A DNA stretch of 64,000 nucleotides from Oscillospiraceae bacterium (GTDB lineage Bacteria > Bacillota > Clostridia > Oscillospirales > Ruminococcaceae): positions 62,001-126,000 of the forward strand of contig JAJQGT010000008.1 of NCBI GenBank assembly GCA_021201135.1, read 5' to 3'. The translations under genes and the position numbers were made by a program. The notes under the pieces are model-generated. The model was given only the letters and a program-made list of their open reading frames with translations, ran no database searches and was not told where the DNA came from. Within the stretch, counting starts at the first letter, position 1. Each line of letters opens with the position of its first letter. Positions 1-64,000 of this stretch are shown here, one piece after another.

Positions 1-24
1 AGCCGTCATAGTTCTTTCGTCCAT
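1..24 (-). CDS. Start of an unidentified leftward gene (partial)
   Basis: Only the first eight codons (MDERTMTA) lie in the window. The start is supported by an AAAGGAGG ribosome binding site nine bases upstream and by a promoter-like pair further up (-35 TTTACA at 110-115, -10 TAAACT at 87-92, 17-base spacer). Too little is visible to name the product. Confidence 0.5.
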
Positions 25-64
25 GTTTCCTCCTTTAGTAGTTCCAATCCGATTTTCGACAAAA

Positions 65-115
65 ATCGACAAAGTCGATAAGTACCAGTTTATCATACTT
101 TCTGCCGTTTGTAAA
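65..115 (-). promoter_or_regulatory. Promoter and palindrome upstream of the partial leftward gene
   Basis: On the minus strand TTTACA (110-115) and TAAACT (87-92) are separated by 17 bases. Just downstream lies the perfect palindrome ATCGAC-aaa-GTCGAT (65-79), next to a further TCGAC repeat at 55-60. Its position right after the -10 suggests a repressor operator; the regulator is unknown. Confidence 0.4.
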
Positions 116-186
116 GGTGGGAATTATTAAGTTTTAGGCATAAGAAAAGCTCCCCCGGAGGGAGCTGTGCACTTTGGATTATTTTG

Positions 187-215
187 TTGACAACGAACGT
201 TTTACATGTTATAAT
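187..215 (+). promoter_or_regulatory. Consensus promoter of the small toxin-like mRNA
   Basis: TTGACA (187-192) and TATAAT (210-215) with a 17-base spacer, a perfect housekeeping sigma consensus. The predicted transcript starts near 222 and has about 45 bases of leader before the GTG start of the 30-residue hydrophobic peptide. Confidence 0.8.
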
Positions 216-266
216 GTCGATAGTGAGAGGTGGTTGCTCTTTCCTCGCGAGAGGAGGTGAAGCCTT

Positions 267-359
267 GTGGAGATTATTTCCGTAATCTTAGAGGTCTTAG
301 CTCTGCTGATGACCGCCTTTAGCATAGGTGTAGCCGTAGGTTCCCACCTAAAGAAATAA
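267..359 (+). CDS. 30-residue hydrophobic peptide, candidate type I (holin-like) toxin
   Basis: The frame runs from GTG at 267 to TAA at 357. The product is one membrane helix (about residues 3-25) with a short basic tail ending HLKK. A strong GAGGAGGTGA site sits nine bases before the GTG. The gene is flanked by its own consensus promoter, by a rho-independent terminator at 503-527 and by an equally perfect promoter facing it from the other side, so its mRNA is overlapped by a predicted antisense RNA. Small hydrophobic peptides in this arrangement are typical of type I toxins of Firmicutes (TxpA/BsrG/Fst and the putative holin-like toxin family). The family assignment rests on size, hydrophobicity and locus layout, not on a diagnostic motif. 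Confidence 0.6.
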   Translation: MEIISVILEVLALLMTAFSIGVAVGSHLKK

Positions 360-425
360 ACCGCGCCTGATATTTCAAGCGCGATCATCCTTAAAATAAT
401 TTCATGATTATGGAGAGAGTGACCG

Positions 426-482
426 TTGCCTGAATTACCGTTCAGGCAAGTTGCAAGCTTGCTTGCAACTTAAGCCTCTCAC
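426..482 (+). other. Two stable hairpins plus 3' segment complementary to the toxin mRNA 5' end
   Basis: TTGCCTGAA (426-434) pairs with TTCAGGCAA (441-449), and GTTGCAAG (450-457) with CTTGCAAC (462-469). CCTCTCAC at 475-482 is the exact complement of GTGAGAGG at 223-230 at the start of the same mRNA. A long-range 5'/3' closing interaction, as in other type I toxin mRNAs, is therefore possible. Confidence 0.5.
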
Positions 483-489
483 CATCTTT

Positions 490-518
490 ATTATACCCCA
501 TAGCTGTTGATTTGTCAA
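490..518 (-). promoter_or_regulatory. Consensus antisense promoter
   Basis: TTGACA (513-518 on the minus strand), 17 bases, TATAAT (490-495). The -35 hexamer lies inside the terminator hairpin of the opposing toxin-like transcript, so both elements share the same bases. Confidence 0.8.
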
Positions 519-527
519 CAGCTTTTT
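503..527 (+). terminator. Rho-independent terminator of the toxin-like mRNA
   Basis: GCTGTTGA-tttg-TCAACAGC followed by seven T. The right arm and loop contain the complement of the antisense -35 hexamer. Confidence 0.85.
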
Positions 528-544
528 TTGATGGTTGGAAACCA

Positions 545-961
545 TTATTCATTCTTCGCCATCACAACCATCCCGAGCATGAGAACAAGCACAGCAGTGA
601 TTGCCGCTCCGACGGTATTGTAGTAGTGGATGCCGTAAATCAGCGGGCAGATTGAAACGAGGACTGCAATCGCATTTACAACGATGGTTGCGGTTCTGAG
701 CTTTTTGCCGCTGGCTTTTATAAAGCTGACTACCACCATAATCAGAAGCGCAATCGTCATAATGCCCGTAATCAGCGGCGCGAAGTTGGCGTAGCCGAAA
801 GGAGTCAGACTGAAATAGGAATAGGTCGAGACAATTCCGTTTCCGCTACCGTCGGAAAATATCAGCACCGCACCGCCCGGCAAAACCTCGAGCGCCAAAG
901 CAATCATCGCCAGAACCATAGCCGAGATGCTACCGATTTTGAAGTTTGACGTTCTCTTCAT
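545..961 (-). CDS. Small four-helix membrane protein, unknown function
   Basis: 138 residues with four predicted membrane segments (about 9-34, 61-82, 89-110, 115-134) and a basic loop (KASGKKLRT) between the second and third. Segment 1 is followed by a polar, glycine-rich outer stretch (about 35-55). I do not recognise a family. It lies downstream of mreB on the same strand, with about 115 bases between them that carry one copy of the short GTAGGGGCGGAT palindrome. It may be cotranscribed with mreB, but nothing in the sequence links their functions. Confidence 0.6.
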   Translation of the reverse strand: MKRTSNFKIGSISAMVLAMIALALEVLPGGAVLIFSDGSGNGIVSTYSYFSLTPFGYANFAPLITGIMTIALLIMVVVSFIKASGKKLRTATIVVNAIAVLVSICPLIYGIHYYNTVGAAITAVLVLMLGMVVMAKNE

Positions 962-993
962 ATTTTCCGCCTTCCTGTCTTAAATTGCCAATT

Positions 994-1017
994 GTAGGGG
1001 CGGATATCATCCGCCCG
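994..1017. repeat. Short palindromic repeat, copy A
   Basis: GTAGGGGCGGATATCATCCG followed by CCCG, an imperfect palindrome of about 24 bases. Copies also occur at 6519-6542, 16157-16180 and 16202-16225, always in intergenic DNA. Confidence 0.75.
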
Positions 1018-1076
1018 GGCACTTTCGGAGGGGATACTACACCGGGATTACGTACCCCCAACAATTCCGAATTGAA

Positions 1077-2093
1077 TCACACCGTCGTATCGTTCCCATT
1101 CAGAACATCGTGCAGTTCTTCGATGTTCTCAAGGAGCTTTCCGGCGCCGTCGACTACGCAGTCGAGCGGTCTCTCGGCGATATAGACGGGGATGCCGGTC
1201 TCTTCGTTGATGAGGCGGTCGAGACCTCTGAGCAAAGCTCCGCCACCGGCGAGGGTGATGCCGGAGTCGATGATGTCCGCCGAAAGCTCCGGAGGAGTTC
1301 TCTCGAGGGTGGTCTTGACAGCATCGATGATGCTTGCAAGCGGGTCGGAAAGCGCTTCGCGGATTTCCTCCGAATTGATTGTGATGTTTTCGGGCAAGCC
1401 CGTCAGAAGATTTCTGCCCTTGATTTCGAGGTCGATTTCTTCCTCCAAGGGATAAGCGGAGCCAATCGAAATCTTGATGTGCTCGGCGGTTCTGTCGCCG
1501 ATGAGGAGGTTATATTTCTTCTTGATGAAGTTGATGATTGAGAGGTCGAATTCGTCGCCCGCAACTCTTACCGAGCGGCTTGTGACGATTCCGCAGAGGG
1601 AGATGACCGCCACTTCGCTGGTGCCGCCGCCGATATCGACTATCATCGAGCCGGTCGGCTCCTCAACGGGAAGCCCCGCGCCGATTGCCGCCGCCATGGG
1701 CTCCTCGACGATGGAAACTCTCTTTGCGCCTGCACCCTCTGCCGCCTCTTTTACGGCTCTTCTTTCAACAGCCGTGACGCCCGAGGGGATGCAGATTACG
1801 ACCCGAGCCTTGACGAACGGGTTCGAGCCGATAGCTTTGCGGATGAACTCCTGAAGCATGACGGTGCACATGTCGAAGTCGGCGATGACTCCATCCTTGA
1901 GGGGGCGAACCGCACGAATCGAGCCGGGGGTACGACCGATGATGTTCTTGGCATCCTGACCCACATACTTGACGGCGTCGGTCTTGGTGTCGACCGCGAC
2001 GACCGACGGCTCACGGATGATAATGCCCTTGCCCTTGACGCAGACGAGGGTGTTAGCCGTTCCGAGGTCTATTCCTATATCCTTTTTGAACAT
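1077..2093 (-). CDS. mreB: Rod shape-determining protein MreB
   Basis: Actin-like ATPase that forms membrane-associated filaments guiding lateral wall synthesis. The 338-residue product has the family's usual length. The phosphate-1 loop (DLGTANTLV, about 9-17), the central DIGGGTSE motif (153-160) and the adenosine motif [10 protein letters not shown] (281-290) are all visible. I chose the ATG at 2093 (MFKKDIGID) over an in-frame start further upstream because MreB begins at this point and GAAAGG lies a suitable distance before it. A promoter (TTGTAC 2181-2186, TATACT 2158-2163, 17-base spacer) precedes it. mreC and mreD are not adjacent, so this is a stand-alone copy. It could equally be the Mbl paralogue; sequence alone does not separate them. 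Confidence 0.93.
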
Positions 2094-2157
2094 AATAATT
2101 CTGCCTTTCTCAGATAAAATATCTTCATTTCTCGCTTTTCCGAGAATAATCACATAA

Positions 2158-2186
2158 AGTATAACACAGTTTTTTCTCATGTACAA
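2158..2186 (-). promoter_or_regulatory. mreB promoter
   Basis: TTGTAC (2181-2186) and TATACT (2158-2163) on the minus strand with a 17-base spacer. The untranslated leader would be about 58 bases. Confidence 0.6.
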
Positions 2187-2259
2187 GAGATTTTTTCAGG
2201 AATTTTCGGAAAGGCGAAAATTTATTGCGATTATTTCGAATTTATTCTCAAAATACTCG

Positions 2260-2288
2260 TTGCAACTTTAAAATCTATGTGGTATAAT
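2260..2288 (+). promoter_or_regulatory. Promoter of the small-protein/DUF1508/sirtuin operon
   Basis: TTGCAA (2260-2265), 17-base spacer, TATAAT (2283-2288). It is divergent from the mreB promoter about 75 bases away. Confidence 0.7.
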
Positions 2289-2354
2289 TACATTAACCAA
2301 GAAAATTCCGCAAGGAATTGTGGCGAATAATGCTAAAGATAGGAGCAAAAAATC

Positions 2355-2573
2355 ATGGACATCAAGGCAAAAGTAGAAGAATGTGTCAAGAAGATCACTT
2401 CCGACGAGGAGCTTCTTGCGAAATTCAAGAAGGACCCCACCGGCACTGTAAAGGATCTTACGGGCGTTGAGATTCCCGAGGACCAGCTTAAGACCGTAAC
2501 CGACGGCATTCAGGCAAAGATCAATCTTGACAACGTCAGTGGCGGCATCGGCAAGCTCTTCGGCAAGAAGTAA
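2355..2573 (+). CDS. 72-residue small protein, possibly related to RiPP leader-like (NHLP/Nif11) proteins
   Basis: Starts at ATG after an AGGAGC site. The protein is charged and helical, has no membrane segment, and ends in a Gly-rich basic tail (SGGIGKLFGKK). Residues about 20-48 (LLAKFKKDPTGTVKDLTG, then a VEIPEDQL segment) resemble the DPxxxLKexxGxxiPE core of nitrile-hydratase-type and Nif11-type leader peptides, and a Gly-Gly pair follows at 63-64. Only about eight residues follow the GG and no modification enzyme or transporter is nearby, so a peptide-natural-product role is doubtful. It is the first gene of a three-gene operon with a DUF1508 protein and a sirtuin. Confidence 0.6.
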   Translation: MDIKAKVEECVKKITSDEELLAKFKKDPTGTVKDLTGVEIPEDQLKTVTDGIQAKINLDNVSGGIGKLFGKK

Positions 2574-2622
2574 TAAAGCCGGTGATAACCGTAGACACCA
2601 GATCATTTTTGGAGGTAGCAAA

Positions 2623-2985
2623 ATGGGAAAGTTCACCGTAAAAGAAACCAACACCGGCTATGTTTTCAACCTCAAGGCTGACAACGGACAGATTATCGCA
2701 GTAAGTCAGGTTTATTCGAGCGAGGATGCCTGCAAGAACGGCATCGAGAGCGTAAGAAAGAATGCAGTCGACGCAAAGCTTGAGGACCAGACCCTCGAGA
2801 ACTATGAGACCGCAACCAACCCGAAGTTCGAGGTCTACACCGACAAGGCGGGCGAATACAGATTCCGTCTTAAGGCTCGCAACGGCGAAATCATCGCCAC
2901 CGGCGAGGGCTACAAGGCAAAGGCTTCCTGCCTGAACGGAATCGACAGCATCCGCAGAAACGCTCCCGAGGCGACAGTCGAATAA
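2623..2985 (+). CDS. YegP-like DUF1508 protein
   Basis: 120 residues made of two tandem DUF1508 units (about 1-55 and 63-117), each with the pattern of a short beta hairpin, NGQ/EIIA and then a helix with C-x-NGI-x-S-(I/V)-R. This is the usual architecture of YegP-type small proteins, whose biochemical function is not established. The start at 2623 is set by GGAGG at 2611-2615 and by homology; an in-frame ATG upstream overlaps the previous gene and has no such site. One base separates its stop from the sirtuin start, so the two are translationally coupled. Confidence 0.85.
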   Translation: MGKFTVKETNTGYVFNLKADNGQIIAVSQVYSSEDACKNGIESVRKNAVDAKLEDQTLENYETATNPKFEVYTDKAGEYRFRLKARNGEIIATGEGYKAKASCLNGIDSIRRNAPEATVE

Positions 2986-2986
2986 C

Positions 2987-3733
2987 ATGAATCCGATTTT
3001 GCCGGAAGAGCAGGGCGTCTTCGAAGAGGTGAAGAAAATTGTCGAAGAGTCGGATAACATCGTCTTCTTCGGCGGCGCCGGAATGTCGACCGAGAGCGGC
3101 GTGCCCGATTTTCGCTCGGTGGACGGGCTGTATAACCAGAAATATGACTATCCGCCCGAGACGATCCTGAGCCACTCCTTTTTCGAGGCGCACCCCGACG
3201 TCTTCTACGAGTTTTATCGTGACAAGACAATCGGACCGATGGTCGACGCCGAGCCGAACAAGGGGCACCTGAAGCTCGCCGAATGGGAGCGTGAGGGGAA
3301 GCTCAAGGCGGTCATAACCCAGAACATCGACGGGCTCCACCAGAAGGCAGGCTCAAAAGAAGTCTTGGAGCTCCACGGCTCCGCCGACAAGAACTACTGC
3401 CCGAAGTGCGGCAGGATTTTCTCGATGCGGGACATCCTTGCGGAAGCCGGAATCTTCCATTGCCCCGATTGCGGAAAAATCGTCCGCTCGGGCGCCGTCC
3501 TCTATGAGGAGCCGCTCGACGACAGCGTCGTAACGAAGACGCTTCACTACATCCGCAATGCCGACGTGCTGATAGTTGCGGGCACCTCGCTCGCCGTCTA
3601 TCCGGCGGCAGGGTTCATCAACTACTACCCCGGCGACAAGCTCATCTTCATCGAGAAGAATCCGAATGTCACCAACCGCCGCGCGGATTACACCCTCCAT
3701 GGCAAGGCGGGGGAGATATTGGATAGGCTGTAA
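2987..3733 (+). CDS. cobB: NAD-dependent protein deacylase, Sir2 family
   Basis: Cytoplasmic sirtuin that removes acyl groups from lysine using NAD. The 248-residue length is normal for class U/III bacterial sirtuins. Visible motifs: GAGMS (30-34), GVPDFRS (38-44), TQNIDGLHQ (111-119), catalytic His130 in LELHG, and a four-Cys zinc site at C138/C141 and C159/C162. The usual second Gly-rich NAD motif appears as AGTSLAVYPA. It is the last gene of a three-gene operon and is followed nine bases later by a strong terminator. Substrates cannot be read from the sequence. Confidence 0.92.
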   Translation: MNPILPEEQGVFEEVKKIVEESDNIVFFGGAGMSTESGVPDFRSVDGLYNQKYDYPPETILSHSFFEAHPDVFYEFYRDKTIGPMVDAEPNKGHLKLAEWEREGKLKAVITQNIDGLHQKAGSKEVLELHGSADKNYCPKCGRIFSMRDILAEAGIFHCPDCGKIVRSGAVLYEEPLDDSVVTKTLHYIRNADVLIVAGTSLAVYPAAGFINYYPGDKLIFIEKNPNVTNRRADYTLHGKAGEILDRL

Positions 3734-3740
3734 AACGAAA

Positions 3741-3767
3741 AAAGACATCCGTCCGGATGTCTTTTTT
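3741..3767 (+). terminator. Terminator after the sirtuin gene
   Basis: AGACATCCG-tc-CGGATGTCT followed by six T, and preceded by an A run, so it could work on both strands. Confidence 0.9.
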
Positions 3768-3770
3768 GCT

Positions 3771-3805
3771 TGGTCGGAGAGGATGGATTCGCGACCAAAC
3801 GAATT
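3771..3805 (-). repeat. Relic resembling the 3' end of a tRNA
   Basis: Read on the minus strand, GAATCCATCCTCTCC-GACCA matches the T-arm/acceptor end of the tRNA-Tyr gene 170 bases away (15 identical bases, then GACCA against CACCA). No full cloverleaf can be built, so this is a fragment: a decayed tRNA or an old attachment-site duplication. The stretch to about 3940 holds one strong hairpin (GAATTCCGC-ttt-GCGGAATTC, 3801-3821) and no gene. Confidence 0.45.
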
Positions 3806-3942
3806 CCGCTTTGCGGAATTCGGTGAAAATCGGTTCTTCTTTATCGGTTTTAACATGAACGCACTTCTGCATTCCTGAAGCATTCGAAATGCCCGACGCC
3901 GATTTTTATCCGAGCTCTTCATACATCCCCATCAAACCAAAT

Positions 3943-3970
3943 AAAAAAACACCCATAAAGGGTGTTTTTT
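3943..3970 (-). terminator. Terminator of the tRNA-Thr/tRNA-Tyr unit
   Basis: ACACCC-ttta-GGGTGT with T runs on both strands, directly after the CCA end of tRNA-Tyr. Confidence 0.8.
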
Positions 3971-3973
3971 ATT

Positions 3974-4059
3974 TGGTGGGAGAGGATGGATTCGGACCAT
4001 CGAAGCTGAAAAGCAACAGATTTACAGTCTGCCCCCTTTGGCCACTCGGGAACTCTCCC
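3974..4059 (-). tRNA. tRNA-Tyr (GTA)
   Basis: 86-base class II tRNA with 7-bp acceptor stem GGGAGAG/CTCTCCC, anticodon GTA in the loop of ACTGTAAAT, a long variable arm as expected for bacterial tRNA-Tyr, T-loop GTCCGAATCC, and an encoded CCA end. Confidence 0.95.
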
Positions 4060-4074
4060 ATATTCTATTTCGTG

Positions 4075-4150
4075 TGGAGCTGGTGGACGGACTTGAACCC
4101 CCGACCTGCTGATTACAAATCAGCTGCTCTACCAACTGAGCTACACCAGC
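4075..4150 (-). tRNA. tRNA-Thr (TGT)
   Basis: 76 bases, acceptor GCTGGTG/CACCAGC, D-arm AGCTCAGTTGGTAGAGC, anticodon stem GCTGA/TCAGC around TTTGTAA (anticodon TGT), T-loop GTTCAAGTC, encoded CCA. It lies 15 bases upstream of tRNA-Tyr on the same strand. Confidence 0.95.
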
Positions 4151-4171
4151 AAGCACTCAACAACGTATGAT

Positions 4172-4200
4172 ATGATAACATATCAGAGCTCAAATGTCAA
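4172..4200 (-). promoter_or_regulatory. Promoter of the tRNA-Thr/tRNA-Tyr unit
   Basis: On the minus strand TTGACA (4195-4200), 17 bases, TATCAT (4172-4177), about 20 bases before tRNA-Thr. Confidence 0.75.
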
Positions 4201-4221
4201 GCGTTTTTTGAAATATTTTTT

Positions 4222-4259
4222 AAAAAGCTCAACGCAGGGCACTTGCTAACCCTGCGTTG
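4222..4259 (-). terminator. Terminator after the beta-propeller gene
   Basis: CAACGCAGGG (ten bases) pairs with CCCTGCGTTG across a short loop, followed on the minus strand by AGCTTTTT. Confidence 0.85.
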
Positions 4260-4283
4260 AAAATTTATCAGAGAAAAATGAGT

Positions 4284-6470
4284 TTACCAGGTGGTGTGCC
4301 CCGAATAGCTCGACTCGATCAGGTCCGCCGAGCCGATTATCGAGACGGAGCTCGAGCCGACCGAGAGTGCATAAACTCTGCCGTCGCTCATGACATAGAG
4401 GATACCGTTCGAGAGCTCAGCTCTTCCAAACTCGAAAGCACTGTCGACCTCGTGGGTCTCAACCGTTCCGACGAGGGTGAATCCCGTGTCGCCAAGCTTA
4501 TAGATTGCATAGGTGCAACAATAATCGAAGCCGTCAAAGTATTTATACGGGACACCGACAAGACCGTTTGCCGCGTCCAGATAGAGAATTCTGTTGTCGC
4601 TGAGAGCCGGACTGTCGCAATCCTCGGAGGAAATCATCGTCTCCGCAGAAACCGCCAGCTCGCCGATGCTGTCTGCCTCAAGATATGCGAGCATCAGCAT
4701 TCCGTTGTCGTCCTCAGTAAGGGTGATATATCCGTCGCCGAAGGATTGAAGCCCGAGAGTCAGGTCGACGCTGTCGTTACTCTCGATAATCGCCGGATTC
4801 GACGGGTCGGAGAAGTCCGCCACCTTGGCGTCGTCCCCATTTCCGATAATCACCTTCATGCCGTCGAAGGTCACCGTCTGATAAGCCGGCGGGAAATCAG
4901 CCTCCGAAAGGAGATTCAGGTTTTCGTCGAAAGCATAAACTGCTGTTATATATCCGTTCTCGCCGCTTCTTAGTGTCGCAACGAGAAGAACGTCGCCATT
5001 AAGGCTTATTCCGCCGGTAAGGGCAACGCCCTCGATGGTTGCGGAATAGCTGAAGGTCGCCGCTCCGCCCGAAAGGGTGAGCTTTTCAACGGAGGTCTCC
5101 TCCGTTCCGGTGTAGCCGAAGACAAAGACCGCATCCTCCGAAACGACCACCTTGCCCTCAGAGCCGAGAACCGCCTGAACGGAAACGGGGCACGACGGGA
5201 GCGCCGCCGCAATTCCTCCGACGACGGTGTAATCAAGCGTCGAGAAGGTTTCGGGGATAAGGATGTTTGTCGCTTCTATATAGAGCTTTTCGCCGTTTAC
5301 GGTGTAGCTCGGGACATAGCTGTCAAGATTGTCGCCCGTCAGAAGGGTGTTATGGTATTCGTCATAGCTTGTGACGACGTAGACGTAGCCGTTATCAAAT
5401 ACGGATTCGAGATAGCTCCCGCTGAACGAGACCACAGAGGATGTCGTGATGCTTCCGTCAGTCGAGATGTCATAGACAACGACCTCGGCTGAGTAGCTCG
5501 TGACGGTGTTCCCGTCGTCCGAATAAACCGAGCTCAGGATGCCCTCAACCAGTGATTCTTCGGTCGTCGCATTCGCCTGAATGGAGACCGGCTCCTCGGT
5601 CGTTACCGAGTAGACCGCGATAAGCCTTGAATCGACGGCATATATTTCCTCGAGCACTCTCGTCTCGAAAAGACCGTTCTCGGGGACGGCGTCGCCGATA
5701 TACTCAAGCGTGCCGGTGTCGGAAAGAACAACCTTGACGGTGCTTCCGTCCTTGATGTAGATAATATCGTTGCAGATAAGATAGTTGTCGTCGAGCTCGC
5801 CCTCGGCGATTGTCGGGAGCCTTACTCCCTCGCTCAGGGTTACGTCCGGCTCGGTGTCGGTTGTTTCGACGCTCTCGGAGGCTTCCTCCTCGGTCGGGCT
5901 TGTAGCCTCCGGCTCGGTAGCAGTTGTTACGGAAGCGTCGGTCTCGGCATCGGTATCAACAGTGCTGTCCGAGTCGCTTGTGCTCTCGGAGCCGTTTTCG
6001 TTGTAAGAATTTTCAATCTCGGCGATTGCGGAATCAAGGGTTACTTTATCCTCGTCGTCGGCATAATATTTCTTGAATGTCTTGTGGAGCTCGTCATAGT
6101 CGGAAGCATAGGTTGAGCCCTTCGAATCGGTCTCGACCGTCTCGACCTCTCCGAGATCAAAGTATCTCACGCACCCAAGGACAAGCGCCGCACATGCCGC
6201 AAGCGATGCGACGGTGCGATAGATTCTTGTGCGCTTTGAAGAAGAGCTGACTGTAATCTTCTTTTCAGGCTTCTTATTCGCCTTTTCGGTTGTATCAGCA
6301 GAGGTCGGGACTTCGTTTGTGGTAACGGTTATCTCGGACCTAAGCTCAGAACTCTTAGCTGATTCCATCTGATGAGCTTCCAGAAACGCAACGATATTGT
6401 CCGGCTCAAGTCTCTCCGGCACGGAAATATTCTGCATCATTTCCCAGTAAACACTGTTCTTATTAGCCAT
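4284..6470 (-). CDS. Membrane-anchored secreted beta-propeller domain protein, probable anti-sigma partner
   Basis: 728 residues. The order is a cytoplasmic N-terminus (1-84, ending basic KKPEKKITVSSSSKRTR), one membrane helix (about 85-104), a Ser/Thr/Glu-rich linker (about 110-215) and a long extracellular part (about 220-728) that matches the secreted C-terminal beta-propeller family (Beta_propel). Start ATG 6470 follows AAAGGAG; an upstream in-frame extension lacks homology. It lies 73 bases downstream of an ECF-type sigma factor on the same strand. That pairing and the type II topology suggest that the N-terminus holds the sigma factor and the outer propeller senses a signal. The N-terminus shows no recognisable zinc anti-sigma motif, so the anti-sigma role is inference. 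Confidence 0.75.
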   Translation of the reverse strand: MANKNSVYWEMMQNISVPERLEPDNIVAFLEAHQMESAKSSELRSEITVTTNEVPTSADTTEKANKKPEKKITVSSSSKRTRIYRTVASLAACAALVLGCVRYFDLGEVETVETDSKGSTYASDYDELHKTFKKYYADDEDKVTLDSAIAEIENSYNENGSESTSDSDSTVDTDAETDASVTTATEPEATSPTEEEASESVETTDTEPDVTLSEGVRLPTIAEGELDDNYLICNDIIYIKDGSTVKVVLSDTGTLEYIGDAVPENGLFETRVLEEIYAVDSRLIAVYSVTTEEPVSIQANATTEESLVEGILSSVYSDDGNTVTSYSAEVVVYDISTDGSITTSSVVSFSGSYLESVFDNGYVYVVTSYDEYHNTLLTGDNLDSYVPSYTVNGEKLYIEATNILIPETFSTLDYTVVGGIAAALPSCPVSVQAVLGSEGKVVVSEDAVFVFGYTGTEETSVEKLTLSGGAATFSYSATIEGVALTGGISLNGDVLLVATLRSGENGYITAVYAFDENLNLLSEADFPPAYQTVTFDGMKVIIGNGDDAKVADFSDPSNPAIIESNDSVDLTLGLQSFGDGYITLTEDDNGMLMLAYLEADSIGELAVSAETMISSEDCDSPALSDNRILYLDAANGLVGVPYKYFDGFDYCCTYAIYKLGDTGFTLVGTVETHEVDSAFEFGRAELSNGILYVMSDGRVYALSVGSSSVSIIGSADLIESSYSGHTTW

Positions 6471-6518
6471 CCCGACACTCCTTTCTATTGAAATTAATTT
6501 TGTGCGATTTCTATTTGA

Positions 6519-6542
6519 CGGGCGGATAATATCCGCCCCTAC
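6519..6542. repeat. Short palindromic repeat, copy B
   Basis: CGGGCGGATAATATCCGCCC followed by CTAC, the reverse orientation of copy A. It ends two bases from the sigma-factor stop codon. Confidence 0.75.
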
Positions 6543-6543
6543 A

Positions 6544-7089
6544 CTAATCAGATAACGCTTTCCGTAGCTTCTGCTTTGCTCTCGCAATGTACGTTCGCAC
6601 GGTGGCGTTGTTTATCTCGGTGATTTTGCTCACCTCGTCGCTCGTGTAGCCATAAATTGCGTTAAGCGTGAAGCAAATCTTTTCGTTGTGACTCAGTCCT
6701 TCGATGTGCTCGAGTAGCTCGATTCCCTCGTACTTCGCTTCGTTGACGGGGATGTCGTTCATCTCGCCCTCTTCGGCGTCTGCATAGTCCGAGGTGGTGG
6801 AGCTTATATACTCTCGCTGACTGATATATTCCGCCTGTTTTCGCTTGATTTTGGCGGTCAGGATTTTGACCATCCAACCTTGGAAAGCCTCTTCGTTCTT
6901 GAGATTCTTAATCCCCGTGAAGGCATCCAAAACCGCGTCGCTCACGGCATCCGCCGCATCGTCCGCATTGTTAAGGTTACACAGTGCGTAGTAATAAAGG
7001 TCTTTATAAATGGCGGAATAAAGCTCGCCGAACGCAGAAGCATCGCCCCGCCTTGCACGGGTCACAAGCTCCTTAAAGTCGGATTTCAT
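6544..7089 (-). CDS. ECF-type RNA polymerase sigma factor
   Basis: 181 residues. Sigma region 2 is at about 8-75 (FGELYSAIYKDLYYYALCNL, then an acidic DDAADAVSDAVLDAF helix and FQGWMVKIL). A short acidic linker (about 95-122) follows, then region 4 at about 125-178 (the helix-turn-helix YTSDEVSKITEINNATVRTY, then ARAKQKLRKAL). The start is supported by GAGGTGA ten bases upstream, and TATAAT stands at 7121-7126 on the minus strand. The downstream gene is a membrane beta-propeller protein, the usual place for the cognate sensor or anti-sigma factor. Target promoters were not identified. Confidence 0.88.
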   Translation of the reverse strand: MKSDFKELVTRARRGDASAFGELYSAIYKDLYYYALCNLNNADDAADAVSDAVLDAFTGIKNLKNEEAFQGWMVKILTAKIKRKQAEYISQREYISSTTSDYADAEEGEMNDIPVNEAKYEGIELLEHIEGLSHNEKICFTLNAIYGYTSDEVSKITEINNATVRTYIARAKQKLRKALSD

Positions 7090-7384
7090 ATATCAGTCTC
7101 ACCTCGATTCGCTGTAAGATATTATACTACCACTATCCACACAGCCTCTTCATCGAGGTGCTTCTGTATAAATAGTGTCCGAAAAACCCGATTTTGTTTC
7201 AACCGAAATTAAAAAATTTTTTTGAAACCCCTCCGGATGGGTCATGGTGGAAGTTTGCCGAAGGCAAATCTTCCGCAGGAATGAGCAAAGCTCATTCCTG
7301 TTATTATACACGAATTCATCCCCGATTACAAGACACTCTGACAAAAAACATCATTTTATACAACTGTTTTAACACGGCGTGTCA
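7090..7384. other. Intergenic region with mini-hairpins, no gene seen
   Basis: Between the sigma factor and the Fn3-type gene. It holds a -10 TATAAT for the sigma gene (7121-7126, minus), an AAACCCCTCC stretch at about 7225 that looks like a stray end of the large palindromic repeat, and two perfect hairpins with three-base loops: TTTGCC-gaa-GGCAAA (about 7253-7267) and GGAATGAGC-aaa-GCTCATTCC (about 7278-7298). No reading frame with a ribosome binding site was found. Confidence 0.5.
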
Positions 7385-7410
7385 AGAGAAAAGCCGGCAC
7401 GAAGCCGGCT
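7385..7410 (-). terminator. Terminator after the Fn3-type gene
   Basis: AGCCGGC-ttcgt-GCCGGCT followed on the minus strand by TTTCTCTT. Confidence 0.8.
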
Positions 7411-7442
7411 CTCTCCTGTTTTAATCGATTGTGCGTAACTTT

Positions 7443-9887
7443 TTACTTGACGGTGACAGACATGTAGCTGCAAGCCTTGAGGTCAGTTGAAAGGTCAGTC
7501 TGATAAGGAACTGCAACAACTCTTACCTTATAGGTTGTGCCGGATGTGAGACCGGTGATTGTGGTCGAGGTGCCGCTTGTTACGGTAGCCTTGCACTTGT
7601 AGGTGGAGCTTGAACCCTCGGCAACATAGACCTTATAGCTGGTTGCGCCGGAAACGGCGGTCCAGGAAACGGTTATCGAGCCGCTCGAAGAGCTTGTTAC
7701 GGATGTCAGGCTCGAAAGAGTTGCCGTGCTTGCAACAGGGTCTGTAGCGGTGACGGTAGAGGTCTTTGTCGAGCAGGTGATGGTAGCGGTGCCGGAGCTG
7801 TAGCCGGTATTAGCTACTACATAGAAGTCATAGCTTGTGCCGTCGTTGAGACCCGAGATTGTAACAGCGGTCTTCTTGACGGTTCCTGCCTTCTTCCAAG
7901 TGGAGTTAGAGGATCTCTTCCAGTAAACGGTGTAGGAAGTAGCATCGTCAGCCGCAGTCCAGGAGAGGGTGATCTTTCCGCTGTTGCCCGAAGTAGCCTT
8001 GAAGGAAGTCGGGTAGACGGAAGCGTCACTGTCGGACGAGGAGCTGGAGCTGGAATCAGACCCGGTGCCGGTACCTGAGATATAGGTGATCTTACCTACA
8101 TTTGTCAAGCCGCCGGAAGAAGGAATCGCATAGACATAAGCTATGAAGGAAGCATTCTTTCCGAAAGGAATGGTGACGCTGTTAGTAGTAACAGTCTGCG
8201 AAGAAGATCCGGTTGAGTTTACACCACCGTACATAACGTAGTAAGCTTTCGCTCCACTAACCTTATCCCATGTAAGGGTGGTGCCAAGTGTAGTCTGAGA
8301 AGAAATGTAAACACCGTCGGTCTCAGTAGAAGTGGCTGTCGTGGTGTTGGTTGTGCTCGAGGACGAGCTAGCAGTGGTTGTTGCCGCAACAGTAGCAGAT
8401 GCCCAAGCACCGGTTACGAGTGCAGAGCCAGTCGAATCCATAGGTATAACATAGATTGTGACAGCGTAGGTGTTAGCTACGGGAATGGTAGCACTTGTAG
8501 CAGATGTTGTAAGTGTAGTGCCGGCTGTGTTTGTGCCAACTACATAGTAAACAAGGTATGTGTCTGCGCCCGAGTAAGCGGTCCAAGAAATCGTCTTGTA
8601 GCTTGCATACGAATAAACGGTGCATCTGGTGCCGGAAGTCGTAGTGTAGGTAGTTGTGCTTGTGCTCGAGCCGGTGGTTCCTCCTACAATCGTTGTATTG
8701 CCAACAGTAGCGAGGCTGTTTCCATTCGCATCATAAGCATAGACATAGATAGAATAGCTTGTTGCAGGATAGAAGAACTGATAAGTGAATTTAGTTGCGG
8801 TTCCGTAATAAAGTCTGGTAGAACCTGCATATACAGCGTAGTAAGTAGCTCCGGTATATGCACCCCAGGACAACGTATAGCTGTATGTACCGTTAGAAGT
8901 AATACCGTTGCTCACAATGCTTATACCGCTGGCATCACTCGAACCGGACAAGCCATTAATAGTTCCCGTTGTTCCGGAAACGATATACGCATAGCCTATT
9001 GAAGTCGAGGTACCGCTTGAAGTATAACCGTATACATAAATAGTATATGAATGACCGGTAATAAGCTTCAAAGACAGAGAGGTAGCACTTGTTGTTGTAT
9101 ATCCAGTACCGCTTGAACTTGTAGAATCAACGTATCTGATGTAGTAATAAGAATAACTGCTCGATCCGTTCCAGGTCAAGGTATAAGTAGTTGTGCCAGC
9201 AGAAGCGCTCGAAGACCCTGCCTGAACATACAAGCCGGAAGCATAGCCGGTAGAAGAACCTGAGCCGGAGCCTGAATAAGTCCATGTGCCGATAGTGGTC
9301 GAAACGCCTGCACCACCGGTCAAACTCCAGCCCTTAACGGTTACAGAGTACAATGAAGAGTAAGCAACAGGAATTGTAGCACCACTGGATACAACGCCGA
9401 GAGAAGTTGCAGTGCCAGAGCTTGAGGTCTTATACTCAACGGTATAGCTGGAGTAGTTGGTATCTGTCCAAGTTACAACAGCGGCACTATCACCCGACTG
9501 AGTTACGGTGATGCCGTTCTTGGTGCTTGATGCAGTGTAAGATACTTTCAGATTGTCTGCTGTCAGGGTCTTGGTCCAAGTTCCGTCGACATAAACATCA
9601 ACGGTAAGAGCCAAAGTACCGGAAGCCGTGTAAGCTATGCCGGTAACGCTTGTATCGCTTACCTTTGTCCCCGACTTAAGCGTTTTGTTGTTTGTCTTGT
9701 CAACCAATGAGTAGGTGTAAGTAACAGCACTGCTACTGTCATCAGCAGTATAAGACCATTCGATCTTGACTGTGTTACTGCCGGTATCAGTGATAGTGGC
9801 AGAACCAGTGTCCGCAAACACCGAGAGATTGAGCATGGAGACTGCCAGAATGAGGGCGGTTGCCAATGCTAAAAGTCTTTTAGTCAT
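7443..9887 (-). CDS. Secreted Ser/Thr-rich protein with Fn3-like repeats
   Basis: 814 residues with a clear Sec signal peptide (MTKRLLALATALILAVSMLN, cleavage after FADT-type region near 25). The rest is a chain of beta-sandwich units of about 90 residues. At least two C-terminal ones (about 620-700 and 725-814) are good fibronectin type III domains (ITLSWTAADDATSYTVYW, then SGLNDGTSYDFYVVA). The N-terminal units keep the W..Y..Y pattern but are unusually rich in Ser, Thr, Gly and Tyr. No LPXTG signal or membrane anchor ends the protein, so it is probably released or bound non-covalently. The start follows AAGGAG, and a promoter lies at 10035-10063. The role could be adhesion or matrix; no catalytic domain is seen. 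Confidence 0.75.
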   Translation of the reverse strand: MTKRLLALATALILAVSMLNLSVFADTGSATITDTGSNTVKIEWSYTADDSSSAVTYTYSLVDKTNNKTLKSGTKVSDTSVTGIAYTASGTLALTVDVYVDGTWTKTLTADNLKVSYTASSTKNGITVTQSGDSAAVVTWTDTNYSSYTVEYKTSSSGTATSLGVVSSGATIPVAYSSLYSVTVKGWSLTGGAGVSTTIGTWTYSGSGSGSSTGYASGLYVQAGSSSASAGTTTYTLTWNGSSSYSYYYIRYVDSTSSSGTGYTTTSATSLSLKLITGHSYTIYVYGYTSSGTSTSIGYAYIVSGTTGTINGLSGSSDASGISIVSNGITSNGTYSYTLSWGAYTGATYYAVYAGSTRLYYGTATKFTYQFFYPATSYSIYVYAYDANGNSLATVGNTTIVGGTTGSSTSTTTYTTTSGTRCTVYSYASYKTISWTAYSGADTYLVYYVVGTNTAGTTLTTSATSATIPVANTYAVTIYVIPMDSTGSALVTGAWASATVAATTTASSSSSTTNTTTATSTETDGVYISSQTTLGTTLTWDKVSGAKAYYVMYGGVNSTGSSSQTVTTNSVTIPFGKNASFIAYVYAIPSSGGLTNVGKITYISGTGTGSDSSSSSSSDSDASVYPTSFKATSGNSGKITLSWTAADDATSYTVYWKRSSNSTWKKAGTVKKTAVTISGLNDGTSYDFYVVANTGYSSGTATITCSTKTSTVTATDPVASTATLSSLTSVTSSSSGSITVSWTAVSGATSYKVYVAEGSSSTYKCKATVTSGTSTTITGLTSGTTYKVRVVAVPYQTDLSTDLKACSYMSVTVK

Positions 9888-10034
9888 TTTTTATGACACT
9901 CCTTTTTTCAAAAATTTTTTAGATTCCCCCTTGAGAATTCAGAAACAAAGTCTTGTAGAAACAAAGCCCCACAGAAACGAAGTTTCTGTGCTAGATGAAC
10001 GAAGTTCATCTATTTCTCACAGGTTACCGAGTAC
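9888..10034. other. Leader of the Fn3-type gene with two mini-hairpins
   Basis: About 140 bases of predicted 5' untranslated region on the minus strand. It holds two adjacent perfect hairpins with GAA loops: CAGAAAC-gaa-GTTTCTG (about 9971-9987) and AGATGAAC-gaa-GTTCATCT (about 9992-10010). No gene was seen. Confidence 0.5.
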
Positions 10035-10063
10035 ATTATAACATCTTTTTGTCCCGTTGTAAA
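10035..10063 (-). promoter_or_regulatory. Promoter of the Fn3-type gene
   Basis: TTTACA (10058-10063), 17 bases, TATAAT (10035-10040) on the minus strand. Confidence 0.7.
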
Positions 10064-10156
10064 CCCCGAATTATTAATTTTCACAGGGAGAAAATTAATT
10101 TTTCGACCCGGAATCACATTTCCGAGGTTGCAATTCGTCTGAAAAGGTGTTACACT

Positions 10157-10162
10157 TATAAT
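10157..10162 (+). promoter_or_regulatory. -10 element of galM
   Basis: TATAAT about 75 bases before the galM start; the -35 region (TTCGTC, 10134-10139) is poor. An AT-rich inverted repeat (TTAATTTTC/GAAAATTAA, about 10077-10103) lies just upstream. Confidence 0.45.
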
Positions 10163-10237
10163 ACAAATCAGGGCACGCAATTATTGCATGCGAGAAAAAT
10201 ATTTTTTTAGAATTTTTTTGAAAGGACATGAAAACCT

Positions 10238-11281
10238 ATGACAACTGTAACAAGAAGAGACTTCGGATGCCTCTCGACCGGCGAGGCTATCTCGCTCTAT
10301 GAGCTCAAGAACTCCATCGGCGCCTATGTCGAAATCATCACCTATGGCGGAGCTATCCGCTCGATAAACGTCCCCGACAAGAACGGCTATATCGCCGACG
10401 TAGCTCTCGGATATGACGACATTTCCGGTTATGAGGATCAGGACAAGTACATCGGCGCACTCATCGGTCGCCACGGCAACAGAATCGAGGACGCAAAGTT
10501 CAAGCTCGGCAGAAAGACCTATACCCTCGGCAAGAACGACGGCAGAAACAACCTCCACGGCGGCTTCGAGGGCTTCAACAAGAAAATCTGGGACGCCAGC
10601 GTTGACGGCGAGAAGCTCGTCCTCAAGTACACCTCCCCCGACGGCGAAGAGGGCTTCCCCGGAACACTTCATGTAACCGTCAAGTACTCCTTCGATGACG
10701 ACTGCGCTCTCAAGATTGACTACAACGCAGTAGCCGAGAGCGACACCATCTGCAATCTGACGAATCACTGCTATTTCAACCTTGACGGTCAGGGCACCGG
10801 CTCCATCGAGAACCACTCCCTCAAGATTAACGCCACCCACTTCACTGTCGGCAATTCCGAGTGCCTCCCCACCGGCTATGTTGCAAAGGTTGAGGGCACG
10901 CCGCTCGACTTCACCGACTTCCACGTTATCGGCGAGAGAATCAACCAGAAGCACGAGCAGCTCGTCTTTGCCGGCGGCTACGACCACAACTGGTGCCCCG
11001 ACGGCGAGGGCTTCAGACATATGGCAACCCTCAAGGCGGCTAACACCGGACGCACGATGGAAGTATGGTCCGACACCCCCGGCATGCAGTTCTATTCCGG
11101 AAACTTCCTCGACGGCACAGCCCCCTACGGCAAGAACGGCAAGCCGGTCGAGAAGCGCGACGGACTCTGCCTCGAAACCCAGTTCTACCCGAACGCCATG
11201 AAGTTCGACAACTTCGAGAAGCCGATTCTCAAGGCTGGAGAGAAGTATCATCACGTTACGGTGTATAAGTTCAGTGTTTGA
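10238..11281 (+). CDS. galM: Aldose 1-epimerase (mutarotase)
   Basis: Interconverts alpha and beta anomers of galactose and glucose in the cytoplasm. The 347 residues match the family length. Visible motifs: the substrate-binding GRHGNRI (about 83-89), NNLHGG (about 107-112), TNHCYFNL with the catalytic His (about 176-183), and the catalytic Glu in LETQFYPNA near the C-terminus. GAAAGGA precedes the ATG by about ten bases. It stands alone with no other galactose genes adjacent. Two bases after its TGA stop the first copy of the large palindromic repeat begins (TGATAAACCCC). Confidence 0.93.
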   Translation: MTTVTRRDFGCLSTGEAISLYELKNSIGAYVEIITYGGAIRSINVPDKNGYIADVALGYDDISGYEDQDKYIGALIGRHGNRIEDAKFKLGRKTYTLGKNDGRNNLHGGFEGFNKKIWDASVDGEKLVLKYTSPDGEEGFPGTLHVTVKYSFDDDCALKIDYNAVAESDTICNLTNHCYFNLDGQGTGSIENHSLKINATHFTVGNSECLPTGYVAKVEGTPLDFTDFHVIGERINQKHEQLVFAGGYDHNWCPDGEGFRHMATLKAANTGRTMEVWSDTPGMQFYSGNFLDGTAPYGKNGKPVEKRDGLCLETQFYPNAMKFDNFEKPILKAGEKYHHVTVYKFSV

Positions 11282-11282
11282 T

Positions 11283-11417
11283 AAACCCCTCCACCGGCTT
11301 CGCCGGTCCCCCTCCCCTTTCAGGGGAGGCTTTTTTTGCTCTCGCAAAAGTTTGTGCAGAATACAAAAAGGCTCCCCTGAAAGGGGAGCTGGCGCCCGAA
11401 GGGCGACTGAGGGGTTT
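11283..11417. repeat. Large palindromic repeat, copy R1
   Basis: About 135 bases bounded by AAACCCCTC and GAGGGGTTT. Inside are a left hairpin CCGGC-ttc-GCCGG, then CCTCCCCTTTCAGGGGAGGC, a variable centre, GGCTCCCCTGAAAGGGGAGC, and a right hairpin CGCCC-gaa-GGGCG. It begins right after the galM stop codon. Confidence 0.9.
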
Positions 11418-11475
11418 GCATGAAGCACTTTCCTCCCGCATATGCTTTAACAGCATATACGAGAGGATGTTTGTT

Positions 11476-11694
11476 ATGACCCGTTCGCAAAATAAGCTCC
11501 GAAAACAAAAACTCCTTGCTATCGAAGCCGATATCAAGGAGATTTCTGATGCTATGGAAATTACGGAGAGCTGTTTTAACGAGACGACCGACAGCGACCT
11601 TGTGGATGCGCTTATCTATGACCGTGCGGCTCTTGAGTCCCGTTATAACTATCTGATAAGAGAGCTCAAGTCGTTGGAAAGCACTATTCAATAA
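11476..11694 (+). CDS. Small DUF2508 (YaaL-like) protein
   Basis: 72 residues, mostly helical and charged. The pattern FNETTDSDLVDALIYDRAAL then ESRYNYLIRELK fits the DUF2508/YaaL family core (F-x-x-(T/V)-x-D-x-D-L-(V/I)-D, IY, RYxYLxR). The ATG at 11476 is preferred because GAGAGG lies nine bases upstream; an ATG at 11467 has no room for a site. Function is unknown. Its stop overlaps the tail of the opposing membrane-protein gene by 11 bases. Confidence 0.7.
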   Translation: MTRSQNKLRKQKLLAIEADIKEISDAMEITESCFNETTDSDLVDALIYDRAALESRYNYLIRELKSLESTIQ

Positions 11695-12325
11695 ACCTGC
11701 CGATGTGCTTGCGGACGGCTTCCGCCATGGGTCCTATCGTCAGCGCCATCAGAACCGTCACGATTCCGACCGTTCCGCCGATGAGATAGCCAAGGACTGC
11801 ATAGCCGCCGTCCCAGAGGATACGGACGACCCGGAACGGGAGCTTTTTCTGCGCCTTGAAGATGATTTCGGGAATCGAATCATAGGGCGAAGCACCGAGT
11901 CCGACCGAGGTGTAGACCGCAACCGAAAAGACGAATATGCAAAGTATCACCACGCAGGCGACAATCTTTCCGGGCATTGTCGTGAACGCGAAGTCGGGCA
12001 AGAGAAGTGTCCGAAGCCACGTCATGAAGTCGCAGGCATAGCCGACGATGAACATGTTGCAAACTGTGCCGATGCCTATGTTCTCCCGCCCCTTCCAGAA
12101 GACGAAGACGAAGAGAACGCAGTTGATGAGCGCCTGCCAGCTTCCGAAGCTCATGCCAAGGATTTCCGCCATGGCGAGATTCACGACCGAGCAGGGGTCG
12201 GTGCCCCAGGCAAGAAGGTTCAGCCACGACACGCAAAAGCCCATCATCGTGACCGCCACGACGCAGAGAATAACCCGCCGAGCCATATGCGGCTTGCGGA
12301 AGATTGATATAAGAAAGTCTTTCAT
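11684..12325 (-). CDS. YczE/YyaS/YitT-like integral membrane protein
   Basis: 213 residues with about five or six membrane segments and the family signature of two similar halves: GTDPCSVVNLAMAEILGMSF in the first, VGLGASPYDSIPEIIF in the second. The function of this family is not settled. I used the ATG at 12325; a TTG at 12340 directly after the argF stop would add five residues, and neither has a strong ribosome binding site, which fits translational coupling to argF. It is the last gene of the arginine operon. Confidence 0.75.
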   Translation of the reverse strand: MKDFLISIFRKPHMARRVILCVVAVTMMGFCVSWLNLLAWGTDPCSVVNLAMAEILGMSFGSWQALINCVLFVFVFWKGRENIGIGTVCNMFIVGYACDFMTWLRTLLLPDFAFTTMPGKIVACVVILCIFVFSVAVYTSVGLGASPYDSIPEIIFKAQKKLPFRVVRILWDGGYAVLGYLIGGTVGIVTVLMALTIGPMAEAVRKHIGRFIE

Positions 12326-12340
12326 ATTTGTTGCCGTCAA

Positions 12341-13330
12341 TTATACCCTTGTCAGTGTGGAAGCCATAACCGCCTTGATGGTGTGCATGCGATTCTCCGC
12401 CTCCTGGAAGACAGCGGATTTCGGGCTTTCGAAGACCTCGTCGGTGACCTCCATGCAGTCGATGCCGAACTTTTCGTTTATCAGTTTGCCGGTGGTGGTC
12501 TTGAGGTCGTGGAAGGACGGCAGGCAGTGCATGAATACGGCGTTGTCGGTGGCGTTCATGAGCTTCGAGTTTACCTGATAGGGGCTGAGGTCGGCGATTC
12601 TTTCCGCCCAGACCTCGTCCGGCTCGCCCATCGAGACCCACACGTCAGTATAGACGACGTTCTGTCCCTTGGCGGCTTCTGCGGGGTCTTCGGTCAGAGT
12701 GATGCTTCCGCCGCTCTCTTTCGCGAGTTCTTCACAGGTTTTAACGAGCTCGGCGTTCGGGAAGTACTTTTTGGGTGCACATGCGGTGAAGTTCAGACCC
12801 ATCTTTGCGCAACCGACCATGAGCGAGTTGCCCATGTTGTATCTGGCGTCGCCCATGTAGAGGAAGTTGATGCCCTTCAGGCGTCCGTAAATCTCTTTTA
12901 TTGTGAGGAAGTCGGCAAGAATCTGCGTCGGGTGGAACTCGTTTGTCAAACCGTTCCAGACGGGGACGTCGGAATACTTCGCGAGCTCCTCGACAATCTC
13001 CTGCCCGTAGCCGCGGTATTCAATGCCGTCGAACATCGAGCTAAGCACTCTTGCCGTGTCGGCGATGCTTTCCTTTTTGCCAATCTGCGAGCCCGACGGG
13101 TCGAGGTATGTGCAACCCATGCCCAAATCATGAGCGGCAACCTCAAACGAGCAACGGGTGCGGGTGCTCGTCTTCTCAAAGATGAGGGCGACGTTCTTGC
13201 CCTCACAGAGCTTGTGCGCAACGCCCGCCTTTTTCTTCGCCTTGAGGGTCGCCGCGAGCTCTATCAGCCCTTCTATTTCATCGGGAGTGAAGTCAAGAAG
13301 CTTCAGAAAATCCCGTCCGTAAAGATTCAT
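12341..13330 (-). CDS. argF: Ornithine carbamoyltransferase
   Basis: Makes citrulline from ornithine and carbamoyl phosphate. The 329 residues show the carbamoyl-phosphate motif STRTR (55-59) within [16 protein letters not shown] in the middle, the ornithine loop around DVWVSMGEP, and HCLPSFHD (usually HCLPAFHD) near the C-terminus. Its ATG overlaps the argH stop (ATGA), so the two are coupled. Order argG-argH-argF with shared control by ARG boxes upstream of argG indicates the anabolic enzyme. Confidence 0.95.
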
Positions 13331-14727
13331 TTCTGTTCAAATCCCTTCTTAAGATTACTTATTCTTTCTTTTGCGTCGGCAATCTGCTTTTCGACGGAGC
13401 TTATCGAGGTTCCGCCCTCGCTGATTCTCTTGTCGACGCAGGTTTTGAGGTCGATTTCAGCGTACAAATCGCTGTCAAACAGCTCGCTGAACTCTTTGTA
13501 TTCCGAAAGCTCCATAGTCTCCAAGACCTTTCCGGTCTCGATGCAGTGTGCGACGATTCTGCCGCTGATTTTATATGCGCTTCTGAACGGCAAGCCCTTT
13601 CTGACGAGATAGTCCGCCAGATCGGTGGCGTTGATGAAGCCCTTCTGCGCCGCAGTCATCATGTTTTCGCGGTTCGCCTTCATCGTCTCAATCATTCCGG
13701 TGAAGACGTCAAGGCACATCTTGACGGTGTCGATCCCGTCGAAGAGACACTCTTTATCTTCCTGCATATCTTTGTTGTAAGCAAGCGGCAGGCCCTTGAG
13801 AACGGTTAAAATAGTGACGAGGTCGCCATAGACCCTGCCGGTTTTGCCACGAACAAGCTCCGCCATATCGGGGTTTTTCTTTTGTGGCATGATTGACGAG
13901 CCGGTGGTGAAGCTGTCCGAGAGCTCCACGAACTTGAACTCCCAGCTCGACCAGAGGACAATCTCTTCCGAGAATCTCGAAAGGTGCATCATGATGATGG
14001 ACAAATCCGAGAGGGTCTCGCAGACGAAATCCCTGTCCGAAACGCCGTCGATGCTGTTTTTGCAAACCGAGTCGAAGCCTAATTTTCTTGCCTCATATCC
14101 CCTGTCGGTCTCGTATGTAGTCCCCGCCAGCGCACAGCTTCCAATCGGCGAGACGTTGACCCGGGCTTTTGCGTCCTCGAGCCTCGAAATATCTCGCCCG
14201 AGCATTTCAACATAGCACATGAGCTGATGCCCGAAGGTAATCGGTTGCGCTCTCTGGAGATGCGTATAGCCGGGCATGACGTAGTCTTTATATTCTTCGG
14301 CTTTCGCGACAACTGCGTCGCACAAATCGATAAGCTTTTCCTGAATCAAGCCGATTTCCGAGCGTGTATACATCCTCGTGTCGAGAGCCACCTGGTCGTT
14401 GCGGCTACGGGCTGTATGAAGCTTCTTTCCGACATCGCCGAGTCTGGACGTCAACACCTCCTCGACGAACATGTGGATGTCCTCGCAATCCGGGTTGATT
14501 TTGAGCTCCCCCGAGTCAAGGTCAGATAAAATTTCCGAGAGACCGTCGATAAGCTGATTGGCTTCGTCCTCCGAGATAATCCCCGTCGCCCCGAGCATCG
14601 AAGCATGCGCCATACTGCCGGTTATATCCTCGCGATACATCCGGCTGTCGAAGTGAATAGAAGAGTTGAAGTCGTCAGCGAGGGTGCTTGTGTCGCCGCT
14701 AGTTCGACCTGCCCACATTTTTGCCAT
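13327..14727 (-). CDS. argH: Argininosuccinate lyase
   Basis: Splits argininosuccinate into arginine and fumarate; cytoplasmic homotetramer of the fumarase/aspartase superfamily. 466 residues. Visible: TARSRNDQ near 110, [10 protein letters not shown] near 155, and the flexible catalytic loop [19 protein letters not shown]. The start at 14727 (MAKMWAGR) follows AGGAGGT; the reading frame stays open further upstream only because it runs into the palindromic repeat R2, whose reading gives the artefact SPERGGG. It overlaps argF by four bases. Confidence 0.96.
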
Positions 14728-14742
14728 AGTTATACCTCCTAG

Positions 14743-14901
14743 AAACCCCTCCACCACCGCCTTCGGCGGCGGTCCCCCTCCCCTTTCAGGGGAGGCTACA
14801 GTTGCCAAAGGCAACTCAACTGCCTCTTACAAAAAGTTGTGATAGAAGGAAAATAGGCTCCCCTGAAAGGGGAGCTGTCAGCGAAGCTGACTGAGGGGTT
14901 T
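14743..14901. repeat. Large palindromic repeat, copy R2
   Basis: Same architecture and orientation as R1, here 159 bases. Left hairpin CACCGCC-ttc-GGCGGCGG, right hairpin GTCAGC-gaa-GCTGAC. The terminal TTT overlaps the argG stop codon (TAA, 14900-14902), and the other end lies next to the argH ribosome binding site. Confidence 0.9.
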
Positions 14902-16132
14902 ACCTCAAACCATTCTTCGCCTTCATCTTCGCGTAAACCTTGGTCGGGAGACCGTAGAGGTTGATGAAGCCGCCGGCGTCCTTCTGGTCGTAGACCTCGT
15001 CCTCGTCAAATGTCGCGATTTCGGGGTCGTAGAGGGAGTAGGGCGAGGTTACGCCTGCGTTGATGATATTGCCCTTATAAAGCTTGAGGGTTACGTCGCC
15101 GGTGACGGTCTTCTGTGTCGACTTTACGAACGCAAGGATTGCCTCGGTAAGAGGACTGAACCACTGGGCGTTATATACGAGCTCCGCAAGCTTCTGGGCT
15201 ACGAGAGACTTATAGTGAGCGGTCTCTTTATCAAGAGTAATAGTTTCGAGGGTTTCGTGAGCGTGATAGAGGATGGCGCCGCCGGGGGTCTCATAAACTC
15301 CCCTGCTCTTCATACCGACAAGACGGTTCTCGACGATGTCAAGAAGTCCGATGCCATTTGCACCGCCAAGCTTGTTGAGCTCTGTAACGAGCTCGGTAGC
15401 GTTCATCTCTACGCCGTTGACAGCTGTCGGAACGCCCTGCTCAAAGTGGAGCTTTACATATGTGGGCTCATCGGGAGCCATTTCGGGCGAAACGCCCATC
15501 TCAAGGAATCCGGGCTTGTTATACTGCGGCTCGTTTGCCGGGTCTTCAAGGTCGAGACCCTCGTGAGAAAGATGCCAGAGGTTCTTGTCTTTGGAGTAGT
15601 TGGTCTCACGGTTAATCTTGAGGGGAACGTTGTGCGCCTCTGCATAGTCGATTTCCTCGTCGCGGGACTTGATGTCCCACTCTCTCCAAGGAGCGATAAT
15701 CGGGATGTCGGGGGCAAAAGCCTTGATTGCGACTTCAAACCTGACCTGGTCGTTGCCCTTGCCGGTGCAACCGTGGCAGATGGCGTCTGCGCCCTCCTTG
15801 ATTGCGATTTCGGCGATTCTGCGAGCTATCGGAGGACGTGCAAAAGCGGTTCCGAGGAGATATTCCTCATACTTCGCACCAGCCTGAACGCAGGGGAAGA
15901 CGAAATCGGTGAGGAACTCCTCGGTCAGGTCTTCGATATAGAGCTTCGAAGCGCCGGTCTTGAGAGCCTTCTCCTCCAGCCCATCGAGCTCAGTTCCCTG
16001 TCCGACATTAGCCGAAACAGCGATAATCTCGGGATTATTGTAGTTCTCCTTCAACCACGGGATGATGATTGAAGTGTCAAGTCCGCCCGAATAGGCAAGG
16101 ACTACTTTTTTGATTTTAGATTTGTCTAACAT
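14900..16132 (-). CDS. argG: Argininosuccinate synthase
   Basis: Joins citrulline and aspartate with ATP. 410 residues, normal length. Visible: the ATP-binding loop AYSGGLDTS (13-21), [13 protein letters not shown] with citrulline/aspartate contacts, and [17 protein letters not shown] start at 16132 because GGAGG lies eight bases upstream; an earlier in-frame ATG at 16147 would overlap that site. A promoter with two ARG boxes precedes it. Its last codon and stop abut the palindromic repeat R2. Confidence 0.96.
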
Positions 16133-16156
16133 ATTTGATTCCTCCATGGATTTATT

Positions 16157-16225
16157 GTAGGGGCGGATATTATCCGCCCGAAAAACTCGGCTGTGATGTA
16201 ACGGGCGGATAATATCCGCCCCTAC
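16157..16225. repeat. Inverted pair of short palindromic repeats in the argG leader
   Basis: Copies C1 (16157-16180) and C2 (16202-16225) of the GTAGGGGCGGAT family face each other across 21 bases. In the predicted argG mRNA they lie between the start of transcription (about 16236) and the ribosome binding site (16141-16145), so they could fold either as two small hairpins or as one long stem. Confidence 0.8.
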
Positions 16226-16242
16226 ATCTTGAACACCGCCCT

Positions 16243-16271
16243 AGTATAGCACATTGTGAATAATTATGCAA
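16243..16271 (-). promoter_or_regulatory. argG promoter
   Basis: TTGCAT (16266-16271), 17 bases, TATACT (16243-16248) on the minus strand. Confidence 0.75.
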
Positions 16272-16291
16272 TACCCTTGAATAAAAATTCA
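16255..16291. promoter_or_regulatory. Tandem ARG boxes (ArgR/AhrC operator)
   Basis: TGTGAATAATTATGCA (16255-16270) and TTGAATAAAAATTCA (16277-16291) both match the Gram-positive ARG box (TGAAT-AT-rich-ATTCA), with centres about 21 bases apart. The first overlaps the argG spacer and -35, so an arginine-bound ArgR would block transcription. Confidence 0.8.
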
Positions 16292-16292
16292 C

Positions 16293-19200
16293 TCAGTTTT
16301 TCTTGAAATAGTTCACTGCGGCTTCGAACATGCGGATGTCGTAGTTGCCGGGGACGTTTTTGTAGAGCCCGGAGCCCACTCTTTCCGAGTGTCCCATCTT
16401 GCCGAAGACCCTGCCGTCGGGCGAGGTAATGCCTTCTACCGCAAAAAGCGAGCCGTTCGGGTTGTATCTTACATCCATCGAAGGGTTGCCGTCAAGGTCT
16501 ACATACTGCGTTGCAATCTGTCCGTTTGCGGCGAGCTCACGAATCAGCTCCTCACTTGCAAGGAATCTGCCCTCGCCGTGGGAGATGGGGACGTTCACGA
16601 TGTCGCCGACATTCATGAGCGAAAGCCAAGGCGACTTGTTCGAAGCGATGCGGGTTCTGACTATCTTCGACTGGTGGCGGTTGATGACGTTAAACGTAAG
16701 CGTCGGGCAATTCTCGTCGGTGTCGATAATCTTGCCGTATGGGAGAAGTCCGAGCTTGATAAGCGCCTGGAAGCCGTTGCAGATACCAGCCATAAGACCG
16801 CCTCTGTTGCCCAAGAGGTCGTGGACGCCGTCCTTGATTTCGGCGTTGCGGAAGAATGCTGTGATGAACTTGCCGCTTCCCTCCGGCTCGTCGCCACCCG
16901 AGAAGCCTCCGGGGATGAAGACCATCTGCGCCGACTTCAATTTTTCGGCAAATGTTTCAACGCTTCTTGTAATACCCTCTGCCGAAAGATTGTTGATAAC
17001 CAAGATTTCGGGTTCAGCACCCGCATCCGCAAACGCTTTCGCCGAATCGCATTCACAGTTGGTTCCCGGGAAGGCGGGGATAAGAACTTTGGGCTTCACG
17101 GAAACCCCTCCGCCGACTACGTCGGCACCTCCCCTTTCATGGGAGGCTTTTTCTGCTCCATCAGAAGCTTGTACAGGAGCACTCATAGGCTCCCCTGAAA
17201 GGGGAGCTGGCGAGCAAAGCGAGCCTGAGGGGTTTCCTATGTTACAAGTGTATACGGATTCCAGTTTGTTCTCATACGGAGTTAAGAGCTCAGAAAGTGT
17301 AATACTCCCATCGCCATAGGTGATAGCCTCTTCTTCGGTGGTCTCACCGAGAAGCTCGGCGTCCAGATCTTCGGTAGCTTCGAGGATAAATGCGCCGTAG
17401 TTATAGCCGAATATATCGGGAGTTCCGTTGAACTTGAAGCCGATGCTGTTGCCGATGCCCATCTTGAAGATTGCTTCGGCGATGCCGCCGGCGGTCGGGG
17501 TGTATGCCGCAACAATCTTGCCTGCTCTCATCCATTCGGTGACTTTCGCGTAAACCTCGAGGAGCGAAGCAGTTACCGGGAGATTGTTCTCGTCATAGTC
17601 AGGCTTGATGAAGTATACTTTATGCCCTGCTTCTTTAAATTCGGGGCTGATTATATTATCGGTGGTCGAGGTGGTGACTGCGAACGAGACGAGCGTCGGG
17701 GGAACGTCGATGTCCTCGAAGGTTCCGCTCATCGAGTCCTTGCCGCCGATTGCGCCGATTTTAAGCTCAAGCTGTGCCTTGAATGCGCCAAGGAGCGCCG
17801 CCAGAGGCTTGCCCCAACGTTTTGCATCTTTATTGGGATGCTCGAAGTATTCCTGGAACGTCAGATATACCTCTTCGTCGTCGAACTTCGCGCCTGTTGC
17901 AACGAGCTTCGAAACCGATTCGATAACCGCCAGGTATGCTCCGTGATAAGGCGACTTCTCGGTGATATAGGGGTTGTAGCCGTATGCCATGAGCGAGCAA
18001 GCGTCGGTGTGCTTCTTCTCGACCGAAACCTTCTGCACCATCGTCTGAATAGGCGTGAGCTGATTCTTGCCGCCGAAGGGCATTAAGACCGTTCCGGCGC
18101 CGATGGTCGAGTCGAATCTTTCCGAAAGACCGCGCTTCGAGCAGATGTTGAGGTCTCCCGCAAGCTTCAGATAGTTCTCTCTGAAATCGCCGGTGACTGT
18201 CTTCTTATAGTCCTGAAGCTTCGCCGGTGCGGCATCAATATGCTTCTCGGCGCCGTTGGAATTAAGGAACTCACGGCTGAGGTTTACAATCGACTTGCCG
18301 TTCCAGTTCATGACGAGCCTCGGCTCCGCCTTGACTTCCGCAACCTTGCAAGCCTGCAAATTCTCGGAATGGGCAATCTCGAGGAATCTCTCTAAGTTTT
18401 CCGGCTCAATTACAACCGCCATTCTCTCCTGCGATTCGCTGATTGCGAGTTCTGTTCCGTCCAAGCCCTCGTATTTCTTCGGGACTGCATTGAGGTCAAT
18501 TTCCAGACCGTCGGCAAGCTCGCCGATTGCGACCGAAACGCCGCCTGCGCCGAAGTCGTTGCACCTCTTTATCATGAGGGATGCTTCCCGGTTTCTGAAG
18601 AGCCTCTGGAGCTTTCTTTCCTCGGGGGCGTTGCCCTTCTGAACCTCCGCGCCGCAGGTCTCAAGCGATGTTAAAGTATGCGATTTTGATGAACCGGTTG
18701 CTCCTCCGCAACCATCTCTGCCGGTGCTTCCGCCTAAGAGTATAACTATGTCTCCGGGCTGGGGAACTTCTCTTCTTACGTTCTCCTCGGGAGTGGCGGC
18801 GATTACTGCGCCGATTTCCATTCTCTTTGCGGCATAGCCGGGGTGATAGATTTCGTCGACGATGCCGGTCGCCAAGCCAATCTGATTGCCATAGGACGAA
18901 TATCCTGCGGCGGCAGTGGTGACGATTTTACGCTGAGGAAGCTTGCCCTTGATGGTCTCGCTGACGGAAACGGTCGGGTCGGCGGCGCCGGTGACTCTCA
19001 TAGCACCGTAGACATAAGCTCTTCCCGAAAGCGGGTCTCTGATAGCTCCGCCGATGCAGGTTGCCGCACCACCAAAGGGCTCAATCTCGGTCGGGTGGTT
19101 GTGGGTCTCGTTCTTGAAGAGAAGAAGCCAAGGCTCGGTCTTTCCGTCGACGTCGATATTCATCTTGACGGTGCAGGCGTTGATTTCTTCGGATTCATCC

Positions 19201-20048
19201 AAATGCGTGAGCTTGCCGGTTTTTCTTAGATACTTGACCGCCAAAGTCGCGATGTCCATAAGGCAAATCGGCTTGGTTCTGCCGAGGAATTCACGGGTCT
19301 TGATGTACTCGTCGTAGGCGTCCTGCAAAAGCTTGTCTTCGAAGCTTACGTTGTCGATAACGGTCAGGAAAGTCGTGTGACGGCAATGATCCGACCAATA
19401 TGTATCAATCATCCTGATTTCGGTGAGTGTGGGGTCGCGCTTCTCCGAGCGGAAATAGCTCTGACAGAAAGCGATGTCGTCATCGTCCATAGCGAGCCCA
19501 TAGCTTTTTACGAACTCGTCGAGTCCCTTTTCGTCGAGGTCGTTGAAGCCAGTCAAGGTCTTGACCTCGGTCGGGATGTCGTAATTTAAGTTGAGGGTCT
19601 CTGGCTTTTCGAGGCTTGCCTCCCTCGCCTCAACCGGGTTTATAACATATTTCTTGATTTTCGCAATATCTTCATCCGAAATATCGCCATAGAGGCAATA
19701 AATCTTTGCGGTTCTGATGAGCGGACGCTCGCCCTGAGAAATAATCTGGATGCACTGCGAAGCCGAATCGGCTCTCTGGTCGAACTGACCGGGGAGATAT
19801 TCGACAGCAAAAACGTAAGCGTCTCCCGTGTCGATTTCATCCGAGACGATATCAAGCTGAGGCTCGGAAAAGACCGTCTTCTTTGCGTATTCAAACAGCT
19901 CGGGCGTGATGTTCTCGGCGTCATAGCGGTTTATAAGCCGGACGTCCCGAAGCCCTTCTATGCCCAGAAGCGTCCTCGCCTCGTCAAGAAGCCCCTTAGC
20001 CTCCGCCGCAAGCTCTTTTCTTTTTTCGGAATATACTCGATATACCAT
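16293..20048 (-). CDS. purL: Phosphoribosylformylglycinamidine synthase, PurL-PurQ fusion with repeat-derived linker
   Basis: Converts FGAR, glutamine and ATP to FGAM in IMP synthesis. 1251 residues, the long form with synthetase halves first (DTYWSDHCRHTTF near 227, NETHNHPTEIEPFGGAATCIGG, the second half NDFGAGGVSVAIGEL) and a glutaminase domain last (FPGTNCECD, nucleophile in AGICNGFQAL, later SHGEGRF). Residues about 938-983, between the two parts, are encoded by palindromic repeat R3 read in frame (from NPSGSLC to GGGV), so the linker is derived from a mobile or repeat sequence. The start overlaps the purD stop (TAATG). It is the last gene of the pyr-pur run. Confidence 0.95.
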   Translation of the reverse strand: MVYRVYSEKRKELAAEAKGLLDEARTLLGIEGLRDVRLINRYDAENITPELFEYAKKTVFSEPQLDIVSDEIDTGDAYVFAVEYLPGQFDQRADSASQCIQIISQGERPLIRTAKIYCLYGDISDEDIAKIKKYVINPVEAREASLEKPETLNLNYDIPTEVKTLTGFNDLDEKGLDEFVKSYGLAMDDDDIAFCQSYFRSEKRDPTLTEIRMIDTYWSDHCRHTTFLTVIDNVSFEDKLLQDAYDEYIKTREFLGRTKPICLMDIATLAVKYLRKTGKLTHLDESEEINACTVKMNIDVDGKTEPWLLLFKNETHNHPTEIEPFGGAATCIGGAIRDPLSGRAYVYGAMRVTGAADPTVSVSETIKGKLPQRKIVTTAAAGYSSYGNQIGLATGIVDEIYHPGYAAKRMEIGAVIAATPEENVRREVPQPGDIVILLGGSTGRDGCGGATGSSKSHTLTSLETCGAEVQKGNAPEERKLQRLFRNREASLMIKRCNDFGAGGVSVAIGELADGLEIDLNAVPKKYEGLDGTELAISESQERMAVVIEPENLERFLEIAHSENLQACKVAEVKAEPRLVMNWNGKSIVNLSREFLNSNGAEKHIDAAPAKLQDYKKTVTGDFRENYLKLAGDLNICSKRGLSERFDSTIGAGTVLMPFGGKNQLTPIQTMVQKVSVEKKHTDACSLMAYGYNPYITEKSPYHGAYLAVIESVSKLVATGAKFDDEEVYLTFQEYFEHPNKDAKRWGKPLAALLGAFKAQLELKIGAIGGKDSMSGTFEDIDVPPTLVSFAVTTSTTDNIISPEFKEAGHKVYFIKPDYDENNLPVTASLLEVYAKVTEWMRAGKIVAAYTPTAGGIAEAIFKMGIGNSIGFKFNGTPDIFGYNYGAFILEATEDLDAELLGETTEEEAITYGDGSITLSELLTPYENKLESVYTCNIGNPSGSLCSPAPLSGEPMSAPVQASDGAEKASHERGGADVVGGGVSVKPKVLIPAFPGTNCECDSAKAFADAGAEPEILVINNLSAEGITRSVETFAEKLKSAQMVFIPGGFSGGDEPEGSGKFITAFFRNAEIKDGVHDLLGNRGGLMAGICNGFQALIKLGLLPYGKIIDTDENCPTLTFNVINRHQSKIVRTRIASNKSPWLSLMNVGDIVNVPISHGEGRFLASEELIRELAANGQIATQYVDLDGNPSMDVRYNPNGSLFAVEGITSPDGRVFGKMGHSERVGSGLYKNVPGNYDIRMFEAAVNYFKKN
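17102..17235. repeat. Large palindromic repeat, copy R3, inside purL
   Basis: 134 bases with the family ends AAACCCCTC and GAGGGGTTT, left hairpin GCCGAC-tac-GTCGGC, right hairpin GGCGAGC-aaa-GCGAGCC (two central mismatches) and both CCCCTTTCA-type cores. One core base differs from the other copies (CATGGGAGG for CAGGGGAGG). The purL frame passes through without a stop. Confidence 0.9.
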
Positions 20049-21313
20049 TACTTTCTTGCCTCCAAAGCTCTTTTTCCTATATCTTTCCTCATATACTGAT
20101 TGTCAAAGTGAATCTTTTCGGTCAGCTGATATGCTTTTTCAATCGCCTCGGGGAGGGAGTCAGCTGTCGCAGTAACTCCCAAGACTCTTCCGCCTGAGGT
20201 CACGAGCTTGCCGTCCTTAAGAGCGGCGCCTGCAACATAAACATTCGGCGCGACATCCTCGGGGATGGTGATTTCATAGCCCTTTTCGTAAGCGACGGGA
20301 TATCCCTTCGATGCCATTACGACACAGCAGGCACTTCCCTGAGAAAATTCGACCTCGGTCTCCAAAAGAGTGCCGTTTGTGCAGGCTTGCATAATCGTGA
20401 GCAAATCGCTCTTCAGGAGAGGCAGGACGACCTGAGTTTCCGGGTCGCCAAAGCGGCAGTTATACTCGATGACCTTCGGTCCATCCGGGGTGAGCATCAA
20501 TCCAAAGTAAAGACAGCCCTTGAAGGCTCTCCCCTCTTTATTCATGGCGTCGATGGTCGGGAGGAAAATTTTCTCCATGCACTCAGCCGCGACTTCTTCG
20601 GTATAGTAGGGGTTCGGGGCGATTGTGCCCATGCCGCCGGTGTTGAGTCCGGTGTCGCCGTCGCCGGCGCGCTTATGATCCATAGATGAGACCATCGGCT
20701 TCACGACTCTGCCGTCGGTGAACGACAGGACAGAAACCTCGGGACCCGTGAGGAACTCCTCAACGACAATCTCGTTTCCGCTCGCGCCGAACTTTTTGTC
20801 GACCATGATGGTCTTGACGGCGTCAATCGCCTCTTCGCGGGTCATGCAGACGAGTGCTCCCTTGCCGAGAGCCAAGCCGTCGGCTTTTACAACCGTCGGA
20901 ATAGGTGCGGTCTCGAGATACTCGAGAGCCTTCTCGGCATCATCAAATACTTCATACTTCGCGGTCGGGATGCCGTATTTCTTCATAAGATTCTTCGAGA
21001 AGACCTTACTGCCCTCGATAATGGCGGCGTTCTTTGCGGGTCCGAAGCAGGGAATTCCCGCATCGTTCAATGCATCGACGCACCCAAGCACCAGTGGGTC
21101 ATCCGGAGTCACAACGGCGTAGTCAATCTTCTGTTCAACCGCAAACTTAACTATACCGTCGATATCGGTAGCCGAAATGTTGACGCATTCAGCGTCTCTG
21201 GCAATCCCGCCGTTACCCGGCAAAGCGTAAATCTTCTCGACGTCTTTATTTTCAAGTAGCTTTTTGATAACCGCATGCTCACGTCCACCGGAGCCAACGA
21301 CTAATAATTTCAT
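20048..21313 (-). CDS. purD: Phosphoribosylamine-glycine ligase
   Basis: ATP-grasp enzyme joining glycine to phosphoribosylamine to give GAR. 421 residues. Visible: N-terminal VGSGGREHA (6-14), the ATP-grasp core VVKADGLALGKGA, the glycine-rich GDTGLNTGGMGTIAP, and EYNCRFGDPETQ with the Mg-binding residues. The start at 21313 is fixed by GAGGAGGA upstream. It is separated from the upstream AICAR transformylase gene by the repeat R4. Confidence 0.96.
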   Translation of the reverse strand: MKLLVVGSGGREHAVIKKLLENKDVEKIYALPGNGGIARDAECVNISATDIDGIVKFAVEQKIDYAVVTPDDPLVLGCVDALNDAGIPCFGPAKNAAIIEGSKVFSKNLMKKYGIPTAKYEVFDDAEKALEYLETAPIPTVVKADGLALGKGALVCMTREEAIDAVKTIMVDKKFGASGNEIVVEEFLTGPEVSVLSFTDGRVVKPMVSSMDHKRAGDGDTGLNTGGMGTIAPNPYYTEEVAAECMEKIFLPTIDAMNKEGRAFKGCLYFGLMLTPDGPKVIEYNCRFGDPETQVVLPLLKSDLLTIMQACTNGTLLETEVEFSQGSACCVVMASKGYPVAYEKGYEITIPEDVAPNVYVAGAALKDGKLVTSGGRVLGVTATADSLPEAIEKAYQLTEKIHFDNQYMRKDIGKRALEARK

Positions 21314-21331
21314 AACAATTCCTCCTCGGGG

Positions 21332-21477
21332 AAACCCCTCAGTCCGCACCTGCGGTGCGTCCAGCTCCCCTTTCAGGGGAGCCTATTTGTATTCTCTCAT
21401 AAGCCCTGCATGACGCAGGTAAAGCCTCCCCTGAAAGGGGAGGGGGACCGCCGCCAAAGGCGGTGGTGGAGGGGTTT
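21332..21477. repeat. Large palindromic repeat, copy R4 (inverted)
   Basis: 146 bases, in the opposite orientation to the other five copies: left part CGCACC-tgc-GGTGCG with CTCCCCTTTCAGGGGAGCC, right part CCTCCCCTGAAAGGGGAGG and ACCGCC-rich hairpin around loop aaa. Its terminal TT plus the next A makes the stop codon of the AICAR transformylase gene. Confidence 0.9.
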
Positions 21478-22660
21478 AATGATGGAACAACCTCATCCCC
21501 GTAAATGCCATAACCATTCCGTACTTATTGCACCTCTCGATGCAGACGTCGTCGCGGATGGAGCCGCCGGGCTCGGCAACGTACATGACGCCGCTACGGT
21601 GCGCTCTTTCGATATTGTCGTCGAAGGGGAAGAATGCGTCGGAGCCACAGGAAACTCCTGTGATGCTGTCGAGGTATTCTCTTGCCTCGGCATCAGTAAG
21701 CGGCTCGGGCTTCTCGGTGAAGTATCTTTCCCATACGCCGTCGGCGGTGACGTCTTCTTCGTTCTTGTTGATGTAGCCATCAATGACGTTGTCGCGGTCG
21801 GGTCTGCCGAGGGTATCTTTAAACGGAAGGTTCAGGACTTTATCATGCTGACGGAGGAACCATGTGTCCGCCTTGCCGCCTGCAAGACGTGTGCAGTGAA
21901 TTCTTGACTGCTGACCGGCGCCGACGCCGATAGCCTGCCCATCATAGGCATAGCAGACGGAGTTCGACTGTGTATACTTAAGTGTGATAAGCGAGATAAT
22001 CAGGTCTCTTACAGCTTCTTCCGGAAGATTCTTATTTTCAGTTACGATATTTGAAAGAAGTTCTTTGTTGATTTCAAAGTTGTTTCTTCCCTGCTCGAAG
22101 GTGATTCCGTAAACCTGCTTGTGCTCAATCGGGTCGGGAACGTAGTCGGGGTCTATCTTGACGATATTATAGTTCCCCTTCTTCTTCGACTTGAGAATCT
22201 CGAGTGCCTCGGGCTCATAGCCGGGGGCGATGATTCCGTCGGAAACTTCACGCTTGACCAAAAGCGCAGTCTTCACGTCGCAGACATCCGAGAGTGCAAC
22301 CCAGTCGCCGAACGAACACATTCTGTCTGTGCCTCTTGCTCTTGCATAGGCGCAGGCAAGGGGCGACTCGTCCAAGCCCTCGATGTCGTCGACAAAGCAA
22401 GCCTTCTTGAGCTTTTCAGGCAAAGGAAGACCTACTGCCGCACTTGTCGGGCTGACATGCTTGAAGGACGCCGCCGCGGGGAGCCCGAGAGCTTCCTTGA
22501 GCTCTTTTACTAACTGCCACGAGTTGAATGCGTCGAGGAAATTGATATATCCCGGTCTGCCGTTCAGGATTTCAATCGGCAGGTCAGACCCGTCGTGCAT
22601 GAATATCTTCGACGGCTTCTGGTTCGGGTTGCAACCGTATTTGAGTTCAAATTCTTTCAT
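21476..22660 (-). CDS. purH: AICAR formyltransferase (PurH C-terminal type only)
   Basis: Transfers formyl from 10-formyl-THF to AICAR to give FAICAR. The 394 residues cover only the transformylase part of bifunctional PurH: KYGCNPNQKPS at the N-terminus, FKHVSPTSAAVG with the catalytic Lys-His (66-67 region), KYTQSNSVCYAYDGQ, GAGQQSRIHCTRLAGGKAD and FFPFDDNIERA. The IMP cyclohydrolase domain is absent; a separate PurO-type gene follows directly and should do that step. Its stop codon is built from the end of repeat R4. Confidence 0.92.
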   Translation of the reverse strand: MKEFELKYGCNPNQKPSKIFMHDGSDLPIEILNGRPGYINFLDAFNSWQLVKELKEALGLPAAASFKHVSPTSAAVGLPLPEKLKKACFVDDIEGLDESPLACAYARARGTDRMCSFGDWVALSDVCDVKTALLVKREVSDGIIAPGYEPEALEILKSKKKGNYNIVKIDPDYVPDPIEHKQVYGITFEQGRNNFEINKELLSNIVTENKNLPEEAVRDLIISLITLKYTQSNSVCYAYDGQAIGVGAGQQSRIHCTRLAGGKADTWFLRQHDKVLNLPFKDTLGRPDRDNVIDGYINKNEEDVTADGVWERYFTEKPEPLTDAEAREYLDSITGVSCGSDAFFPFDDNIERAHRSGVMYVAEPGGSIRDDVCIERCNKYGMVMAFTGMRLFHH

Positions 22661-22677
22661 GATGTTGGTCTCCTCTC

Positions 22678-23412
22678 TTATTTCTCGTTCTTGTTTATAA
22701 GCCTGTAGTCGCTCCTGCCGGTCTCAAGGTTGATGTATTCGACATAGAGCGAAATCTTGTTGTCTTCATTAAGTCCTTCCCAGATGCTGTCCGCAAACTC
22801 GTCGATGCTGTCGGGCACGCTGATTCTCTCCGGCTCGCCCTGGAACGTGGGAATAGGGTTGCCGTCGGTGACATATGTGTGGATGAAGTGCCCGAGTCCC
22901 GGCTTTGCGGGATATGCGTATGTACATCTTGCGCAATCAGAGCCTTCGGCGTCGATGCTCTTTAAGATGCTCATCTGATAGGAGTACTTATCGCCAAACT
23001 CGAGAACTGCGCTGATTCGAGGCGTCCAGTTCGGGGCGTCCGGCTCGAACTCTCTTGACTCGAGGGCTTCCGAAAAGCTCTTGCCTTCCTTCAATCCGTC
23101 ATAGATGGTGTCAGTCTGGTCGCCGTTCGTAACAATTACATTATTTCCGATGCTCCTTACAGCCGCATAAATAATGAGGCTCGGGTCCTCGACCAGGGAC
23201 GCGTCGAACGGCTCGGTATAGAGCGTGTCGCCCTTGAGGGTGAAAACTCGGTTACGGCTGTTGTTGCTTCTTCCCATGATGAAATAGGCATAAGCCGCGT
23301 TCTTGCCGTCTGCTGTCAGCCCGACGCAGATTCCTCTTCCGACATAGGGGTTGCCGCTTATGCGGTCATAGATTGATTTCTTCTCGTAAATATCTCCGAT
23401 ATTTTTGTCCAT
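22678..23412 (-). CDS. purO: IMP cyclohydrolase, PurO type
   Basis: Closes FAICAR to IMP, the last step of the pathway. The 244-residue protein has the archaeal-type PurO pattern: NPYVGRGICVGLTADGKNAA near the N-terminus, FIMGRSNNSRNRVF, and NWTPRISAVLE in the middle. It sits between purN and the cyclohydrolase-less AICAR transformylase, which supports the assignment. AAGGAG precedes the start. Confidence 0.85.
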   Translation of the reverse strand: MDKNIGDIYEKKSIYDRISGNPYVGRGICVGLTADGKNAAYAYFIMGRSNNSRNRVFTLKGDTLYTEPFDASLVEDPSLIIYAAVRSIGNNVIVTNGDQTDTIYDGLKEGKSFSEALESREFEPDAPNWTPRISAVLEFGDKYSYQMSILKSIDAEGSDCARCTYAYPAKPGLGHFIHTYVTDGNPIPTFQGEPERISVPDSIDEFADSIWEGLNEDNKISLYVEYINLETGRSDYRLINKNEK

Positions 23413-23414
23413 AC

Positions 23415-24026
23415 TCAGTGCTCCTTGCTATCCATAATCTCTTTTGAAACGAGCTCAGCCGCCTCGGGAAGAAGCTTCCATTCCGCTTCCTGCATGACCC
23501 GAAGCTGTAACGATTCCGGCGTGTCGTCCGGATTTATGTAAACGGCTTTCTGGAGAATAATCTCCCCGCCGTCGGGAATCTCGTTGACGAAATGAACCGT
23601 AGCACCCGTGACCTTGACGCCCCGCGCAAGAGCCGCCTCGTGAACCTTCAGCCCATAATAGCCCTGCCCGCAGAAGGACGGGATAAGCGACGGATGGATG
23701 TTGATGATTCTTCGGGGGTATCTCTTGGTGAAGTCCTCCGAAAGAATGCTAAGAAATCCCGCCAGGATTATAACCTCGGCTCCGGTTTCGTCCAAGAGCT
23801 CGATTATTCTCGCCTCGAACGCTTCCTGCGTCATCTCTTTTTTCGGGACGGCTTCGGCTCTGATTCCGGCTTTCTTGGCACGCTCGAGAGCGTAAGCTTC
23901 CCGATTGCTTGCGATTACTATCACAATCTCGCCGCTTTTTATAACCGAGCCCTGCGCGTCGATAAGCGCCTGCAGGTTCGTTCCGCCACCTGAAACCAAG
24001 ACCGCTATTTTCGTTCTCTCCGACAT
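23415..24026 (-). CDS. purN: Phosphoribosylglycinamide formyltransferase
   Basis: 10-formyl-THF-dependent formylation of GAR. 203 residues. Visible: VLVSGGGTNLQAL (9-21), and catalytic Asn109 and His111 in NIHPSLIPSF, and Asp152 in PDGGEIILQ. One base separates it from the purM stop and two from the PurO start, so the trio is coupled. Confidence 0.95.
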   Translation of the reverse strand: MSERTKIAVLVSGGGTNLQALIDAQGSVIKSGEIVIVIASNREAYALERAKKAGIRAEAVPKKEMTQEAFEARIIELLDETGAEVIILAGFLSILSEDFTKRYPRRIINIHPSLIPSFCGQGYYGLKVHEAALARGVKVTGATVHFVNEIPDGGEIILQKAVYINPDDTPESLQLRVMQEAEWKLLPEAAELVSKEIMDSKEH

Positions 24027-24027
24027 C

Positions 24028-25071
24028 TCAGACTACCTCAATCTTTCTGTCGGACTTTACAATCTTTCCGATTACATAGGCTTCCTCGCCCTCGGCGTGG
24101 AGAATCCTGAGCGCTTCGCCCTCGTCCTCCCTCGAAACGACGATGCTCATGCCGACGCCCATATTGAAGGTGTTGAACATGTCACGCTCGGAGATTCTGC
24201 CTTTTTCGGCGATGAGGTCGAATATCGGGGGCACCTTGACCGCCGACTTCTCGATAAGAGCGCAGTAGCCGTCGGGGATGCTACGAGGGATATTTTCATA
24301 GAAGCCGCCGCCGGTGATGTGGGAAATGCCCTTGACCTTGACGCTCTCAAGAAGCTTGAGAACCGGCTTTACATAAATCTTTGTGGGAGTTAAGAGTGTT
24401 TCGCCAATCGACTTGCCGCCAAGCTCATCAAGAGGGGTCTTGATGTCTGCGGTCTCGACGTTTAAGACCTTTCGTACGAGAGAGAAGCCGTTCGAATGAA
24501 CGCCGCTCGAGGGAAGAGCGATGATGACGTCGCCCTCCTGCATTGTCGAATGGTCTATAATCTTCTCTTTGTCAACGATTCCGACTGCGAAGCCGGCAAG
24601 GTCGTATTCATAAGCCTTGTAGAAGCCGGGCATCTCTGCGGTTTCGCCGCCGATAAGAGCCGCATCCGACTGGACACAGCCATCGCATATTCCGCCGACG
24701 ATATCGGCAATCTTCTCGGGATAGTTCTTGCCGCAGGCGATATAATCAAGGAAGAAGAGCGGCTTCGCGCCACAGCAGATGATGTCGTTGACGCACATTG
24801 CGACGCAGTCGATGCCGACCGTGTCGTGCTTGTCCATAAGGAATGCAATCTTTAATTTTGTGCCGACGCCGTCGGTGCCGCTGACCAAAACCGGGTGCTT
24901 CATACCCTCGGTATTGAGCTCGAAGAGCCCGCCGAAGTCGCCGATGCCGGAGCATACCCCCTCGGTAACGGTTCTTGCGATATGCTTTTTCATAAGCTCA
25001 ACAGCCTTGTAACCGGCGGTAATATCAACCCCCGCCGCAGCGTAGCTTTCGGAACGTGATAAGTCGTTCAT
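24028..25071 (-). CDS. purM: Phosphoribosylformylglycinamidine cyclo-ligase
   Basis: Converts FGAM to AIR using ATP. 347 residues with SYAAAGVDI at the N-terminus, [11 protein letters not shown] (about 64-74), [14 protein letters not shown] (about 138-151), and [13 protein letters not shown] near 250. Twenty-one bases downstream of purF. Confidence 0.96.
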
Positions 25072-25092
25072 AATTTTGTCTCCTTCTATTAA

Positions 25093-26517
25093 TTAGTCTT
25101 TGCCATCCCAGCAATAAGTACAAATTTCGTCTCTCGGGATTCCTATCGCCTCACACAACCCATCCAACGTCTGGAACTCGAGAGTCGAGAAGTGAAGCTT
25201 GTCGCAGACCGCCTGGCGGAAGCTCTTGCCTCTTTCCGTGGTCGGATCGCTGTATTCTTCGAGGTGGTTGAAGCCCTCTTCGCCTTCAAGCTCCATTATC
25301 GTCGAGCGGGTGATGAGCTCCATGTCGCTCGTCGAGCGGGAGAAGGCAAGATACTTGCAACCGTACATAATCGGCGGGCAAGCCGAGCGCATGTGGACGC
25401 TCTTGGCGCCGTTCGCATAGAGGAACTCGACCGTTTCACGGAGCTGTGTGCCTCTTACAATCGAATCGTCGACGAAGAGTAAATCCTTGCCTCTTATAAG
25501 CTCGTGAACGGGAATCTGCTTCATCTTCGCAACGGTGTTTCTCTCCGACTGTTCCGCCGGCATGAAGCTACGGGGCCAGGTCGGGGTGTATTTTATGAAC
25601 GGTCTTGCGAACGGCACGCCGCTTTCACGGGCATAGCCGATGGCGTGCGGAGTTCCGGAATCGGGCACTCCTCCGACATAGTCGATATCGGGGAGCTTGC
25701 CGCTTTCCCGGTCGTTGTCCGCCATGATTTCGCCGTTGCGGTATCTCATCATCTCGACGTTCACGCCCTCATAGGACGACGTCTGGTAGCCGTAGTAGGA
25801 CCACAGAAACGCACAGATTCTCTTTTTCTTCTCGGGAGTCTTCAGGACGTTCACGCCGTCGTGAGTGATTTCGACAATCTCGCCCGGTCCCAATTCCCTG
25901 ACGGTGGTATAACCGAGCTTCATATAGGCGAAGTCCTCGAAGCTTACGCAGAAGCCGTGTGGGTTCTGCCCTATCGAGACGGGCAGTCTTCCGTACTTAT
26001 CCCTTGCCGCAATAATATTGCCGCCGTCTTTTAAGATAAGTATCGACGCCGTGCCCTCAATCTCGCTCTGGGCGAAGGCGATTCCCTCTTCAAAACTCGA
26101 TTTCTGGTTTATAAGAGCCGCAATCAGCTCGGTTGAATTGATTTTGCCACCGGTCATGGCGTTGAACTGTCCGCCGGTGTGGTCGAAGTATTTGTCCATG
26201 ATATCGTCGATGTTGTTGATGATTCCGACGATGCAGATGGCATAAGTCCCGAGCTTCGAGCGGATGAGAAGCGGCTGAGGGTCGCTGTCGTTGATGCAAC
26301 CGATTGCCGATGTGCCCTTCATCTCGCTGAAAACATGTTCGAACTTGGTTCGAAAAGGTGAATTCCCGATGTGGTGAATGCTTCTCTGAAGACCTTTTCC
26401 GGGATCATATGCCGCTATGCCTCCGCTCTTGGTTCCAAGGTGTGAGTGGTAGTCGGTTCCGTAAAACACGTCTTCAAGTGCGTACTCGTTTCCTATAGCT
26501 CCGAAAAATCCGCCCAT
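25093..26517 (-). CDS. purF: Amidophosphoribosyltransferase-like protein without the N-terminal catalytic Cys
   Basis: First step of purine synthesis, PRPP to phosphoribosylamine. 474 residues: an Ntn-type glutaminase domain (1-230) followed by a phosphoribosyltransferase domain with PRPP loop DLLFVDDSIVRGTQ (about 350-363) and the SGTPHAIGYA region. Active PurF is processed to an N-terminal Cys (MCGI...); here the sequence is MGGFFGAIG, with Gly where Cys should be and no Cys nearby. The start is well supported by GGAGGG. Similar MGGFFG forms occur in other anaerobes to my knowledge. It may use free ammonia or a partner glutaminase. The C-terminal CTYC pair could belong to a metal or Fe-S site. 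Confidence 0.85.
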   Translation of the reverse strand: MGGFFGAIGNEYALEDVFYGTDYHSHLGTKSGGIAAYDPGKGLQRSIHHIGNSPFRTKFEHVFSEMKGTSAIGCINDSDPQPLLIRSKLGTYAICIVGIINNIDDIMDKYFDHTGGQFNAMTGGKINSTELIAALINQKSSFEEGIAFAQSEIEGTASILILKDGGNIIAARDKYGRLPVSIGQNPHGFCVSFEDFAYMKLGYTTVRELGPGEIVEITHDGVNVLKTPEKKKRICAFLWSYYGYQTSSYEGVNVEMMRYRNGEIMADNDRESGKLPDIDYVGGVPDSGTPHAIGYARESGVPFARPFIKYTPTWPRSFMPAEQSERNTVAKMKQIPVHELIRGKDLLFVDDSIVRGTQLRETVEFLYANGAKSVHMRSACPPIMYGCKYLAFSRSTSDMELITRSTIMELEGEEGFNHLEEYSDPTTERGKSFRQAVCDKLHFSTLEFQTLDGLCEAIGIPRDEICTYCWDGKD

Positions 26518-26539
26518 AGGCTCCCTCCTGAAATATATT

Positions 26540-27037
26540 TTATCTGTTCGCTAATTCCTGCGATACTTTTTCGTCTTTTTCAAGTACTTTCTTTCTGTCG
26601 GCTTCTCTTTTTGCCTTGAGCTTCTTTGATAACTCTTCATCGGAAAGCGCCAGCATTTCAGCCGCCAAGAGTGCCGCATTTGTGCCGTCGCCGATTGCAA
26701 CCGTAGCAACCGGGATTCCCGAAGGCATCATGACGGTTGACAAAAGCGCATCCATGCCGTCAAGAACGCTCGACTTGCAGGGAATGCCGATTACGGGAAG
26801 CGTTGTGTTTGCGGCGATGACGCCTCCGAGGTGCGCCGCCATTCCGGCAACGGAAATTATAACCCCGAAGCCGTTCTTTTCGGCATTCATGGCGAAATCC
26901 CTCGCCTCGTCCGGTGTACGATGCGCCGAATAAACATGCGCCTCGTAAGGTATCTCCAATTCTTTCAGAACCGCGACCGCCTTCTCAACAACCGGCAAAT
27001 CGCTGTCACTGCCCATTATGATTGCAACTTTTTTCAT
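26540..27037 (-). CDS. purE: N5-CAIR mutase
   Basis: 165 residues. Visible: IIMGSDSDLPV (6-16), AHRTPDEA (about 38-45) with the catalytic His, VAGMAAHLGGVIAANT and GIPCKSSVLDGMDALLS. The start at 27037 gives the standard PurE N-terminus; a longer in-frame start lies within pyrB. purK is not present in the window, so whether this is a class I or class II PurE is undecided. It begins 11 bases after the pyrB stop, marking the join between pyrimidine and purine genes. Confidence 0.95.
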   Translation of the reverse strand: MKKVAIIMGSDSDLPVVEKAVAVLKELEIPYEAHVYSAHRTPDEARDFAMNAEKNGFGVIISVAGMAAHLGGVIAANTTLPVIGIPCKSSVLDGMDALLSTVMMPSGIPVATVAIGDGTNAALLAAEMLALSDEELSKKLKAKREADRKKVLEKDEKVSQELANR

Positions 27038-27048
27038 GTGTGGTTCTC

Positions 27049-28137
27049 CTATTCCGCTCTGGTCTCGCAATATTTGCATCTCCAGATATTATTCTCTTTA
27101 TCCGTCAGCTTGAACGCCTGCGGGAGCTCCTGCTCGATTGAGGTTATGCACCTCGAGTTGCGGCAGGTGAATTTGTCGGTGATGATTTCCTCGCCCTGCT
27201 CCTGCGGCTCGTTTACGTCGTTTTCGATGAGCCCCAGAAGCTTCATTATAAGCGCCATGCGGATGTATCTGCCGTTTCTCGCCTGCTTGAAGTAGCACGC
27301 TCTCGGGTCGTCGTCGACGGCGACAGAAATCTCGTTTACTCTCGGAAGCGGGTGCAGGACAATCATGTCCTTCTTTGCAAGCACCATCTTCTCGGGCGTC
27401 AGGATATACGAATCCTTGAGCCTGAAATACTCGTCCTCGCTGACAAAACGCTCTTTTTGTATTCTCGTCATGTACAGGATATCTAACTCGCCGATTACTT
27501 CTTCGAGCGACTTGCTCTCGTACATCTCGAGTCCCTTATCTATAATATACTTGCCCTTGACGAAGTACGGAAGTCGGAGCTCTTCGGGAGATATGAGAAC
27601 GAACTTGATGCCTAGGTATCTCGACATAGCGGATATCAAAGAGTGCACGGTTCTGCCGAAGCGCAAATCCCCGCAAAGCCCGACTGTCAGGTTATCGAAC
27701 CTGCCCATCTCGTGGCGGATGGTCATGAGATCGGTCAGCGTCTGCGTCGGGTGATAGTGCCCGCCGTCGCCGGCGTTGATGACCGGGACGCTCGAGTGCA
27801 TAGCCGCAACAATCGGCGCGCCCTCCTTCGGGTGCCGCATTGCGATTATATCCGAATAGCCGCTGACCATAACTGCCGTGTCGGCGACACTTTCGCCCTT
27901 TGCCGCAGAGCTTGACGATTGCTCCGAGAAGCCTAAGACTTCTCCGCCGAGAGAGAGCATAGCCGACTCAAAGCTCAGCCTTGTTCTCGTCGACGGCTCA
28001 TAAAAGAGGGTCGCAAGAATCTTGCTGTGGCAGACGTCGCCGTAGTCGGCGGGGTGCAATATAATATCGTCCGCAACCTCTATGAGCTTGTCGATTTCAG
28101 CGGTTGATAAGTCTAAGATGTTGATAAGATGCCTCAT
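27049..28137 (-). CDS. pyrB: Aspartate carbamoyltransferase fused to the PyrI zinc domain
   Basis: Catalytic chain for carbamoyl aspartate formation. Residues 1 to about 308 are class-B-type PyrB, with STRTR (49-53), HPTQ (about 131-134) and HPLPR (about 267-271). The last 42 residues (from 321) match the C-terminal zinc-binding domain of the regulatory chain PyrI, with four Cys at 325, 330, 354 and 357 (FTCRNSRCI ... WRCKYC). The N-terminal nucleotide-binding (allosteric) domain of PyrI is missing, and no separate pyrI is seen. The protein may therefore assemble like ATCase but lack CTP/ATP control. Coupled to pyrE by a four-base overlap. Confidence 0.92.
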
Positions 28138-28790
28138 CTTTTCGCTCCGTTAATCTTAAGATAATTCTTTATTCTCTCCACGTTTTCATTGTTTTCCGGG
28201 TTCTCTTCGAGATATTCGATGATATCGTATACATCAACGACAGAATAAACCGGGAAGCCGAATTCCGACTCGATTTCGGACATAGCCGAAGCTTCGGTCT
28301 TGCCCTTCTCGCCTCTGTCAACCATGATTATGACAGCCGCAACCTTGATTCCCTCAATCTTTGAAAGAATCTCCATGCTCTCTCTTATCGCCGTTCCCGC
28401 TGTGATGACGTCCTCGACGATTACGACTTCCTCGCCGGGCTGTGGCTTATAGCCGACGATGGTTCCGCCCTCGCCGTGGTCCTTGGCTTCTTTTCTATTG
28501 AAGAAGAACGGCAAATCAAGCCCCTTCCCCGCAAGTGCCACAGAAGCCGAAACCGCAATCGGGATGCCCTTGTATGCGGGACCGTAGAGGACGGTTTTCT
28601 TGTCGCCCAGCTTCTCGAGATAGGTCTTGGCGTAGAACTCGCCCAATTTCGAAATCTCTTCACCGGTCTTTATCTCGCCGGCGTTGATGAAATAGGGAAT
28701 CTTCCTGCCACTCTTGGCGGTAAAATCGCCGAGCTTCAGAACTCCGGCGGACTCAAGAAATTCTATAAAATCGTGTTTGTATTGTTGCAT
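28134..28790 (-). CDS. pyrE: Orotate phosphoribosyltransferase
   Basis: Adds ribose phosphate to orotate. 218 residues with [11 protein letters not shown] (about 69-79), [14 protein letters not shown] (about 96-109) and the PRPP loop [17 protein letters not shown]. Three bases separate it from pyrF, and its stop overlaps the pyrB start. Confidence 0.95.
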
Positions 28791-28793
28791 ATC

Positions 28794-29492
28794 TTACCCC
28801 ACAAATTCTTCAACACATCTTCTGTATGCCGCCACCGGATCCTCCGCCTGCGTAATCGGTCTGCCGACCACGATGTAGTCAGATCCGACCTCTTTTGCGT
28901 GAGCCGGGGTCATGACGCGCTTCTGGTCGTCGTTCGAGCCATCCGCGAATCTCACGCCGGGAGTGACGGTGAGGAAGTCTTTTCCGAGAGCCTTGTGGAT
29001 AAATCCCGCCTCGTGGGGCGAGCAGACGACGCCGTCCAAGCCGCTGTCTCTGGCGTTTTCGGCATAGCTTAGAACCGTCTCGGTCATCAGCCGGTCTATA
29101 AGAAGCTCTTCGTGAAGGGCTTTATCGTCCGTAGATGTAAGCTGTGTAACTGCGATGAGCTTCGGTCTCGAACCGTCGGCTCTTGTCAAGCCCTCGAGCG
29201 CCGCCTTCATCATGGCACTTGTTCCCGCCGCATGGACATTGACCATATCGACGTCGAGGGAACTAAGAACCTTCATAGCCGACTTGACGGTGTTCGGGAT
29301 GTCGTGGAGCTTTAAATCGAGGAAAATCTTGTGCCCACGAGCTTTGATTTCACGGACGATGTCGGGACCCTCGGCATAGAAAAGCTCCATGCCTATCTTG
29401 ACGAAGGGCTTTTCGTTCTCGAACTTGTCAAGAAACTCGAGTGTCTTCACTTTTGAGGGGAAATCGCAGGCGATTATAACGTCCTTACCCAT
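28794..29492 (-). CDS. pyrF: Orotidine 5'-phosphate decarboxylase
   Basis: Final step to UMP. 232 residues, group I type. The catalytic tetrad region [11 protein letters not shown] (58-68, Asp59, Lys61, Asp64) is intact, and VTPGVRF and [12 protein letters not shown] mark the phosphate site. The pyrD stop lies eight bases inside its start. Confidence 0.96.
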
Positions 29493-30417
29493 TGTGTGCT
29501 CCTCCTATGATGTCAGATAAGTTGTCGATTCCGTACTTGTCCATTGCCGCAGGAAGGTCTTCGATAATCTTCTTGCAGATCATCGGGTCGACGAGGTTCA
29601 TAGCCCCTACTCCGACAGCCGTCGCACCGGCAAGCATCATTTCGATGACATTGTCAGCGCTCGCAACTCCGCCGATTCCGACAATCGGGATATTTACGGC
29701 ATCGTAGCACTGATATACCAATCGAAGTGCTATCGGATAAGTAGCCGGTCCCGAATAGCCGCCCATCTTGTTGGCGATAATCGGCTTCTTCGTTCTTAGG
29801 TCAATTCTCATGCCGAAGAGGCAGTTTATAAGGCTCAAGCCGTCCGCTCCGCCCTCTTCGCAAGCCTTTGCAATCGGGACGATGTCCGTGACATTCGGGG
29901 TGAGCTTTGCGATAATCGGCTTATCTGTGATTTCACGGACAGCCTTGATGGTCTCATAGGAGGCTTTCGGGTCGGTGCCGATGCTCATGCCGCCGCAGGA
30001 GATGTTCGGGCAACTGATATTGACCTCAAACCAGCCAATCATGTCACTAACGTCCGACTTATCAAGCTTTTCAATCGCCCTGACATAGTCGTCAAGGCAG
30101 AAGCCGCTGACGTTCGCCATGACCTTCTTGTGGAAGCACTTACGGAGCTTCGGGAGCTCTTCGGAAATTACTTTGTCGACGCCCGGGTTCTGGAGCCCGA
30201 TTGAGTTGACGATTCCGGAGGTGGTCTCCGCAATTCTCGGCGTCGGGTTGCCGAATCTTTCCTCAATGGTCGTGCCCTTGAACGAGAACGTTCCGAGCAT
30301 GTTTATATCGTATAGCTCTGCGAACTCCCAGCCATAGCCGAAGGTTCCGCTTGTCGGAATGACAGGGTTGTCAAGCTCTATTCCGCAGAGTGTCGTTTTA
30401 AGTCTGTTATCAGCCAT
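29485..30417 (-). CDS. pyrD: Dihydroorotate dehydrogenase, catalytic subunit (class 1B)
   Basis: FMN enzyme oxidising dihydroorotate. 310 residues: [13 protein letters not shown] near 16, [11 protein letters not shown] with the class-1 catalytic Cys, [10 protein letters not shown], and [19 protein letters not shown] near the C-terminus. The start at 30417 overlaps the stop of pyrK by one base (TGATG), which supports the class 1B heterotetramer that passes electrons to NAD through PyrK. Confidence 0.94.
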
Positions 30418-31157
30418 CACATTTCCTCCCAGATGATTTCTTCGCTCGAAAGAACAGGTCCTTCGCGGCAGATTCTCTTGAAGCCGTTCTTCGTCTTGCA
30501 GGAGCATCCCATGCACGCCCCGAAGCCGCAGCCCATTCTCTGCTCAAAGCTGTATTCGCCCTCGGACTTCATGATATTAGCCATAGCCTTCAGCATCGCC
30601 ATCGGTCCGCAGGCGTAGAAATATGAGTAATCAAGCTTCGGAATCACATCCGTAACCATTCCCTTTTCGCCCTTCGAGCCGTCTTCTGTGACGACGATTA
30701 CCCGGGCGCCAAGAGCCGCAAATTCCTCTTCATAGAAGACTTCATCGGAAGTCTTGAACCCTAAAAGAACGGTCGGCTTCTTGCCCTCGGCTACAAGCTT
30801 CTTGCAGAGGTTATACATCGGCGGCAAGCCGACTCCCCCGCCGACAAGAAGCGGAGTCTCGCCACTCTTCGAGACGTCAAAGCCGTTGCCCAAGCCAACG
30901 AGAATGTCAAGTTCACTTCCGACAGGAAGTGTGGACATAAACTCGGTGCCGTTTCCGACGGTCTTGTAAATCAGGGTCATGGTGCTGTCGTCGTAGTCGC
31001 ATACGGAAATCGGGCGCCGGAGATAGAACCCCTCGAGCCTGATATTGACGAACTGCCCGCAGTTCTTAATTCCGCTCACGTCGCCGCCGAGAATCATGCG
31101 GTATGTCCCCTTGGCAATCTTTTCGTTTTCGAGAATTTTGTAGATGTTGTCGGTCAT
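30417..31157 (-). CDS. pyrK: Dihydroorotate dehydrogenase electron transfer subunit
   Basis: FAD and [2Fe-2S] subunit that hands electrons from PyrD to NAD. 246 residues: ferredoxin-reductase-like FAD region (YLRRPISVCDYD near 50), NAD region LLVGGGVGLPPMYNLC, and C-terminal cluster Cys210, Cys215, Cys218 and Cys230 in MGCGFGACMGC and RIC. GAAGGAG fixes the start at 31157. Repeat R5 separates it from pyrC. Confidence 0.94.
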   Translation of the reverse strand: MTDNIYKILENEKIAKGTYRMILGGDVSGIKNCGQFVNIRLEGFYLRRPISVCDYDDSTMTLIYKTVGNGTEFMSTLPVGSELDILVGLGNGFDVSKSGETPLLVGGGVGLPPMYNLCKKLVAEGKKPTVLLGFKTSDEVFYEEEFAALGARVIVVTEDGSKGEKGMVTDVIPKLDYSYFYACGPMAMLKAMANIMKSEGEYSFEQRMGCGFGACMGCSCKTKNGFKRICREGPVLSSEEIIWEEM

Positions 31158-31172
31158 ATTTATCTCCTTCGG

Positions 31173-31308
31173 AAACCCCTCCACCGGCTTCGCCGGTCCC
31201 CCTCCCCTTTCAGGGGAGGCTTTTTAGGGTCTCATTAAATTTTGTATAGAACACTTATAGGCTCCCCTGAAAGGGGAGCTGTCAGCCGTCAGGCTGACTG
31301 AGGGGTTT
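31173..31308. repeat. Large palindromic repeat, copy R5
   Basis: 136 bases, R1 orientation. Left hairpin CCGGC-ttc-GCCGG, right hairpin GTCAGCC-gtca-GGCTGAC. The pyrC reading frame ends inside it (stop 31289-31291), and its other end lies 15 bases before the pyrK start. Confidence 0.9.
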
Positions 31309-32521
31309 TCACGAGCACGCATCTCCCAAACACTTCCCGTCCCGCAAACGGCGTAGCCCGTCCCATTGTTTTGAATTCTTCGGGATTTATCATATATGGC
31401 GTTGCTATTTCGAACACCGCAAAGCCCGGGTTTTCTTCGATGCCGAAGCGCTTTCTTGGGTTTATCGACATCAGCTCGACAAGCTTTTCAATCGTGATGA
31501 TGCCCTTCTTCACAAGCTCGGTGTAGAGAATCGGGAAAGCCGTCTCGAGCCCGACTATGCCCATAGCGCTTTTTTCCAAGCCCCGGGATTTCTCCTCGAG
31601 GGAGTGCGGCGCGTGGTCGGTCGCTATCATGTCGATGGTGCCGTCGATTATGCCCTCAATAAGCGCCTCTTGGTCGGCTTTTGACCTGAGAGGCGGGTTC
31701 ATCTTGAAGCGCCCGTCCTCCTCGAGATCTTCGTCGCAGAGGACAAGATAGTGCGGTCCCGTCTCACAGCTTATGTCGACGCCGCGCTTCTTGGCGTCAC
31801 GAATCAGGGCGACGCTTTCCTTCGTCGAGATGTGGCAGACGTGATACTTGGCGCCCGTCTTCTCGGCGAGAGCTATATCCCGCTCAATCTGCTTATATTC
31901 GCTTGCGCTTGAAATTCCCCTATGGTTATGGGTTTTACAGTAAGCCCCGTCGTGTATGTAGCCGCCGTTAAGAAGCGAGTTGTCCTCGCAGTGGGCGGCG
32001 ATTATCTTGCCGAGAGATTTTGCCTTGAGCATTGCCGCTTCCATCATGTCAGATTCCTGCACTCCGTGCCCGTCGTCCGAAAAGGCGCAGACATAGGGGC
32101 TCATCGAATCCATATCCGAAAGGGCTTCGCCCTTCTCCCCAACCGTAATAGCGCCGTAGGGAATCACCCGCACAGCGGCGTTCTTCTCAATAATATCAAG
32201 CTGAACACGAAGATTTTCGAGGCTGTCCGGCACGGGATTCAGGTTCGGCATGGTGCAAACGGTCGTATATCCCCCGTTTTTAGCCGCAAGGGAACCCGAG
32301 CGAATTGTTTCTTTATATGAAAAGCCCGGCTCTCTGAAATGCACATGCACATCACAAAGACCCGGGACGATTATATAGTTTTCAGGAAAAGACGACATAG
32401 CGTCGGGCATAAAGCCGCAGGAACACAGATACTCCTCGACAAAAAGGCACTCTTTCTCGCTCAGACCAACGGTCTGATGGTAGACAGACTTTATTCCAAC
32501 TGCCCCTAAAGAAGCTCCCAT
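31289..32521 (-). CDS. pyrC: Dihydroorotase with repeat-derived C-terminus
   Basis: Zinc enzyme closing carbamoyl aspartate to dihydroorotate. 410 residues, class I: metal motif DVHVHFREPG (57-66), NPPLRSKAD, and ATDHAPH near 307. The N-terminus (MGASLGAVGIKSVYH) is unlike the usual beta-strand opening but is supported by GAGGAGGAG at a good distance. The last seven codons (KTPQSA and stop) come from the end of repeat R5, so the natural C-terminus after GRCVLV has been replaced or shortened. It is the first gene of the 14-gene pyr-pur run. Confidence 0.93.
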   Translation of the reverse strand: MGASLGAVGIKSVYHQTVGLSEKECLFVEEYLCSCGFMPDAMSSFPENYIIVPGLCDVHVHFREPGFSYKETIRSGSLAAKNGGYTTVCTMPNLNPVPDSLENLRVQLDIIEKNAAVRVIPYGAITVGEKGEALSDMDSMSPYVCAFSDDGHGVQESDMMEAAMLKAKSLGKIIAAHCEDNSLLNGGYIHDGAYCKTHNHRGISSASEYKQIERDIALAEKTGAKYHVCHISTKESVALIRDAKKRGVDISCETGPHYLVLCDEDLEEDGRFKMNPPLRSKADQEALIEGIIDGTIDMIATDHAPHSLEEKSRGLEKSAMGIVGLETAFPILYTELVKKGIITIEKLVELMSINPRKRFGIEENPGFAVFEIATPYMINPEEFKTMGRATPFAGREVFGRCVLVKTPQSA

Positions 32522-32556
32522 AACGCCGACTCCTCCTCAATCCGAAAGTTACTTCA

Positions 32557-32585
32557 AGTATAACAGATTGTAAGGCGAAAGTCAA
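32557..32585 (-). promoter_or_regulatory. Promoter of the pyr-pur gene run
   Basis: TTGACT (32580-32585), 17 bases, TATACT (32557-32562) on the minus strand. The -35 overlaps the stop codon of the upstream M14-like gene. The leader is only about 30 bases, which leaves no room for a PyrR-type attenuator. Confidence 0.75.
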
Positions 32586-33508
32586 GCCTTGATAATTTTA
32601 TACAGAACCGCTTCCGCAAACACAAGCGGGCGATTATATCTAAAGAACACGATGCCGTCCGAAGGGGCGGTGATGCGTTCCGTTACGTTGCCCTCGAGCG
32701 GGTCGAGGATTTCGCAGAGGAGCTGTCCCCTCTCGAAGCTATCGCCCGTTTCCACATAAGGGCGATATATTCCCGCCTTGGTCGAGTGGAGCTGAATGAG
32801 CTCCGATTCCGAGATAATCTCGGTCAGGCTCCCGCCGGGGATTTTCTGAGTGGTGATGCCGTTCTTGTTGGCGAACCGAAGCACTGCGTCAATCGCAATC
32901 TTCGCCGACGGCAGGTCAATCTGATCTGTTGCGTTCGTATAGAGCGAGAACGCCTTGGTCTCCCATATCTGCCAGTTGTAGTTAAGCGTCGTGGTGTCGT
33001 ACGGTCTCGGAGTACGGATGAAAGCATACGGCAGTCCGAAATCGGTCATATAGCCGTGGTCGGTAAACCCGGTCTCCATCAGCTTGACATGTGAAAGGAA
33101 GTCGCCCTGCTGATAAAAGCTTGCGAACTGGATGCCGAATTTATAGCCTTGGATCTCTTCAAAAAGACCGTCGGCGATTCGTTGAGTCGTTTCGCCCATG
33201 TCGTAGCCGGGGAACATGCGGTTGATGTCGGTGTTGTCCATCGTCCAGAACCGCTTGCCGATGTTCATCGAATAGTAGTTGACGCACGGGATGATTAAAA
33301 TCTCGTGGTCAGAGGCGATTTTGCCCTCTTTTTCAAGGCGTTTGAACTTCTGCACAAGCTGAGATGCAACGTACATCTGCTGAACTTCATTGCCACGCAT
33401 AGAGCCGACGATGCAAAGCGCTTTCTCGCCGCCGCCGAAGCGGTAGCCGATAATGTCCATCGGCTCACGATAGGAGGATGTAATCGAATATATTGTCTCT
33501 TTACGCAT
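32582..33508 (-). CDS. AstE/aspartoacylase-like M14 protein without zinc ligands
   Basis: 308 residues of the succinylglutamate desuccinylase/aspartoacylase fold, with the C-terminal barrel (ITAPSDGIVFFRYN). The active family has HxxE and a later His as zinc ligands. Here the first motif reads SMRGNE (Arg38 for His, Glu41 kept) and the second reads GIQFAS (Phe128 for His), while the substrate motif DINRMFPG is intact. It is therefore probably not a zinc hydrolase. It follows an intact paralogue with an eight-base overlap, so the two are made together and may form an active/inactive pair. The start at 33508 is set by GGAGGTG. Confidence 0.8.
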   Translation of the reverse strand: MRKETIYSITSSYREPMDIIGYRFGGGEKALCIVGSMRGNEVQQMYVASQLVQKFKRLEKEGKIASDHEILIIPCVNYYSMNIGKRFWTMDNTDINRMFPGYDMGETTQRIADGLFEEIQGYKFGIQFASFYQQGDFLSHVKLMETGFTDHGYMTDFGLPYAFIRTPRPYDTTTLNYNWQIWETKAFSLYTNATDQIDLPSAKIAIDAVLRFANKNGITTQKIPGGSLTEIISESELIQLHSTKAGIYRPYVETGDSFERGQLLCEILDPLEGNVTERITAPSDGIVFFRYNRPLVFAEAVLYKIIKA

Positions 33509-34445
33509 TGTGAACACCTCCCAGAATTCTTGCAATAAGCGAGCCACCGTAGACGACTGGATATTCACGGAGGGTGAAGATTCGCCCGTCGCAGGGAGAT
33601 GTGACGTATTCCTCGACGTGACCGGTGGTCGGATCTAAAACGTCGCCGATATGGTCGCCTTTCTTTATATCAACCCAGTGCTCGACGCAGGGGACGAAGA
33701 TTCCGGCGGCGGAGGAGTTGACAAAAGAAACCTCGTGGTCGGTCGAGAGGATGGACTTTCTCACGGGCTCTGTCTCGCCTGTCCAGATGCCGATATTCTT
33801 GAGTAAATTCAGGATTCCCGCAACAAGCTGGTCGCAATACTCTTTTGTAATCCTCATGCCGACGCCCATCTCGACGACGAGGGTTTTCGTGCCGATTGAG
33901 TTCAGGCTGTAGGCAAGCGTCGATTCAAGGACGGTCACCGAGCTGTGAACCCAGATGAAATCCGTCCCGAGCATTTCGGCATACGGGACTAATTCATCAG
34001 CCGTAATCTCATTAATACGCACCTGCGGTATCTCTCTCAAGTAAATATTACTTGCGTGGATGTCGATGCAGATGTCGGCGCCCTTGATGTCGTTGACGAT
34101 GTCATAGGCGATATGCTCCGCCATGGTGCCGTCGGGGGTGCCGGGGAAGATTCTGTTCATATCGAGGTCAAACATCGGCATGCCTCTCTGGATGGAGTCG
34201 ACGCCGAGGGGGTTCAGCGCCGGATAAATGTCGACGATGCCCTCAAGCTTGGATGATTCACGGGTCAATATGTCCGCAAGTCTGGCGCAGACAAGCTGAC
34301 CCTCCAGCTCGTCGCCGTGGGTTCCCGTGACAATACAAGCACGCTTCTTTCTTTTCGTGGAGCGTGCCATATTCGAAATTCGATTTTTGCGGATAACGAG
34401 ATTCTCATTAACGCTGAGCGCCGCCTGGGCAATGGTTTCTATCAT
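33501..34445 (-). CDS. AstE/aspartoacylase-like M14 metallohydrolase
   Basis: 314 residues. Zinc ligands His43 and Glu46 in GTHGDELEG and His130 in CIDIHAS are present, as is the DMNRIFPG motif (95-102). C-terminal barrel-sandwich region with VTSPCDGRIF. Members cleave amide bonds of N-acyl amino acids. It is separated by repeat R6 from the transglutaminase/alpha-E/ATP-grasp genes upstream, whose product may be its substrate. AAGGAAGG precedes the start. Confidence 0.85.
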   Translation of the reverse strand: MIETIAQAALSVNENLVIRKNRISNMARSTKRKKRACIVTGTHGDELEGQLVCARLADILTRESSKLEGIVDIYPALNPLGVDSIQRGMPMFDLDMNRIFPGTPDGTMAEHIAYDIVNDIKGADICIDIHASNIYLREIPQVRINEITADELVPYAEMLGTDFIWVHSSVTVLESTLAYSLNSIGTKTLVVEMGVGMRITKEYCDQLVAGILNLLKNIGIWTGETEPVRKSILSTDHEVSFVNSSAAGIFVPCVEHWVDIKKGDHIGDVLDPTTGHVEEYVTSPCDGRIFTLREYPVVYGGSLIARILGGVHNA

Positions 34446-34465
34446 TTGGTTACCTTCCTTCTAGG

Positions 34466-34602
34466 AAACCCCTCCACCATGCTTCGCATGGTCCCCCTCC
34501 CCTTTCAGGGGAGGCTTTAACTGCCTCTATCAGAAGCTTTCGGGAGGAGGAAAATAGGCTCCCCTGAAAGGGGAGCTGTCACCGAAGGTGACTGAGGGGT
34601 TT
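34466..34602. repeat. Large palindromic repeat, copy R6
   Basis: 137 bases, R1 orientation. Left hairpin CCATGC-ttc-GCATGG, right hairpin GTCACC-gaa-GGTGAC. The right end abuts the transglutaminase stop codon; the left end precedes the ribosome binding site of the M14 gene. Confidence 0.9.
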
Positions 34603-35376
34603 TTACTGTACTATCTGTGATTTCACCGTCTGCGTGCTCTCGGTTATCCCCACATAGCATCCCGATTCAATCGGGCAGTCGGCGTAGTCTCTGCCGTGGC
34701 AGAGCTTGAGGTAGTGGGTGCTTATAAGGCAGTTGTTGACGGGGTCGAGCCCGTACCAGCGGGAGCCGTCGTTCACCTCGACCCATGCGTGGGTTTCACC
34801 CTCGTCGCAGGCGAGCCCGGCGACATATCTGCACGGGATTCCACCCATGCGGCAAAGTGCAAGCATGATGTGGGCATAGTCCTGGCAGACGCCCTTTCCG
34901 AGAGTAAGAGCCTCCTCGGCAGTCGTATGCACATCGGTGACGCCTTTCTCATAAGTCATGTATTCATAAAGGCTGTCGGCAAGAGCCAGAGCCCTATACA
35001 GCACGTTCGACTCGGTCGGCTGATGCGCTTTGTAAAACGCCGTAAGAGCCTCCCCGGGATGCGTCAGAGGCGACTGATAGGCATACATAACGGGAGCCTT
35101 GCCGGAAACGGTGTAGCTCGAGGTGATGGACGCCGTGCCTTTTACCGAGAATGAGAATTTATCATGCGGCTTTTCGATTCTGCCGCAGAGGAGCGAGTTG
35201 CCGAAGCTGTCGCGCGAGTTCCAGATGACCCCGCCAACAGGCTGAATAGTGTATTTCGGCTCGCTGATAATCTGGCGGTCGTCCGAAAGCGGCAGGCACC
35301 GGAGCGTGAAGCAGTGGGCGCTTATCGGGCTTGCGAAATCAAACTCGGTGCTGTATTCAAATGTCAGCTTCTTCAT
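34603..35376 (-). CDS. Transglutaminase-like protein of the alpha-E/ATP-grasp cluster
   Basis: 257 residues: a bacterial transglutaminase-like N-terminal beta domain (1 to about 85) and a papain-like core. The catalytic triad is complete: Cys164 in GKGVCQDYAH, His196 in ETHAWVEV and Asp211 in YGLDPVNN. No signal peptide, so it acts in the cytoplasm. In the COG2307/COG2308 gene neighbourhoods described for amidoligase systems this protein is thought to cut or make isopeptide bonds in a peptide product. Its start lies 20 bases inside the alpha-E gene. Confidence 0.88.
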   Translation of the reverse strand: MKKLTFEYSTEFDFASPISAHCFTLRCLPLSDDRQIISEPKYTIQPVGGVIWNSRDSFGNSLLCGRIEKPHDKFSFSVKGTASITSSYTVSGKAPVMYAYQSPLTHPGEALTAFYKAHQPTESNVLYRALALADSLYEYMTYEKGVTDVHTTAEEALTLGKGVCQDYAHIMLALCRMGGIPCRYVAGLACDEGETHAWVEVNDGSRWYGLDPVNNCLISTHYLKLCHGRDYADCPIESGCYVGITESTQTVKSQIVQ

Positions 35377-36070
35377 CAGTTTTCACCTCAACAAGTCTCG
35401 AAATGAGCGACAGCGCCTCGAGCCGACAGCTCTCGATTCCCTTTCCTCGGGTCAACAGCTTCTCAAGGCTCTCGTATGCCTCGACGTTCAGAACGGGGTT
35501 ATAGACGTTTTCATAGGGATGCACGAGCCCCGTGAGATAATCAAATACTCTCCGTATATCTTCGTCCTTATATGACAATCTGACAAACAAATCGAGCCTC
35601 TCGACCGCCTTGCCGATGTAAATCAAATCCCGTCCCTCAAGGTCCTCCATATTGTCCTCGACGCTTCCCCAGAAGGCGTATAAATCGTCTCTTACGGGTA
35701 GAAGGTCATAGCGCACTTTGCGGGTTCCCCTGACGGATTTGAATTTGTTCAGCGCAAGCTGTAGATAGGAAAGCGAAGAAGACTTGATAGCCTCACGGAG
35801 AACGATTCCGTTATCCATAGCCCGCTCAAGATTCGAGCGGAGGGAGTTCGGGTCGGTCTTGTCGAAAAGATACCTGTCGAAAAAGTCGTTGTCGTCCGTA
35901 TAGATATTCGGCGCACCGATTTTTTCGAGATAGTTCTTGTATGATTCCTTATCGACATCTATCATCAGGTCGAAATAGTTGAAGAACGAATTAAGGGTCG
36001 TGAAAACTCTTTCTGTATATCTGCCCAGCCAATATAAGTTGGAGCCGTTTAATCTTGTGATAGTACCCAT
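35357..36070 (-). CDS. Alpha-E domain protein (DUF403)
   Basis: 237 residues, all helical, with the family opening LNGSNLYWLGRYTERV (7-22) and repeated charged helices. Function unknown; it always neighbours the circularly permuted ATP-grasp protein and transglutaminase. Overlaps both of these genes here, so the three are translated as one block. At 237 residues it is shorter than many members (about 300). Confidence 0.85.
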   Translation of the reverse strand: MGTITRLNGSNLYWLGRYTERVFTTLNSFFNYFDLMIDVDKESYKNYLEKIGAPNIYTDDNDFFDRYLFDKTDPNSLRSNLERAMDNGIVLREAIKSSSLSYLQLALNKFKSVRGTRKVRYDLLPVRDDLYAFWGSVEDNMEDLEGRDLIYIGKAVERLDLFVRLSYKDEDIRRVFDYLTGLVHPYENVYNPVLNVEAYESLEKLLTRGKGIESCRLEALSLISRLVEVKTDEEADI

Positions 36071-37366
36071 GTGTCTTTAAAGCCTCCTCCTTGAGATGAA
36101 TTTACGACGAACGAATCGGGATTGCGTGAGAACCTCGTCAATCCGCTCGCCCAGACCTTGGTGGTCTCGCCCGAAAGCACAAACGCTCTCAAGTCGGCTT
36201 TGCGGGGAACCGTCGTGCCGTCGTCGCTGAGAATATCCAGATCTATAAAGTCGATTACTTCCTGAGCTATAAATCTGCGGGATTGCTCGGTGATAAGCGT
36301 CCGCCAGTCGGCAAGCTGTTCCTTGGTCATGTCGCGTCCGAACACAACTCCGTAGCCACCGGCTTCCGAAACGTCCTTTACGACGAGGGTTTCGAGGTGG
36401 TCGAGGACATACTTTCTGTCCTCTTCGTAGTACGGAAGATATGTGGGAGCGTTCTTGAGTATTGGCTCCTCTCCCAGATAATACTTTATCATCTTCGGGA
36501 CGAAGTAGTAGATGCCCTTGTCGTCCGCAACGCCGTTGCCGGGCGCATTCATGATGGCGACGTTTCCGGCTCTGTAGGCGTCCATGATGTGCGGCACACC
36601 GATCAGCGATTCCGGCACGAATGTCATCGGGTCTAAGTACTCATCCGAAATTCTTCTGTAGACCGTTCCGACACGGGTTCTTCCGCCCTGATAATCCCTC
36701 ATATAGAGGATATTGTTCTCGACAAAGAGGTCGCTGTTCTGGACAAGCACCGCGCCGGTTCTCTCCGCTAAGTAGGAATGCTCGAAATAGGCGGCGTTAT
36801 AGCGTCCCGGAGTCAGGATGACATTGATGCCGCCGCAGTTGACACTGTCCATCGTGTCCTTCAGGAGAGAGGCGTAATTTCTGTTATCGACTACGGACAC
36901 GTCGTGGAAGACATCCGGGCTGGTCATGCGGCAGAGCTCCCTCGCAATCAGCGGATAAGATGCACCCGAAGGAATACGCAAATTGTCCTCAAGTATGTAC
37001 CAAGTGCCGTCCTTGGCTTGCACCAAATCGATTCCCGAAATATGAATGCGCCGGCGTGACTCCCTCGCACTGCGGCAGATAGCCCTTCGATATGTAGACA
37101 AAATCTGCGGGGATTACTCCGTCCTTAATAATTTTCTTCTCGGAGTAGATATCCTTCAAAAACAAATTCAGAGCGTCGACACGTTGGATAAGTCCCTTCT
37201 CCATGTCAGAAAAGTCGGACTTTGTGATGATTCTGGGGATGGCGTCGAATGGAAAGAGCTGTTCCTTGAAGACGCCGTTTTTATAGATTCCGAACTTGAC
37301 GCCGTATCTGGCAAGAAGCTCGTTTATCTCACGGGTGTTGGCAACGGGTGTGTTCATAGCATTCAT
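36049..37366 (-). pseudogene. Circularly permuted ATP-grasp protein (COG2308) split by a frameshift
   Basis: The 5' part (start 37366, MNAMNTPVAN) reads to KGYLPQCEGVTPA and then goes out of frame, with a stop at 36989. The 3' part, in the +1 frame, takes over at about 37047 with IHISGIDLVQAKDG and continues with the ATP-grasp features LEDNLRIPSGASYPL, LTPGRYNAAYFEHSYLA and VVKDVSEAGGYGVVFG to 36049. Skipping one base near 37048 joins the two exactly where the family is continuous. This is a recent mutation, a sequencing error, or less likely programmed +1 shifting. The 3' end overlaps the alpha-E gene. The ribosome binding site is weak. Confidence 0.85.
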
Positions 37367-37382
37367 CTCAATTCTAAAAAAT

Positions 37383-37416
37383 GCAAAAAGACGCCCAAGA
37401 AACCTTGGACGTCTTT
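37383..37416 (-). terminator. Hairpin terminator between the activase fusion and the ATP-grasp gene
   Basis: AAAGACGTCCAAG pairs with CTTGGGCGTCTTT (one G-T) and is followed by a T run on the minus strand. It lies just after the start of the predicted ATP-grasp transcript, so it may act as a leader element as well as ending read-through from the activase gene. Confidence 0.7.
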
Positions 37417-37428
37417 GCCACTGTATTA

Positions 37429-37457
37429 AGAATAACACACTAAAGCTAAAATTTCAA
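37429..37457 (-). promoter_or_regulatory. Possible promoter of the ATP-grasp/alpha-E/transglutaminase genes
   Basis: TTGAAA (37452-37457), 17 bases, TATTCT (37429-37434) on the minus strand. Confidence 0.5.
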
Positions 37458-37551
37458 CGGTGAATTTTGGACAAAAATTTTGTTCCCGAAGTTCTGTTCT
37501 TTGTACGGTTTGGCTCACATTGGAGATGGAAGTTCGCCAAAGGCGAACTTT

Positions 37552-40500
37552 CTAGCTGCCGAAGGCAGCTGTGTTCATAATTAACATCTGCAACCTGTTC
37601 TCCACATTCGCAAGGCTCGTATCCGGGTCGAGGTCGAGCGGCAATATCGAGATATCCGGGTGCTTATCCTTCAGGCTCTTGATGACGCCCCTGCCGCAGA
37701 TGTGGTTCGGGAGACAGCCGAAGGGCTGAAGGATGATGAACGACTTGACACCCTTTTCGGCGTAGTGATCAATCTCCGCCGCCATCAGCCAGCCTTCGCC
37801 ACAACTGAGGGTCTTCGGGATTATGTCGCTTACCGAATCATAAAGCTTGTTCGGCGAGAGGACTTTTTCATAGAGCGGGTGCTTCACGGCGACCTTCTCG
37901 AGCTTATCCTGAACATAGTTGAAGAGGAAGTCGACGGCGAACGGATAGGGGAAGATGTTAGCTTTGTAGTCGCTTATCTCGCTCATCGTGGCGAGGAAGT
38001 CCTTTCTTAACTGGTCGGTGACCCTCGGGAAGACGGCTTCCATGCCGTTCGACTCAAGATACCGTTCTATATGGAAGTTCGAGCCGGGGTGGTATGTAAC
38101 GAGGAGCTCGCCGGTGACGAATACTCTCGGCTTGAGATTCGTCCTGTCATAGGGAATCTTCGCCATGTCGTCTATCGTTTCGGAGAAGACCTTTCGGGCT
38201 TCCTTTATGCTCTTTTTGATGCCGTCGGCAAGCTTATTGATGCAAGCCATATAGACCCTGTCGGTCTCGCCGGGATTGATTTCATAGGGGCGAATCTTTC
38301 TTGCGATATCTGTTAAGATATCCATCATCATGAACACCCAGACGGCTTCGAGAACTGCGCTTACTCCGAGGAGGAACACTCCCGGGTGCATGTCCTTCGA
38401 GTCGCCGCCGTCGGTCGTGAGAATCGGCACTTCGGTGAAGCCTGCGCTGTCCAAGCCCTTGCGGAGCAAACCGGCATAGTGGGACATTCTGCAATCGCAC
38501 TGGAACTTGACCATGCCGACCGCGACCTCATCCTGCTTATAGTTGCCCTTCTGGAGCTCTCCGATGAGCTCGCCGATTACCATCTGGCAGGGGAAGCAGA
38601 TGTCGTTGTGGACATACTTCTTTCCAAGGGCGATTTCGTTCGGTCCGCCGATAGGGATGGTCTTCACCATGAAGCCCTCTTTTTCGCAGATTGCCTGAAG
38701 CAAAATCGAAACCTCTTCTGATATATTCGGGATTAAGAGAGCGCGGATTTTCTTGTCTTTTTTATAGAACTTTGCAGGGCTCGGCTCGGGGAGCGGCTTC
38801 GGCGGGTTGTCAAGCCCCAGATTCCTGCGGATTTCGACCGTCTCGATGAACGACTGGACACGGATTCCGAGAGAGCCCGAAGCGTCGCTCTCGTCAATCT
38901 TAAGAATAAGCGGCGGCTTGTCGCTCGTGGTAGTCATGATGCGGATAATTTCGTCCGAGAGAATCGCGTCGTGCCCGCAACCGAAGCTGACGAGCTGGAC
39001 ATATTCGAGCTCCGGCTCCCGGGCGGCAATGACCGCCGAAGCGAGCATACGGGTGTGGAAGTCGTTCGTGATTTCGGCACGGGTGTTGTGCAGGTCGACT
39101 TCATTCAAGTCCGGAAGACTGTCCGCAGTGAGAACCGCAACGCCCTTCTCGGTGAACTTCTTCGAGATGTCGTGGCTTATGAATCTGTCGGTGTGGTAGG
39201 GTCTGCCCGCCAGAACAACGGCGAACTTGCCCTCTTTCTTAACGTCGGCGATTATCTCTGTAGCCCTGTCGGTAAGCGTCTTTCTGAAGAGCTTTATCGC
39301 CGATTCAGCCTGAGCGAAAGCCTGCTCGGCTTCTTTTTCAGTCGCGCCCAATTCTTTTACGGCATATTCGCAAATCTGCGTGTGGCGGTTCTTCTCCGAG
39401 AACCAGTGGAAAATCGGCGTGTCGAACACTACGCCGTAGCGCTCGGCGGGGTTCTGCGAATTCTTCACGACCATCGGGTAGCCCTGAACGACCGAGCAGA
39501 CATACGGGCTCTGCTTATCGACGCCTTCCGGCGGCATGTGCATGACATAGGGCATGAAGATTCTGTCGGCGCCCTTCTTGGCGAGGTCGGCGATGTGCCC
39601 GTGTGCAAGCTTTGCCGGGAAGCAGATGGTGTCGGACGCGACGAACGAGATGCCGCTTTCGTACATTCCCCTTGAGCTCGGCGAGGAAAATTTCACTTTG
39701 TACCCGAGCGCTTTGAAGAAAGTGCTCCAGAAGGGCATGCTGTCCCAGAATTCGAGCACCCTCGGGAGCCCGACGGTGATGTTCTTTTCTTCGCAGACAG
39801 GTGTCACGTCGTAGTCTTTGAACAGGAGCTTTTCGCGCTCTATGTACAGATCGGGCGCCTTCTTCGGCTTCTCGAGGGGCTCTGAGCCTTCAAGCTCGGC
39901 TCCACGCTCGCACCTGTTTCCGGTGACCCAAGCCCTTCCTGATGAAAATCTTGTAATGGTGCGCTTGCAATGGTTGGCGCAGTGCGGGCAGGCGACGCCC
40001 GTCTCGGTCGTATAATCGAAGCTTCTGACGGCGTCAAGACCGATAAATTTCGTCTTGCCCTTCATCCTGCGTCTCGTGAGAATAGCAGCGCCGACGGCTC
40101 CCATCTCGCCGGGATAGGGCGAAAGGGTGACGTTCTTGCCTAAATAGTCTTCCAAGGCTTTCAGAACCGCAAAGTTGCGGAAAGTTCCGCCCTGAACCAC
40201 TACTCGGCTTCCGAGCTCGTCGGTATTCGAGATTCTGACAACTTTCGTAAATACGTTTTCTATAATCGACCGGCAGAGCCCCGCCATGATGTCGTCGGGG
40301 AGCTTGCCGTTGCGCTGTTCGTTTATAATGGTGCTGTTCATGAAGACCGTGCACCGGCTTCCGAGGTGTGCGGGGTGCTCCGAGCGGAAAGCCGACTCGG
40401 CGATGTCCTCGACCTTGATGCCGAGAGATGACGCGAAATTCTCCAAAAACGACCCACAGCCGGAGGAGCAAGCCTCGTTAAGGGTCATGTTCGTGATGAC

Positions 40501-41877
40501 GCCGTTTTTCATCCAGATAGCCTTCATGTCCTGACCACCGATGTCGAGGAGGAAATCGGTGTCGGGGAAGTACTTAAGGCACCCCTGAGAATGGGCGACC
40601 GTCTCGACGATGTGATAATCGGCATTGAATGCGCTTGCGAAGAGCTGTTCGCCGTAGCCGGTGGTGCCGACGCCTAAGATTTCGAGCCTGATGCCCTGCT
40701 CGGCGTATTTGTCCTCGAGGTCCGAAAGCCCCTTGCAGATGACCCGAAGCGGCTCGCCGTTGTTGTTCGAGTAGAACCGGTCGACGATTCGCTCGTGCTC
40801 GTCCATCAGGACAAGCTTCGAGGTGGTGCTTCCCGAGTCTATGCCGATGTAGACTTTCAGAACTCCGTTCTCGGTTACCGGCTCTTCGAGCTCCCGAAGC
40901 TCGGCTTTATGTCGGGTCTCGAATTCTTCCCTGTCGGCTTTATCTTTAAAGAACGGCGGCGCGGATTCACTGCCGTTTACATCGTCCTTAGCCGCTTCAA
41001 GCCTCGAAATAAGCTCGTCGGCGGTGAAAGCTTCGTCTCCCGAAAGCCGCTCGGCGGCGATTGCCGTGCCATAGGCGACGATGGTCTCCGGGTGCTCGGG
41101 GATTACTATGTCAGATTCCGAAAGATTCAGCCTCTCGGCGAAAACTTTTATAAGGGTCGGGTTGAACGTAAGCGGTCCGCCCTCGAAGATTATCGGGGCT
41201 TTGAGCTCGAGCCCCTGCGAAAGCCCGCCGATGGTCTGCTTCGCGATGGCGTGGAAACTGGAAAGCGCGATATCCTCACGCTTTGCGCCTTGAATGAGAA
41301 GCGGCTGGATGTCCGTCTTTGCGAAAACTCCGCACCGCCCCGAGATGTCGAAAACCGTCGTGCCCTTCTCGGCAAGAGCCTCGAACTCCTCGGTCTTTAC
41401 ACCCAAGAGCTTTGCAATCTCGTCGATGAATGCGCCCGTCCCGCCGGCACAGCTTCCGTTCATTCTCATGTCGGAGGTCATCAGCTCGCCGGTGTGCTCG
41501 TCCTTGTGGAAGAAGACGACCTTGGCGTCCTGACCACCGAGCTCGATTGCGGTTCTCACGTCGGGATAGAGCTTCTTGACCGCCGCGGCGTTCGCGACGA
41601 CCTCCTGTATAAACTGAATCCCCGCCGCCTCTGCGACCGGCTTTCCGCCAGAGCCGCAGACTGCCGCACGGAACCTGACGCCCGGAAATCTTTCCGAAAC
41701 TTCTCCTAACAGCCCGATAGCCGTCTCACGTTGCCTTGCATTATGTCTTAAGTATCTTGAAAACAAAACCCCATCCGAATCGGGATTTTTCACGACGACC
41801 TTGACCGTCGTCGACCCGACGTCGATGCCGAGAAGAAGCTCTTTTTCAACCTTCTCAACTGAAACTGTAACTGTCAA
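37552..41877 (-). CDS. Giant acyl-CoA dehydratase activase-type fusion (COG1924/3580/3581)
   Basis: About 1441 residues. Two BadF/BadG/HgdC-type ATPase domains come first. The first (about 15-290) has LLGIDVGSTT, ELGGQDAK, GSCAGGTGAFIDE and GRCGVFAKTD. The second (about 345-630) has YIGIDSGSTTSK, DIGGQDMKA, CSSGCGSFLENFA and SRCTVFMNS. A DUF2229 region (about 690-930) and a C-terminal HgdB/BcrC-like region with clustered Cys (about 1020-1441) follow. Such fusions are widespread in anaerobes; the ATP-driven electron activation chemistry is known for the family, the substrate of the fusion form is not. The start is TTG at 41877, seven bases after GGAGGA; an in-frame ATG at 41961 lies in the leader without a site. 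The last residues (AAFGS) are encoded by a mini-hairpin. Confidence 0.85.
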   Translation of the reverse strand: MTVTVSVEKVEKELLLGIDVGSTTVKVVVKNPDSDGVLFSRYLRHNARQRETAIGLLGEVSERFPGVRFRAAVCGSGGKPVAEAAGIQFIQEVVANAAAVKKLYPDVRTAIELGGQDAKVVFFHKDEHTGELMTSDMRMNGSCAGGTGAFIDEIAKLLGVKTEEFEALAEKGTTVFDISGRCGVFAKTDIQPLLIQGAKREDIALSSFHAIAKQTIGGLSQGLELKAPIIFEGGPLTFNPTLIKVFAERLNLSESDIVIPEHPETIVAYGTAIAAERLSGDEAFTADELISRLEAAKDDVNGSESAPPFFKDKADREEFETRHKAELRELEEPVTENGVLKVYIGIDSGSTTSKLVLMDEHERIVDRFYSNNNGEPLRVICKGLSDLEDKYAEQGIRLEILGVGTTGYGEQLFASAFNADYHIVETVAHSQGCLKYFPDTDFLLDIGGQDMKAIWMKNGVITNMTLNEACSSGCGSFLENFASSLGIKVEDIAESAFRSEHPAHLGSRCTVFMNSTIINEQRNGKLPDDIMAGLCRSIIENVFTKVVRISNTDELGSRVVVQGGTFRNFAVLKALEDYLGKNVTLSPYPGEMGAVGAAILTRRRMKGKTKFIGLDAVRSFDYTTETGVACPHCANHCKRTITRFSSGRAWVTGNRCERGAELEGSEPLEKPKKAPDLYIEREKLLFKDYDVTPVCEEKNITVGLPRVLEFWDSMPFWSTFFKALGYKVKFSSPSSRGMYESGISFVASDTICFPAKLAHGHIADLAKKGADRIFMPYVMHMPPEGVDKQSPYVCSVVQGYPMVVKNSQNPAERYGVVFDTPIFHWFSEKNRHTQICEYAVKELGATEKEAEQAFAQAESAIKLFRKTLTDRATEIIADVKKEGKFAVVLAGRPYHTDRFISHDISKKFTEKGVAVLTADSLPDLNEVDLHNTRAEITNDFHTRMLASAVIAAREPELEYVQLVSFGCGHDAILSDEIIRIMTTTSDKPPLILKIDESDASGSLGIRVQSFIETVEIRRNLGLDNPPKPLPEPSPAKFYKKDKKIRALLIPNISEEVSILLQAICEKEGFMVKTIPIGGPNEIALGKKYVHNDICFPCQMVIGELIGELQKGNYKQDEVAVGMVKFQCDCRMSHYAGLLRKGLDSAGFTEVPILTTDGGDSKDMHPGVFLLGVSAVLEAVWVFMMMDILTDIARKIRPYEINPGETDRVYMACINKLADGIKKSIKEARKVFSETIDDMAKIPYDRTNLKPRVFVTGELLVTYHPGSNFHIERYLESNGMEAVFPRVTDQLRKDFLATMSEISDYKANIFPYPFAVDFLFNYVQDKLEKVAVKHPLYEKVLSPNKLYDSVSDIIPKTLSCGEGWLMAAEIDHYAEKGVKSFIILQPFGCLPNHICGRGVIKSLKDKHPDISILPLDLDPDTSLANVENRLQMLIMNTAAFGS

Positions 41878-41888
41878 CCTTACTCCTC

Positions 41889-41920
41889 CAAAAAATGCCC
41901 CTTTGGGCAGTTGCCCGACA
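41889..41920 (-). promoter_or_regulatory. Candidate attenuator in the activase leader
   Basis: On the minus strand the leader reads GGGCAACTGCCC and then AAAGGGGCA followed by TTTTTT. TGCCC can pair with the upstream GGGCA or with the downstream GGGGCA; the second fold plus six T is a rho-independent terminator placed just before the ribosome binding site. The two folds exclude each other, the hallmark of an attenuator. Confidence 0.5.
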
Positions 41921-41979
41921 CTTTCCGAATCAGTGTCGTATAATTTAACCACAATCGACAAATTTCGATATTCAGGGCT

Positions 41980-42008
41980 ATTTTATCACAACGGAGAAAG
42001 AAAGTCAA
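41980..42008 (-). promoter_or_regulatory. Promoter of the activase fusion
   Basis: TTGACT (42003-42008), 17 bases, TAAAAT (41980-41985) on the minus strand; leader of about 95 bases. Confidence 0.6.
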
Positions 42009-42070
42009 CGATTGTGGAGGGAACAATCTTGGGGATGTGGGAGACTTTCGGCTATCGCCGAAAGTCAAAA

Positions 42071-42096
42071 AAAGCATCGGTGCTCCGATGCTTTTT
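42071..42096. terminator. Bidirectional terminator between divergent genes
   Basis: AAAGCATCGG-tgct-CCGATGCTTT with T runs on both strands. It lies between two divergent promoters, where no gene ends, so it may be left over from a lost gene or shield the two units. Confidence 0.75.
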
Positions 42097-42111
42097 ATGT
42101 TTTTTTGTCTC

Positions 42112-42140
42112 TTGACGGAAGCAAAAATTTATGATAAAAT
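42112..42140 (+). promoter_or_regulatory. Promoter of the AAA/DUF4143 and GH13 genes
   Basis: TTGACG (42112-42117), 17 bases, TAAAAT (42135-42140). Confidence 0.6.
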
Positions 42141-42179
42141 ATGATTCATCACCGATTTTCGTAAATTTGGAGGTATAAC

Positions 42180-43403
42180 ATGACATATATTCAGCGAGAA
42201 CTTGAGCGAAAATTCTTACGGCTCAATGATTTCTTCAAAGTCATTCTTGTGACCGGTGCCCGACAGGTCGGAAAAACAACTATGCTCAGGCATCTGGCTT
42301 CGGAAGACAGAACCTATGTCACCCTTGACAACTCCATGGCGAGGGAGCTCGCCATGTCCGACCCGGTCTTGTTCTTCCAGACCTACAAGCCGCCCGTACT
42401 CATAGACGAGGTTCAGAAAGCGCCGGAGCTGTTCGAGCAGATAAAAATAATCTGCGACGAGAGCGGCGAAAAGGGGCTTATCTGGCTTACAGGCTCGGAG
42501 CAGTTCGAGATGATGAAGAATGTCCGAGAAACCCTTGCCGGAAGAATCGGGATATTGGAGCTGTACAGCCTCTCCGAAAGAGAAAAATCGGGCGTTATCT
42601 TCGATGACGAGCTTGATTTCTCGTTCGACACACTCAGGAGCAGACAACGGCAGCTTCCCAAAAACGACATAATCAAAGTGTTCGAGAGCATCTGGGAGGG
42701 CGGAATGCCGCAGGTTCAGGGCGTTGACGGCGAGCTCAGGCAGGAGTATTTCAATTCCTATATCGACACCTATCTCATGCGGGACGTGACCGAAGCAGGA
42801 GGAATCACCGACTCGGTAAAATTCCGGAGATTTCTTTCGGGATGCGCTTCACTCGTTTCCGAACAGGTCAACTACAGAACTCTGGCGGAAGCGGCTGATA
42901 TTTCTCCGTCGACGGCAAAGCAGTGGCTCAGCGTTCTTGAGGGCTTGCACATCGTCTATCTCTTGGAGCCGTACTCAAACAATGCGCTCAAGCGTCTCTC
43001 GAAGACACCGAAGCTCTATTTCTGCGACACGGGGCTCTGCGCTTATCTGTCGATGTGGCTCACACCCGACACTCTTCGGAACGGTGCGGCAAGCGGGCAC
43101 TTCTACGAAAATTACGTCGTTATGGAGCTTGTCAGGAACTATGCCTATGCGAAGTCGAAGGCAAACATCACCTATTACCGCGACTCAAACCTGAAGGAAA
43201 TCGACGTTTTTGTCGAGGAGAACAACGTCATCCATCCTCTTGAAATCAAGAAGGGCGCCTCTCCCGACCGCCGCGAGGTCAAGAAATACGACGTTCTTGA
43301 CCGGGCATCACTGAACCGAGGCGCCGGCGGCATAATCTGCATGTGCGAAGAGCCGATGCCGATTGACGAAAACAACTCATTCATTCCGAGTAATCTGATT
43401 TAA
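42180..43403 (+). CDS. AAA ATPase with C-terminal DUF4143 domain
   Basis: 407 residues: AAA_14-type ATPase (Walker A GARQVGKTT at 26-34, Walker B PVLIDEVQ, sensor LTGSEQF) followed by a winged-helix stretch (LAEAADISPSTAKQWL) and a DUF4143 part with a PD-(D/E)XK-like core (IDVFVEENN, then PLEIKKGA). Common in anaerobes as stand-alone accessory genes; function unknown. GGAGGT precedes the ATG. It is followed after 25 bases by a GH13 gene in the same transcript. A second member of the family lies at 49154, with low similarity. Confidence 0.88.
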   Translation: MTYIQRELERKFLRLNDFFKVILVTGARQVGKTTMLRHLASEDRTYVTLDNSMARELAMSDPVLFFQTYKPPVLIDEVQKAPELFEQIKIICDESGEKGLIWLTGSEQFEMMKNVRETLAGRIGILELYSLSEREKSGVIFDDELDFSFDTLRSRQRQLPKNDIIKVFESIWEGGMPQVQGVDGELRQEYFNSYIDTYLMRDVTEAGGITDSVKFRRFLSGCASLVSEQVNYRTLAEAADISPSTAKQWLSVLEGLHIVYLLEPYSNNALKRLSKTPKLYFCDTGLCAYLSMWLTPDTLRNGAASGHFYENYVVMELVRNYAYAKSKANITYYRDSNLKEIDVFVEENNVIHPLEIKKGASPDRREVKKYDVLDRASLNRGAGGIICMCEEPMPIDENNSFIPSNLI

Positions 43404-43428
43404 GACCATGTAGAAAGGAGACCAAACT

Positions 43429-45003
43429 ATGCCTACAACAAACCAGCCCGTCCGGCGCCAGACGGCTTGGCTCGACAATGCTATCTTTTACGAAATCTAT
43501 CCGCAGTCCTTCTGCGATTCGAACGGCGACGGAATCGGGGACTTTGAGGGAATCATCTCGAAGCTCGATTATGTCAAAGAGCTTGGGTGCAACGCCATAT
43601 GGATGAACCCCTGCTTTGAGTCGCCCTTCGGCGATGCGGGGTATGACGTGTCCGACTATTATAAAGCCGCGCCGAGATACGGCACGAACGAGGATCTGAA
43701 GCGGCTTTTCGGGGAAGCTCACAAGCGGGGCATGCACGTCCTTCTGGACCTCGTCCCCGGGCACACCTCCGTCGAGCACAAGTGGTTCAAGGAGTCGATG
43801 AAGGCTGAAAGAAACGAATTCACCGACCGATATATCTGGACGGACAGCGTCTGGGAGGAGCCCGTCGGCTACGGCTCGCTTCGGGGAATCTCCGACCGCG
43901 ACGGAAGCTGTGCCGTCAACTTCTTCTCCCACCAGCCCGCTCTGAACTATGGCTACTACAAGCCCGACCGCCCGTGGCAACAGAGCACCGACAGCCCCGG
44001 TGCAATCGCAACACGGGAAGCCTTGAAAGACATCATGCGCTTCTGGCTCGGGATGGGGTGCGACGGCTTCCGAGTCGACATGGCGGGGTCGCTCGTCAAG
44101 CAGGACGAGGACTCGAAGGGCACAATCGCCCTCTGGCAGAATATCCGCAAATTCTTGGACGAAGAATTCCCCGACGCCGCCATGGTCTCCGAGTGGGGCG
44201 AGCCGGACAAGAGCCTTCAGGGCGGCTTCCACATGGACTTCCTTCTTCACTTCGGACCGTCGCACTATAACGACCTCTTCCGCTGTGAGGAGCCGTTCTT
44301 CTCGGACAGAGGCAAGGGCGACATCTCGGAATTTGTGGCGAAGTATAAGGAAAACTACGAGAAGTCGGAGCGCAAGGGGCTTATCTGCATTCCCTCGGGA
44401 AATCACGACATGGACAGGCTCGCCCGCTCAATCAAAAGCGACAATCTGAAAATCGCATTTGCGTTCCTCCTGTCGATGCCCGGTGCGCCGTTCATCTATT
44501 ACGGCGACGAAATCGGGATGAGATATGTCGAGGGGCTCACGTCCGTCGAGGGTGGCTTCTCGAGAACCGGCTCGCGCTCCCCGATGCAGTGGGACGACAC
44601 CGCCAACGCCGGCTTCAGCTCCGCCCCGAGGGAGAAGCTCTACATAAGGCTCGACGAGAGTAAAGACCGCCCTACCGCAAAGGCACAGATGGCGGACGAA
44701 AGCTCGCTCCGAAGCGAAATCAAGCGGCTGATAGAAATCCGCCAGTCCCACCCTGCCCTTATGAACAAGGGCGAAATCGAGTTCGTCTATGCCGAAAAGG
44801 ACGCCTATCCCCTCGCCTACCTCCGGAGCAATGGATTTGGGGACGAGAAAATCCTGGTCATCCTGAACCCCGCGGACATGGAGACCGGCTTTGAGTGCGA
44901 CTATGCGCTCGGCGAGGAAGTCTACTCCTTCGGCGGGAAGGTCCAGAAGCAGGGCAAAAAAATAACCGTCCCCGCAAAGACGGCGGCGTTTATCGAGGTT
45001 TAA
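43429..45003 (+). CDS. GH13 family alpha-glucosidase/amylase-like enzyme
   Basis: 524 residues, no signal peptide, so probably intracellular breakdown of oligosaccharides. The (beta/alpha)8 motifs are clear: FYEIYPQSF (20-28), the catalytic nucleophile Asp217 in DGFRVDMAG, general acid Glu255 in SEWGEP, and stabiliser Asp327 in SGNHDMDR. C-terminal beta domain from about 430. Closest in pattern to oligo-1,6-glucosidase/alpha-glucosidase types, but WGEP in place of the usual acid-base context and FGDAGYDVSDY suggest a distinct specificity. GAAAGGAG precedes the start. Confidence 0.88.
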   Translation: MPTTNQPVRRQTAWLDNAIFYEIYPQSFCDSNGDGIGDFEGIISKLDYVKELGCNAIWMNPCFESPFGDAGYDVSDYYKAAPRYGTNEDLKRLFGEAHKRGMHVLLDLVPGHTSVEHKWFKESMKAERNEFTDRYIWTDSVWEEPVGYGSLRGISDRDGSCAVNFFSHQPALNYGYYKPDRPWQQSTDSPGAIATREALKDIMRFWLGMGCDGFRVDMAGSLVKQDEDSKGTIALWQNIRKFLDEEFPDAAMVSEWGEPDKSLQGGFHMDFLLHFGPSHYNDLFRCEEPFFSDRGKGDISEFVAKYKENYEKSERKGLICIPSGNHDMDRLARSIKSDNLKIAFAFLLSMPGAPFIYYGDEIGMRYVEGLTSVEGGFSRTGSRSPMQWDDTANAGFSSAPREKLYIRLDESKDRPTAKAQMADESSLRSEIKRLIEIRQSHPALMNKGEIEFVYAEKDAYPLAYLRSNGFGDEKILVILNPADMETGFECDYALGEEVYSFGGKVQKQGKKITVPAKTAAFIEV

Positions 45004-45022
45004 GCGAAAACAGGCATAATAA

Positions 45023-45058
45023 AAAGCGGCTTCACCCGGGATGGGTGAGGTCGCTTTT
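45023..45058. terminator. Bidirectional terminator between the GH13 and SDR genes
   Basis: GCGGCTTCACCC pairs (with one mismatch) with GGGTGAGGTCGC; T runs follow on both strands, and the two genes converge here. Confidence 0.8.
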
Positions 45059-45078
45059 GTGTGACTATATGGAGTTGT

Positions 45079-45849
45079 TCAGCAGGTCATACCGCCGTCA
45101 ACAACGATATCCTGTCCTGTAATGTATCTGGAAGCATCAGAAACAAGGAACAAAACAGTATTTCCGATATCCTCAACCTTTCCGGAATCACGCAGGGCAA
45201 TAGTCGGAATAAACTGCTCAAGGAAAGCCGGATCCTTGACATAGTCCTGTGTCATCTCTGTCTCGACCATTCCGGGCAGGATAGAGTTGACGCGAATCTT
45301 CTGGGGCCCTACCATTCTGGCAAGGGTCTTGACCATGCTCCACATTGCGCCCTTGGAAGAAGCATATGCTACGGAGCTCATGCCTGATCTTATAGCCGCA
45401 ACAGAGGAAATATCAACGATTGAACCGCCGCCGACTTTCACCATCTCAGGATAAACATACTTTATCATATAGTAGATTCCGTCGAAATTAACGCTCATAA
45501 CGTTATGAAGGTTGTCAGCTTCAAATTGCTCTTCGACCGGAGAATATAGTGTTGAACTTCCTTCTATGCCTGCACAGTAAACCAATGCGTCCACACGACC
45601 AAAAGCCTTTACGCACGCATCAACAGCGTTCTTGCAATTCTCTTCGCTGGAAGTATCACAAACCATATACTCGCAGACGCCGCCATTGCTTGTTATTTCC
45701 TTCTGAACATTTGCCAGTTTGTTTTCCCGTCTCGCAAGGATAAAGACCTTTGCCCCTGCCTCAGTGAGAATCTTAGCCGTGCCGGCACCCATTCCTGAGC
45801 TTGCGCCCGCAACCAATGCTACTTTTCCGTCCATTCTGAATGCATCCAT
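45079..45849 (-). CDS. Short-chain dehydrogenase/reductase
   Basis: 256 residues, classical SDR with NAD(P) motif AGASSGMGAG (14-23), NAG-type motif YCAGIEG, catalytic Ser149, Tyr162 and Lys166 in YASSK, and a C-terminus VDGGMTC. Substrate unknown. It stands alone, with a promoter whose spacer is covered by a TTGTAC/GTACAA palindrome, and two more TGTACA copies in the leader, which points to a dedicated repressor. Confidence 0.9.
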   Translation of the reverse strand: MDAFRMDGKVALVAGASSGMGAGTAKILTEAGAKVFILARRENKLANVQKEITSNGGVCEYMVCDTSSEENCKNAVDACVKAFGRVDALVYCAGIEGSSTLYSPVEEQFEADNLHNVMSVNFDGIYYMIKYVYPEMVKVGGGSIVDISSVAAIRSGMSSVAYASSKGAMWSMVKTLARMVGPQKIRVNSILPGMVETEMTQDYVKDPAFLEQFIPTIALRDSGKVEDIGNTVLFLVSDASRYITGQDIVVDGGMTC

Positions 45850-45879
45850 TTAATACACCATGCCTTTCTTGAATTTTAG

Positions 45880-45980
45880 TGTACAAAAAACTGTACAACA
45901 CGTTATTACCCGAATCCTTGGAGCAACTTGGCACCACTCGGGTTTATTCATATTGTACCTGATTGTACAAAAAAATGCAA
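45880..45980 (-). promoter_or_regulatory. SDR promoter with TGTACA-type operators
   Basis: -35 TTGCAT (45975-45980), 17 bases, -10 TACAAT (45952-45957) on the minus strand. The palindrome TTGTAC-ctgatt-GTACAA (45953-45970) covers the -10 and most of the spacer. Two further TGTACA sites lie at 45880-45885 and 45892-45897 in the leader, and another at 46012-46017. Confidence 0.6.
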
Positions 45981-46133
45981 CCTTTTTGAACGAAAAAATT
46001 ATGAATCTTTTATGTACAAATGTCGGTTTCGAACTCTTGTATTTTGTCGAAAATAAACAAGAGAGACAGTGAATGCCGACACTTACAGTAAAAACGTCTA
46101 TAGCAGGAACTCCGACGTCATCCTTAAAACCGC

Positions 46134-47606
46134 TTAGATAATCAGTCTCAGGGGTTCATCGAGATATTGAGAGGCAAGAACTGAAGTCTCTTCGCCGCAG
46201 TTCAGGCATGCTGTGACAACTGTGGCGGTTCTGTAGTTATCAGTTCCGACTAAGACAGGCACACTGCCAAAATTGTGACCGAGAGCCCCCGTCTCGCTGT
46301 CGGTGTAGCTGTCGCCGCAGACTGAACAGGTATGAACGGTGTATCCGCCTTCGGTGCAGGTCGGTTCTGTTACAATCTCTTCATAGCTATGACCGGTCGC
46401 TTCTATAACAGTATCGCTGAGCTTGATTTCGGTCGTGGCGTCCTCGTCGCTGAAATAGGTGTCACAGCCGGAGCAGTACCAATAGTCGATGTTGCCTTTT
46501 GTTGTGCATGTGGCGCTTTTTGCCTTGGTTTTACTCAGAGTATGAGTGTGCACCTCCTCGACTGTCTCATCGGTAGTCTTGTTGGAGGTCCCGAGAGTCA
46601 GATAACTTGACGGGTACAGCGACAATGTCACGCTGTCGTAGGTATAGGTGACGGTTTTTGATTTGGTAACGAAAGTATAGCCCGAGGAACTGCTCGAATC
46701 GGCGTCATTCGCACAGACCATGAAGAGCCCTCCGTTCTGACCGACGGTGCCGGCGTCGCTGTTGGTGACATCAACAAGATAGTTGACGCCGTCGAGGCGG
46801 ACGATATTCCACATGTGAACCCCGTCGCCGGTGCCTCCCGTCACCGTGCCGCTGACCGTGATGCAGTCGATGCCCGCAAGGTCGCAGAGATACTTGAACG
46901 CCTTTGAATAGCCCTCGCAGACGACATTAGTCGAGGTGTCCTGATCGAAGACATAGACGAGCTGCCAGATGTCGCCATAGTCTGCGTCCGAATGGTCGCT
47001 GTCATATGAGACCAAAGAGCAGATTGTGTCCTTGAACGCTGTGAGCTTTTCCTCGTCGGAGTAGCTTGCATATTTCTTCACGACCGACTGTGCATATTTT
47101 GCGGCTGTCTGCGCCGTGGAAATCTTCGACGAGTCGACGGTGGTGGACGAGCCTCCCGACTGATAATCGGTCGCTACCGGCAAGGCTAACATAACACTGA
47201 CAATCAGAGTAGTTCCCCTGCCGGAATATTCCTGCTCCGTATATATCGCAGAGGTCTTGTCAAGCCAACAGAGCTCATAGGGGCAATCACAGATGAGATA
47301 GCTAAGCACCAGGTTCAGATCGAGCTTTTCCACAAAGGCGTTTGCCGCAGTCTCCATCGTCCTGTCGTCGGTAATCTCAGGCACACCCAAGGAGGTCGTA
47401 CTGCAACTGACCTCTATTGTGATGACGGTCGACGACACGGAGCCGTCGATAATTTTTTCTATCGCCGCCTTCAGCTTCCGGTATGCCTCGAGATTGACGC
47501 CGCTCAGAGCGTCCTCACCGGTGTAGCTTGCGGACAAAGGCACCGGCATGAGCTGAACCGCCATTACAACCGCAATAATTAAAGATAAGATTTTCCTTGA
47601 TTTCAT
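46134..47606 (-). CDS. Secreted transglutaminase-like protein with C-terminal Cys-pair repeats
   Basis: 490 residues. Signal peptide (MKSRKILSLIIAVVMAVQLM, cleavage near SAS). Transglutaminase-like core in the middle with Cys in NVVCEGYSKAFKYLC, His in VHMWNIVRLD and Asp in VDVTNSD. After about residue 360 come two or three short CxxC-containing repeats (ATCTTKGNIDYWYCSGC; PTCTEGGYTVHTCSVCG; TACLNCG) of the kind found at the ends of many clostridial surface proteins. The start at 47606 follows AGGAAG. A promoter lies at 47713-47741. Probably acts on cell-surface or matrix peptides; no substrate is evident. Confidence 0.8.
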   Translation of the reverse strand: MKSRKILSLIIAVVMAVQLMPVPLSASYTGEDALSGVNLEAYRKLKAAIEKIIDGSVSSTVITIEVSCSTTSLGVPEITDDRTMETAANAFVEKLDLNLVLSYLICDCPYELCWLDKTSAIYTEQEYSGRGTTLIVSVMLALPVATDYQSGGSSTTVDSSKISTAQTAAKYAQSVVKKYASYSDEEKLTAFKDTICSLVSYDSDHSDADYGDIWQLVYVFDQDTSTNVVCEGYSKAFKYLCDLAGIDCITVSGTVTGGTGDGVHMWNIVRLDGVNYLVDVTNSDAGTVGQNGGLFMVCANDADSSSSSGYTFVTKSKTVTYTYDSVTLSLYPSSYLTLGTSNKTTDETVEEVHTHTLSKTKAKSATCTTKGNIDYWYCSGCDTYFSDEDATTEIKLSDTVIEATGHSYEEIVTEPTCTEGGYTVHTCSVCGDSYTDSETGALGHNFGSVPVLVGTDNYRTATVVTACLNCGEETSVLASQYLDEPLRLII

Positions 47607-47629
47607 AGTCATTCTTCCTGAATTTTCGC

Positions 47630-47665
47630 AAAACAAAAATCTCTTCCGGCGAACCGAAAGAGATT
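47630..47665 (-). terminator. Terminator after the GIY-YIG gene
   Basis: AATCTCTT pairs with AAGAGATT around an inner CGG/CCG stem, followed on the minus strand by TTTGTTTTG. Confidence 0.65.
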
Positions 47666-47712
47666 CCAAGATAAACACACAAATCCATCCGGTCCCCCTG
47701 CTGTATGCTAAA

Positions 47713-47741
47713 ATTGTAGCATATCAAGGCGAGATTGTCAA
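47713..47741 (-). promoter_or_regulatory. Promoter of the secreted transglutaminase-like gene
   Basis: TTGACA (47736-47741), 17 bases, TACAAT (47713-47718) on the minus strand. Note that the GIY-YIG terminator lies downstream, within its leader. Confidence 0.65.
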
Positions 47742-47801
47742 CCGGGGTTGGAAACATCGGTGGTGGGTGTGCGAGTTTGTCTGGGGATTTGGAATCAATA
47801 C

Positions 47802-48632
47802 TCACCTTCTGACCACTTCATTCAAAGTCTTACCATCCTTATCCTTCCACGCATCCCAGCCGTTGATGCTACCGCCAAGGACAAAGGTTGCGGCGGAGCT
47901 GACGGAAGTAAACGATATTGATACCGTCGTCTTATAGATTCCATCTGAATATGCAATGTCGCCGTTTTCAATGGCGGTCTGCCTCTGTCTTTCGATACTA
48001 GCGGAGTGGCACTTGCGGTCAATGTCTATCTGCGAGCCTTCAAGAACCTCAAACTTTTCTCCGTCATATACTCCGAATGCGGCGATTCCATTCCTTGTCG
48101 TATGTAAAATATTCGATTCGTTCAGAGAAGCTTTTGAGTTGTCCATCTTGTAGCCCTGAGTCGCCATAATGAACTGAATCTCCTCATAAGCTTCTTCAAT
48201 CAGCGGCATATCGTACTCATCAATCTCATATCTCGGATTGACGGTATTCTCGACTTTGTAACGCTTTGCTTCGTGAGCCTTGTCGATGGCGTATGCTTCA
48301 AGACCGCTTATCATGTCAAGAGAGAAGGTCTTGCTGTCAGCCAGAAACATTATCGCCTTGTTCCAGAAATCCTTGGAGCGGTTGTGATCGTCAAGCCTTG
48401 CGACCCCGTTCCGGGTCTGCCCGATATAAATCTCGGCAATCTTGTTATCGTCATTCTCGCTGATAAGGTAGTAAATTCCCGGGCGATTGATACCGGAAAT
48501 CTTTTTCGCCTCACTGAGAAGAGGTCTGGGAATGACATAGGTCGTCATAGTGGAAAGATGCCTGCGGATGGAGCGAATCCCATCCGGCTGACCGTTGTGG
48601 TATATAACTTCAAGCTTTTTGCTGATTGACAT
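47802..48632 (-). CDS. GIY-YIG nuclease-fold protein with C-terminal DUF4357
   Basis: 276 residues. GIY-YIG core at about 50-110 (RPGIYYLIS, then AEIYIGQTRNGVARLDDH with the catalytic-type Tyr and Arg, and a Glu in SGLEAYAIDKA). The C-terminal 60 residues end in GGSINGWDAWKDKDGKTL, the DUF4357 signature. Found as single genes near mobile or defence regions; role unknown. The start is ATG 48632, with AAAGGA at a long distance (11 bases). Promoter TTGAAA (48691-48696), 18 bases, TATAAT (48667-48672). Confidence 0.85.
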   Translation of the reverse strand: MSISKKLEVIYHNGQPDGIRSIRRHLSTMTTYVIPRPLLSEAKKISGINRPGIYYLISENDDNKIAEIYIGQTRNGVARLDDHNRSKDFWNKAIMFLADSKTFSLDMISGLEAYAIDKAHEAKRYKVENTVNPRYEIDEYDMPLIEEAYEEIQFIMATQGYKMDNSKASLNESNILHTTRNGIAAFGVYDGEKFEVLEGSQIDIDRKCHSASIERQRQTAIENGDIAYSDGIYKTTVSISFTSVSSAATFVLGGSINGWDAWKDKDGKTLNEVVRR

Positions 48633-48666
48633 GAGGGGTTAATCCTTTCATAAAACTCTGTTGTTA

Positions 48667-48696
48667 ATTATATCACAAACACTTTACTCTTTTCAA
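48667..48696 (-). promoter_or_regulatory. Promoter of the GIY-YIG gene
   Basis: TTGAAA (48691-48696), 18 bases, TATAAT (48667-48672) on the minus strand. Confidence 0.6.
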
Positions 48697-48821
48697 CCGT
48701 TTTGCAGGGTTTATGCGATGTCATTGGAATTTAAATACGCATATTCCCGCCGTTTCGGCAAATAATAGCACTAATTGCCACATCCTGTGGCAATCAGAAA
48801 ACTATCGAAAGGACTGATTCC

Positions 48822-48917
48822 ATGAAAGCGACAGGAATTGTTCGGAGGATTGACGATTACGTTATAATAAGGCTAAGTCGGAACTCCCCTCGGCGGCGTT
48901 TCATTGATTTTGTCTGA
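48822..48917 (+). pseudogene. Remnant of an AbrB/SpoVT-type regulator gene
   Basis: A 31-codon frame with a good AAAGGA site starts MKATGIVRRIDD, the hallmark N-terminus of SpoVT/AbrB regulators (normally followed by LGRVVIPKEIRR). After residue 12 the match is lost and the frame soon ends at TGA. A hairpin (ATTGCCAC-atcc-TGTGGCAAT, about 48774-48794) precedes it and a terminator follows at 48955-48997. It is best read as a decayed gene. Confidence 0.55.
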
Positions 48918-48954
48918 GGATTTGGGAGTGGTGGCGAGGGAGGATGGCGAAAAT

Positions 48955-48997
48955 AAATCCCGTCGGTCTACTATAAGTAGGGCTGGCGGGATTTTTT
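48955..48997 (+). terminator. Terminator after the AbrB remnant
   Basis: AAATCCCG pairs with CGGGATTT around an inner CTAC/GTAG stem, followed by TTTT. Confidence 0.7.
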
Positions 48998-49070
48998 CTG
49001 CAGTAACAGCTCAAATACATAAAAGCGTGATAAACCTCACACAAAATCCGCATAATTATGTGATAAGGGA

Positions 49071-49109
49071 TTGCATTTTTCTCACACATGGTATATAATA
49101 AAAATGTGA
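49071..49109 (+). promoter_or_regulatory. Promoter with TCACA/TGTGA inverted repeat before the second AAA/DUF4143 gene
   Basis: TTGCAT (49071-49076), 17 bases, TATAAT (49094-49099). TCACACAT (49082-49089) and ATGTGA (49104-49109) flank the -10. Further TCACA/TGTGA copies occur at about 49037, 49059 and 49137, so a regulator with several sites is likely. Confidence 0.55.
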
Positions 49110-49153
49110 TTTTCAGCACCAAAATGCCTATAATAATGTGAGGAAGTGTTTTT

Positions 49154-50488
49154 ATGGAGAGGCTTATTTTTAAGAATCTGTCAGAGTGGAAGAATTCACC
49201 TTATCGCAAGCCTTTGATTCTGAAAGGTGTCCGACAGGTTGGCAAGACCTGGGTTCTGAAGGAATTCGGCAGGCGATATTACGAAAATGTTGCGTATTTT
49301 AACTTCGATGAAAACGAGGAATATAAGCAGTTCTTCGAGACAACCAAGGATGTTGATCGCATTTTACAGAACCTGATGCTTGCCAGTGGGCAGAAAATCG
49401 AGCCGGAAAAGACGCTCATCATTTTCGATGAGGTGCAGGATTGTCCCAAGGTCATCAACTCCATGAAATACTTCTGCGAGAATGTGCCAGAGTATCACAT
49501 CGCTTGTGCAGGCTCTCTTTTGGGGATTGCCTTGGCAAAGCCGTCTTCATTTCCTGTTGGCAAGGTCAACTTCATGCAGATTGACCCGATGACATTTACA
49601 GAGTTCCTGCTGGCAAACGGCGATGAAAATCTGGCAAAGTATCTGGAAACGGTTGACACCATTGAGCCGATTCCCGATGCCTTCTTTAACCCTCTATATG
49701 AAAAGCTCAAGATGTACTATGTGACCGGCGGTATGCCCGAATCGGTGAAGATGTGGACGGAGGCGCGGGATGTTTCTGCCATGCAGGAGGCTCTGTCCGG
49801 GATCATCGGTGCTTATGAACGGGACTTTGCCAAGCATCCCAACGTTAGCGAGTTCCCGAAGATTTCGATGATATGGAAGTCAGTACCCTCTCAGTTGGCG
49901 AGGGAAAACAAGAAATTCCTTTACAAGGTTGTCAAAGAAGGGGCAAGGGCTCGTGAATATGAAGATGCTCTGCAATGGCTCGTGGATGCTCGCCTGGTAC
50001 ACAAGGTTTATCGCAGCACAGCTCCCGGTCTCCCCATAGCTGCCTATGATGATCTATCTGCTTTCAAGATATATCTTGTGGATGTGGGTCTGCTTCGCCG
50101 CCTGGCACAGCTTGCACCGACCGCTTTTGGCGAAGGCAACCGCTTGTTTACCGAGTTCAAGGGTGCATTGACGGAGAATTTTGTGCTTCAGACTCTGGTG
50201 ACGCAGTTTGAGGTCACTCCCCGGTACTGGTCGCAGACCAATCCTCCCTACGAGATCGATTTCCTGATTCAGCGGGAAAATGATATTTTCCCTGTTGAGG
50301 TCAAATCCGAAGCCAACACCACCAGCAAAAGCCTCAGGAAATTCAAGGAACTGTTCCCCGACAAGGTAAAACTTCGCATCCGGTTTTCTCTGGATAATTT
50401 GAAGCTCGACGGCGATGTGCTGAATATTCCGCTGTTTATGGCGGATCAGACAGACCGGTTGATCGGGGTTGCTTTGAGGCAACGGTGA
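49154..50488 (+). CDS. AAA ATPase with C-terminal DUF4143 domain
   Basis: 444 residues. Walker A KGVRQVGKTW (24-33), Walker B LIIFDEVQDC, AGSLLGIAL sensor region, and a C-terminal DUF4143 nuclease-like core with YEIDFLIQREN and VEVKSEAN. It belongs to the subfamily with a longer middle part (PMTFTEFLLA), different from the member at 42180. Its start is a standard ATG with AGGAAG. It sits between an AbrB remnant and a zinc-ribbon membrane protein, an accessory neighbourhood. Confidence 0.88.
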   Translation: MERLIFKNLSEWKNSPYRKPLILKGVRQVGKTWVLKEFGRRYYENVAYFNFDENEEYKQFFETTKDVDRILQNLMLASGQKIEPEKTLIIFDEVQDCPKVINSMKYFCENVPEYHIACAGSLLGIALAKPSSFPVGKVNFMQIDPMTFTEFLLANGDENLAKYLETVDTIEPIPDAFFNPLYEKLKMYYVTGGMPESVKMWTEARDVSAMQEALSGIIGAYERDFAKHPNVSEFPKISMIWKSVPSQLARENKKFLYKVVKEGARAREYEDALQWLVDARLVHKVYRSTAPGLPIAAYDDLSAFKIYLVDVGLLRRLAQLAPTAFGEGNRLFTEFKGALTENFVLQTLVTQFEVTPRYWSQTNPPYEIDFLIQRENDIFPVEVKSEANTTSKSLRKFKELFPDKVKLRIRFSLDNLKLDGDVLNIPLFMADQTDRLIGVALRQR

Positions 50489-50680
50489 TATTACAAAAAG
50501 CAATCCTACTTATAACTCCCCTGCTCTTCCCTCTCGGTTCGTATCTCCCTCAGGGTTTTGCCCTGATAGGTCCAATACGCGGGTCCGGCGAGACTCTGTG
50601 GCGAAGAGAAAGCAAGTGAATACTGGGCTTCGATATTAATTATTTTGTAGTATCACAATAGCCATAGAATAATTTAGATA
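50489..50680. other. Intergenic stretch, no gene seen
   Basis: About 190 bases with one hairpin (TCAGGG-ttttg-CCCTGA near 50571-50588) and no reading frame with a ribosome binding site on either strand. Confidence 0.4.
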
Positions 50681-50709
50681 TTGACAAAAACGATTATACT
50701 GATTATAAT
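50681..50709 (+). promoter_or_regulatory. Promoter of the zinc-ribbon membrane protein
   Basis: TTGACA (50681-50686), 17 bases, TATAAT (50704-50709): full consensus. Confidence 0.8.
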
Positions 50710-50735
50710 GATAATAAAAGCGGTGGTGAAATATT

Positions 50736-51344
50736 ATGTATTGTCAATATTGCGGAGCAAAGCTTCCGGATAACTCAAGATACTGCGGCGTTTGCGGGAA
50801 AGATTTATCGATAGAGGTTATTCCAAGCGGTTCGTATGCAGAAAACAAACCTGTTCATGAGGATATCGTAAAAGAAAGCGTTGCCGAACCGGAAACCTAT
50901 GAAAGTGAAAAAAGCGGTCTTTATGTAGTCGTGTTCCTTTCAATTTTTCTGCTCGTCTTCGCAATAGCAGTTCCTATGTTTAGCATATGGGGTGGACTAT
51001 TTCCCGAAGACTACATGTGGACGGCGTCGGATACTCTTGAAAGCCTTTCGGAGGACGGCTTGGATGCCCTCAACTATCGTCCTGTTGCTCTTCATGTCTG
51101 GACATGGATATTCGGCACAGCACTTCTTTTCTCGGCACTTTGCAAGAGCAGAGTATTCTCGGCTATTTCTGCATTCCTAGGGATTATTGTTCCCGGCAGT
51201 GTGATACTTGCGGCAATAGACAGCGTGGGAAAGAGTTTTGTAGACTCCTCTTACGGCTACATCAGCATCAGTTACTACATTTGCCTCGCTCTTTTCGCGA
51301 TTTCAATAATCGTAATCTTTGTCGATTGGTTTCGAGACAGCTAA
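50736..51344 (+). CDS. Zinc-ribbon membrane protein
   Basis: 202 residues. An N-terminal zinc ribbon (MYCQYCGAKLPDNSRYCGVC, four Cys in CxxC pairs at 3/6 and 17/20), an acidic linker (about 30-58), then four membrane segments (about 60-85, 118-133, 140-160, 172-196). This common Firmicutes architecture has no assigned function. It has its own consensus promoter and shares a terminator with the converging TPR-lipoprotein operon. Confidence 0.8.
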   Translation: MYCQYCGAKLPDNSRYCGVCGKDLSIEVIPSGSYAENKPVHEDIVKESVAEPETYESEKSGLYVVVFLSIFLLVFAIAVPMFSIWGGLFPEDYMWTASDTLESLSEDGLDALNYRPVALHVWTWIFGTALLFSALCKSRVFSAISAFLGIIVPGSVILAAIDSVGKSFVDSSYGYISISYYICLALFAISIIVIFVDWFRDS

Positions 51345-51366
51345 ATAACAATCTGAATTCAATAAG

Positions 51367-51405
51367 AAAAGCACCTCGAAGGATTTTTCCTTGAGGTGCT
51401 GTTTT
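51367..51405. terminator. Bidirectional terminator at the end of the kinase/lipoprotein operon
   Basis: AGCACCTC-gAAGGA and TCCTTg-AGGTGCT form a long stem with T and A runs on both sides. It ends the zinc-ribbon gene from the left and the leftward nine-gene operon from the right. Confidence 0.85.
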
Positions 51406-51430
51406 CATGCTCCAAAACTTTTATAATATA

Positions 51431-52903
51431 TCATGGTTCCCAATCAACAAACGTTATTTCAAATGAAATGTTCATCATATTCGGAAGATACTCGTTTGCA
51501 AATTGGTAAAGAGTGATTCCTGTCTGTTCAAGGATAGGCGATAAGAGATCTATATCCACTGATGTTCCCCATGTGTATCCTGCCTCTTGCCTGATTGTAA
51601 ATCTTGTATCTATCGTATCCCCCGGAATTACTACGTCATCATATCCTGTTGCAGTAATAACGATATCGGAATAAGTAAATACATATCTGCCCGTATCCCC
51701 TGTATCTCCGACTTCTGCATTTTCAGGAAGTTGGAGATAACCATTATCACGAATGTTGATAGCAAACAACGGATTGACAGTCCAATTATCAGTATTAGCA
51801 GAAGTATATAGTCCGTCAAATACATATTGATCGTAATCCCAACTAATTTCAAGGGTATCACCGAGAGCACCAACAGTGTAATCGCCGATTGAAGTCCAAT
51901 AAGACCAATTCACACATTCTTGCGTATAAGCCTGAACAGCAAATGGGATGTTGCTACTATCACTCTCGGATTTCGTTTCTTCTGTCTCCTCGTCAAGCGG
52001 TTCAGTCAGCACATATATCGGCACTTCTTCGAACCAGTACAGGGTAGTATCGAACACCCAATACCCATTGACATAACTATATGTAAACTGTCTATGAGAT
52101 ACAAAATCTTCAGAATAGTCAGAACCGTGCTCGAATAGTGTTATATCGTACAGAGTATCACTGACTTTTTCCACATAAATCTCATAATAATACAGTTCAT
52201 CAAAACCACCAAGTCCGTCTGTGGCAGATTCATACAAAGTACCATCCTGCTCTATCCATTCTTTACGCTCAACTAGACTCTCTGCAATATCTGCTGTGAA
52301 ATACTTCTTTGTTAGTGCCAGTACGTCATCAAGAGTTGTTATACCCTCCTCAGAAACACGCTCATATGGATAGTCATTATCAGAAGAATTCCAGTATGGA
52401 TCTGGTCCCATAATCGTATCATTTTCATCTGTATGCTGATTGTACCAGAACCAGCCCCAAGCAAACACGCTTGCTTCATTTATTGCCGCGCCGATTTCTT
52501 CGGCGGTGATTTCAGGGATTTCCTCTTCCTGCTCAAGCTCGTCCTCCGGCACTTCCTCCTCCATCTCAGCTTCGCTCTCTCCCAACAGCTCCGCCAGCAT
52601 TGCTTCAAGCTCTGTCGAGTCATCGACGGCTTCGATGCCTTGTTCGAGAATTGCTATTGCTGAGTCAATGTCGCCCATGGCAACATAAGCCTCCGCCGAG
52701 CCGAGATAAGCCCGTGCATTTTTCGGCTCGACCTCGATAACTTTGTTGAAGTAGACGATAGCCTCCTCATAGTCAAGGTCGGTGAGATATTTTTCACCTA
52801 AGTTCAGATATACGGAAGTAAGTGCCTCGGCGGTGTCAGCGCATGAGGTAAACATGGTTACAGTCAACAAGACCGCAAGGATCAAAGATAGTAGCTTTTT
52901 CAT
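51431..52903 (-). CDS. TPR lipoprotein with IseA-like outer domain
   Basis: 490 residues. Lipoprotein signal (MKKLLSLILAVLLTVTMFTS with the lipid Cys at 21). TPR module at about 28-95 (YLNLGEKYLTDLDYEEAIVY, then VIEVEPKNARAYLGSAEAYV). Acidic linker (about 110-135). A domain follows (about 138-310: FAWGWFW, YERVSEEGITTLDDV, KKYFTADIAESLV, DGTLYESATDGLGG) whose pattern resembles IseA-type DL-endopeptidase inhibitors. The C-terminal 170 residues are unassigned. Last gene of the kinase operon. The first 300 residues are close to the paralogue at 55406, so one arose by duplication. Confidence 0.8.
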   Translation of the reverse strand: MKKLLSLILAVLLTVTMFTSCADTAEALTSVYLNLGEKYLTDLDYEEAIVYFNKVIEVEPKNARAYLGSAEAYVAMGDIDSAIAILEQGIEAVDDSTELEAMLAELLGESEAEMEEEVPEDELEQEEEIPEITAEEIGAAINEASVFAWGWFWYNQHTDENDTIMGPDPYWNSSDNDYPYERVSEEGITTLDDVLALTKKYFTADIAESLVERKEWIEQDGTLYESATDGLGGFDELYYYEIYVEKVSDTLYDITLFEHGSDYSEDFVSHRQFTYSYVNGYWVFDTTLYWFEEVPIYVLTEPLDEETEETKSESDSSNIPFAVQAYTQECVNWSYWTSIGDYTVGALGDTLEISWDYDQYVFDGLYTSANTDNWTVNPLFAINIRDNGYLQLPENAEVGDTGDTGRYVFTYSDIVITATGYDDVVIPGDTIDTRFTIRQEAGYTWGTSVDIDLLSPILEQTGITLYQFANEYLPNMMNISFEITFVDWEP

Positions 52904-52918
52904 CGCACACGCCTTTCT

Positions 52919-53518
52919 TCAGTTTCTTCTCAAATGCTGTGTCTCGGTAAGGGTCGGCTGTTGCCACTTTGCGTCTGCCGAAGGCTTGCCTATGTATTCC
53001 TGATTGGGCAGACCGACATATTCAACCTTAATGGCTTCCCTGCCGAACTTGATGACATCTCCGCTCTTGATGAGCACCGGCTTGTCCGCATGTTGGTCGT
53101 TGACAGTAGTCACATTTGTGCTTCCACAATGTACAACTGCCGGTCCGGAAGCTGTGCTGATTACTCTGAACTGTTCTCTCGAAACGCTCTTGTCGTCAAA
53201 ATGGATGGTGGCATACTCCGCCCTGCCCGCAAGAATTTCGTTCGAAACGGTTACCGTCCAAATCTTGCTGAGATTATTAAGGCTGATGAGCCGAAGCTCA
53301 TACTCCACTCCCGCAACCGGCTGCCGCACAACTTCGGTCTCGTCTCCCGACCGAGAGGCAACAGGAGCCTGCACCGCCTTTGCTTTCTCCTTCTTACCTG
53401 CCTTCTGAACAGGCTTTTCACTCGGCTTCTTAAAAGTTGCAACAAGTATAATCACCGCCACAGCCAACAAAACCGCCGCGCCCAAAAAGCACCCAACCGC
53501 CAAAATAATTTCTTTCAT
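52919..53518 (-). CDS. Membrane-anchored FHA-domain protein
   Basis: 199 residues. One N-terminal membrane helix (about 4-28) followed by a Lys-rich segment, so the C-terminus is cytoplasmic. FHA domain at about 72-170: the pThr-binding Gly-Arg (AGRAEYATIHF), Ser-Arg (KSVSREQFRV) and Asn (STNVTTVN) are present. Between helix and FHA lies GDETEVVRQ with Thr61, an acidic pThr site of the TxxV type that FHA domains bind, reminiscent of the N-terminal switch Thr of GarA/OdhI. It shares the operon with a Ser/Thr kinase, its natural partner. Self-binding after phosphorylation is inference. Confidence 0.88.
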   Translation of the reverse strand: MKEIILAVGCFLGAAVLLAVAVIILVATFKKPSEKPVQKAGKKEKAKAVQAPVASRSGDETEVVRQPVAGVEYELRLISLNNLSKIWTVTVSNEILAGRAEYATIHFDDKSVSREQFRVISTASGPAVVHCGSTNVTTVNDQHADKPVLIKSGDVIKFGREAIKVEYVGLPNQEYIGKPSADAKWQQPTLTETQHLRRN

Positions 53519-53533
53519 CTTAATTTCCTCCTG

Positions 53534-55390
53534 TTAATTTATACGTTCCATAGTCTCTGTGCTGTAAATATTACCGGTGTCGGCGTAGTAAGTTGTCACA
53601 ACGCACTTCTGCACCTTGCCGTCAGAGCCGTACTGATATTCGCGCTCGATGATGTATTTAGTGGTCACGCCATCAACAGTGGCTGTACGGGAAACAAGGT
53701 TGCCAGATGTATCATATTGAAACTCATAAGATGCTATCGTAACCGTTCCATTAGTATATCTAAATGTCTTGGTGGTCTTGACTATCCTTGTTTCTTCATC
53801 GTATTCGTTTTCGGTTGTTTGAGATTTAAATGTGTAGTAATTACCCTCACTGTCTATGAGCATTACATCATAAGGGTCAGAATAGCTCTCAACTGACTTT
53901 ACAATGTTCCCATCATTATCATATTCGTAATCATAGCGAATCCAATAGGAGTTTGTATCTGAATAATCGTCATAGGAAAACGTGTTGGTGTGAGTCTCCT
54001 TAGAAATATTTCCATGAGAATCATATTCATACTCAGTCTTATAGAGCCAATGTCCATCTGAGTTCTTCTGAGTTTGTACCGTCAAATTACCATCGGAATC
54101 ATATTCATATTCATACTTGCATGTGGTCGTACTCGTTGATCCACTATCAGTATATGAGTCTATTTGTGTGCTACTGACTTTGTTCCCATTGGAATCATAC
54201 TCATAAGTGAATGTGGTCGTGCTTGTAAATGTAGTGCCGTCAGTCGTTGTGCTTTTATAGGTTCTTTCTACTATATTCCCTTGAGAATCATACTCATATA
54301 TACTCGTGTAAGTGAACGGTGTACCGTCAGAAGTTATGCTATTGCCGGTATATGTTAAGGATTCACCGCCGCTATCGTAGTTGTACTCGTAAGAGCTATA
54401 TAAATTACTATCTTTATCATATATACGACGGCTTGTAGTCACAAGTCCCGACGTATCCGGTGCAAGCTGATTCAGCAGTTCCTCAATCTCGGTCGTGTCC
54501 GAAGCCTTTTCCAAGCCTTCTTTTAAAATGGCGATGGCGTCGTTTGTATTGGTCTGGTCGATGTAAATGTAGGCGATGGTCAAGTACCATTCGGCGTTGG
54601 TTTCGTCGATTTCGATGAGCTCTTCGGAGAAGTCGATTTTGGTAGCATCGTCTTCGAAGTTGTTCAAGCCGAGCTCGAGGGTGTCAACCGCCGAGGAGAT
54701 GTTGTTTTTGTCCTCGTAAACTCCGGCGAGTTCGAAGTACCACTGTGTTGTGCCTGAGTCGATTTCTATGAGCTTGTCATAGAGCTCGGTTTTATCGTCG
54801 CCGACTCTGTCCATACCCTGCCTGAGAATCGAAATTGCAGAAGTTCTGTTGCTGCTGTCCACATAAACCTGTGCGAGCTCGAGATACCAGTCAACATTAG
54901 CAGCATCCAAGCCAATGAGCCTTTGTAAAATCGTAATTTTGCTATCGCCGTCGGTGACAGAATCCACAGCATCGCTCAGAACCGCGACGGCAGAATCTGT
55001 GTCTCCCCTGCCCTCGTAAATATCCGCAAGGGTTATGTACCACTCGGAAGTCGTCGGGTCAATCTCGATGAGCATTTCCAAAAGCTCTATTGTGACGTCT
55101 TCATCATCCGAGAAAACGTCAAGAGCCGTTTTTAAAAGCTCTATGGCGGACTCAGTGTCACCGAGACCAACATACGCTTCCGCCGCTCCCATATAGGCAC
55201 GGGAATTGCGAGGCTCGACCTCGATAACCTTGTTGAAGTAAACGATAGCCTCTTCATAATTCAAGTCGAGAAGGTATTTCTCTCCCATGTTCAGATACAT
55301 TGAAACCAAAGCCTCGGAGGTTTCGGCACACGAGGTGAAGAGGGTTACGGTTAGTAGGATTGCAAGGATTATGGATAGTAGTTTTTTCAT
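53534..55390 (-). CDS. TPR lipoprotein with C-terminal YD-type repeats
   Basis: 618 residues. Lipoprotein signal (lipid Cys at 21 in LFTSCAETS). The N-terminal two thirds of the first half is a run of about six TPR units (28 to about 300), each with the EID-x-WY-x-A-x-IY pattern. From about 318 on it consists of beta repeats of the YEYDSxGN/YD type (TFTYEYDSNGN, YEYEYDSDGN, TEYEYDSHGN), as in RHS/wall-associated proteins but without any toxin domain. Extracellular, held to the membrane by lipid. Its first 95 residues are nearly the same as in its neighbours. Confidence 0.82.
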   Translation of the reverse strand: MKKLLSIILAILLTVTLFTSCAETSEALVSMYLNMGEKYLLDLNYEEAIVYFNKVIEVEPRNSRAYMGAAEAYVGLGDTESAIELLKTALDVFSDDEDVTIELLEMLIEIDPTTSEWYITLADIYEGRGDTDSAVAVLSDAVDSVTDGDSKITILQRLIGLDAANVDWYLELAQVYVDSSNRTSAISILRQGMDRVGDDKTELYDKLIEIDSGTTQWYFELAGVYEDKNNISSAVDTLELGLNNFEDDATKIDFSEELIEIDETNAEWYLTIAYIYIDQTNTNDAIAILKEGLEKASDTTEIEELLNQLAPDTSGLVTTSRRIYDKDSNLYSSYEYNYDSGGESLTYTGNSITSDGTPFTYTSIYEYDSQGNIVERTYKSTTTDGTTFTSTTTFTYEYDSNGNKVSSTQIDSYTDSGSTSTTTCKYEYEYDSDGNLTVQTQKNSDGHWLYKTEYEYDSHGNISKETHTNTFSYDDYSDTNSYWIRYDYEYDNDGNIVKSVESYSDPYDVMLIDSEGNYYTFKSQTTENEYDEETRIVKTTKTFRYTNGTVTIASYEFQYDTSGNLVSRTATVDGVTTKYIIEREYQYGSDGKVQKCVVTTYYADTGNIYSTETMERIN

Positions 55391-55405
55391 GATGATTCCT
55401 CCTGT

Positions 55406-56635
55406 TTACTCAACATCCAAAAGAATAGTTGTCAGATGATGCCCTGTATGACCATACATAACAGTACCTGCTAGTTCAAGGTGTTCACCAAGCAAATTGC
55501 TCCTTATGTAGCTCTCTGTGTACGGAAGTATAAGCTGTATCTCATCTATTTCCATAACCTCTCCATCATAGCCTGCAACATCACTATAGAGGCTTCTTGT
55601 AATCGGTTCATCCAAAACGAGTATATACACAGTTCCATAATTGTCAGAGTTGAGCTCATAATAGCGATCTGTCAGGATTCCTGATACGGTCAATTCGTCA
55701 TCATCGTATAATGGTTCTGCATCTGTGTCTTCCATCACAGTTATCAGAGTAACCGGCACTTCACTCTCACAGGATAAAGCAGTATCGAATACCCAGTAAC
55801 CATTTACATAACTATAAGTGAAAGTGCTACTAAAAATCCCTATTTCCTCATAACACTCATCTAAATAAACCTTGTACGATGTATCATTGAGTTTCTTCAC
55901 AGTAATCTCATAATAGTCTGGAGGACCAATGCCGCCAAGTCCTTCTGTAGCAGAGACATACAGGACACCATCTCGCTCTATCCACTCTTTCACATTAATC
56001 AGTTCTTCTGCGGCGTCCGCTGTGAAATACTGCTGTGTCAAAATCCTGACATCATCAAGTGTTGTTATCCCTTCTTCTGAAACTCGTTCATATGTATAGT
56101 AGTCGCCGTCATATGGTGCCCAGATTGTGTCGGTCTTGTCTGTATGCTGATTGTCCCAGAACCAGTTCCACGCAAACAAACTCGCCTCATTTATTGCCGC
56201 GCCGATGTCTTCGGCTGTGATTTCAGAGGATTCTTCCTCTTGTTCCTCTTCCAATTCTTCTTGCACAGCTTCATCTTCCGGCACTTCATCCTGCGTCTCG
56301 GCTTCACTTTCTTCCAGAAGCTCACTGAGCATTGCCTGAAGCTCGGTCGGATCATTGACGACTTCTATGCCCTGCTCGAGAACTGCTATTGCACTGTCTA
56401 CGTCGCCCATAGCAACGTAAGCCTCCGCTGAACCAAGATAGGCTCTGGCATTTTTTGGCTCGACTTCGATTACTTTGTTGAAGTAGACAATAGCTTCTTC
56501 ATAATTAAGGTCGGTGAGGTATTTCTCACCCAGATTGAGATATACGGACGTAAGAGCCTCAGCGGGCTCGGCACATGAAGTGAAAAGGGTAAGGGTCAGC
56601 AATATTGCTAAGATGAGAGATGCTAACTTTTTCAT
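55406..56635 (-). CDS. TPR lipoprotein with IseA-like outer domain (paralogue)
   Basis: 409 residues. Signal with lipid Cys (LFTSCAEPAEA), TPR module (28-95), a longer Glu-rich linker (about 110-150) and the same IseA-like domain as the protein at 51431 (FAWNWFWDNQHTD, YERVSEEGITTLDDV, QQYFTADAAEELI, DGVLYVSATEGLGG). The C-terminus (about 300-409) differs completely: a small beta domain ending HHLTTILLDVE. Start at 56635 (MKKLASLIL) after GGAGAA; a longer in-frame start is not lipoprotein-like. Confidence 0.82.
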   Translation of the reverse strand: MKKLASLILAILLTLTLFTSCAEPAEALTSVYLNLGEKYLTDLNYEEAIVYFNKVIEVEPKNARAYLGSAEAYVAMGDVDSAIAVLEQGIEVVNDPTELQAMLSELLEESEAETQDEVPEDEAVQEELEEEQEEESSEITAEDIGAAINEASLFAWNWFWDNQHTDKTDTIWAPYDGDYYTYERVSEEGITTLDDVRILTQQYFTADAAEELINVKEWIERDGVLYVSATEGLGGIGPPDYYEITVKKLNDTSYKVYLDECYEEIGIFSSTFTYSYVNGYWVFDTALSCESEVPVTLITVMEDTDAEPLYDDDELTVSGILTDRYYELNSDNYGTVYILVLDEPITRSLYSDVAGYDGEVMEIDEIQLILPYTESYIRSNLLGEHLELAGTVMYGHTGHHLTTILLDVE

Positions 56636-56648
56636 TGTGGTTTTCTCC

Positions 56649-58139
56649 TTATCCCCAGGCAGTACCGTCAAGCATACCGGAGGTGTCTGCCCTGCTGGTG
56701 TTGAAATTACTCAGGTCAAGCTCCATGAGGGAACTGCATCTGCAGAACATGCGATACATTGTTGTAACTTCCGATGTGTTAAAACTGCTCACATCAACGG
56801 TTTCAAGAGATGCGCATCCATAAAACATGCAATACATACTCGTTACATTGCGTGTATTGAAGTTGCTCAGGTCGAGAGATTTAAGCGATTCACAGCAATA
56901 GAACATGTTGCTCATCGTTGTGACCCGAGAAGTATTGAAGCTACTCAAATCGAGAGATTCAAGAGACTCGCAATAGAAGAACATGTCCCTCATATAGAGC
57001 ACTTTTGACGTATCGAAGCTCGTCAGGTCAAGAGATGTGAGCAAACTGCAAAACTCAAACATGTAGTCCATATCAATAACCTTTGCAGTATTGAAATGGC
57101 TCAAATCAAGTGATGTCAGAGAACTGCAAGCGCCGAACATCGAATCCATGCTTGTGACGTTTGAGGTGTCGAAACTGCTGATATCGAGATAAGTAAGGGA
57201 ACTGCACGAGTCGAACATTGCCGCCATATTCTCAACCTTCGAGGTGTTGAAACAGCTTAAATCAAGTGATGTCAAGGAACTGCAATGGTCAAACATATAA
57301 GCCATGTCTGTAACTGCGGAAGTATCGAAGCAGTTATTGAAATTAATCTGGATAAGTGAGGAGCAACCATGCTGTTCGCCGTTCTCATCAATCCAGGAAT
57401 ACCTGAACATTCCTCTAGCGTCTTCATCCGCTTTTATGCCGCCGTCACCCGCTACATAGAGATGTGTTCCGTCGAGCCATCCCAGAACACTGCCGTCGCC
57501 ACTAAGCGAAAAGTCCCAAGCATCCTCAGGAGCGTCTGCGGTTGAATCCAGAAAGTCAATTTCGGTTATATCGCTCTTGGTGGAATAAACGAAGTTCCGA
57601 ATCATATTATTGTCAAGGACATTCCCGCTGACCTGCGCTGTGACGCCACTTATATCCACGCCGGTAAAGCTCGCCAGAAGCTTTCTGAGCTCTGTTTTAT
57701 CGGAAGCATTCTCCACGCCCTGCTTAAGTATTTCTATTGCTCTGTCCTCTTCTCCCCAATTTATGTATATCTGAGCAAGCTCAAGGTACCATTTCGCTTC
57801 CGTTGGGTCGACTTCAATCAGCTTTTCAAGAATATCAACCTGTGAATATTCATCATCCCAGAAGACATCAAGGGCATTTTCGAGCATTTCAATCGCAGAA
57901 TCGGTATCTCCCAAACCTTCATAAGCCTCAGCAATTCCGATATAAGCCCGACTGTTCTTCGGATCAACCTCAATAACCTTTTCAAAATTGACAATAGCCT
58001 TCTCATACTCCATATCCGAAAGATACTTCTCGCCAAAGTCAAGATACATAGACACCCGCGCCTTGTCCACCCTTGCACAAGACGTAAACAATGCCATAGT
58101 AAGAACGATTACTAAGATTAGGGATAATAACTTTTTCAT
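56649..58139 (-). CDS. TPR lipoprotein with DUF285 (BspA-type) leucine-rich repeats
   Basis: 496 residues: signal with lipid Cys (LFTSCARVDKA), TPR region (28 to about 150), an entry domain (DITEIDFLDS, then WDFSLSGDGSVLGW and HLYVAGDGG) and nine 26-residue DUF285 repeats of the form FNTSxVxxMxxMFxxCxSLxSLDLS, closed by a short cap (DTSGMLDGTAWG). DUF285/BspA repeats are surface-exposed binding modules in gut and oral bacteria. The shared N-terminal module ties it to the kinase operon. Confidence 0.88.
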   Translation of the reverse strand: MKKLLSLILVIVLTMALFTSCARVDKARVSMYLDFGEKYLSDMEYEKAIVNFEKVIEVDPKNSRAYIGIAEAYEGLGDTDSAIEMLENALDVFWDDEYSQVDILEKLIEVDPTEAKWYLELAQIYINWGEEDRAIEILKQGVENASDKTELRKLLASFTGVDISGVTAQVSGNVLDNNMIRNFVYSTKSDITEIDFLDSTADAPEDAWDFSLSGDGSVLGWLDGTHLYVAGDGGIKADEDARGMFRYSWIDENGEQHGCSSLIQINFNNCFDTSAVTDMAYMFDHCSSLTSLDLSCFNTSKVENMAAMFDSCSSLTYLDISSFDTSNVTSMDSMFGACSSLTSLDLSHFNTAKVIDMDYMFEFCSLLTSLDLTSFDTSKVLYMRDMFFYCESLESLDLSSFNTSRVTTMSNMFYCCESLKSLDLSNFNTRNVTSMYCMFYGCASLETVDVSSFNTSEVTTMYRMFCRCSSLMELDLSNFNTSRADTSGMLDGTAWG

Positions 58140-58154
58140 AATGGTTGCTCCTTT

Positions 58155-59900
58155 TTATTCGAAGATGGTGCCTTTGAACATGTCTGTTGTGTCAGCATTA
58201 TTTATATCGAAATTTGAAATATCAAGCGAGCTAAGTGATGAACATCCAGCAAACATAGTTCTCATATCCGTAACCTGTGAAGTATTAAAACTACTCAAAT
58301 CAATATAATTAAGTGAACTGCAGTATCCGAACATAGACCTCATATTAGTAACGTTAGAAGTGTCAAAATTACTTACATCCAACGAAATAAGAGAACTACA
58401 GCCATTAAACATATCCTGCATATCAGTAACATTCGATGTGTCAAATGTGTTTACGTTAAGCGAAGTCACCAAATGACATCCATTAAACATAAAGCTCATA
58501 TCCGTAACATTAAAGGTTTCAAACTTACTAACATCAAGTGAAGTAAGAGAATTACAACCACTAAACATTGCTTTCATATCAGTAACATCCGATGAATCAA
58601 AAGAGCTAATGTCTATTGAAATCAACGACTGACAATTATTAAACATACCGCTCATATCTGTAACATTTGATGTGTCAAAGTTACTCAAATCAAGACTAAT
58701 AAGCGCATAGCAATTCTGAAACATTACTTCCATATTAGTTACGCTCGAGGTATCAAAACTGCTCAAATCAACAGTAGTGATAGCCTTACACTCAGCAAAC
58801 ATGTAACCCATATTAGTGACATTTGATGTGTCAAAGCTACTTAAATCAAGTGTAACTAAAGAAGAACACCCAGCAAACATATGCCGCATATTAGTAACAT
58901 TTGACGTGTCAAAGCTACTTAAATCGAGTGAGATTAAAGCGGAACATGACGCAAAAATAAGCTGCATATCAGTAACATTAGACGTGTCAAAACTGCTAAG
59001 GTCTAAAGTTATAAGCGATTCGCACTCCGAAAACATGTGATTCATGTCTGTTACATTGGAAGTGTAAAAGCAGTCATTAAAGTTAATAGCTTGTACTGCA
59101 GTATATGCTTTATTTCTGGATGATACTTCTCCAAACAAATAACTCGCATCCTCATCCGCAATAACTCCTCCATCCCCGGCAATATATAGATGCGTATCTT
59201 CAATCCACCCTAATACACTCCCATCACCGTCAAGAGAAAAGTCCCAAGCATCAGCAGGTGCGGCTTCAAGCGAATCAAGAAAATCAATTTCGGTTATATC
59301 TTTCTTATCAAAATGAGTAGCATTGCGAATCATTTTATTATTGAGGACACCGTAATTACTTTCATATGCGGGCTCTACTTGTACAGTTTCTTCTTCAATT
59401 ACTTCCGGCTCTTCTTCGGGTAGCAATTCCGCAAGAAGCACTTCTATCTCTTCGGTGTCACTTGCATTAGCCAACCCCTGTTCCAGAATTTCAACTGCCT
59501 TATCGGTATCTCCCTTATCTATGTAAATCTGTGCCAAGGCAAGATACCATTCAGCGGTTGTCGGGTCGATTTCGATGAGCATTTCAAGAAGCTCGATAGT
59601 CACTTCTTCATCGTCTGCGAAAACTTCAAGAGCAGTCTTGAGAATGCTGATTGCACTTTCAGTGCCTCCAAGACCGACATACGCTTCCGCCGCTCCCATA
59701 TAGGCACGAGCATTGCGGGGTTCTACTTCTATGACTTGGTTGAAGTAGACAATTGCCTGCTCATAGTCTAAGTCGAGGAGATACTTCTCGCCGAGGTCTA
59801 AGAGTTCGGTTGAGGTCAGGGCTTTTTCTGTCTCGCCGCAAGAGGCAAAGAGGGTCAGAGCGAGGGTTATTACTAGGATGACTGATAGGAGCTTTTTCAT
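58155..59900 (-). CDS. TPR lipoprotein with DUF285 leucine-rich repeats (paralogue 2)
   Basis: 581 residues: signal with lipid Cys (LFASCGETEKA), TPR region (30 to about 150), acidic linker (EEEPEVIEEETVQVEP), entry domain (ITEIDFLDS ... DFSLDGDGSVLGWI), and twelve 26-residue DUF285 units, ending DTTDMFKGTIFE. Almost the same plan and close sequence to the partial gene at 62267, from which it is separated by the kinase and a 51-residue membrane peptide. Confidence 0.88.
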   Translation of the reverse strand: MKKLLSVILVITLALTLFASCGETEKALTSTELLDLGEKYLLDLDYEQAIVYFNQVIEVEPRNARAYMGAAEAYVGLGGTESAISILKTALEVFADDEEVTIELLEMLIEIDPTTAEWYLALAQIYIDKGDTDKAVEILEQGLANASDTEEIEVLLAELLPEEEPEVIEEETVQVEPAYESNYGVLNNKMIRNATHFDKKDITEIDFLDSLEAAPADAWDFSLDGDGSVLGWIEDTHLYIAGDGGVIADEDASYLFGEVSSRNKAYTAVQAINFNDCFYTSNVTDMNHMFSECESLITLDLSSFDTSNVTDMQLIFASCSALISLDLSSFDTSNVTNMRHMFAGCSSLVTLDLSSFDTSNVTNMGYMFAECKAITTVDLSSFDTSSVTNMEVMFQNCYALISLDLSNFDTSNVTDMSGMFNNCQSLISIDISSFDSSDVTDMKAMFSGCNSLTSLDVSKFETFNVTDMSFMFNGCHLVTSLNVNTFDTSNVTDMQDMFNGCSSLISLDVSNFDTSNVTNMRSMFGYCSSLNYIDLSSFNTSQVTDMRTMFAGCSSLSSLDISNFDINNADTTDMFKGTIFE

Positions 59901-59935
59901 ATTTTCCCTTCCTTTCGGTTACACTTCCGGATTAG

Positions 59936-60091
59936 TCACTTCGGCGAGACGCCGTATTCTTCGTTAAGCTTCTTTCTGAGGCGTTTGCGGCTTCCCGCAA
60001 GGACGATTATAACAATGATTGTGATGATTGCAGTAACTGCGATTCCCAAAAGTCCTCCGTAAAAGAGGAGTTGTCCCGGTGTAAAACTCAT
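59936..60091 (-). CDS. 51-residue single-helix membrane protein
   Basis: The frame runs from ATG at 60091 to TGA at 59936, preceded by AGGAGGTAGCAAC at ideal spacing. The product has one membrane helix (about 8-34, LLFYGGLLGIAVTAIITIIV and on) followed by a strongly basic segment (SRKRLRKKLNEE) and a short tail, so N-out/C-in is likely. It begins 12 bases after the kinase stop and is clearly part of the operon. No family recognised; it could assist the kinase in the membrane. Confidence 0.75.
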   Translation of the reverse strand: MSFTPGQLLFYGGLLGIAVTAIITIIVIIVLAGSRKRLRKKLNEEYGVSPK

Positions 60092-60103
60092 GTTGCTACC
60101 TCC

Positions 60104-62251
60104 TTAGTCAAACCAGCCGTTTGCTTCAAGCTGGGCTATCAACGACTCGAGCTGTTGCATATCTGCGTCTATGGTTTCTGTTGTCAGATTCTCTTGGTAA
60201 AGAGCCTCTGCCTGTTCGTAATATTCTTTTGTCTTGGTATAATCCCGCTCTTCGTTTTCAAGCTCAGACTGCATGTCCGCCTCGACAAACGCCATACGCA
60301 TCGGAACTCGATAATCCGTCGGGAACAGCTCACTCATTTCTTCGAGCATGTCCATCGCTTTGTCGAAATCTCCGACCGTCTGATAAAGAATAGCGAGGTT
60401 CTGCATGATGTGGAACTGCGAAGATACGCTTTCGTTCAGGTCTTCGAAGACGGAGATCGCTCCTTCATACGCTTTAACGCTTACATAAGCATCCGCCAAA
60501 CGTTCCTTCATCTCGTTTACGCAACTGAGCGGAATTCTCTTCAAAGATTCGGTCAAAAGCTCCACAGATAATCCTGCTTTTCCCTCCAGCTTATAGATTT
60601 CATCGGTGGTTCTGTAAGCTCTGTAGAGAAGATACTGGTCGCTCGATTCGCTGATTACCTCTTTGAAGAGCTCAACGGCGAGGTCGTAGTCCTGCTCCGC
60701 AAATGCAATTTCTGCGGAAGTAAAGCTGAGTGAAGCCTCATCAAGTCCAAGCTCTTCTGCTGTCTCGAGCACTTCCTTTGCCTTGTCTACATATCCCGTT
60801 CTTGCAAGGCAGACGGCATAATCACGATAGTAGGTTGCGTTGTCTGTGACAAACTGGGTCGCTATCCCGAAGTAATCCCTTGCCGTGGCGTAATCGGGAT
60901 CTCCCGTCTGATAATAATAGCAGTTGGCGAGAATATAGTAGATGTCGCCGAAGCCGTGCTGATATTCTTCTACCGACTGGAACTCGGCTATGTTTCCGAG
61001 GTTGTCCTCGATATATTCACGGCATGTAGTGATGTCGTCATCCGCCCAAAGCCGTTCCGCCATTGCAAGATAAGGGTCAAGCCTGTCCCAATAAAGCGAC
61101 AGTGCCTCATCGTAAGGCTCATACGGGTCTTCGGCGGTTTCAATCTCGCGAACAAGTGTGTAGTACTTCTCCTCTTTTTCCTGCGCCATGACGTTAAATC
61201 CGACAATAGTGGTCGAGATAAAAATCGCAAAGATCACCGGCAGAATTATTGCCGCCGCTATTCTCTTAGACCGTGCAACTCTCCAACGGACATCGTGCTT
61301 ATGGATATTTGCGATAGCCGTCTTCAAAGCCGCCGCACTTGAAATTCTCTCAAGCGGATTATCCTTGAGCGACTGCTCGATTATGTAAACAATGCCTTCG
61401 CTGTAATGCCCGACCTTCGACAAGGGCTCTATTGCCGAAGGAACCACTGGCGGATGAACACCACTGAGAAGATGATACATGGTTGCGCCGAGGCTATAAA
61501 TATCCGAAAGCTTCCAGTCAATTCTGGTATCATCAATCGGATGGTATTTCTGATTATACGGAGCTGTGCTGTCAACAAGCTCGGTCGTATAGCCACTGAC
61601 GCGCTCGGTAGTTTCGTCGTCAAGCCTTTCAGTGGCATCGGGGTCAGTGCTTCTTATATGCCTGTCCGACCGCTCATAGCGAATCGGCGACGACAAAAGC
61701 GACTTGTATTTTTCGTAGATTGCATACTGCTCCGGCGAGCAATAGCCCAAAGAGCGGCTGATTAACTGGACATCATTTCCCGAAACCAGAGCCGCATTGA
61801 AGTCTATCAGGCAGACATCGCCGTTCGGCAGAAGCATTATATTTGCCGGCTTTATATCACGGTGACAGATATTATTCTTATGAAGCACTTCCACTGCCGA
61901 AGCAAGCTGCGCATACCACTTGACAACCTGCGCCTGAGTGAATGTGAATCCGTTCCGAAGAAGCTTATCAAGGCTCTGTCCCTCGATAAACTCCATGACG
62001 GTATAAAACTGCCCGTTCTCATTCAGAAAGTCATAAACCTGCGGGAGATACTCGCTCTTGACATTCTTAAGCGCATCCCTCTCCTGAGAACTACCCTCGG
62101 CGTTAAACAAAGTCTTGATGACCACCCACTTCTGCAAGTTAAAGTCCCAAGCTTTAAACACCGCTCCGCCCCCACCGGCACCCAGCTTCTCCGTGATGCG
62201 GTAACGAGGATTGGATATTACGGGGATTTCTATGGTTTGATTGTTAGGCAT
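60104..62251 (-). CDS. Transmembrane Ser/Thr protein kinase with extracellular TPR domain
   Basis: 715 residues. Kinase domain at 17-315: Gly-loop LGAGGGGAVFKAWD (23-36), Lys46 in VVIK, catalytic HRDIKPAN (130-137), and DFN (150-152) where DFG is usual, then GYCSPEQY (169-176). Between this and SDIYSLGATMYHLL (249-262) lies an insertion of about 60 residues with three similar sites TERL (207-210), TERV (215-218) and TELV (223-226). One membrane helix (about 331-353) leads to an outer domain of TPR-like units (about 360-715), in place of the PASTA repeats of PrkC-type kinases. AGGAGG precedes the start. Operon partners are an FHA protein and six TPR lipoproteins. Confidence 0.92.
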   Translation of the reverse strand: MPNNQTIEIPVISNPRYRITEKLGAGGGGAVFKAWDFNLQKWVVIKTLFNAEGSSQERDALKNVKSEYLPQVYDFLNENGQFYTVMEFIEGQSLDKLLRNGFTFTQAQVVKWYAQLASAVEVLHKNNICHRDIKPANIMLLPNGDVCLIDFNAALVSGNDVQLISRSLGYCSPEQYAIYEKYKSLLSSPIRYERSDRHIRSTDPDATERLDDETTERVSGYTTELVDSTAPYNQKYHPIDDTRIDWKLSDIYSLGATMYHLLSGVHPPVVPSAIEPLSKVGHYSEGIVYIIEQSLKDNPLERISSAAALKTAIANIHKHDVRWRVARSKRIAAAIILPVIFAIFISTTIVGFNVMAQEKEEKYYTLVREIETAEDPYEPYDEALSLYWDRLDPYLAMAERLWADDDITTCREYIEDNLGNIAEFQSVEEYQHGFGDIYYILANCYYYQTGDPDYATARDYFGIATQFVTDNATYYRDYAVCLARTGYVDKAKEVLETAEELGLDEASLSFTSAEIAFAEQDYDLAVELFKEVISESSDQYLLYRAYRTTDEIYKLEGKAGLSVELLTESLKRIPLSCVNEMKERLADAYVSVKAYEGAISVFEDLNESVSSQFHIMQNLAILYQTVGDFDKAMDMLEEMSELFPTDYRVPMRMAFVEADMQSELENEERDYTKTKEYYEQAEALYQENLTTETIDADMQQLESLIAQLEANGWFD

Positions 62252-62266
62252 TTTGAGGTCCTCCTT

Positions 62267-64000
62267 TTATTCGTAGATAGTGCCTTTGAACATATCTGTT
62301 GTGTCGGCATTAGTTGTGTCAAAGTTAGAGATGTCAAGGCTTGTAAGAGATGAGCACCCTAAAAACATACTTCTCATATCTGTTACTCTAGAGGTGTCAA
62401 AGCTACTTACGTTTAACGAAGTGATACTAGAACAAAAATAAAACATTTCACGCATATCTACAACTTTTGAAGTATTAAAACCACTTAAATCAAGAGAAGC
62501 AAGAGAACTACAGCTACCAAACATGCTTCTCATATCTGTGACATTTGATGTGTCAAAATCTATACTTAAGGAAGATAGAGATTGACATGTACTAAACATT
62601 TTGTTCATACTTTCCACGTTTGATGTGTCAAAACCACTTAAATTCAGTGAAACAAGCGCTTTACATAATTCAAACATTGATGACATGTCTGTCACATTAC
62701 CAGTTCTGAAAGAACTTAAATCGAGAGAAATCAAGTTGTAACAATTATAAAACATTCTGGACATATCAACAACATTAGAAGTATCAAAACCACTTACATC
62801 AATTGATGTCAACGAACCACAGGTGTCAAACATATATGCCATATTGACAACATTCGCTGTATCCAACTCTCCCAAATCAAGAGAAGTGAGTGAAAAGCAC
62901 TGCATAAACATTCGAGCCATATTTGTCACTTTTGAAGTATCAAAATTACTTACATCTAGTGATGACAAGGAACAGCAACAATTAAACATTGAAAGCATAT
63001 TAGTAACATTTGATGTGTTAAAGTTACTTACATCAAGAGTCTCAAGGTCATAACAGTAGTGAAACATGGATCCCATATCAGTAACATTTTCAGTATTAAA
63101 ACTGCTTATATCTAGTGAAATAAGATTGCGACAATACTCAAACATACTCTTCATATTATTTACTTTCGAAGTATCAAAGCCACTTAAGTCGAGGCTTAAA
63201 AGAGATTCGCATTCATTAAACATTTGTTCCATCGTTTGCACATTTGATGTATCAAATCCACTCAGGTCGAGAGAAGTAATCAAGCTACAGTACTGAAACA
63301 TCGCAAACATATTTTCAACGTTTGAGGTATCAAAATTAGAAACGTCAAGACTTTCAAGACTAGTACACTGATTAAACATAAATCCCATATTTGTAACGTT
63401 TGACGTATCTAGAGACGTTAGATTAATTGCAACAAGTGAACTATACTCAGCAAACAAACCAGATGCATTTTCATCCGAAATAACTCCCCCATCTCCTGCA
63501 ACATATAGGTGAGTGTCCTCAAGCCATCCAAGCACGCTTTCATCACTATCAAGTGAGAAATCCCAGGCATCAGATGGCGCACTATCAAGAGAATCCAAGA
63601 AGTCAATCTCAGTTATAGTACTCTTGTCAAAATAAGTAGGGTTGCGAATCATGTCGTTATCAAGCACACCGTAATTACTTTCATATGTGGGCTCTACTTC
63701 TACAGTTTCTTCTTCAATTACTTCCGGCTCTTCTTCTGGCGTCAGTTCAGCAAGAAGTGCCTCTATTTCAGCCGTGTCGTTAGCATTATTCAACCCCTGC
63801 TCCAAAACCTCAATCGCCTTATCCGTATTCCCTTGATTTATGTAAATCTGTGCCAAGTCGAGATACCACTCAGCTGTAGTCGGGTCGATTTCGATAAGCA
63901 TTTCGAGAAGTTCAATCAACACAGCTTCGTCGTCCGAGAAGACATCAAGCGCTGTCTTGAGAATGCTGATTGCACTTTCTGTATCTCCTAAACCGACATA
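62267..64000 (-). CDS. TPR lipoprotein with DUF285 leucine-rich repeats (partial, start outside)
   Basis: The frame is open to the right edge of the window (the first visible residues are YVGLGDTESAISILKTAL, the second half of a TPR module), so the signal peptide lies beyond 64000; the GTG at 63922 is not the true start. After the TPR and acidic linker (EEEPEVIEEETVEVEP) come the entry domain (ITEIDFLDS ... SLDSDESVLGW) and fifteen 26-residue DUF285 units, with the cap DTTDMFKGTIYE. Nearest relative is the gene at 58155. Confidence 0.88.
   Translation of the reverse strand, partial: YVGLGDTESAISILKTALDVFSDDEAVLIELLEMLIEIDPTTAEWYLDLAQIYINQGNTDKAIEVLEQGLNNANDTAEIEALLAELTPEEEPEVIEEETVEVEPTYESNYGVLDNDMIRNPTYFDKSTITEIDFLDSLDSAPSDAWDFSLDSDESVLGWLEDTHLYVAGDGGVISDENASGLFAEYSSLVAINLTSLDTSNVTNMGFMFNQCTSLESLDVSNFDTSNVENMFAMFQYCSLITSLDLSGFDTSNVQTMEQMFNECESLLSLDLSGFDTSKVNNMKSMFEYCRNLISLDISSFNTENVTDMGSMFHYCYDLETLDVSNFNTSNVTNMLSMFNCCCSLSSLDVSNFDTSKVTNMARMFMQCFSLTSLDLGELDTANVVNMAYMFDTCGSLTSIDVSGFDTSNVVDMSRMFYNCYNLISLDLSSFRTGNVTDMSSMFELCKALVSLNLSGFDTSNVESMNKMFSTCQSLSSLSIDFDTSNVTDMRSMFGSCSSLASLDLSGFNTSKVVDMREMFYFCSSITSLNVSSFDTSRVTDMRSMFLGCSSLTSLDISNFDTTNADTTDMFKGTIYE

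Follow-up and report, generated by a model that had tools for sequence, protein, structure and literature searches.

The window examined here is a stretch of 64,000 nt from the genome of an Oscillospiraceae bacterium (GCA_021201135.1, contig JAJQGT010000008.1, positions 62,001-126,000); coordinates with the prefix C23 refer to the whole contig. The host, a gut-type Clostridia bacterium, carries a Ser/Thr kinase and a set of lipoproteins in one long gene cluster. The part of this cluster inside the window, 51431-64000, comprises nine genes, all on the minus strand and separated by gaps of 12-35 bases (Table 1). With the start of lip3 at 56635, the gap to its upstream neighbour is 13 bases. A scan for consensus promoters and terminators returned about as many sites as in shuffled sequences, and the hairpin that closes the operon is absent from its list. 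The leftward operon of at least nine genes with a single terminator, as originally predicted, is borne out in its genes, strand, tight spacing and hairpin, and it is larger. The nine genes are the tail of a run of 23 genes and 31 kb. Besides the TPR kinase and ten lipoproteins with a common TPR module, this run encodes two more kinases, an FHA-ABC exporter and a PP2C phosphatase.

Table 1. Features of the kinase-lipoprotein cluster (window positions unless prefixed C23).
Feature	Position	Strand	Remarks
Rho-independent terminator	51358..51410	-	directly 3' of the last gene; stem, then T-rich tail; -20.9 kcal/mol, z -5.25 vs 200 shuffles
lip1 lipoprotein	51431..52903	-	TPR module; possibly IseA-like outer part
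Membrane-anchored FHA protein	52919..53518	-	Pfam FHA 3e-11; helix 8-26
lip2 lipoprotein	53534..55390	-	TPR module, more TPRs, YD/RHS repeats
lip3 lipoprotein	55406..56635	-	TPR module, lip1-like part, C-terminal DUF4431
lip4 lipoprotein	56649..58139	-	TPR module; DUF285 repeats (7e-83)
lip5 lipoprotein	58155..59900	-	TPR module; DUF285 repeats (7e-80)
51-residue single-helix peptide, TsxK-like	59936..60091	-	helix 14-32; conserved neighbour of the kinase
Ser/Thr kinase	60104..62251	-	kinase domain; insert 185-241; helix 321-347; TPR ectodomain about 357-710
lip6 lipoprotein	62267..64000, 219 bases more beyond window	-	TPR module; PARCEL/DUF285 repeats
PP2C phosphatase	C23:143431-144285		outside window, within the same run; PP2C 2e-10

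As predicted, six lipoproteins with a signal and a TPR module lie in the window. Five are whole. The sixth, lip6, runs past the edge of the window, so that the signal and the first part of its module fall outside, up to C23:126219. The lipobox cysteine is residue 21 in all ten module copies of the cluster, and a genome-wide search placed 10/10 full copies in the 2.33-Mb genome inside this cluster. The modules had been called near-identical, which overstates their likeness: the six in the window share 60-88% identity (mean 69%) across their first 95 columns. Module pairs have a mean pS of 0.79 (37 of 45 pairs above 0.72) and a mean pN of 0.23. Since synonymous sites are near saturation while pN is this low, the module is maintained by selection, and recent duplication or gene conversion is rejected as the source of the similarity.

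The outer parts behind the module differ. The earlier assignment stands for the DUF285/PARCEL repeats of three lipoproteins and for the YD/RHS repeats of lip2, and C-type lectin parts are also found among the cluster proteins. For lip1, the IseA-like assignment comes from a weak structure match. The outer parts of lip3 and lip1 are 58-61% identical over 170-221 residues. A fold search with the low-confidence lip1 model listed the IseA chains 8wt4, 2rsx and 8i2e at ranks 14, 26 and 33, and a sequence search gave no solved-structure match to IseA up to E = 1. The model reaches pLDDT 83-92 at residues 31-100, with a whole-model mean of 50; because it is poor outside the TPR part, the IseA match is to be taken as a lead. 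The outer repeats of lip4 and lip5 (DUF285) and of lip6 (DUF285 and PARCEL) resemble those of PARCEL/DUF285 surface proteins, but here they are fused behind a TPR module and encoded beside a kinase.

Sequence and models together give the topology of the kinase, with one hydrophobic helix, the TPR superhelix outside and the kinase domain inside. The domain matches an NCBIfam entry at E 3e-35, far below the cut-off of that entry, and the best fold match of the structure model, which was built from 14 sequences, is a PknB-GarA entry. PknB-type bacterial Ser/Thr kinases carry their own sensor part. The window kinase is like the PknB/Stk1 PASTA kinases in its Hanks-type kinase domain, its one membrane helix and an outer part that is a candidate sensor. 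It differs from them in that the outer part consists of TPRs, a Pfam scan having returned TPR families and no PASTA domain.

The insert of the kinase is modelled with low confidence and carries TERL, TERV and TELV. Among inserts of at least 35 residues, 18 of 22 contain the motif T[EQVKR][LVIF][LVIFR] against 2.2 expected, a count read on alignment columns for 34 mutually related kinases with a pattern set after inspection of the sequences. The window kinase has one strict match (TELV) and no match to an acid-led form of the pattern. Judged by sequence, the TE-type motifs of this disordered insert are plausible candidates for FHA docking sites. Their repetition across the kinase family makes it more likely that the FHA protein, which has a motif DETEVV in the linker ahead of its FHA domain, reads the phosphorylation inside the cell, as had been proposed.

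One hydrophobic helix is predicted in the FHA protein and one in the 51-residue peptide, in keeping with the membrane location previously given to both. The peptide has no Pfam or NCBIfam match. Its profile nevertheless finds a match at most 700 bases 3' of the kinase in 33 of 38 kinase loci; in two more (G375a and G247), the match begins 33 and 31 bases before the kinase end and so falls outside this limit. At E <=0.01, the profile matches 52 of 396 genomes; the 20 matches at E <=1e-5, in 19 genomes, were examined further, and 20/20 adjoin a kinase gene. In five genomes, it led to kinases missed by the ectodomain profile, and a spurious reading frame is rejected on this ground.

The finding named in advance as refuting the original prediction, that relatives carry the module mostly without the kinase, does not hold in the genus. 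There (31 genomes), the module beyond the signal peptide is present in all four kinase genomes and in one of the 27 others, as a weak partial match (G005). In the family (396 genomes), it occurs in 19/21 kinase carriers versus 19/375 others (p 6e-20); absences hold at the sensitivity of at most 4 (kinase), 17 (peptide) and 12 (module) first-look candidates scored per genome, and the count leans towards kinase genomes because copies linked to the kinase served to build the module profile. The association is thus strong in the family, but not exclusive, since the threshold applied finds no such kinase in 19 of the 38 module-bearing genomes. Seventeen of these 19 were inspected, and 11 had neither a kinase nor a T7SS gene in the stretch fetched. 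A module protein lies at most 7 kb from the kinase in 30 of 38 kinase loci, with no module neighbour in the other 8, and the order kinase, peptide, module protein recurs across genera in other Clostridia. Module proteins are also encoded at loci of Thermoclostridium caenicola, a cultured carrier, and of Acetatifactor muris. In one relative (G015), two module lipoproteins are on a different contig. Many relatives anchor the module protein by a helix instead of a lipid. The presence of different outer parts on one module also recurs in other Clostridia, with RCC1, BspA-type LRR, transglutaminase and YD domains.

Accessory parts named TsxD, TsxK, TsxJ and TsxF have been described for the type VII secretion systems T7SSe and T7SSj (Garrett, Higginson and Palmer, 2024; PMC11217815). 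They comprise a membrane Ser/Thr kinase, a small protein with a single helix, a protein with an FHA domain and a phosphatase of the PPM family. T7SSj occurs in Clostridium species, and the Discussion of that paper raises phosphorylation control of these little-studied types as a possibility. The window kinase can be likened by domain architecture to TsjD, with its C-terminal TPR domain, the 51-residue protein with its short inner stretch to TsjK by size and helix, and the PP2C of the same run to the PPM phosphatase TsjF. These resemblances make the earlier statement that no system of this shape had been described too strong. The FHA protein differs from TsjJ, described there as DUF6382 plus FHA, in having no DUF6382 at E <=0.001. 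TsjI is a large Ig-like protein, and no Ig domain was detected among 19 cluster-region proteins in a domain scan. The ten module lipoproteins also set the cluster apart from T7SSe and T7SSj. The words "lipoprotein" and "TPR" are absent from the main text of PMC11217815, and neither this text nor the literature searches yielded lipoprotein partners of this kinase kit.

Given this resemblance, the operon could be a plain T7SS regulator, with EssC under the control of the kinase and the lipoproteins serving as outer components of the T7SS or as sensors of its targets. Of 38 kinase loci, 19 show T7SS genes within the sequence fetched. WXG100 occurs in 14/27 kinase genomes, a count that covers kinase-bearing genomes only; in G021, EssC adjoins the kinase. 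On the window contig, EssC-type ATPase, WXG100 and YukD genes lie outside the operon, about 9-17 kb past its PP2C end. They belong to a T7SS at about C23:152-174 kb on the same strand, one of whose FHA proteins matches DUF6382 below the cut-off. However, this T7SS owns a pair of kinases, a pair of PP2Cs and FHA genes. Moreover, G010 and G015, whose kinases are 90% identical, retain the operon in genomes given as 100% complete that have no EssC at E <=1e-30 and no WXG100 at E <=1e-5. The operon can therefore probably work without a T7SS. A purely T7SS role is rejected, and the regulator explanation as a whole is considered unlikely. The cluster looks like an offshoot of the T7SS signalling kit with its own set of possible sensors.

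A second comparison is offered by the PknG-GlnX-GlnH-OdhI/GarA pathway of Actinobacteria, in which an outer lipoprotein sensor and a membrane protein act with a TPR-bearing kinase, whose autophosphorylated threonines in a disordered segment recruit the FHA partner (PMC8546545). The cluster has comparable parts: lipoproteins as candidate sensors, a membrane protein, a TPR kinase, an FHA partner and a disordered segment with candidate threonines. PknG carries its TPR in the cytoplasm and is not known to have a membrane helix, whereas such a helix precedes the TPR in the window kinase. The PknG pathway, as described, uses one lipoprotein and no shared TPR module, in contrast to the ten lipoproteins with a common module found here. 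That pathway has glnX and glnH in the operon; among the 19 cluster-region proteins scanned here, no amino-acid-binding-protein family was found.

The reading preferred here, to which we give about even chances, is an outside-to-inside phospho-signalling operon. The common TPR module of the lipoproteins would dock on the TPR ectodomain of the kinase, perhaps with the 51-residue protein taking part at the membrane, while the variable outer parts would sense or bind different targets, such as the cell wall, sugars or other cells. Such docking would change the kinase and lead it to phosphorylate itself at the TE-type threonines of the insert. The phosphorylated insert would be bound by the FHA protein and by the exporter, which combines two FHA domains with an ABC part; both would thereby be switched, and the PP2C would reset the phosphorylation state. 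Two relatives with 90% identical kinases have 11 and 12 lipoproteins in the sequence fetched, and the best-matching outer parts of these lipoproteins are only 35-97% identical, which fits a changing sensor set.

TPR modules are common, and this one may bind another partner or its own copies. The lipoproteins could be surface adhesins or wall binders, with the module as an assembly or spacer part and the shared operon reflecting co-expression without kinase contact. The PARCEL/DUF285, YD and C-type lectin parts, being of kinds typical for surface proteins, fit this explanation, as do two lipoprotein arrays with no kinase in the stretch (L123 and L124). It leaves unexplained the constraint on the module in ten copies, the recurring kinase-peptide-module order and the strong co-occurrence, and is considered rather improbable. 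That the exporter is the main output, gated by the kinase and FHA proteins with the lipoproteins as cargo or accessories, is very improbable: the exporter does lie in the same run, with 776-residue frames of identical start in G010 and G015, but its frame is split in two in G000, and none appears among the genes listed around the G021 cassette.

Docking of the module on the kinase leads to a wider proposal, held more tentatively and at somewhat less than even chances. One kinase would read a changeable set of about ten lipoproteins through one TPR plug. The 51-residue membrane protein would be an obligate subunit, and autophosphorylation sites of the TE type, arranged in tandem, would form a docking comb for FHA domains. 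The kit would derive from, or be common to, T7SSe/j and would in some Clostridia have become a sensory system in its own right. If true, a kinase served by interchangeable lipoprotein sensors via a common plug would amount to a modular form of receptor logic, of which, to our knowledge, bacteria offer no other case. For a kinase family also found in little-studied T7SS types, the 51-residue protein and the TE-type motif are two inexpensive and direct points of entry.

The nine genes named in the original prediction are all present on the minus strand of the window (C23:62001-126000), with gaps of 12-35 bases between them and a strong terminator hairpin 3' of the last gene. Beyond the window, in the 2.33 Mb source genome (G000; 32 contigs), the closely packed run continues upstream on the same strand through 14 further genes, with no gap exceeding 117 bases, out to a PP2C phosphatase gene. 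The Pfam scan covered nine of these 14; those at C23:126303, 126957, 128080, 129612 and 133098 are described from their own sequence, and their repeats from similarity matches.

Features of the run on contig C23 in order of transcription (all on the minus strand), followed by related loci
Feature	Coordinates	Content
Upstream gene 1	C23:143431-144285	PP2C phosphatase
Upstream gene 2		kinase with Sel1 repeats
Upstream gene 3		kinase with one TPR match and three NPCBM domains
Upstream gene 4		lipoprotein; TPR, DUF2963 and RHS matches
Next	C23:134969-137296	FHA-FHA-ABC ATPase
Next		ABC2 membrane part
Next	C23:133683-134972	429-residue protein
Next		two zinc-ribbon proteins
Next		lipoprotein with SH3 and C-type lectin
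Next		YD-like lipoprotein
Next		zinc-ribbon protein with DUF285-like repeats
Next		second YD-like lipoprotein
Last upstream gene		zinc-ribbon protein, directly before the nine window genes
Window kinase	window 60104-62251	kinase with outer TPR part (ectodomain)
Window peptide	window 59936-60091	51-residue peptide
T7SS locus (L032, L011)	C23:152386-174258	two kinases, two PP2Cs, FHA proteins, MinD-like ATPase, EssC, YukD, WXG100
Another kinase cluster (L012)	C20:239682-252293	two PP2C phosphatases; several FHA-like proteins by eye
440-residue protein	C20:252337-253659	look-alike of the 429-residue protein
Protein of about 1300 residues	L099 13975-17916; L100 13337-17254; L097 14795-18688	VWA domain in the L099 protein (sole copy scanned)

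The FHA-FHA-ABC exporter occupies two reading frames in G000 versus a single 776-residue frame in the relatives G010 and G015. In G010 the FHA gene is likewise split, and one lipoprotein match in G015 contains an in-frame stop; these interruptions may be either assembly errors or real breaks. The 429-residue protein, scanned in its C23 copy, matched no Pfam or NCBIfam family; its look-alike on contig C20 adjoins the second kinase and PP2C cluster.

A whole-genome search with the module (signal and TPR head) of the window lipoprotein lip2 found ten full copies in G000, all inside the cluster; outside it there were only two short matches, on contig C9, to query residues 1-37 and 1-28. The lipobox cysteine is residue 21 in all ten copies, which share 53-87% identity (mean 65%, over 106 residues), and the six originally named share 60-88% over 95 columns. 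Because their mean synonymous difference is 0.79 against a nonsynonymous difference of 0.23, the copies are old and under constraint. The outer parts vary, comprising DUF285/PARCEL, YD/RHS, SH3 with C-type lectin, and DUF4431; that of the window lipoprotein lip1 may be IseA-like, three IseA chains having taken ranks 14, 26 and 33 (E 1.2e-3 to 2.2e-3) when its low-confidence model was put through a fold search. Ten lipoproteins of relatives gave RCC1 in two, BspA-type LRR in two, one transglutaminase, one RHS, TPR only in three, and TPR with a weak DUF2963 match in one.

The original prediction held that the lipoproteins touch the kinase through TPR-TPR contacts, and named beforehand, as a finding against this, module lipoproteins occurring mostly without the kinase in relatives. 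The genus agrees with it: the ectodomain is present in four of 31 genomes, with two weak partial matches besides, and all four carry the module (G015 has two further module lipoproteins on a second contig). Signal-peptide or repeat matches aside, the other 27 genomes yielded a single weak partial module match (G005, E 4e-4). In the family, 19 of 21 kinase genomes carry the module (Fisher p 5.6e-20; overlap counted from two genome lists, window genome included), but the module, counted in 38 of 396 genomes at E up to 1e-13, also occurs in 19 without the kinase at the threshold used. By these genus and family counts, the module is tied to the kinase strongly, yet not exclusively. Stretches fetched from 17 of those 19 genomes contain a kinase or T7SS gene in six cases and none in eleven, three of the latter being on contigs shorter than 6 kb. 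The best module matches of G357, G358 and G360 lie on contigs other than that of the kinase. L124 (G357:C82) and L123 (G297:C108) hold arrays of module proteins with lipoprotein-like starts, six in the former and five in the latter, with no kinase in either fetched stretch.

The ectodomain was found in 21 of 396 family genomes (11 of 126 genera) and in seven of 391 class genomes, three of which belong to the same family. Among the named relatives are Thermoclostridium caenicola DSM 19027 (56% identity) and Acetatifactor muris DSM 23669 (53%). The gene order recurs around the kinase. Among 38 loci counted (duplicates L105, L095, L096 and G358b dropped beforehand, L130 outside the count), a module protein lies near the kinase in 30; a peptide-profile match lies just 3' of it in 33, and the total rises to 35 if two matches overlapping the end of the kinase gene are counted; six profile rows derive from these same loci. 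The three loci without a match are L104, which stops at the edge of its contig, and G360a and G231, where a different short ORF with a helix occupies that position. Partners are lipid-anchored in ten loci (window, G010, G015, G021, L097, L098, L101, L102, L103 and L106), whose kinases are all at least 52% identical to that of the window; the kinases of L099 and L100 are equally close, yet their partners are helix-anchored. Three loci (Table) share a protein of roughly 1300 residues encoded downstream of the kinase and peptide genes.

The peptide is a small conserved partner, relatives of which (30-90% identity) adjoin the kinase in other species. Of the 396 family genomes, 19 contain matches to the 12-sequence peptide profile at E up to 1e-5; there are 20 such matches, each of them adjoining a kinase gene. 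Because the profile rows come from window kin and some of the matched loci, only the five peptide genomes without an ectodomain-profile match form an independent test; all five have a kinase gene beside the peptide, which lies upstream of a sister kinase (746-998 residues) in four and downstream in one. Such sister kinases, with a small single-helix protein upstream and not downstream, were seen in L098, L101, L103, L111-L113 and L115.

The window kit resembles T7SSe and T7SSj in the shape of its components as described: Garrett, Higginson and Palmer 2024 (PMC11217815) list the kinase TsxD, single-helix TsxK, the DUF6382-FHA protein TsxJ and the PPM phosphatase TsxF, and state a C-terminal TPR domain for TsjD. 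A T7SS locus lies on the strand of the operon, some 8-30 kb upstream of it, and T7SS markers occur within the fetched stretch at 19 of the 38 kinase loci. Of 27 kinase genomes, 14 gave a WXG100 match, as did one of 14 control genomes, and in G021 a cassette of FHA, kinase, peptide and one lipoprotein genes is close to EssC. A purely T7SS role of the operon might be read from this. EssC was found in three of 31 genus genomes (G000, G014, G021), and neither EssC nor WXG100 was found in G010 and G015; the operon persists in these two relatives without a detectable T7SS, which argues against a pure T7SS role.

The AlphaFold model of the kinase (14 sequences, mean pLDDT 77.7, pTM 0.46) predicts a kinase domain, a stretch of very low confidence at residues 185-241, a helix at 321-347 and superhelix-like helices to residue 710. 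Lys46, Asp132, Asn137 and Asp150 are invariant across 34 kinases, and the DFG position reads DFN with a nearly invariant Asn. The low-confidence stretch contains ATERL, TTERV and TTELV, of which TELV alone matches the strict pattern T[EQVKR][LVIF][LVIFR], and the inserts of relatives carry up to four TEL-type motifs in a row. The pattern, picked after the sequences had been seen, is enriched in the inserts of the 34 aligned kinases: it occurs in 18 of 22 inserts of at least 35 residues (2.2 expected after shuffling), at 36 per 1692 insert residues versus 5 per 6501 kinase-domain residues. The other 12 have short inserts that lack it.

According to PMC8546545, PknG recruits its FHA substrate via autophosphorylated threonines in a disordered segment. 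Modelled on PknG, the TE-type motifs may be autophosphorylation sites that recruit an FHA domain. We propose that the module would dock on the ectodomain while the outer parts of the lipoproteins do the sensing, that the kinase would autophosphorylate at the TE-type motif, that the FHA protein would read the phosphorylated motif, and that PP2C would reset the state. A related motif, DETEVV, lies in the linker of the FHA protein, and in other genera partner or small proteins carry TVLL or TQLL repeats.
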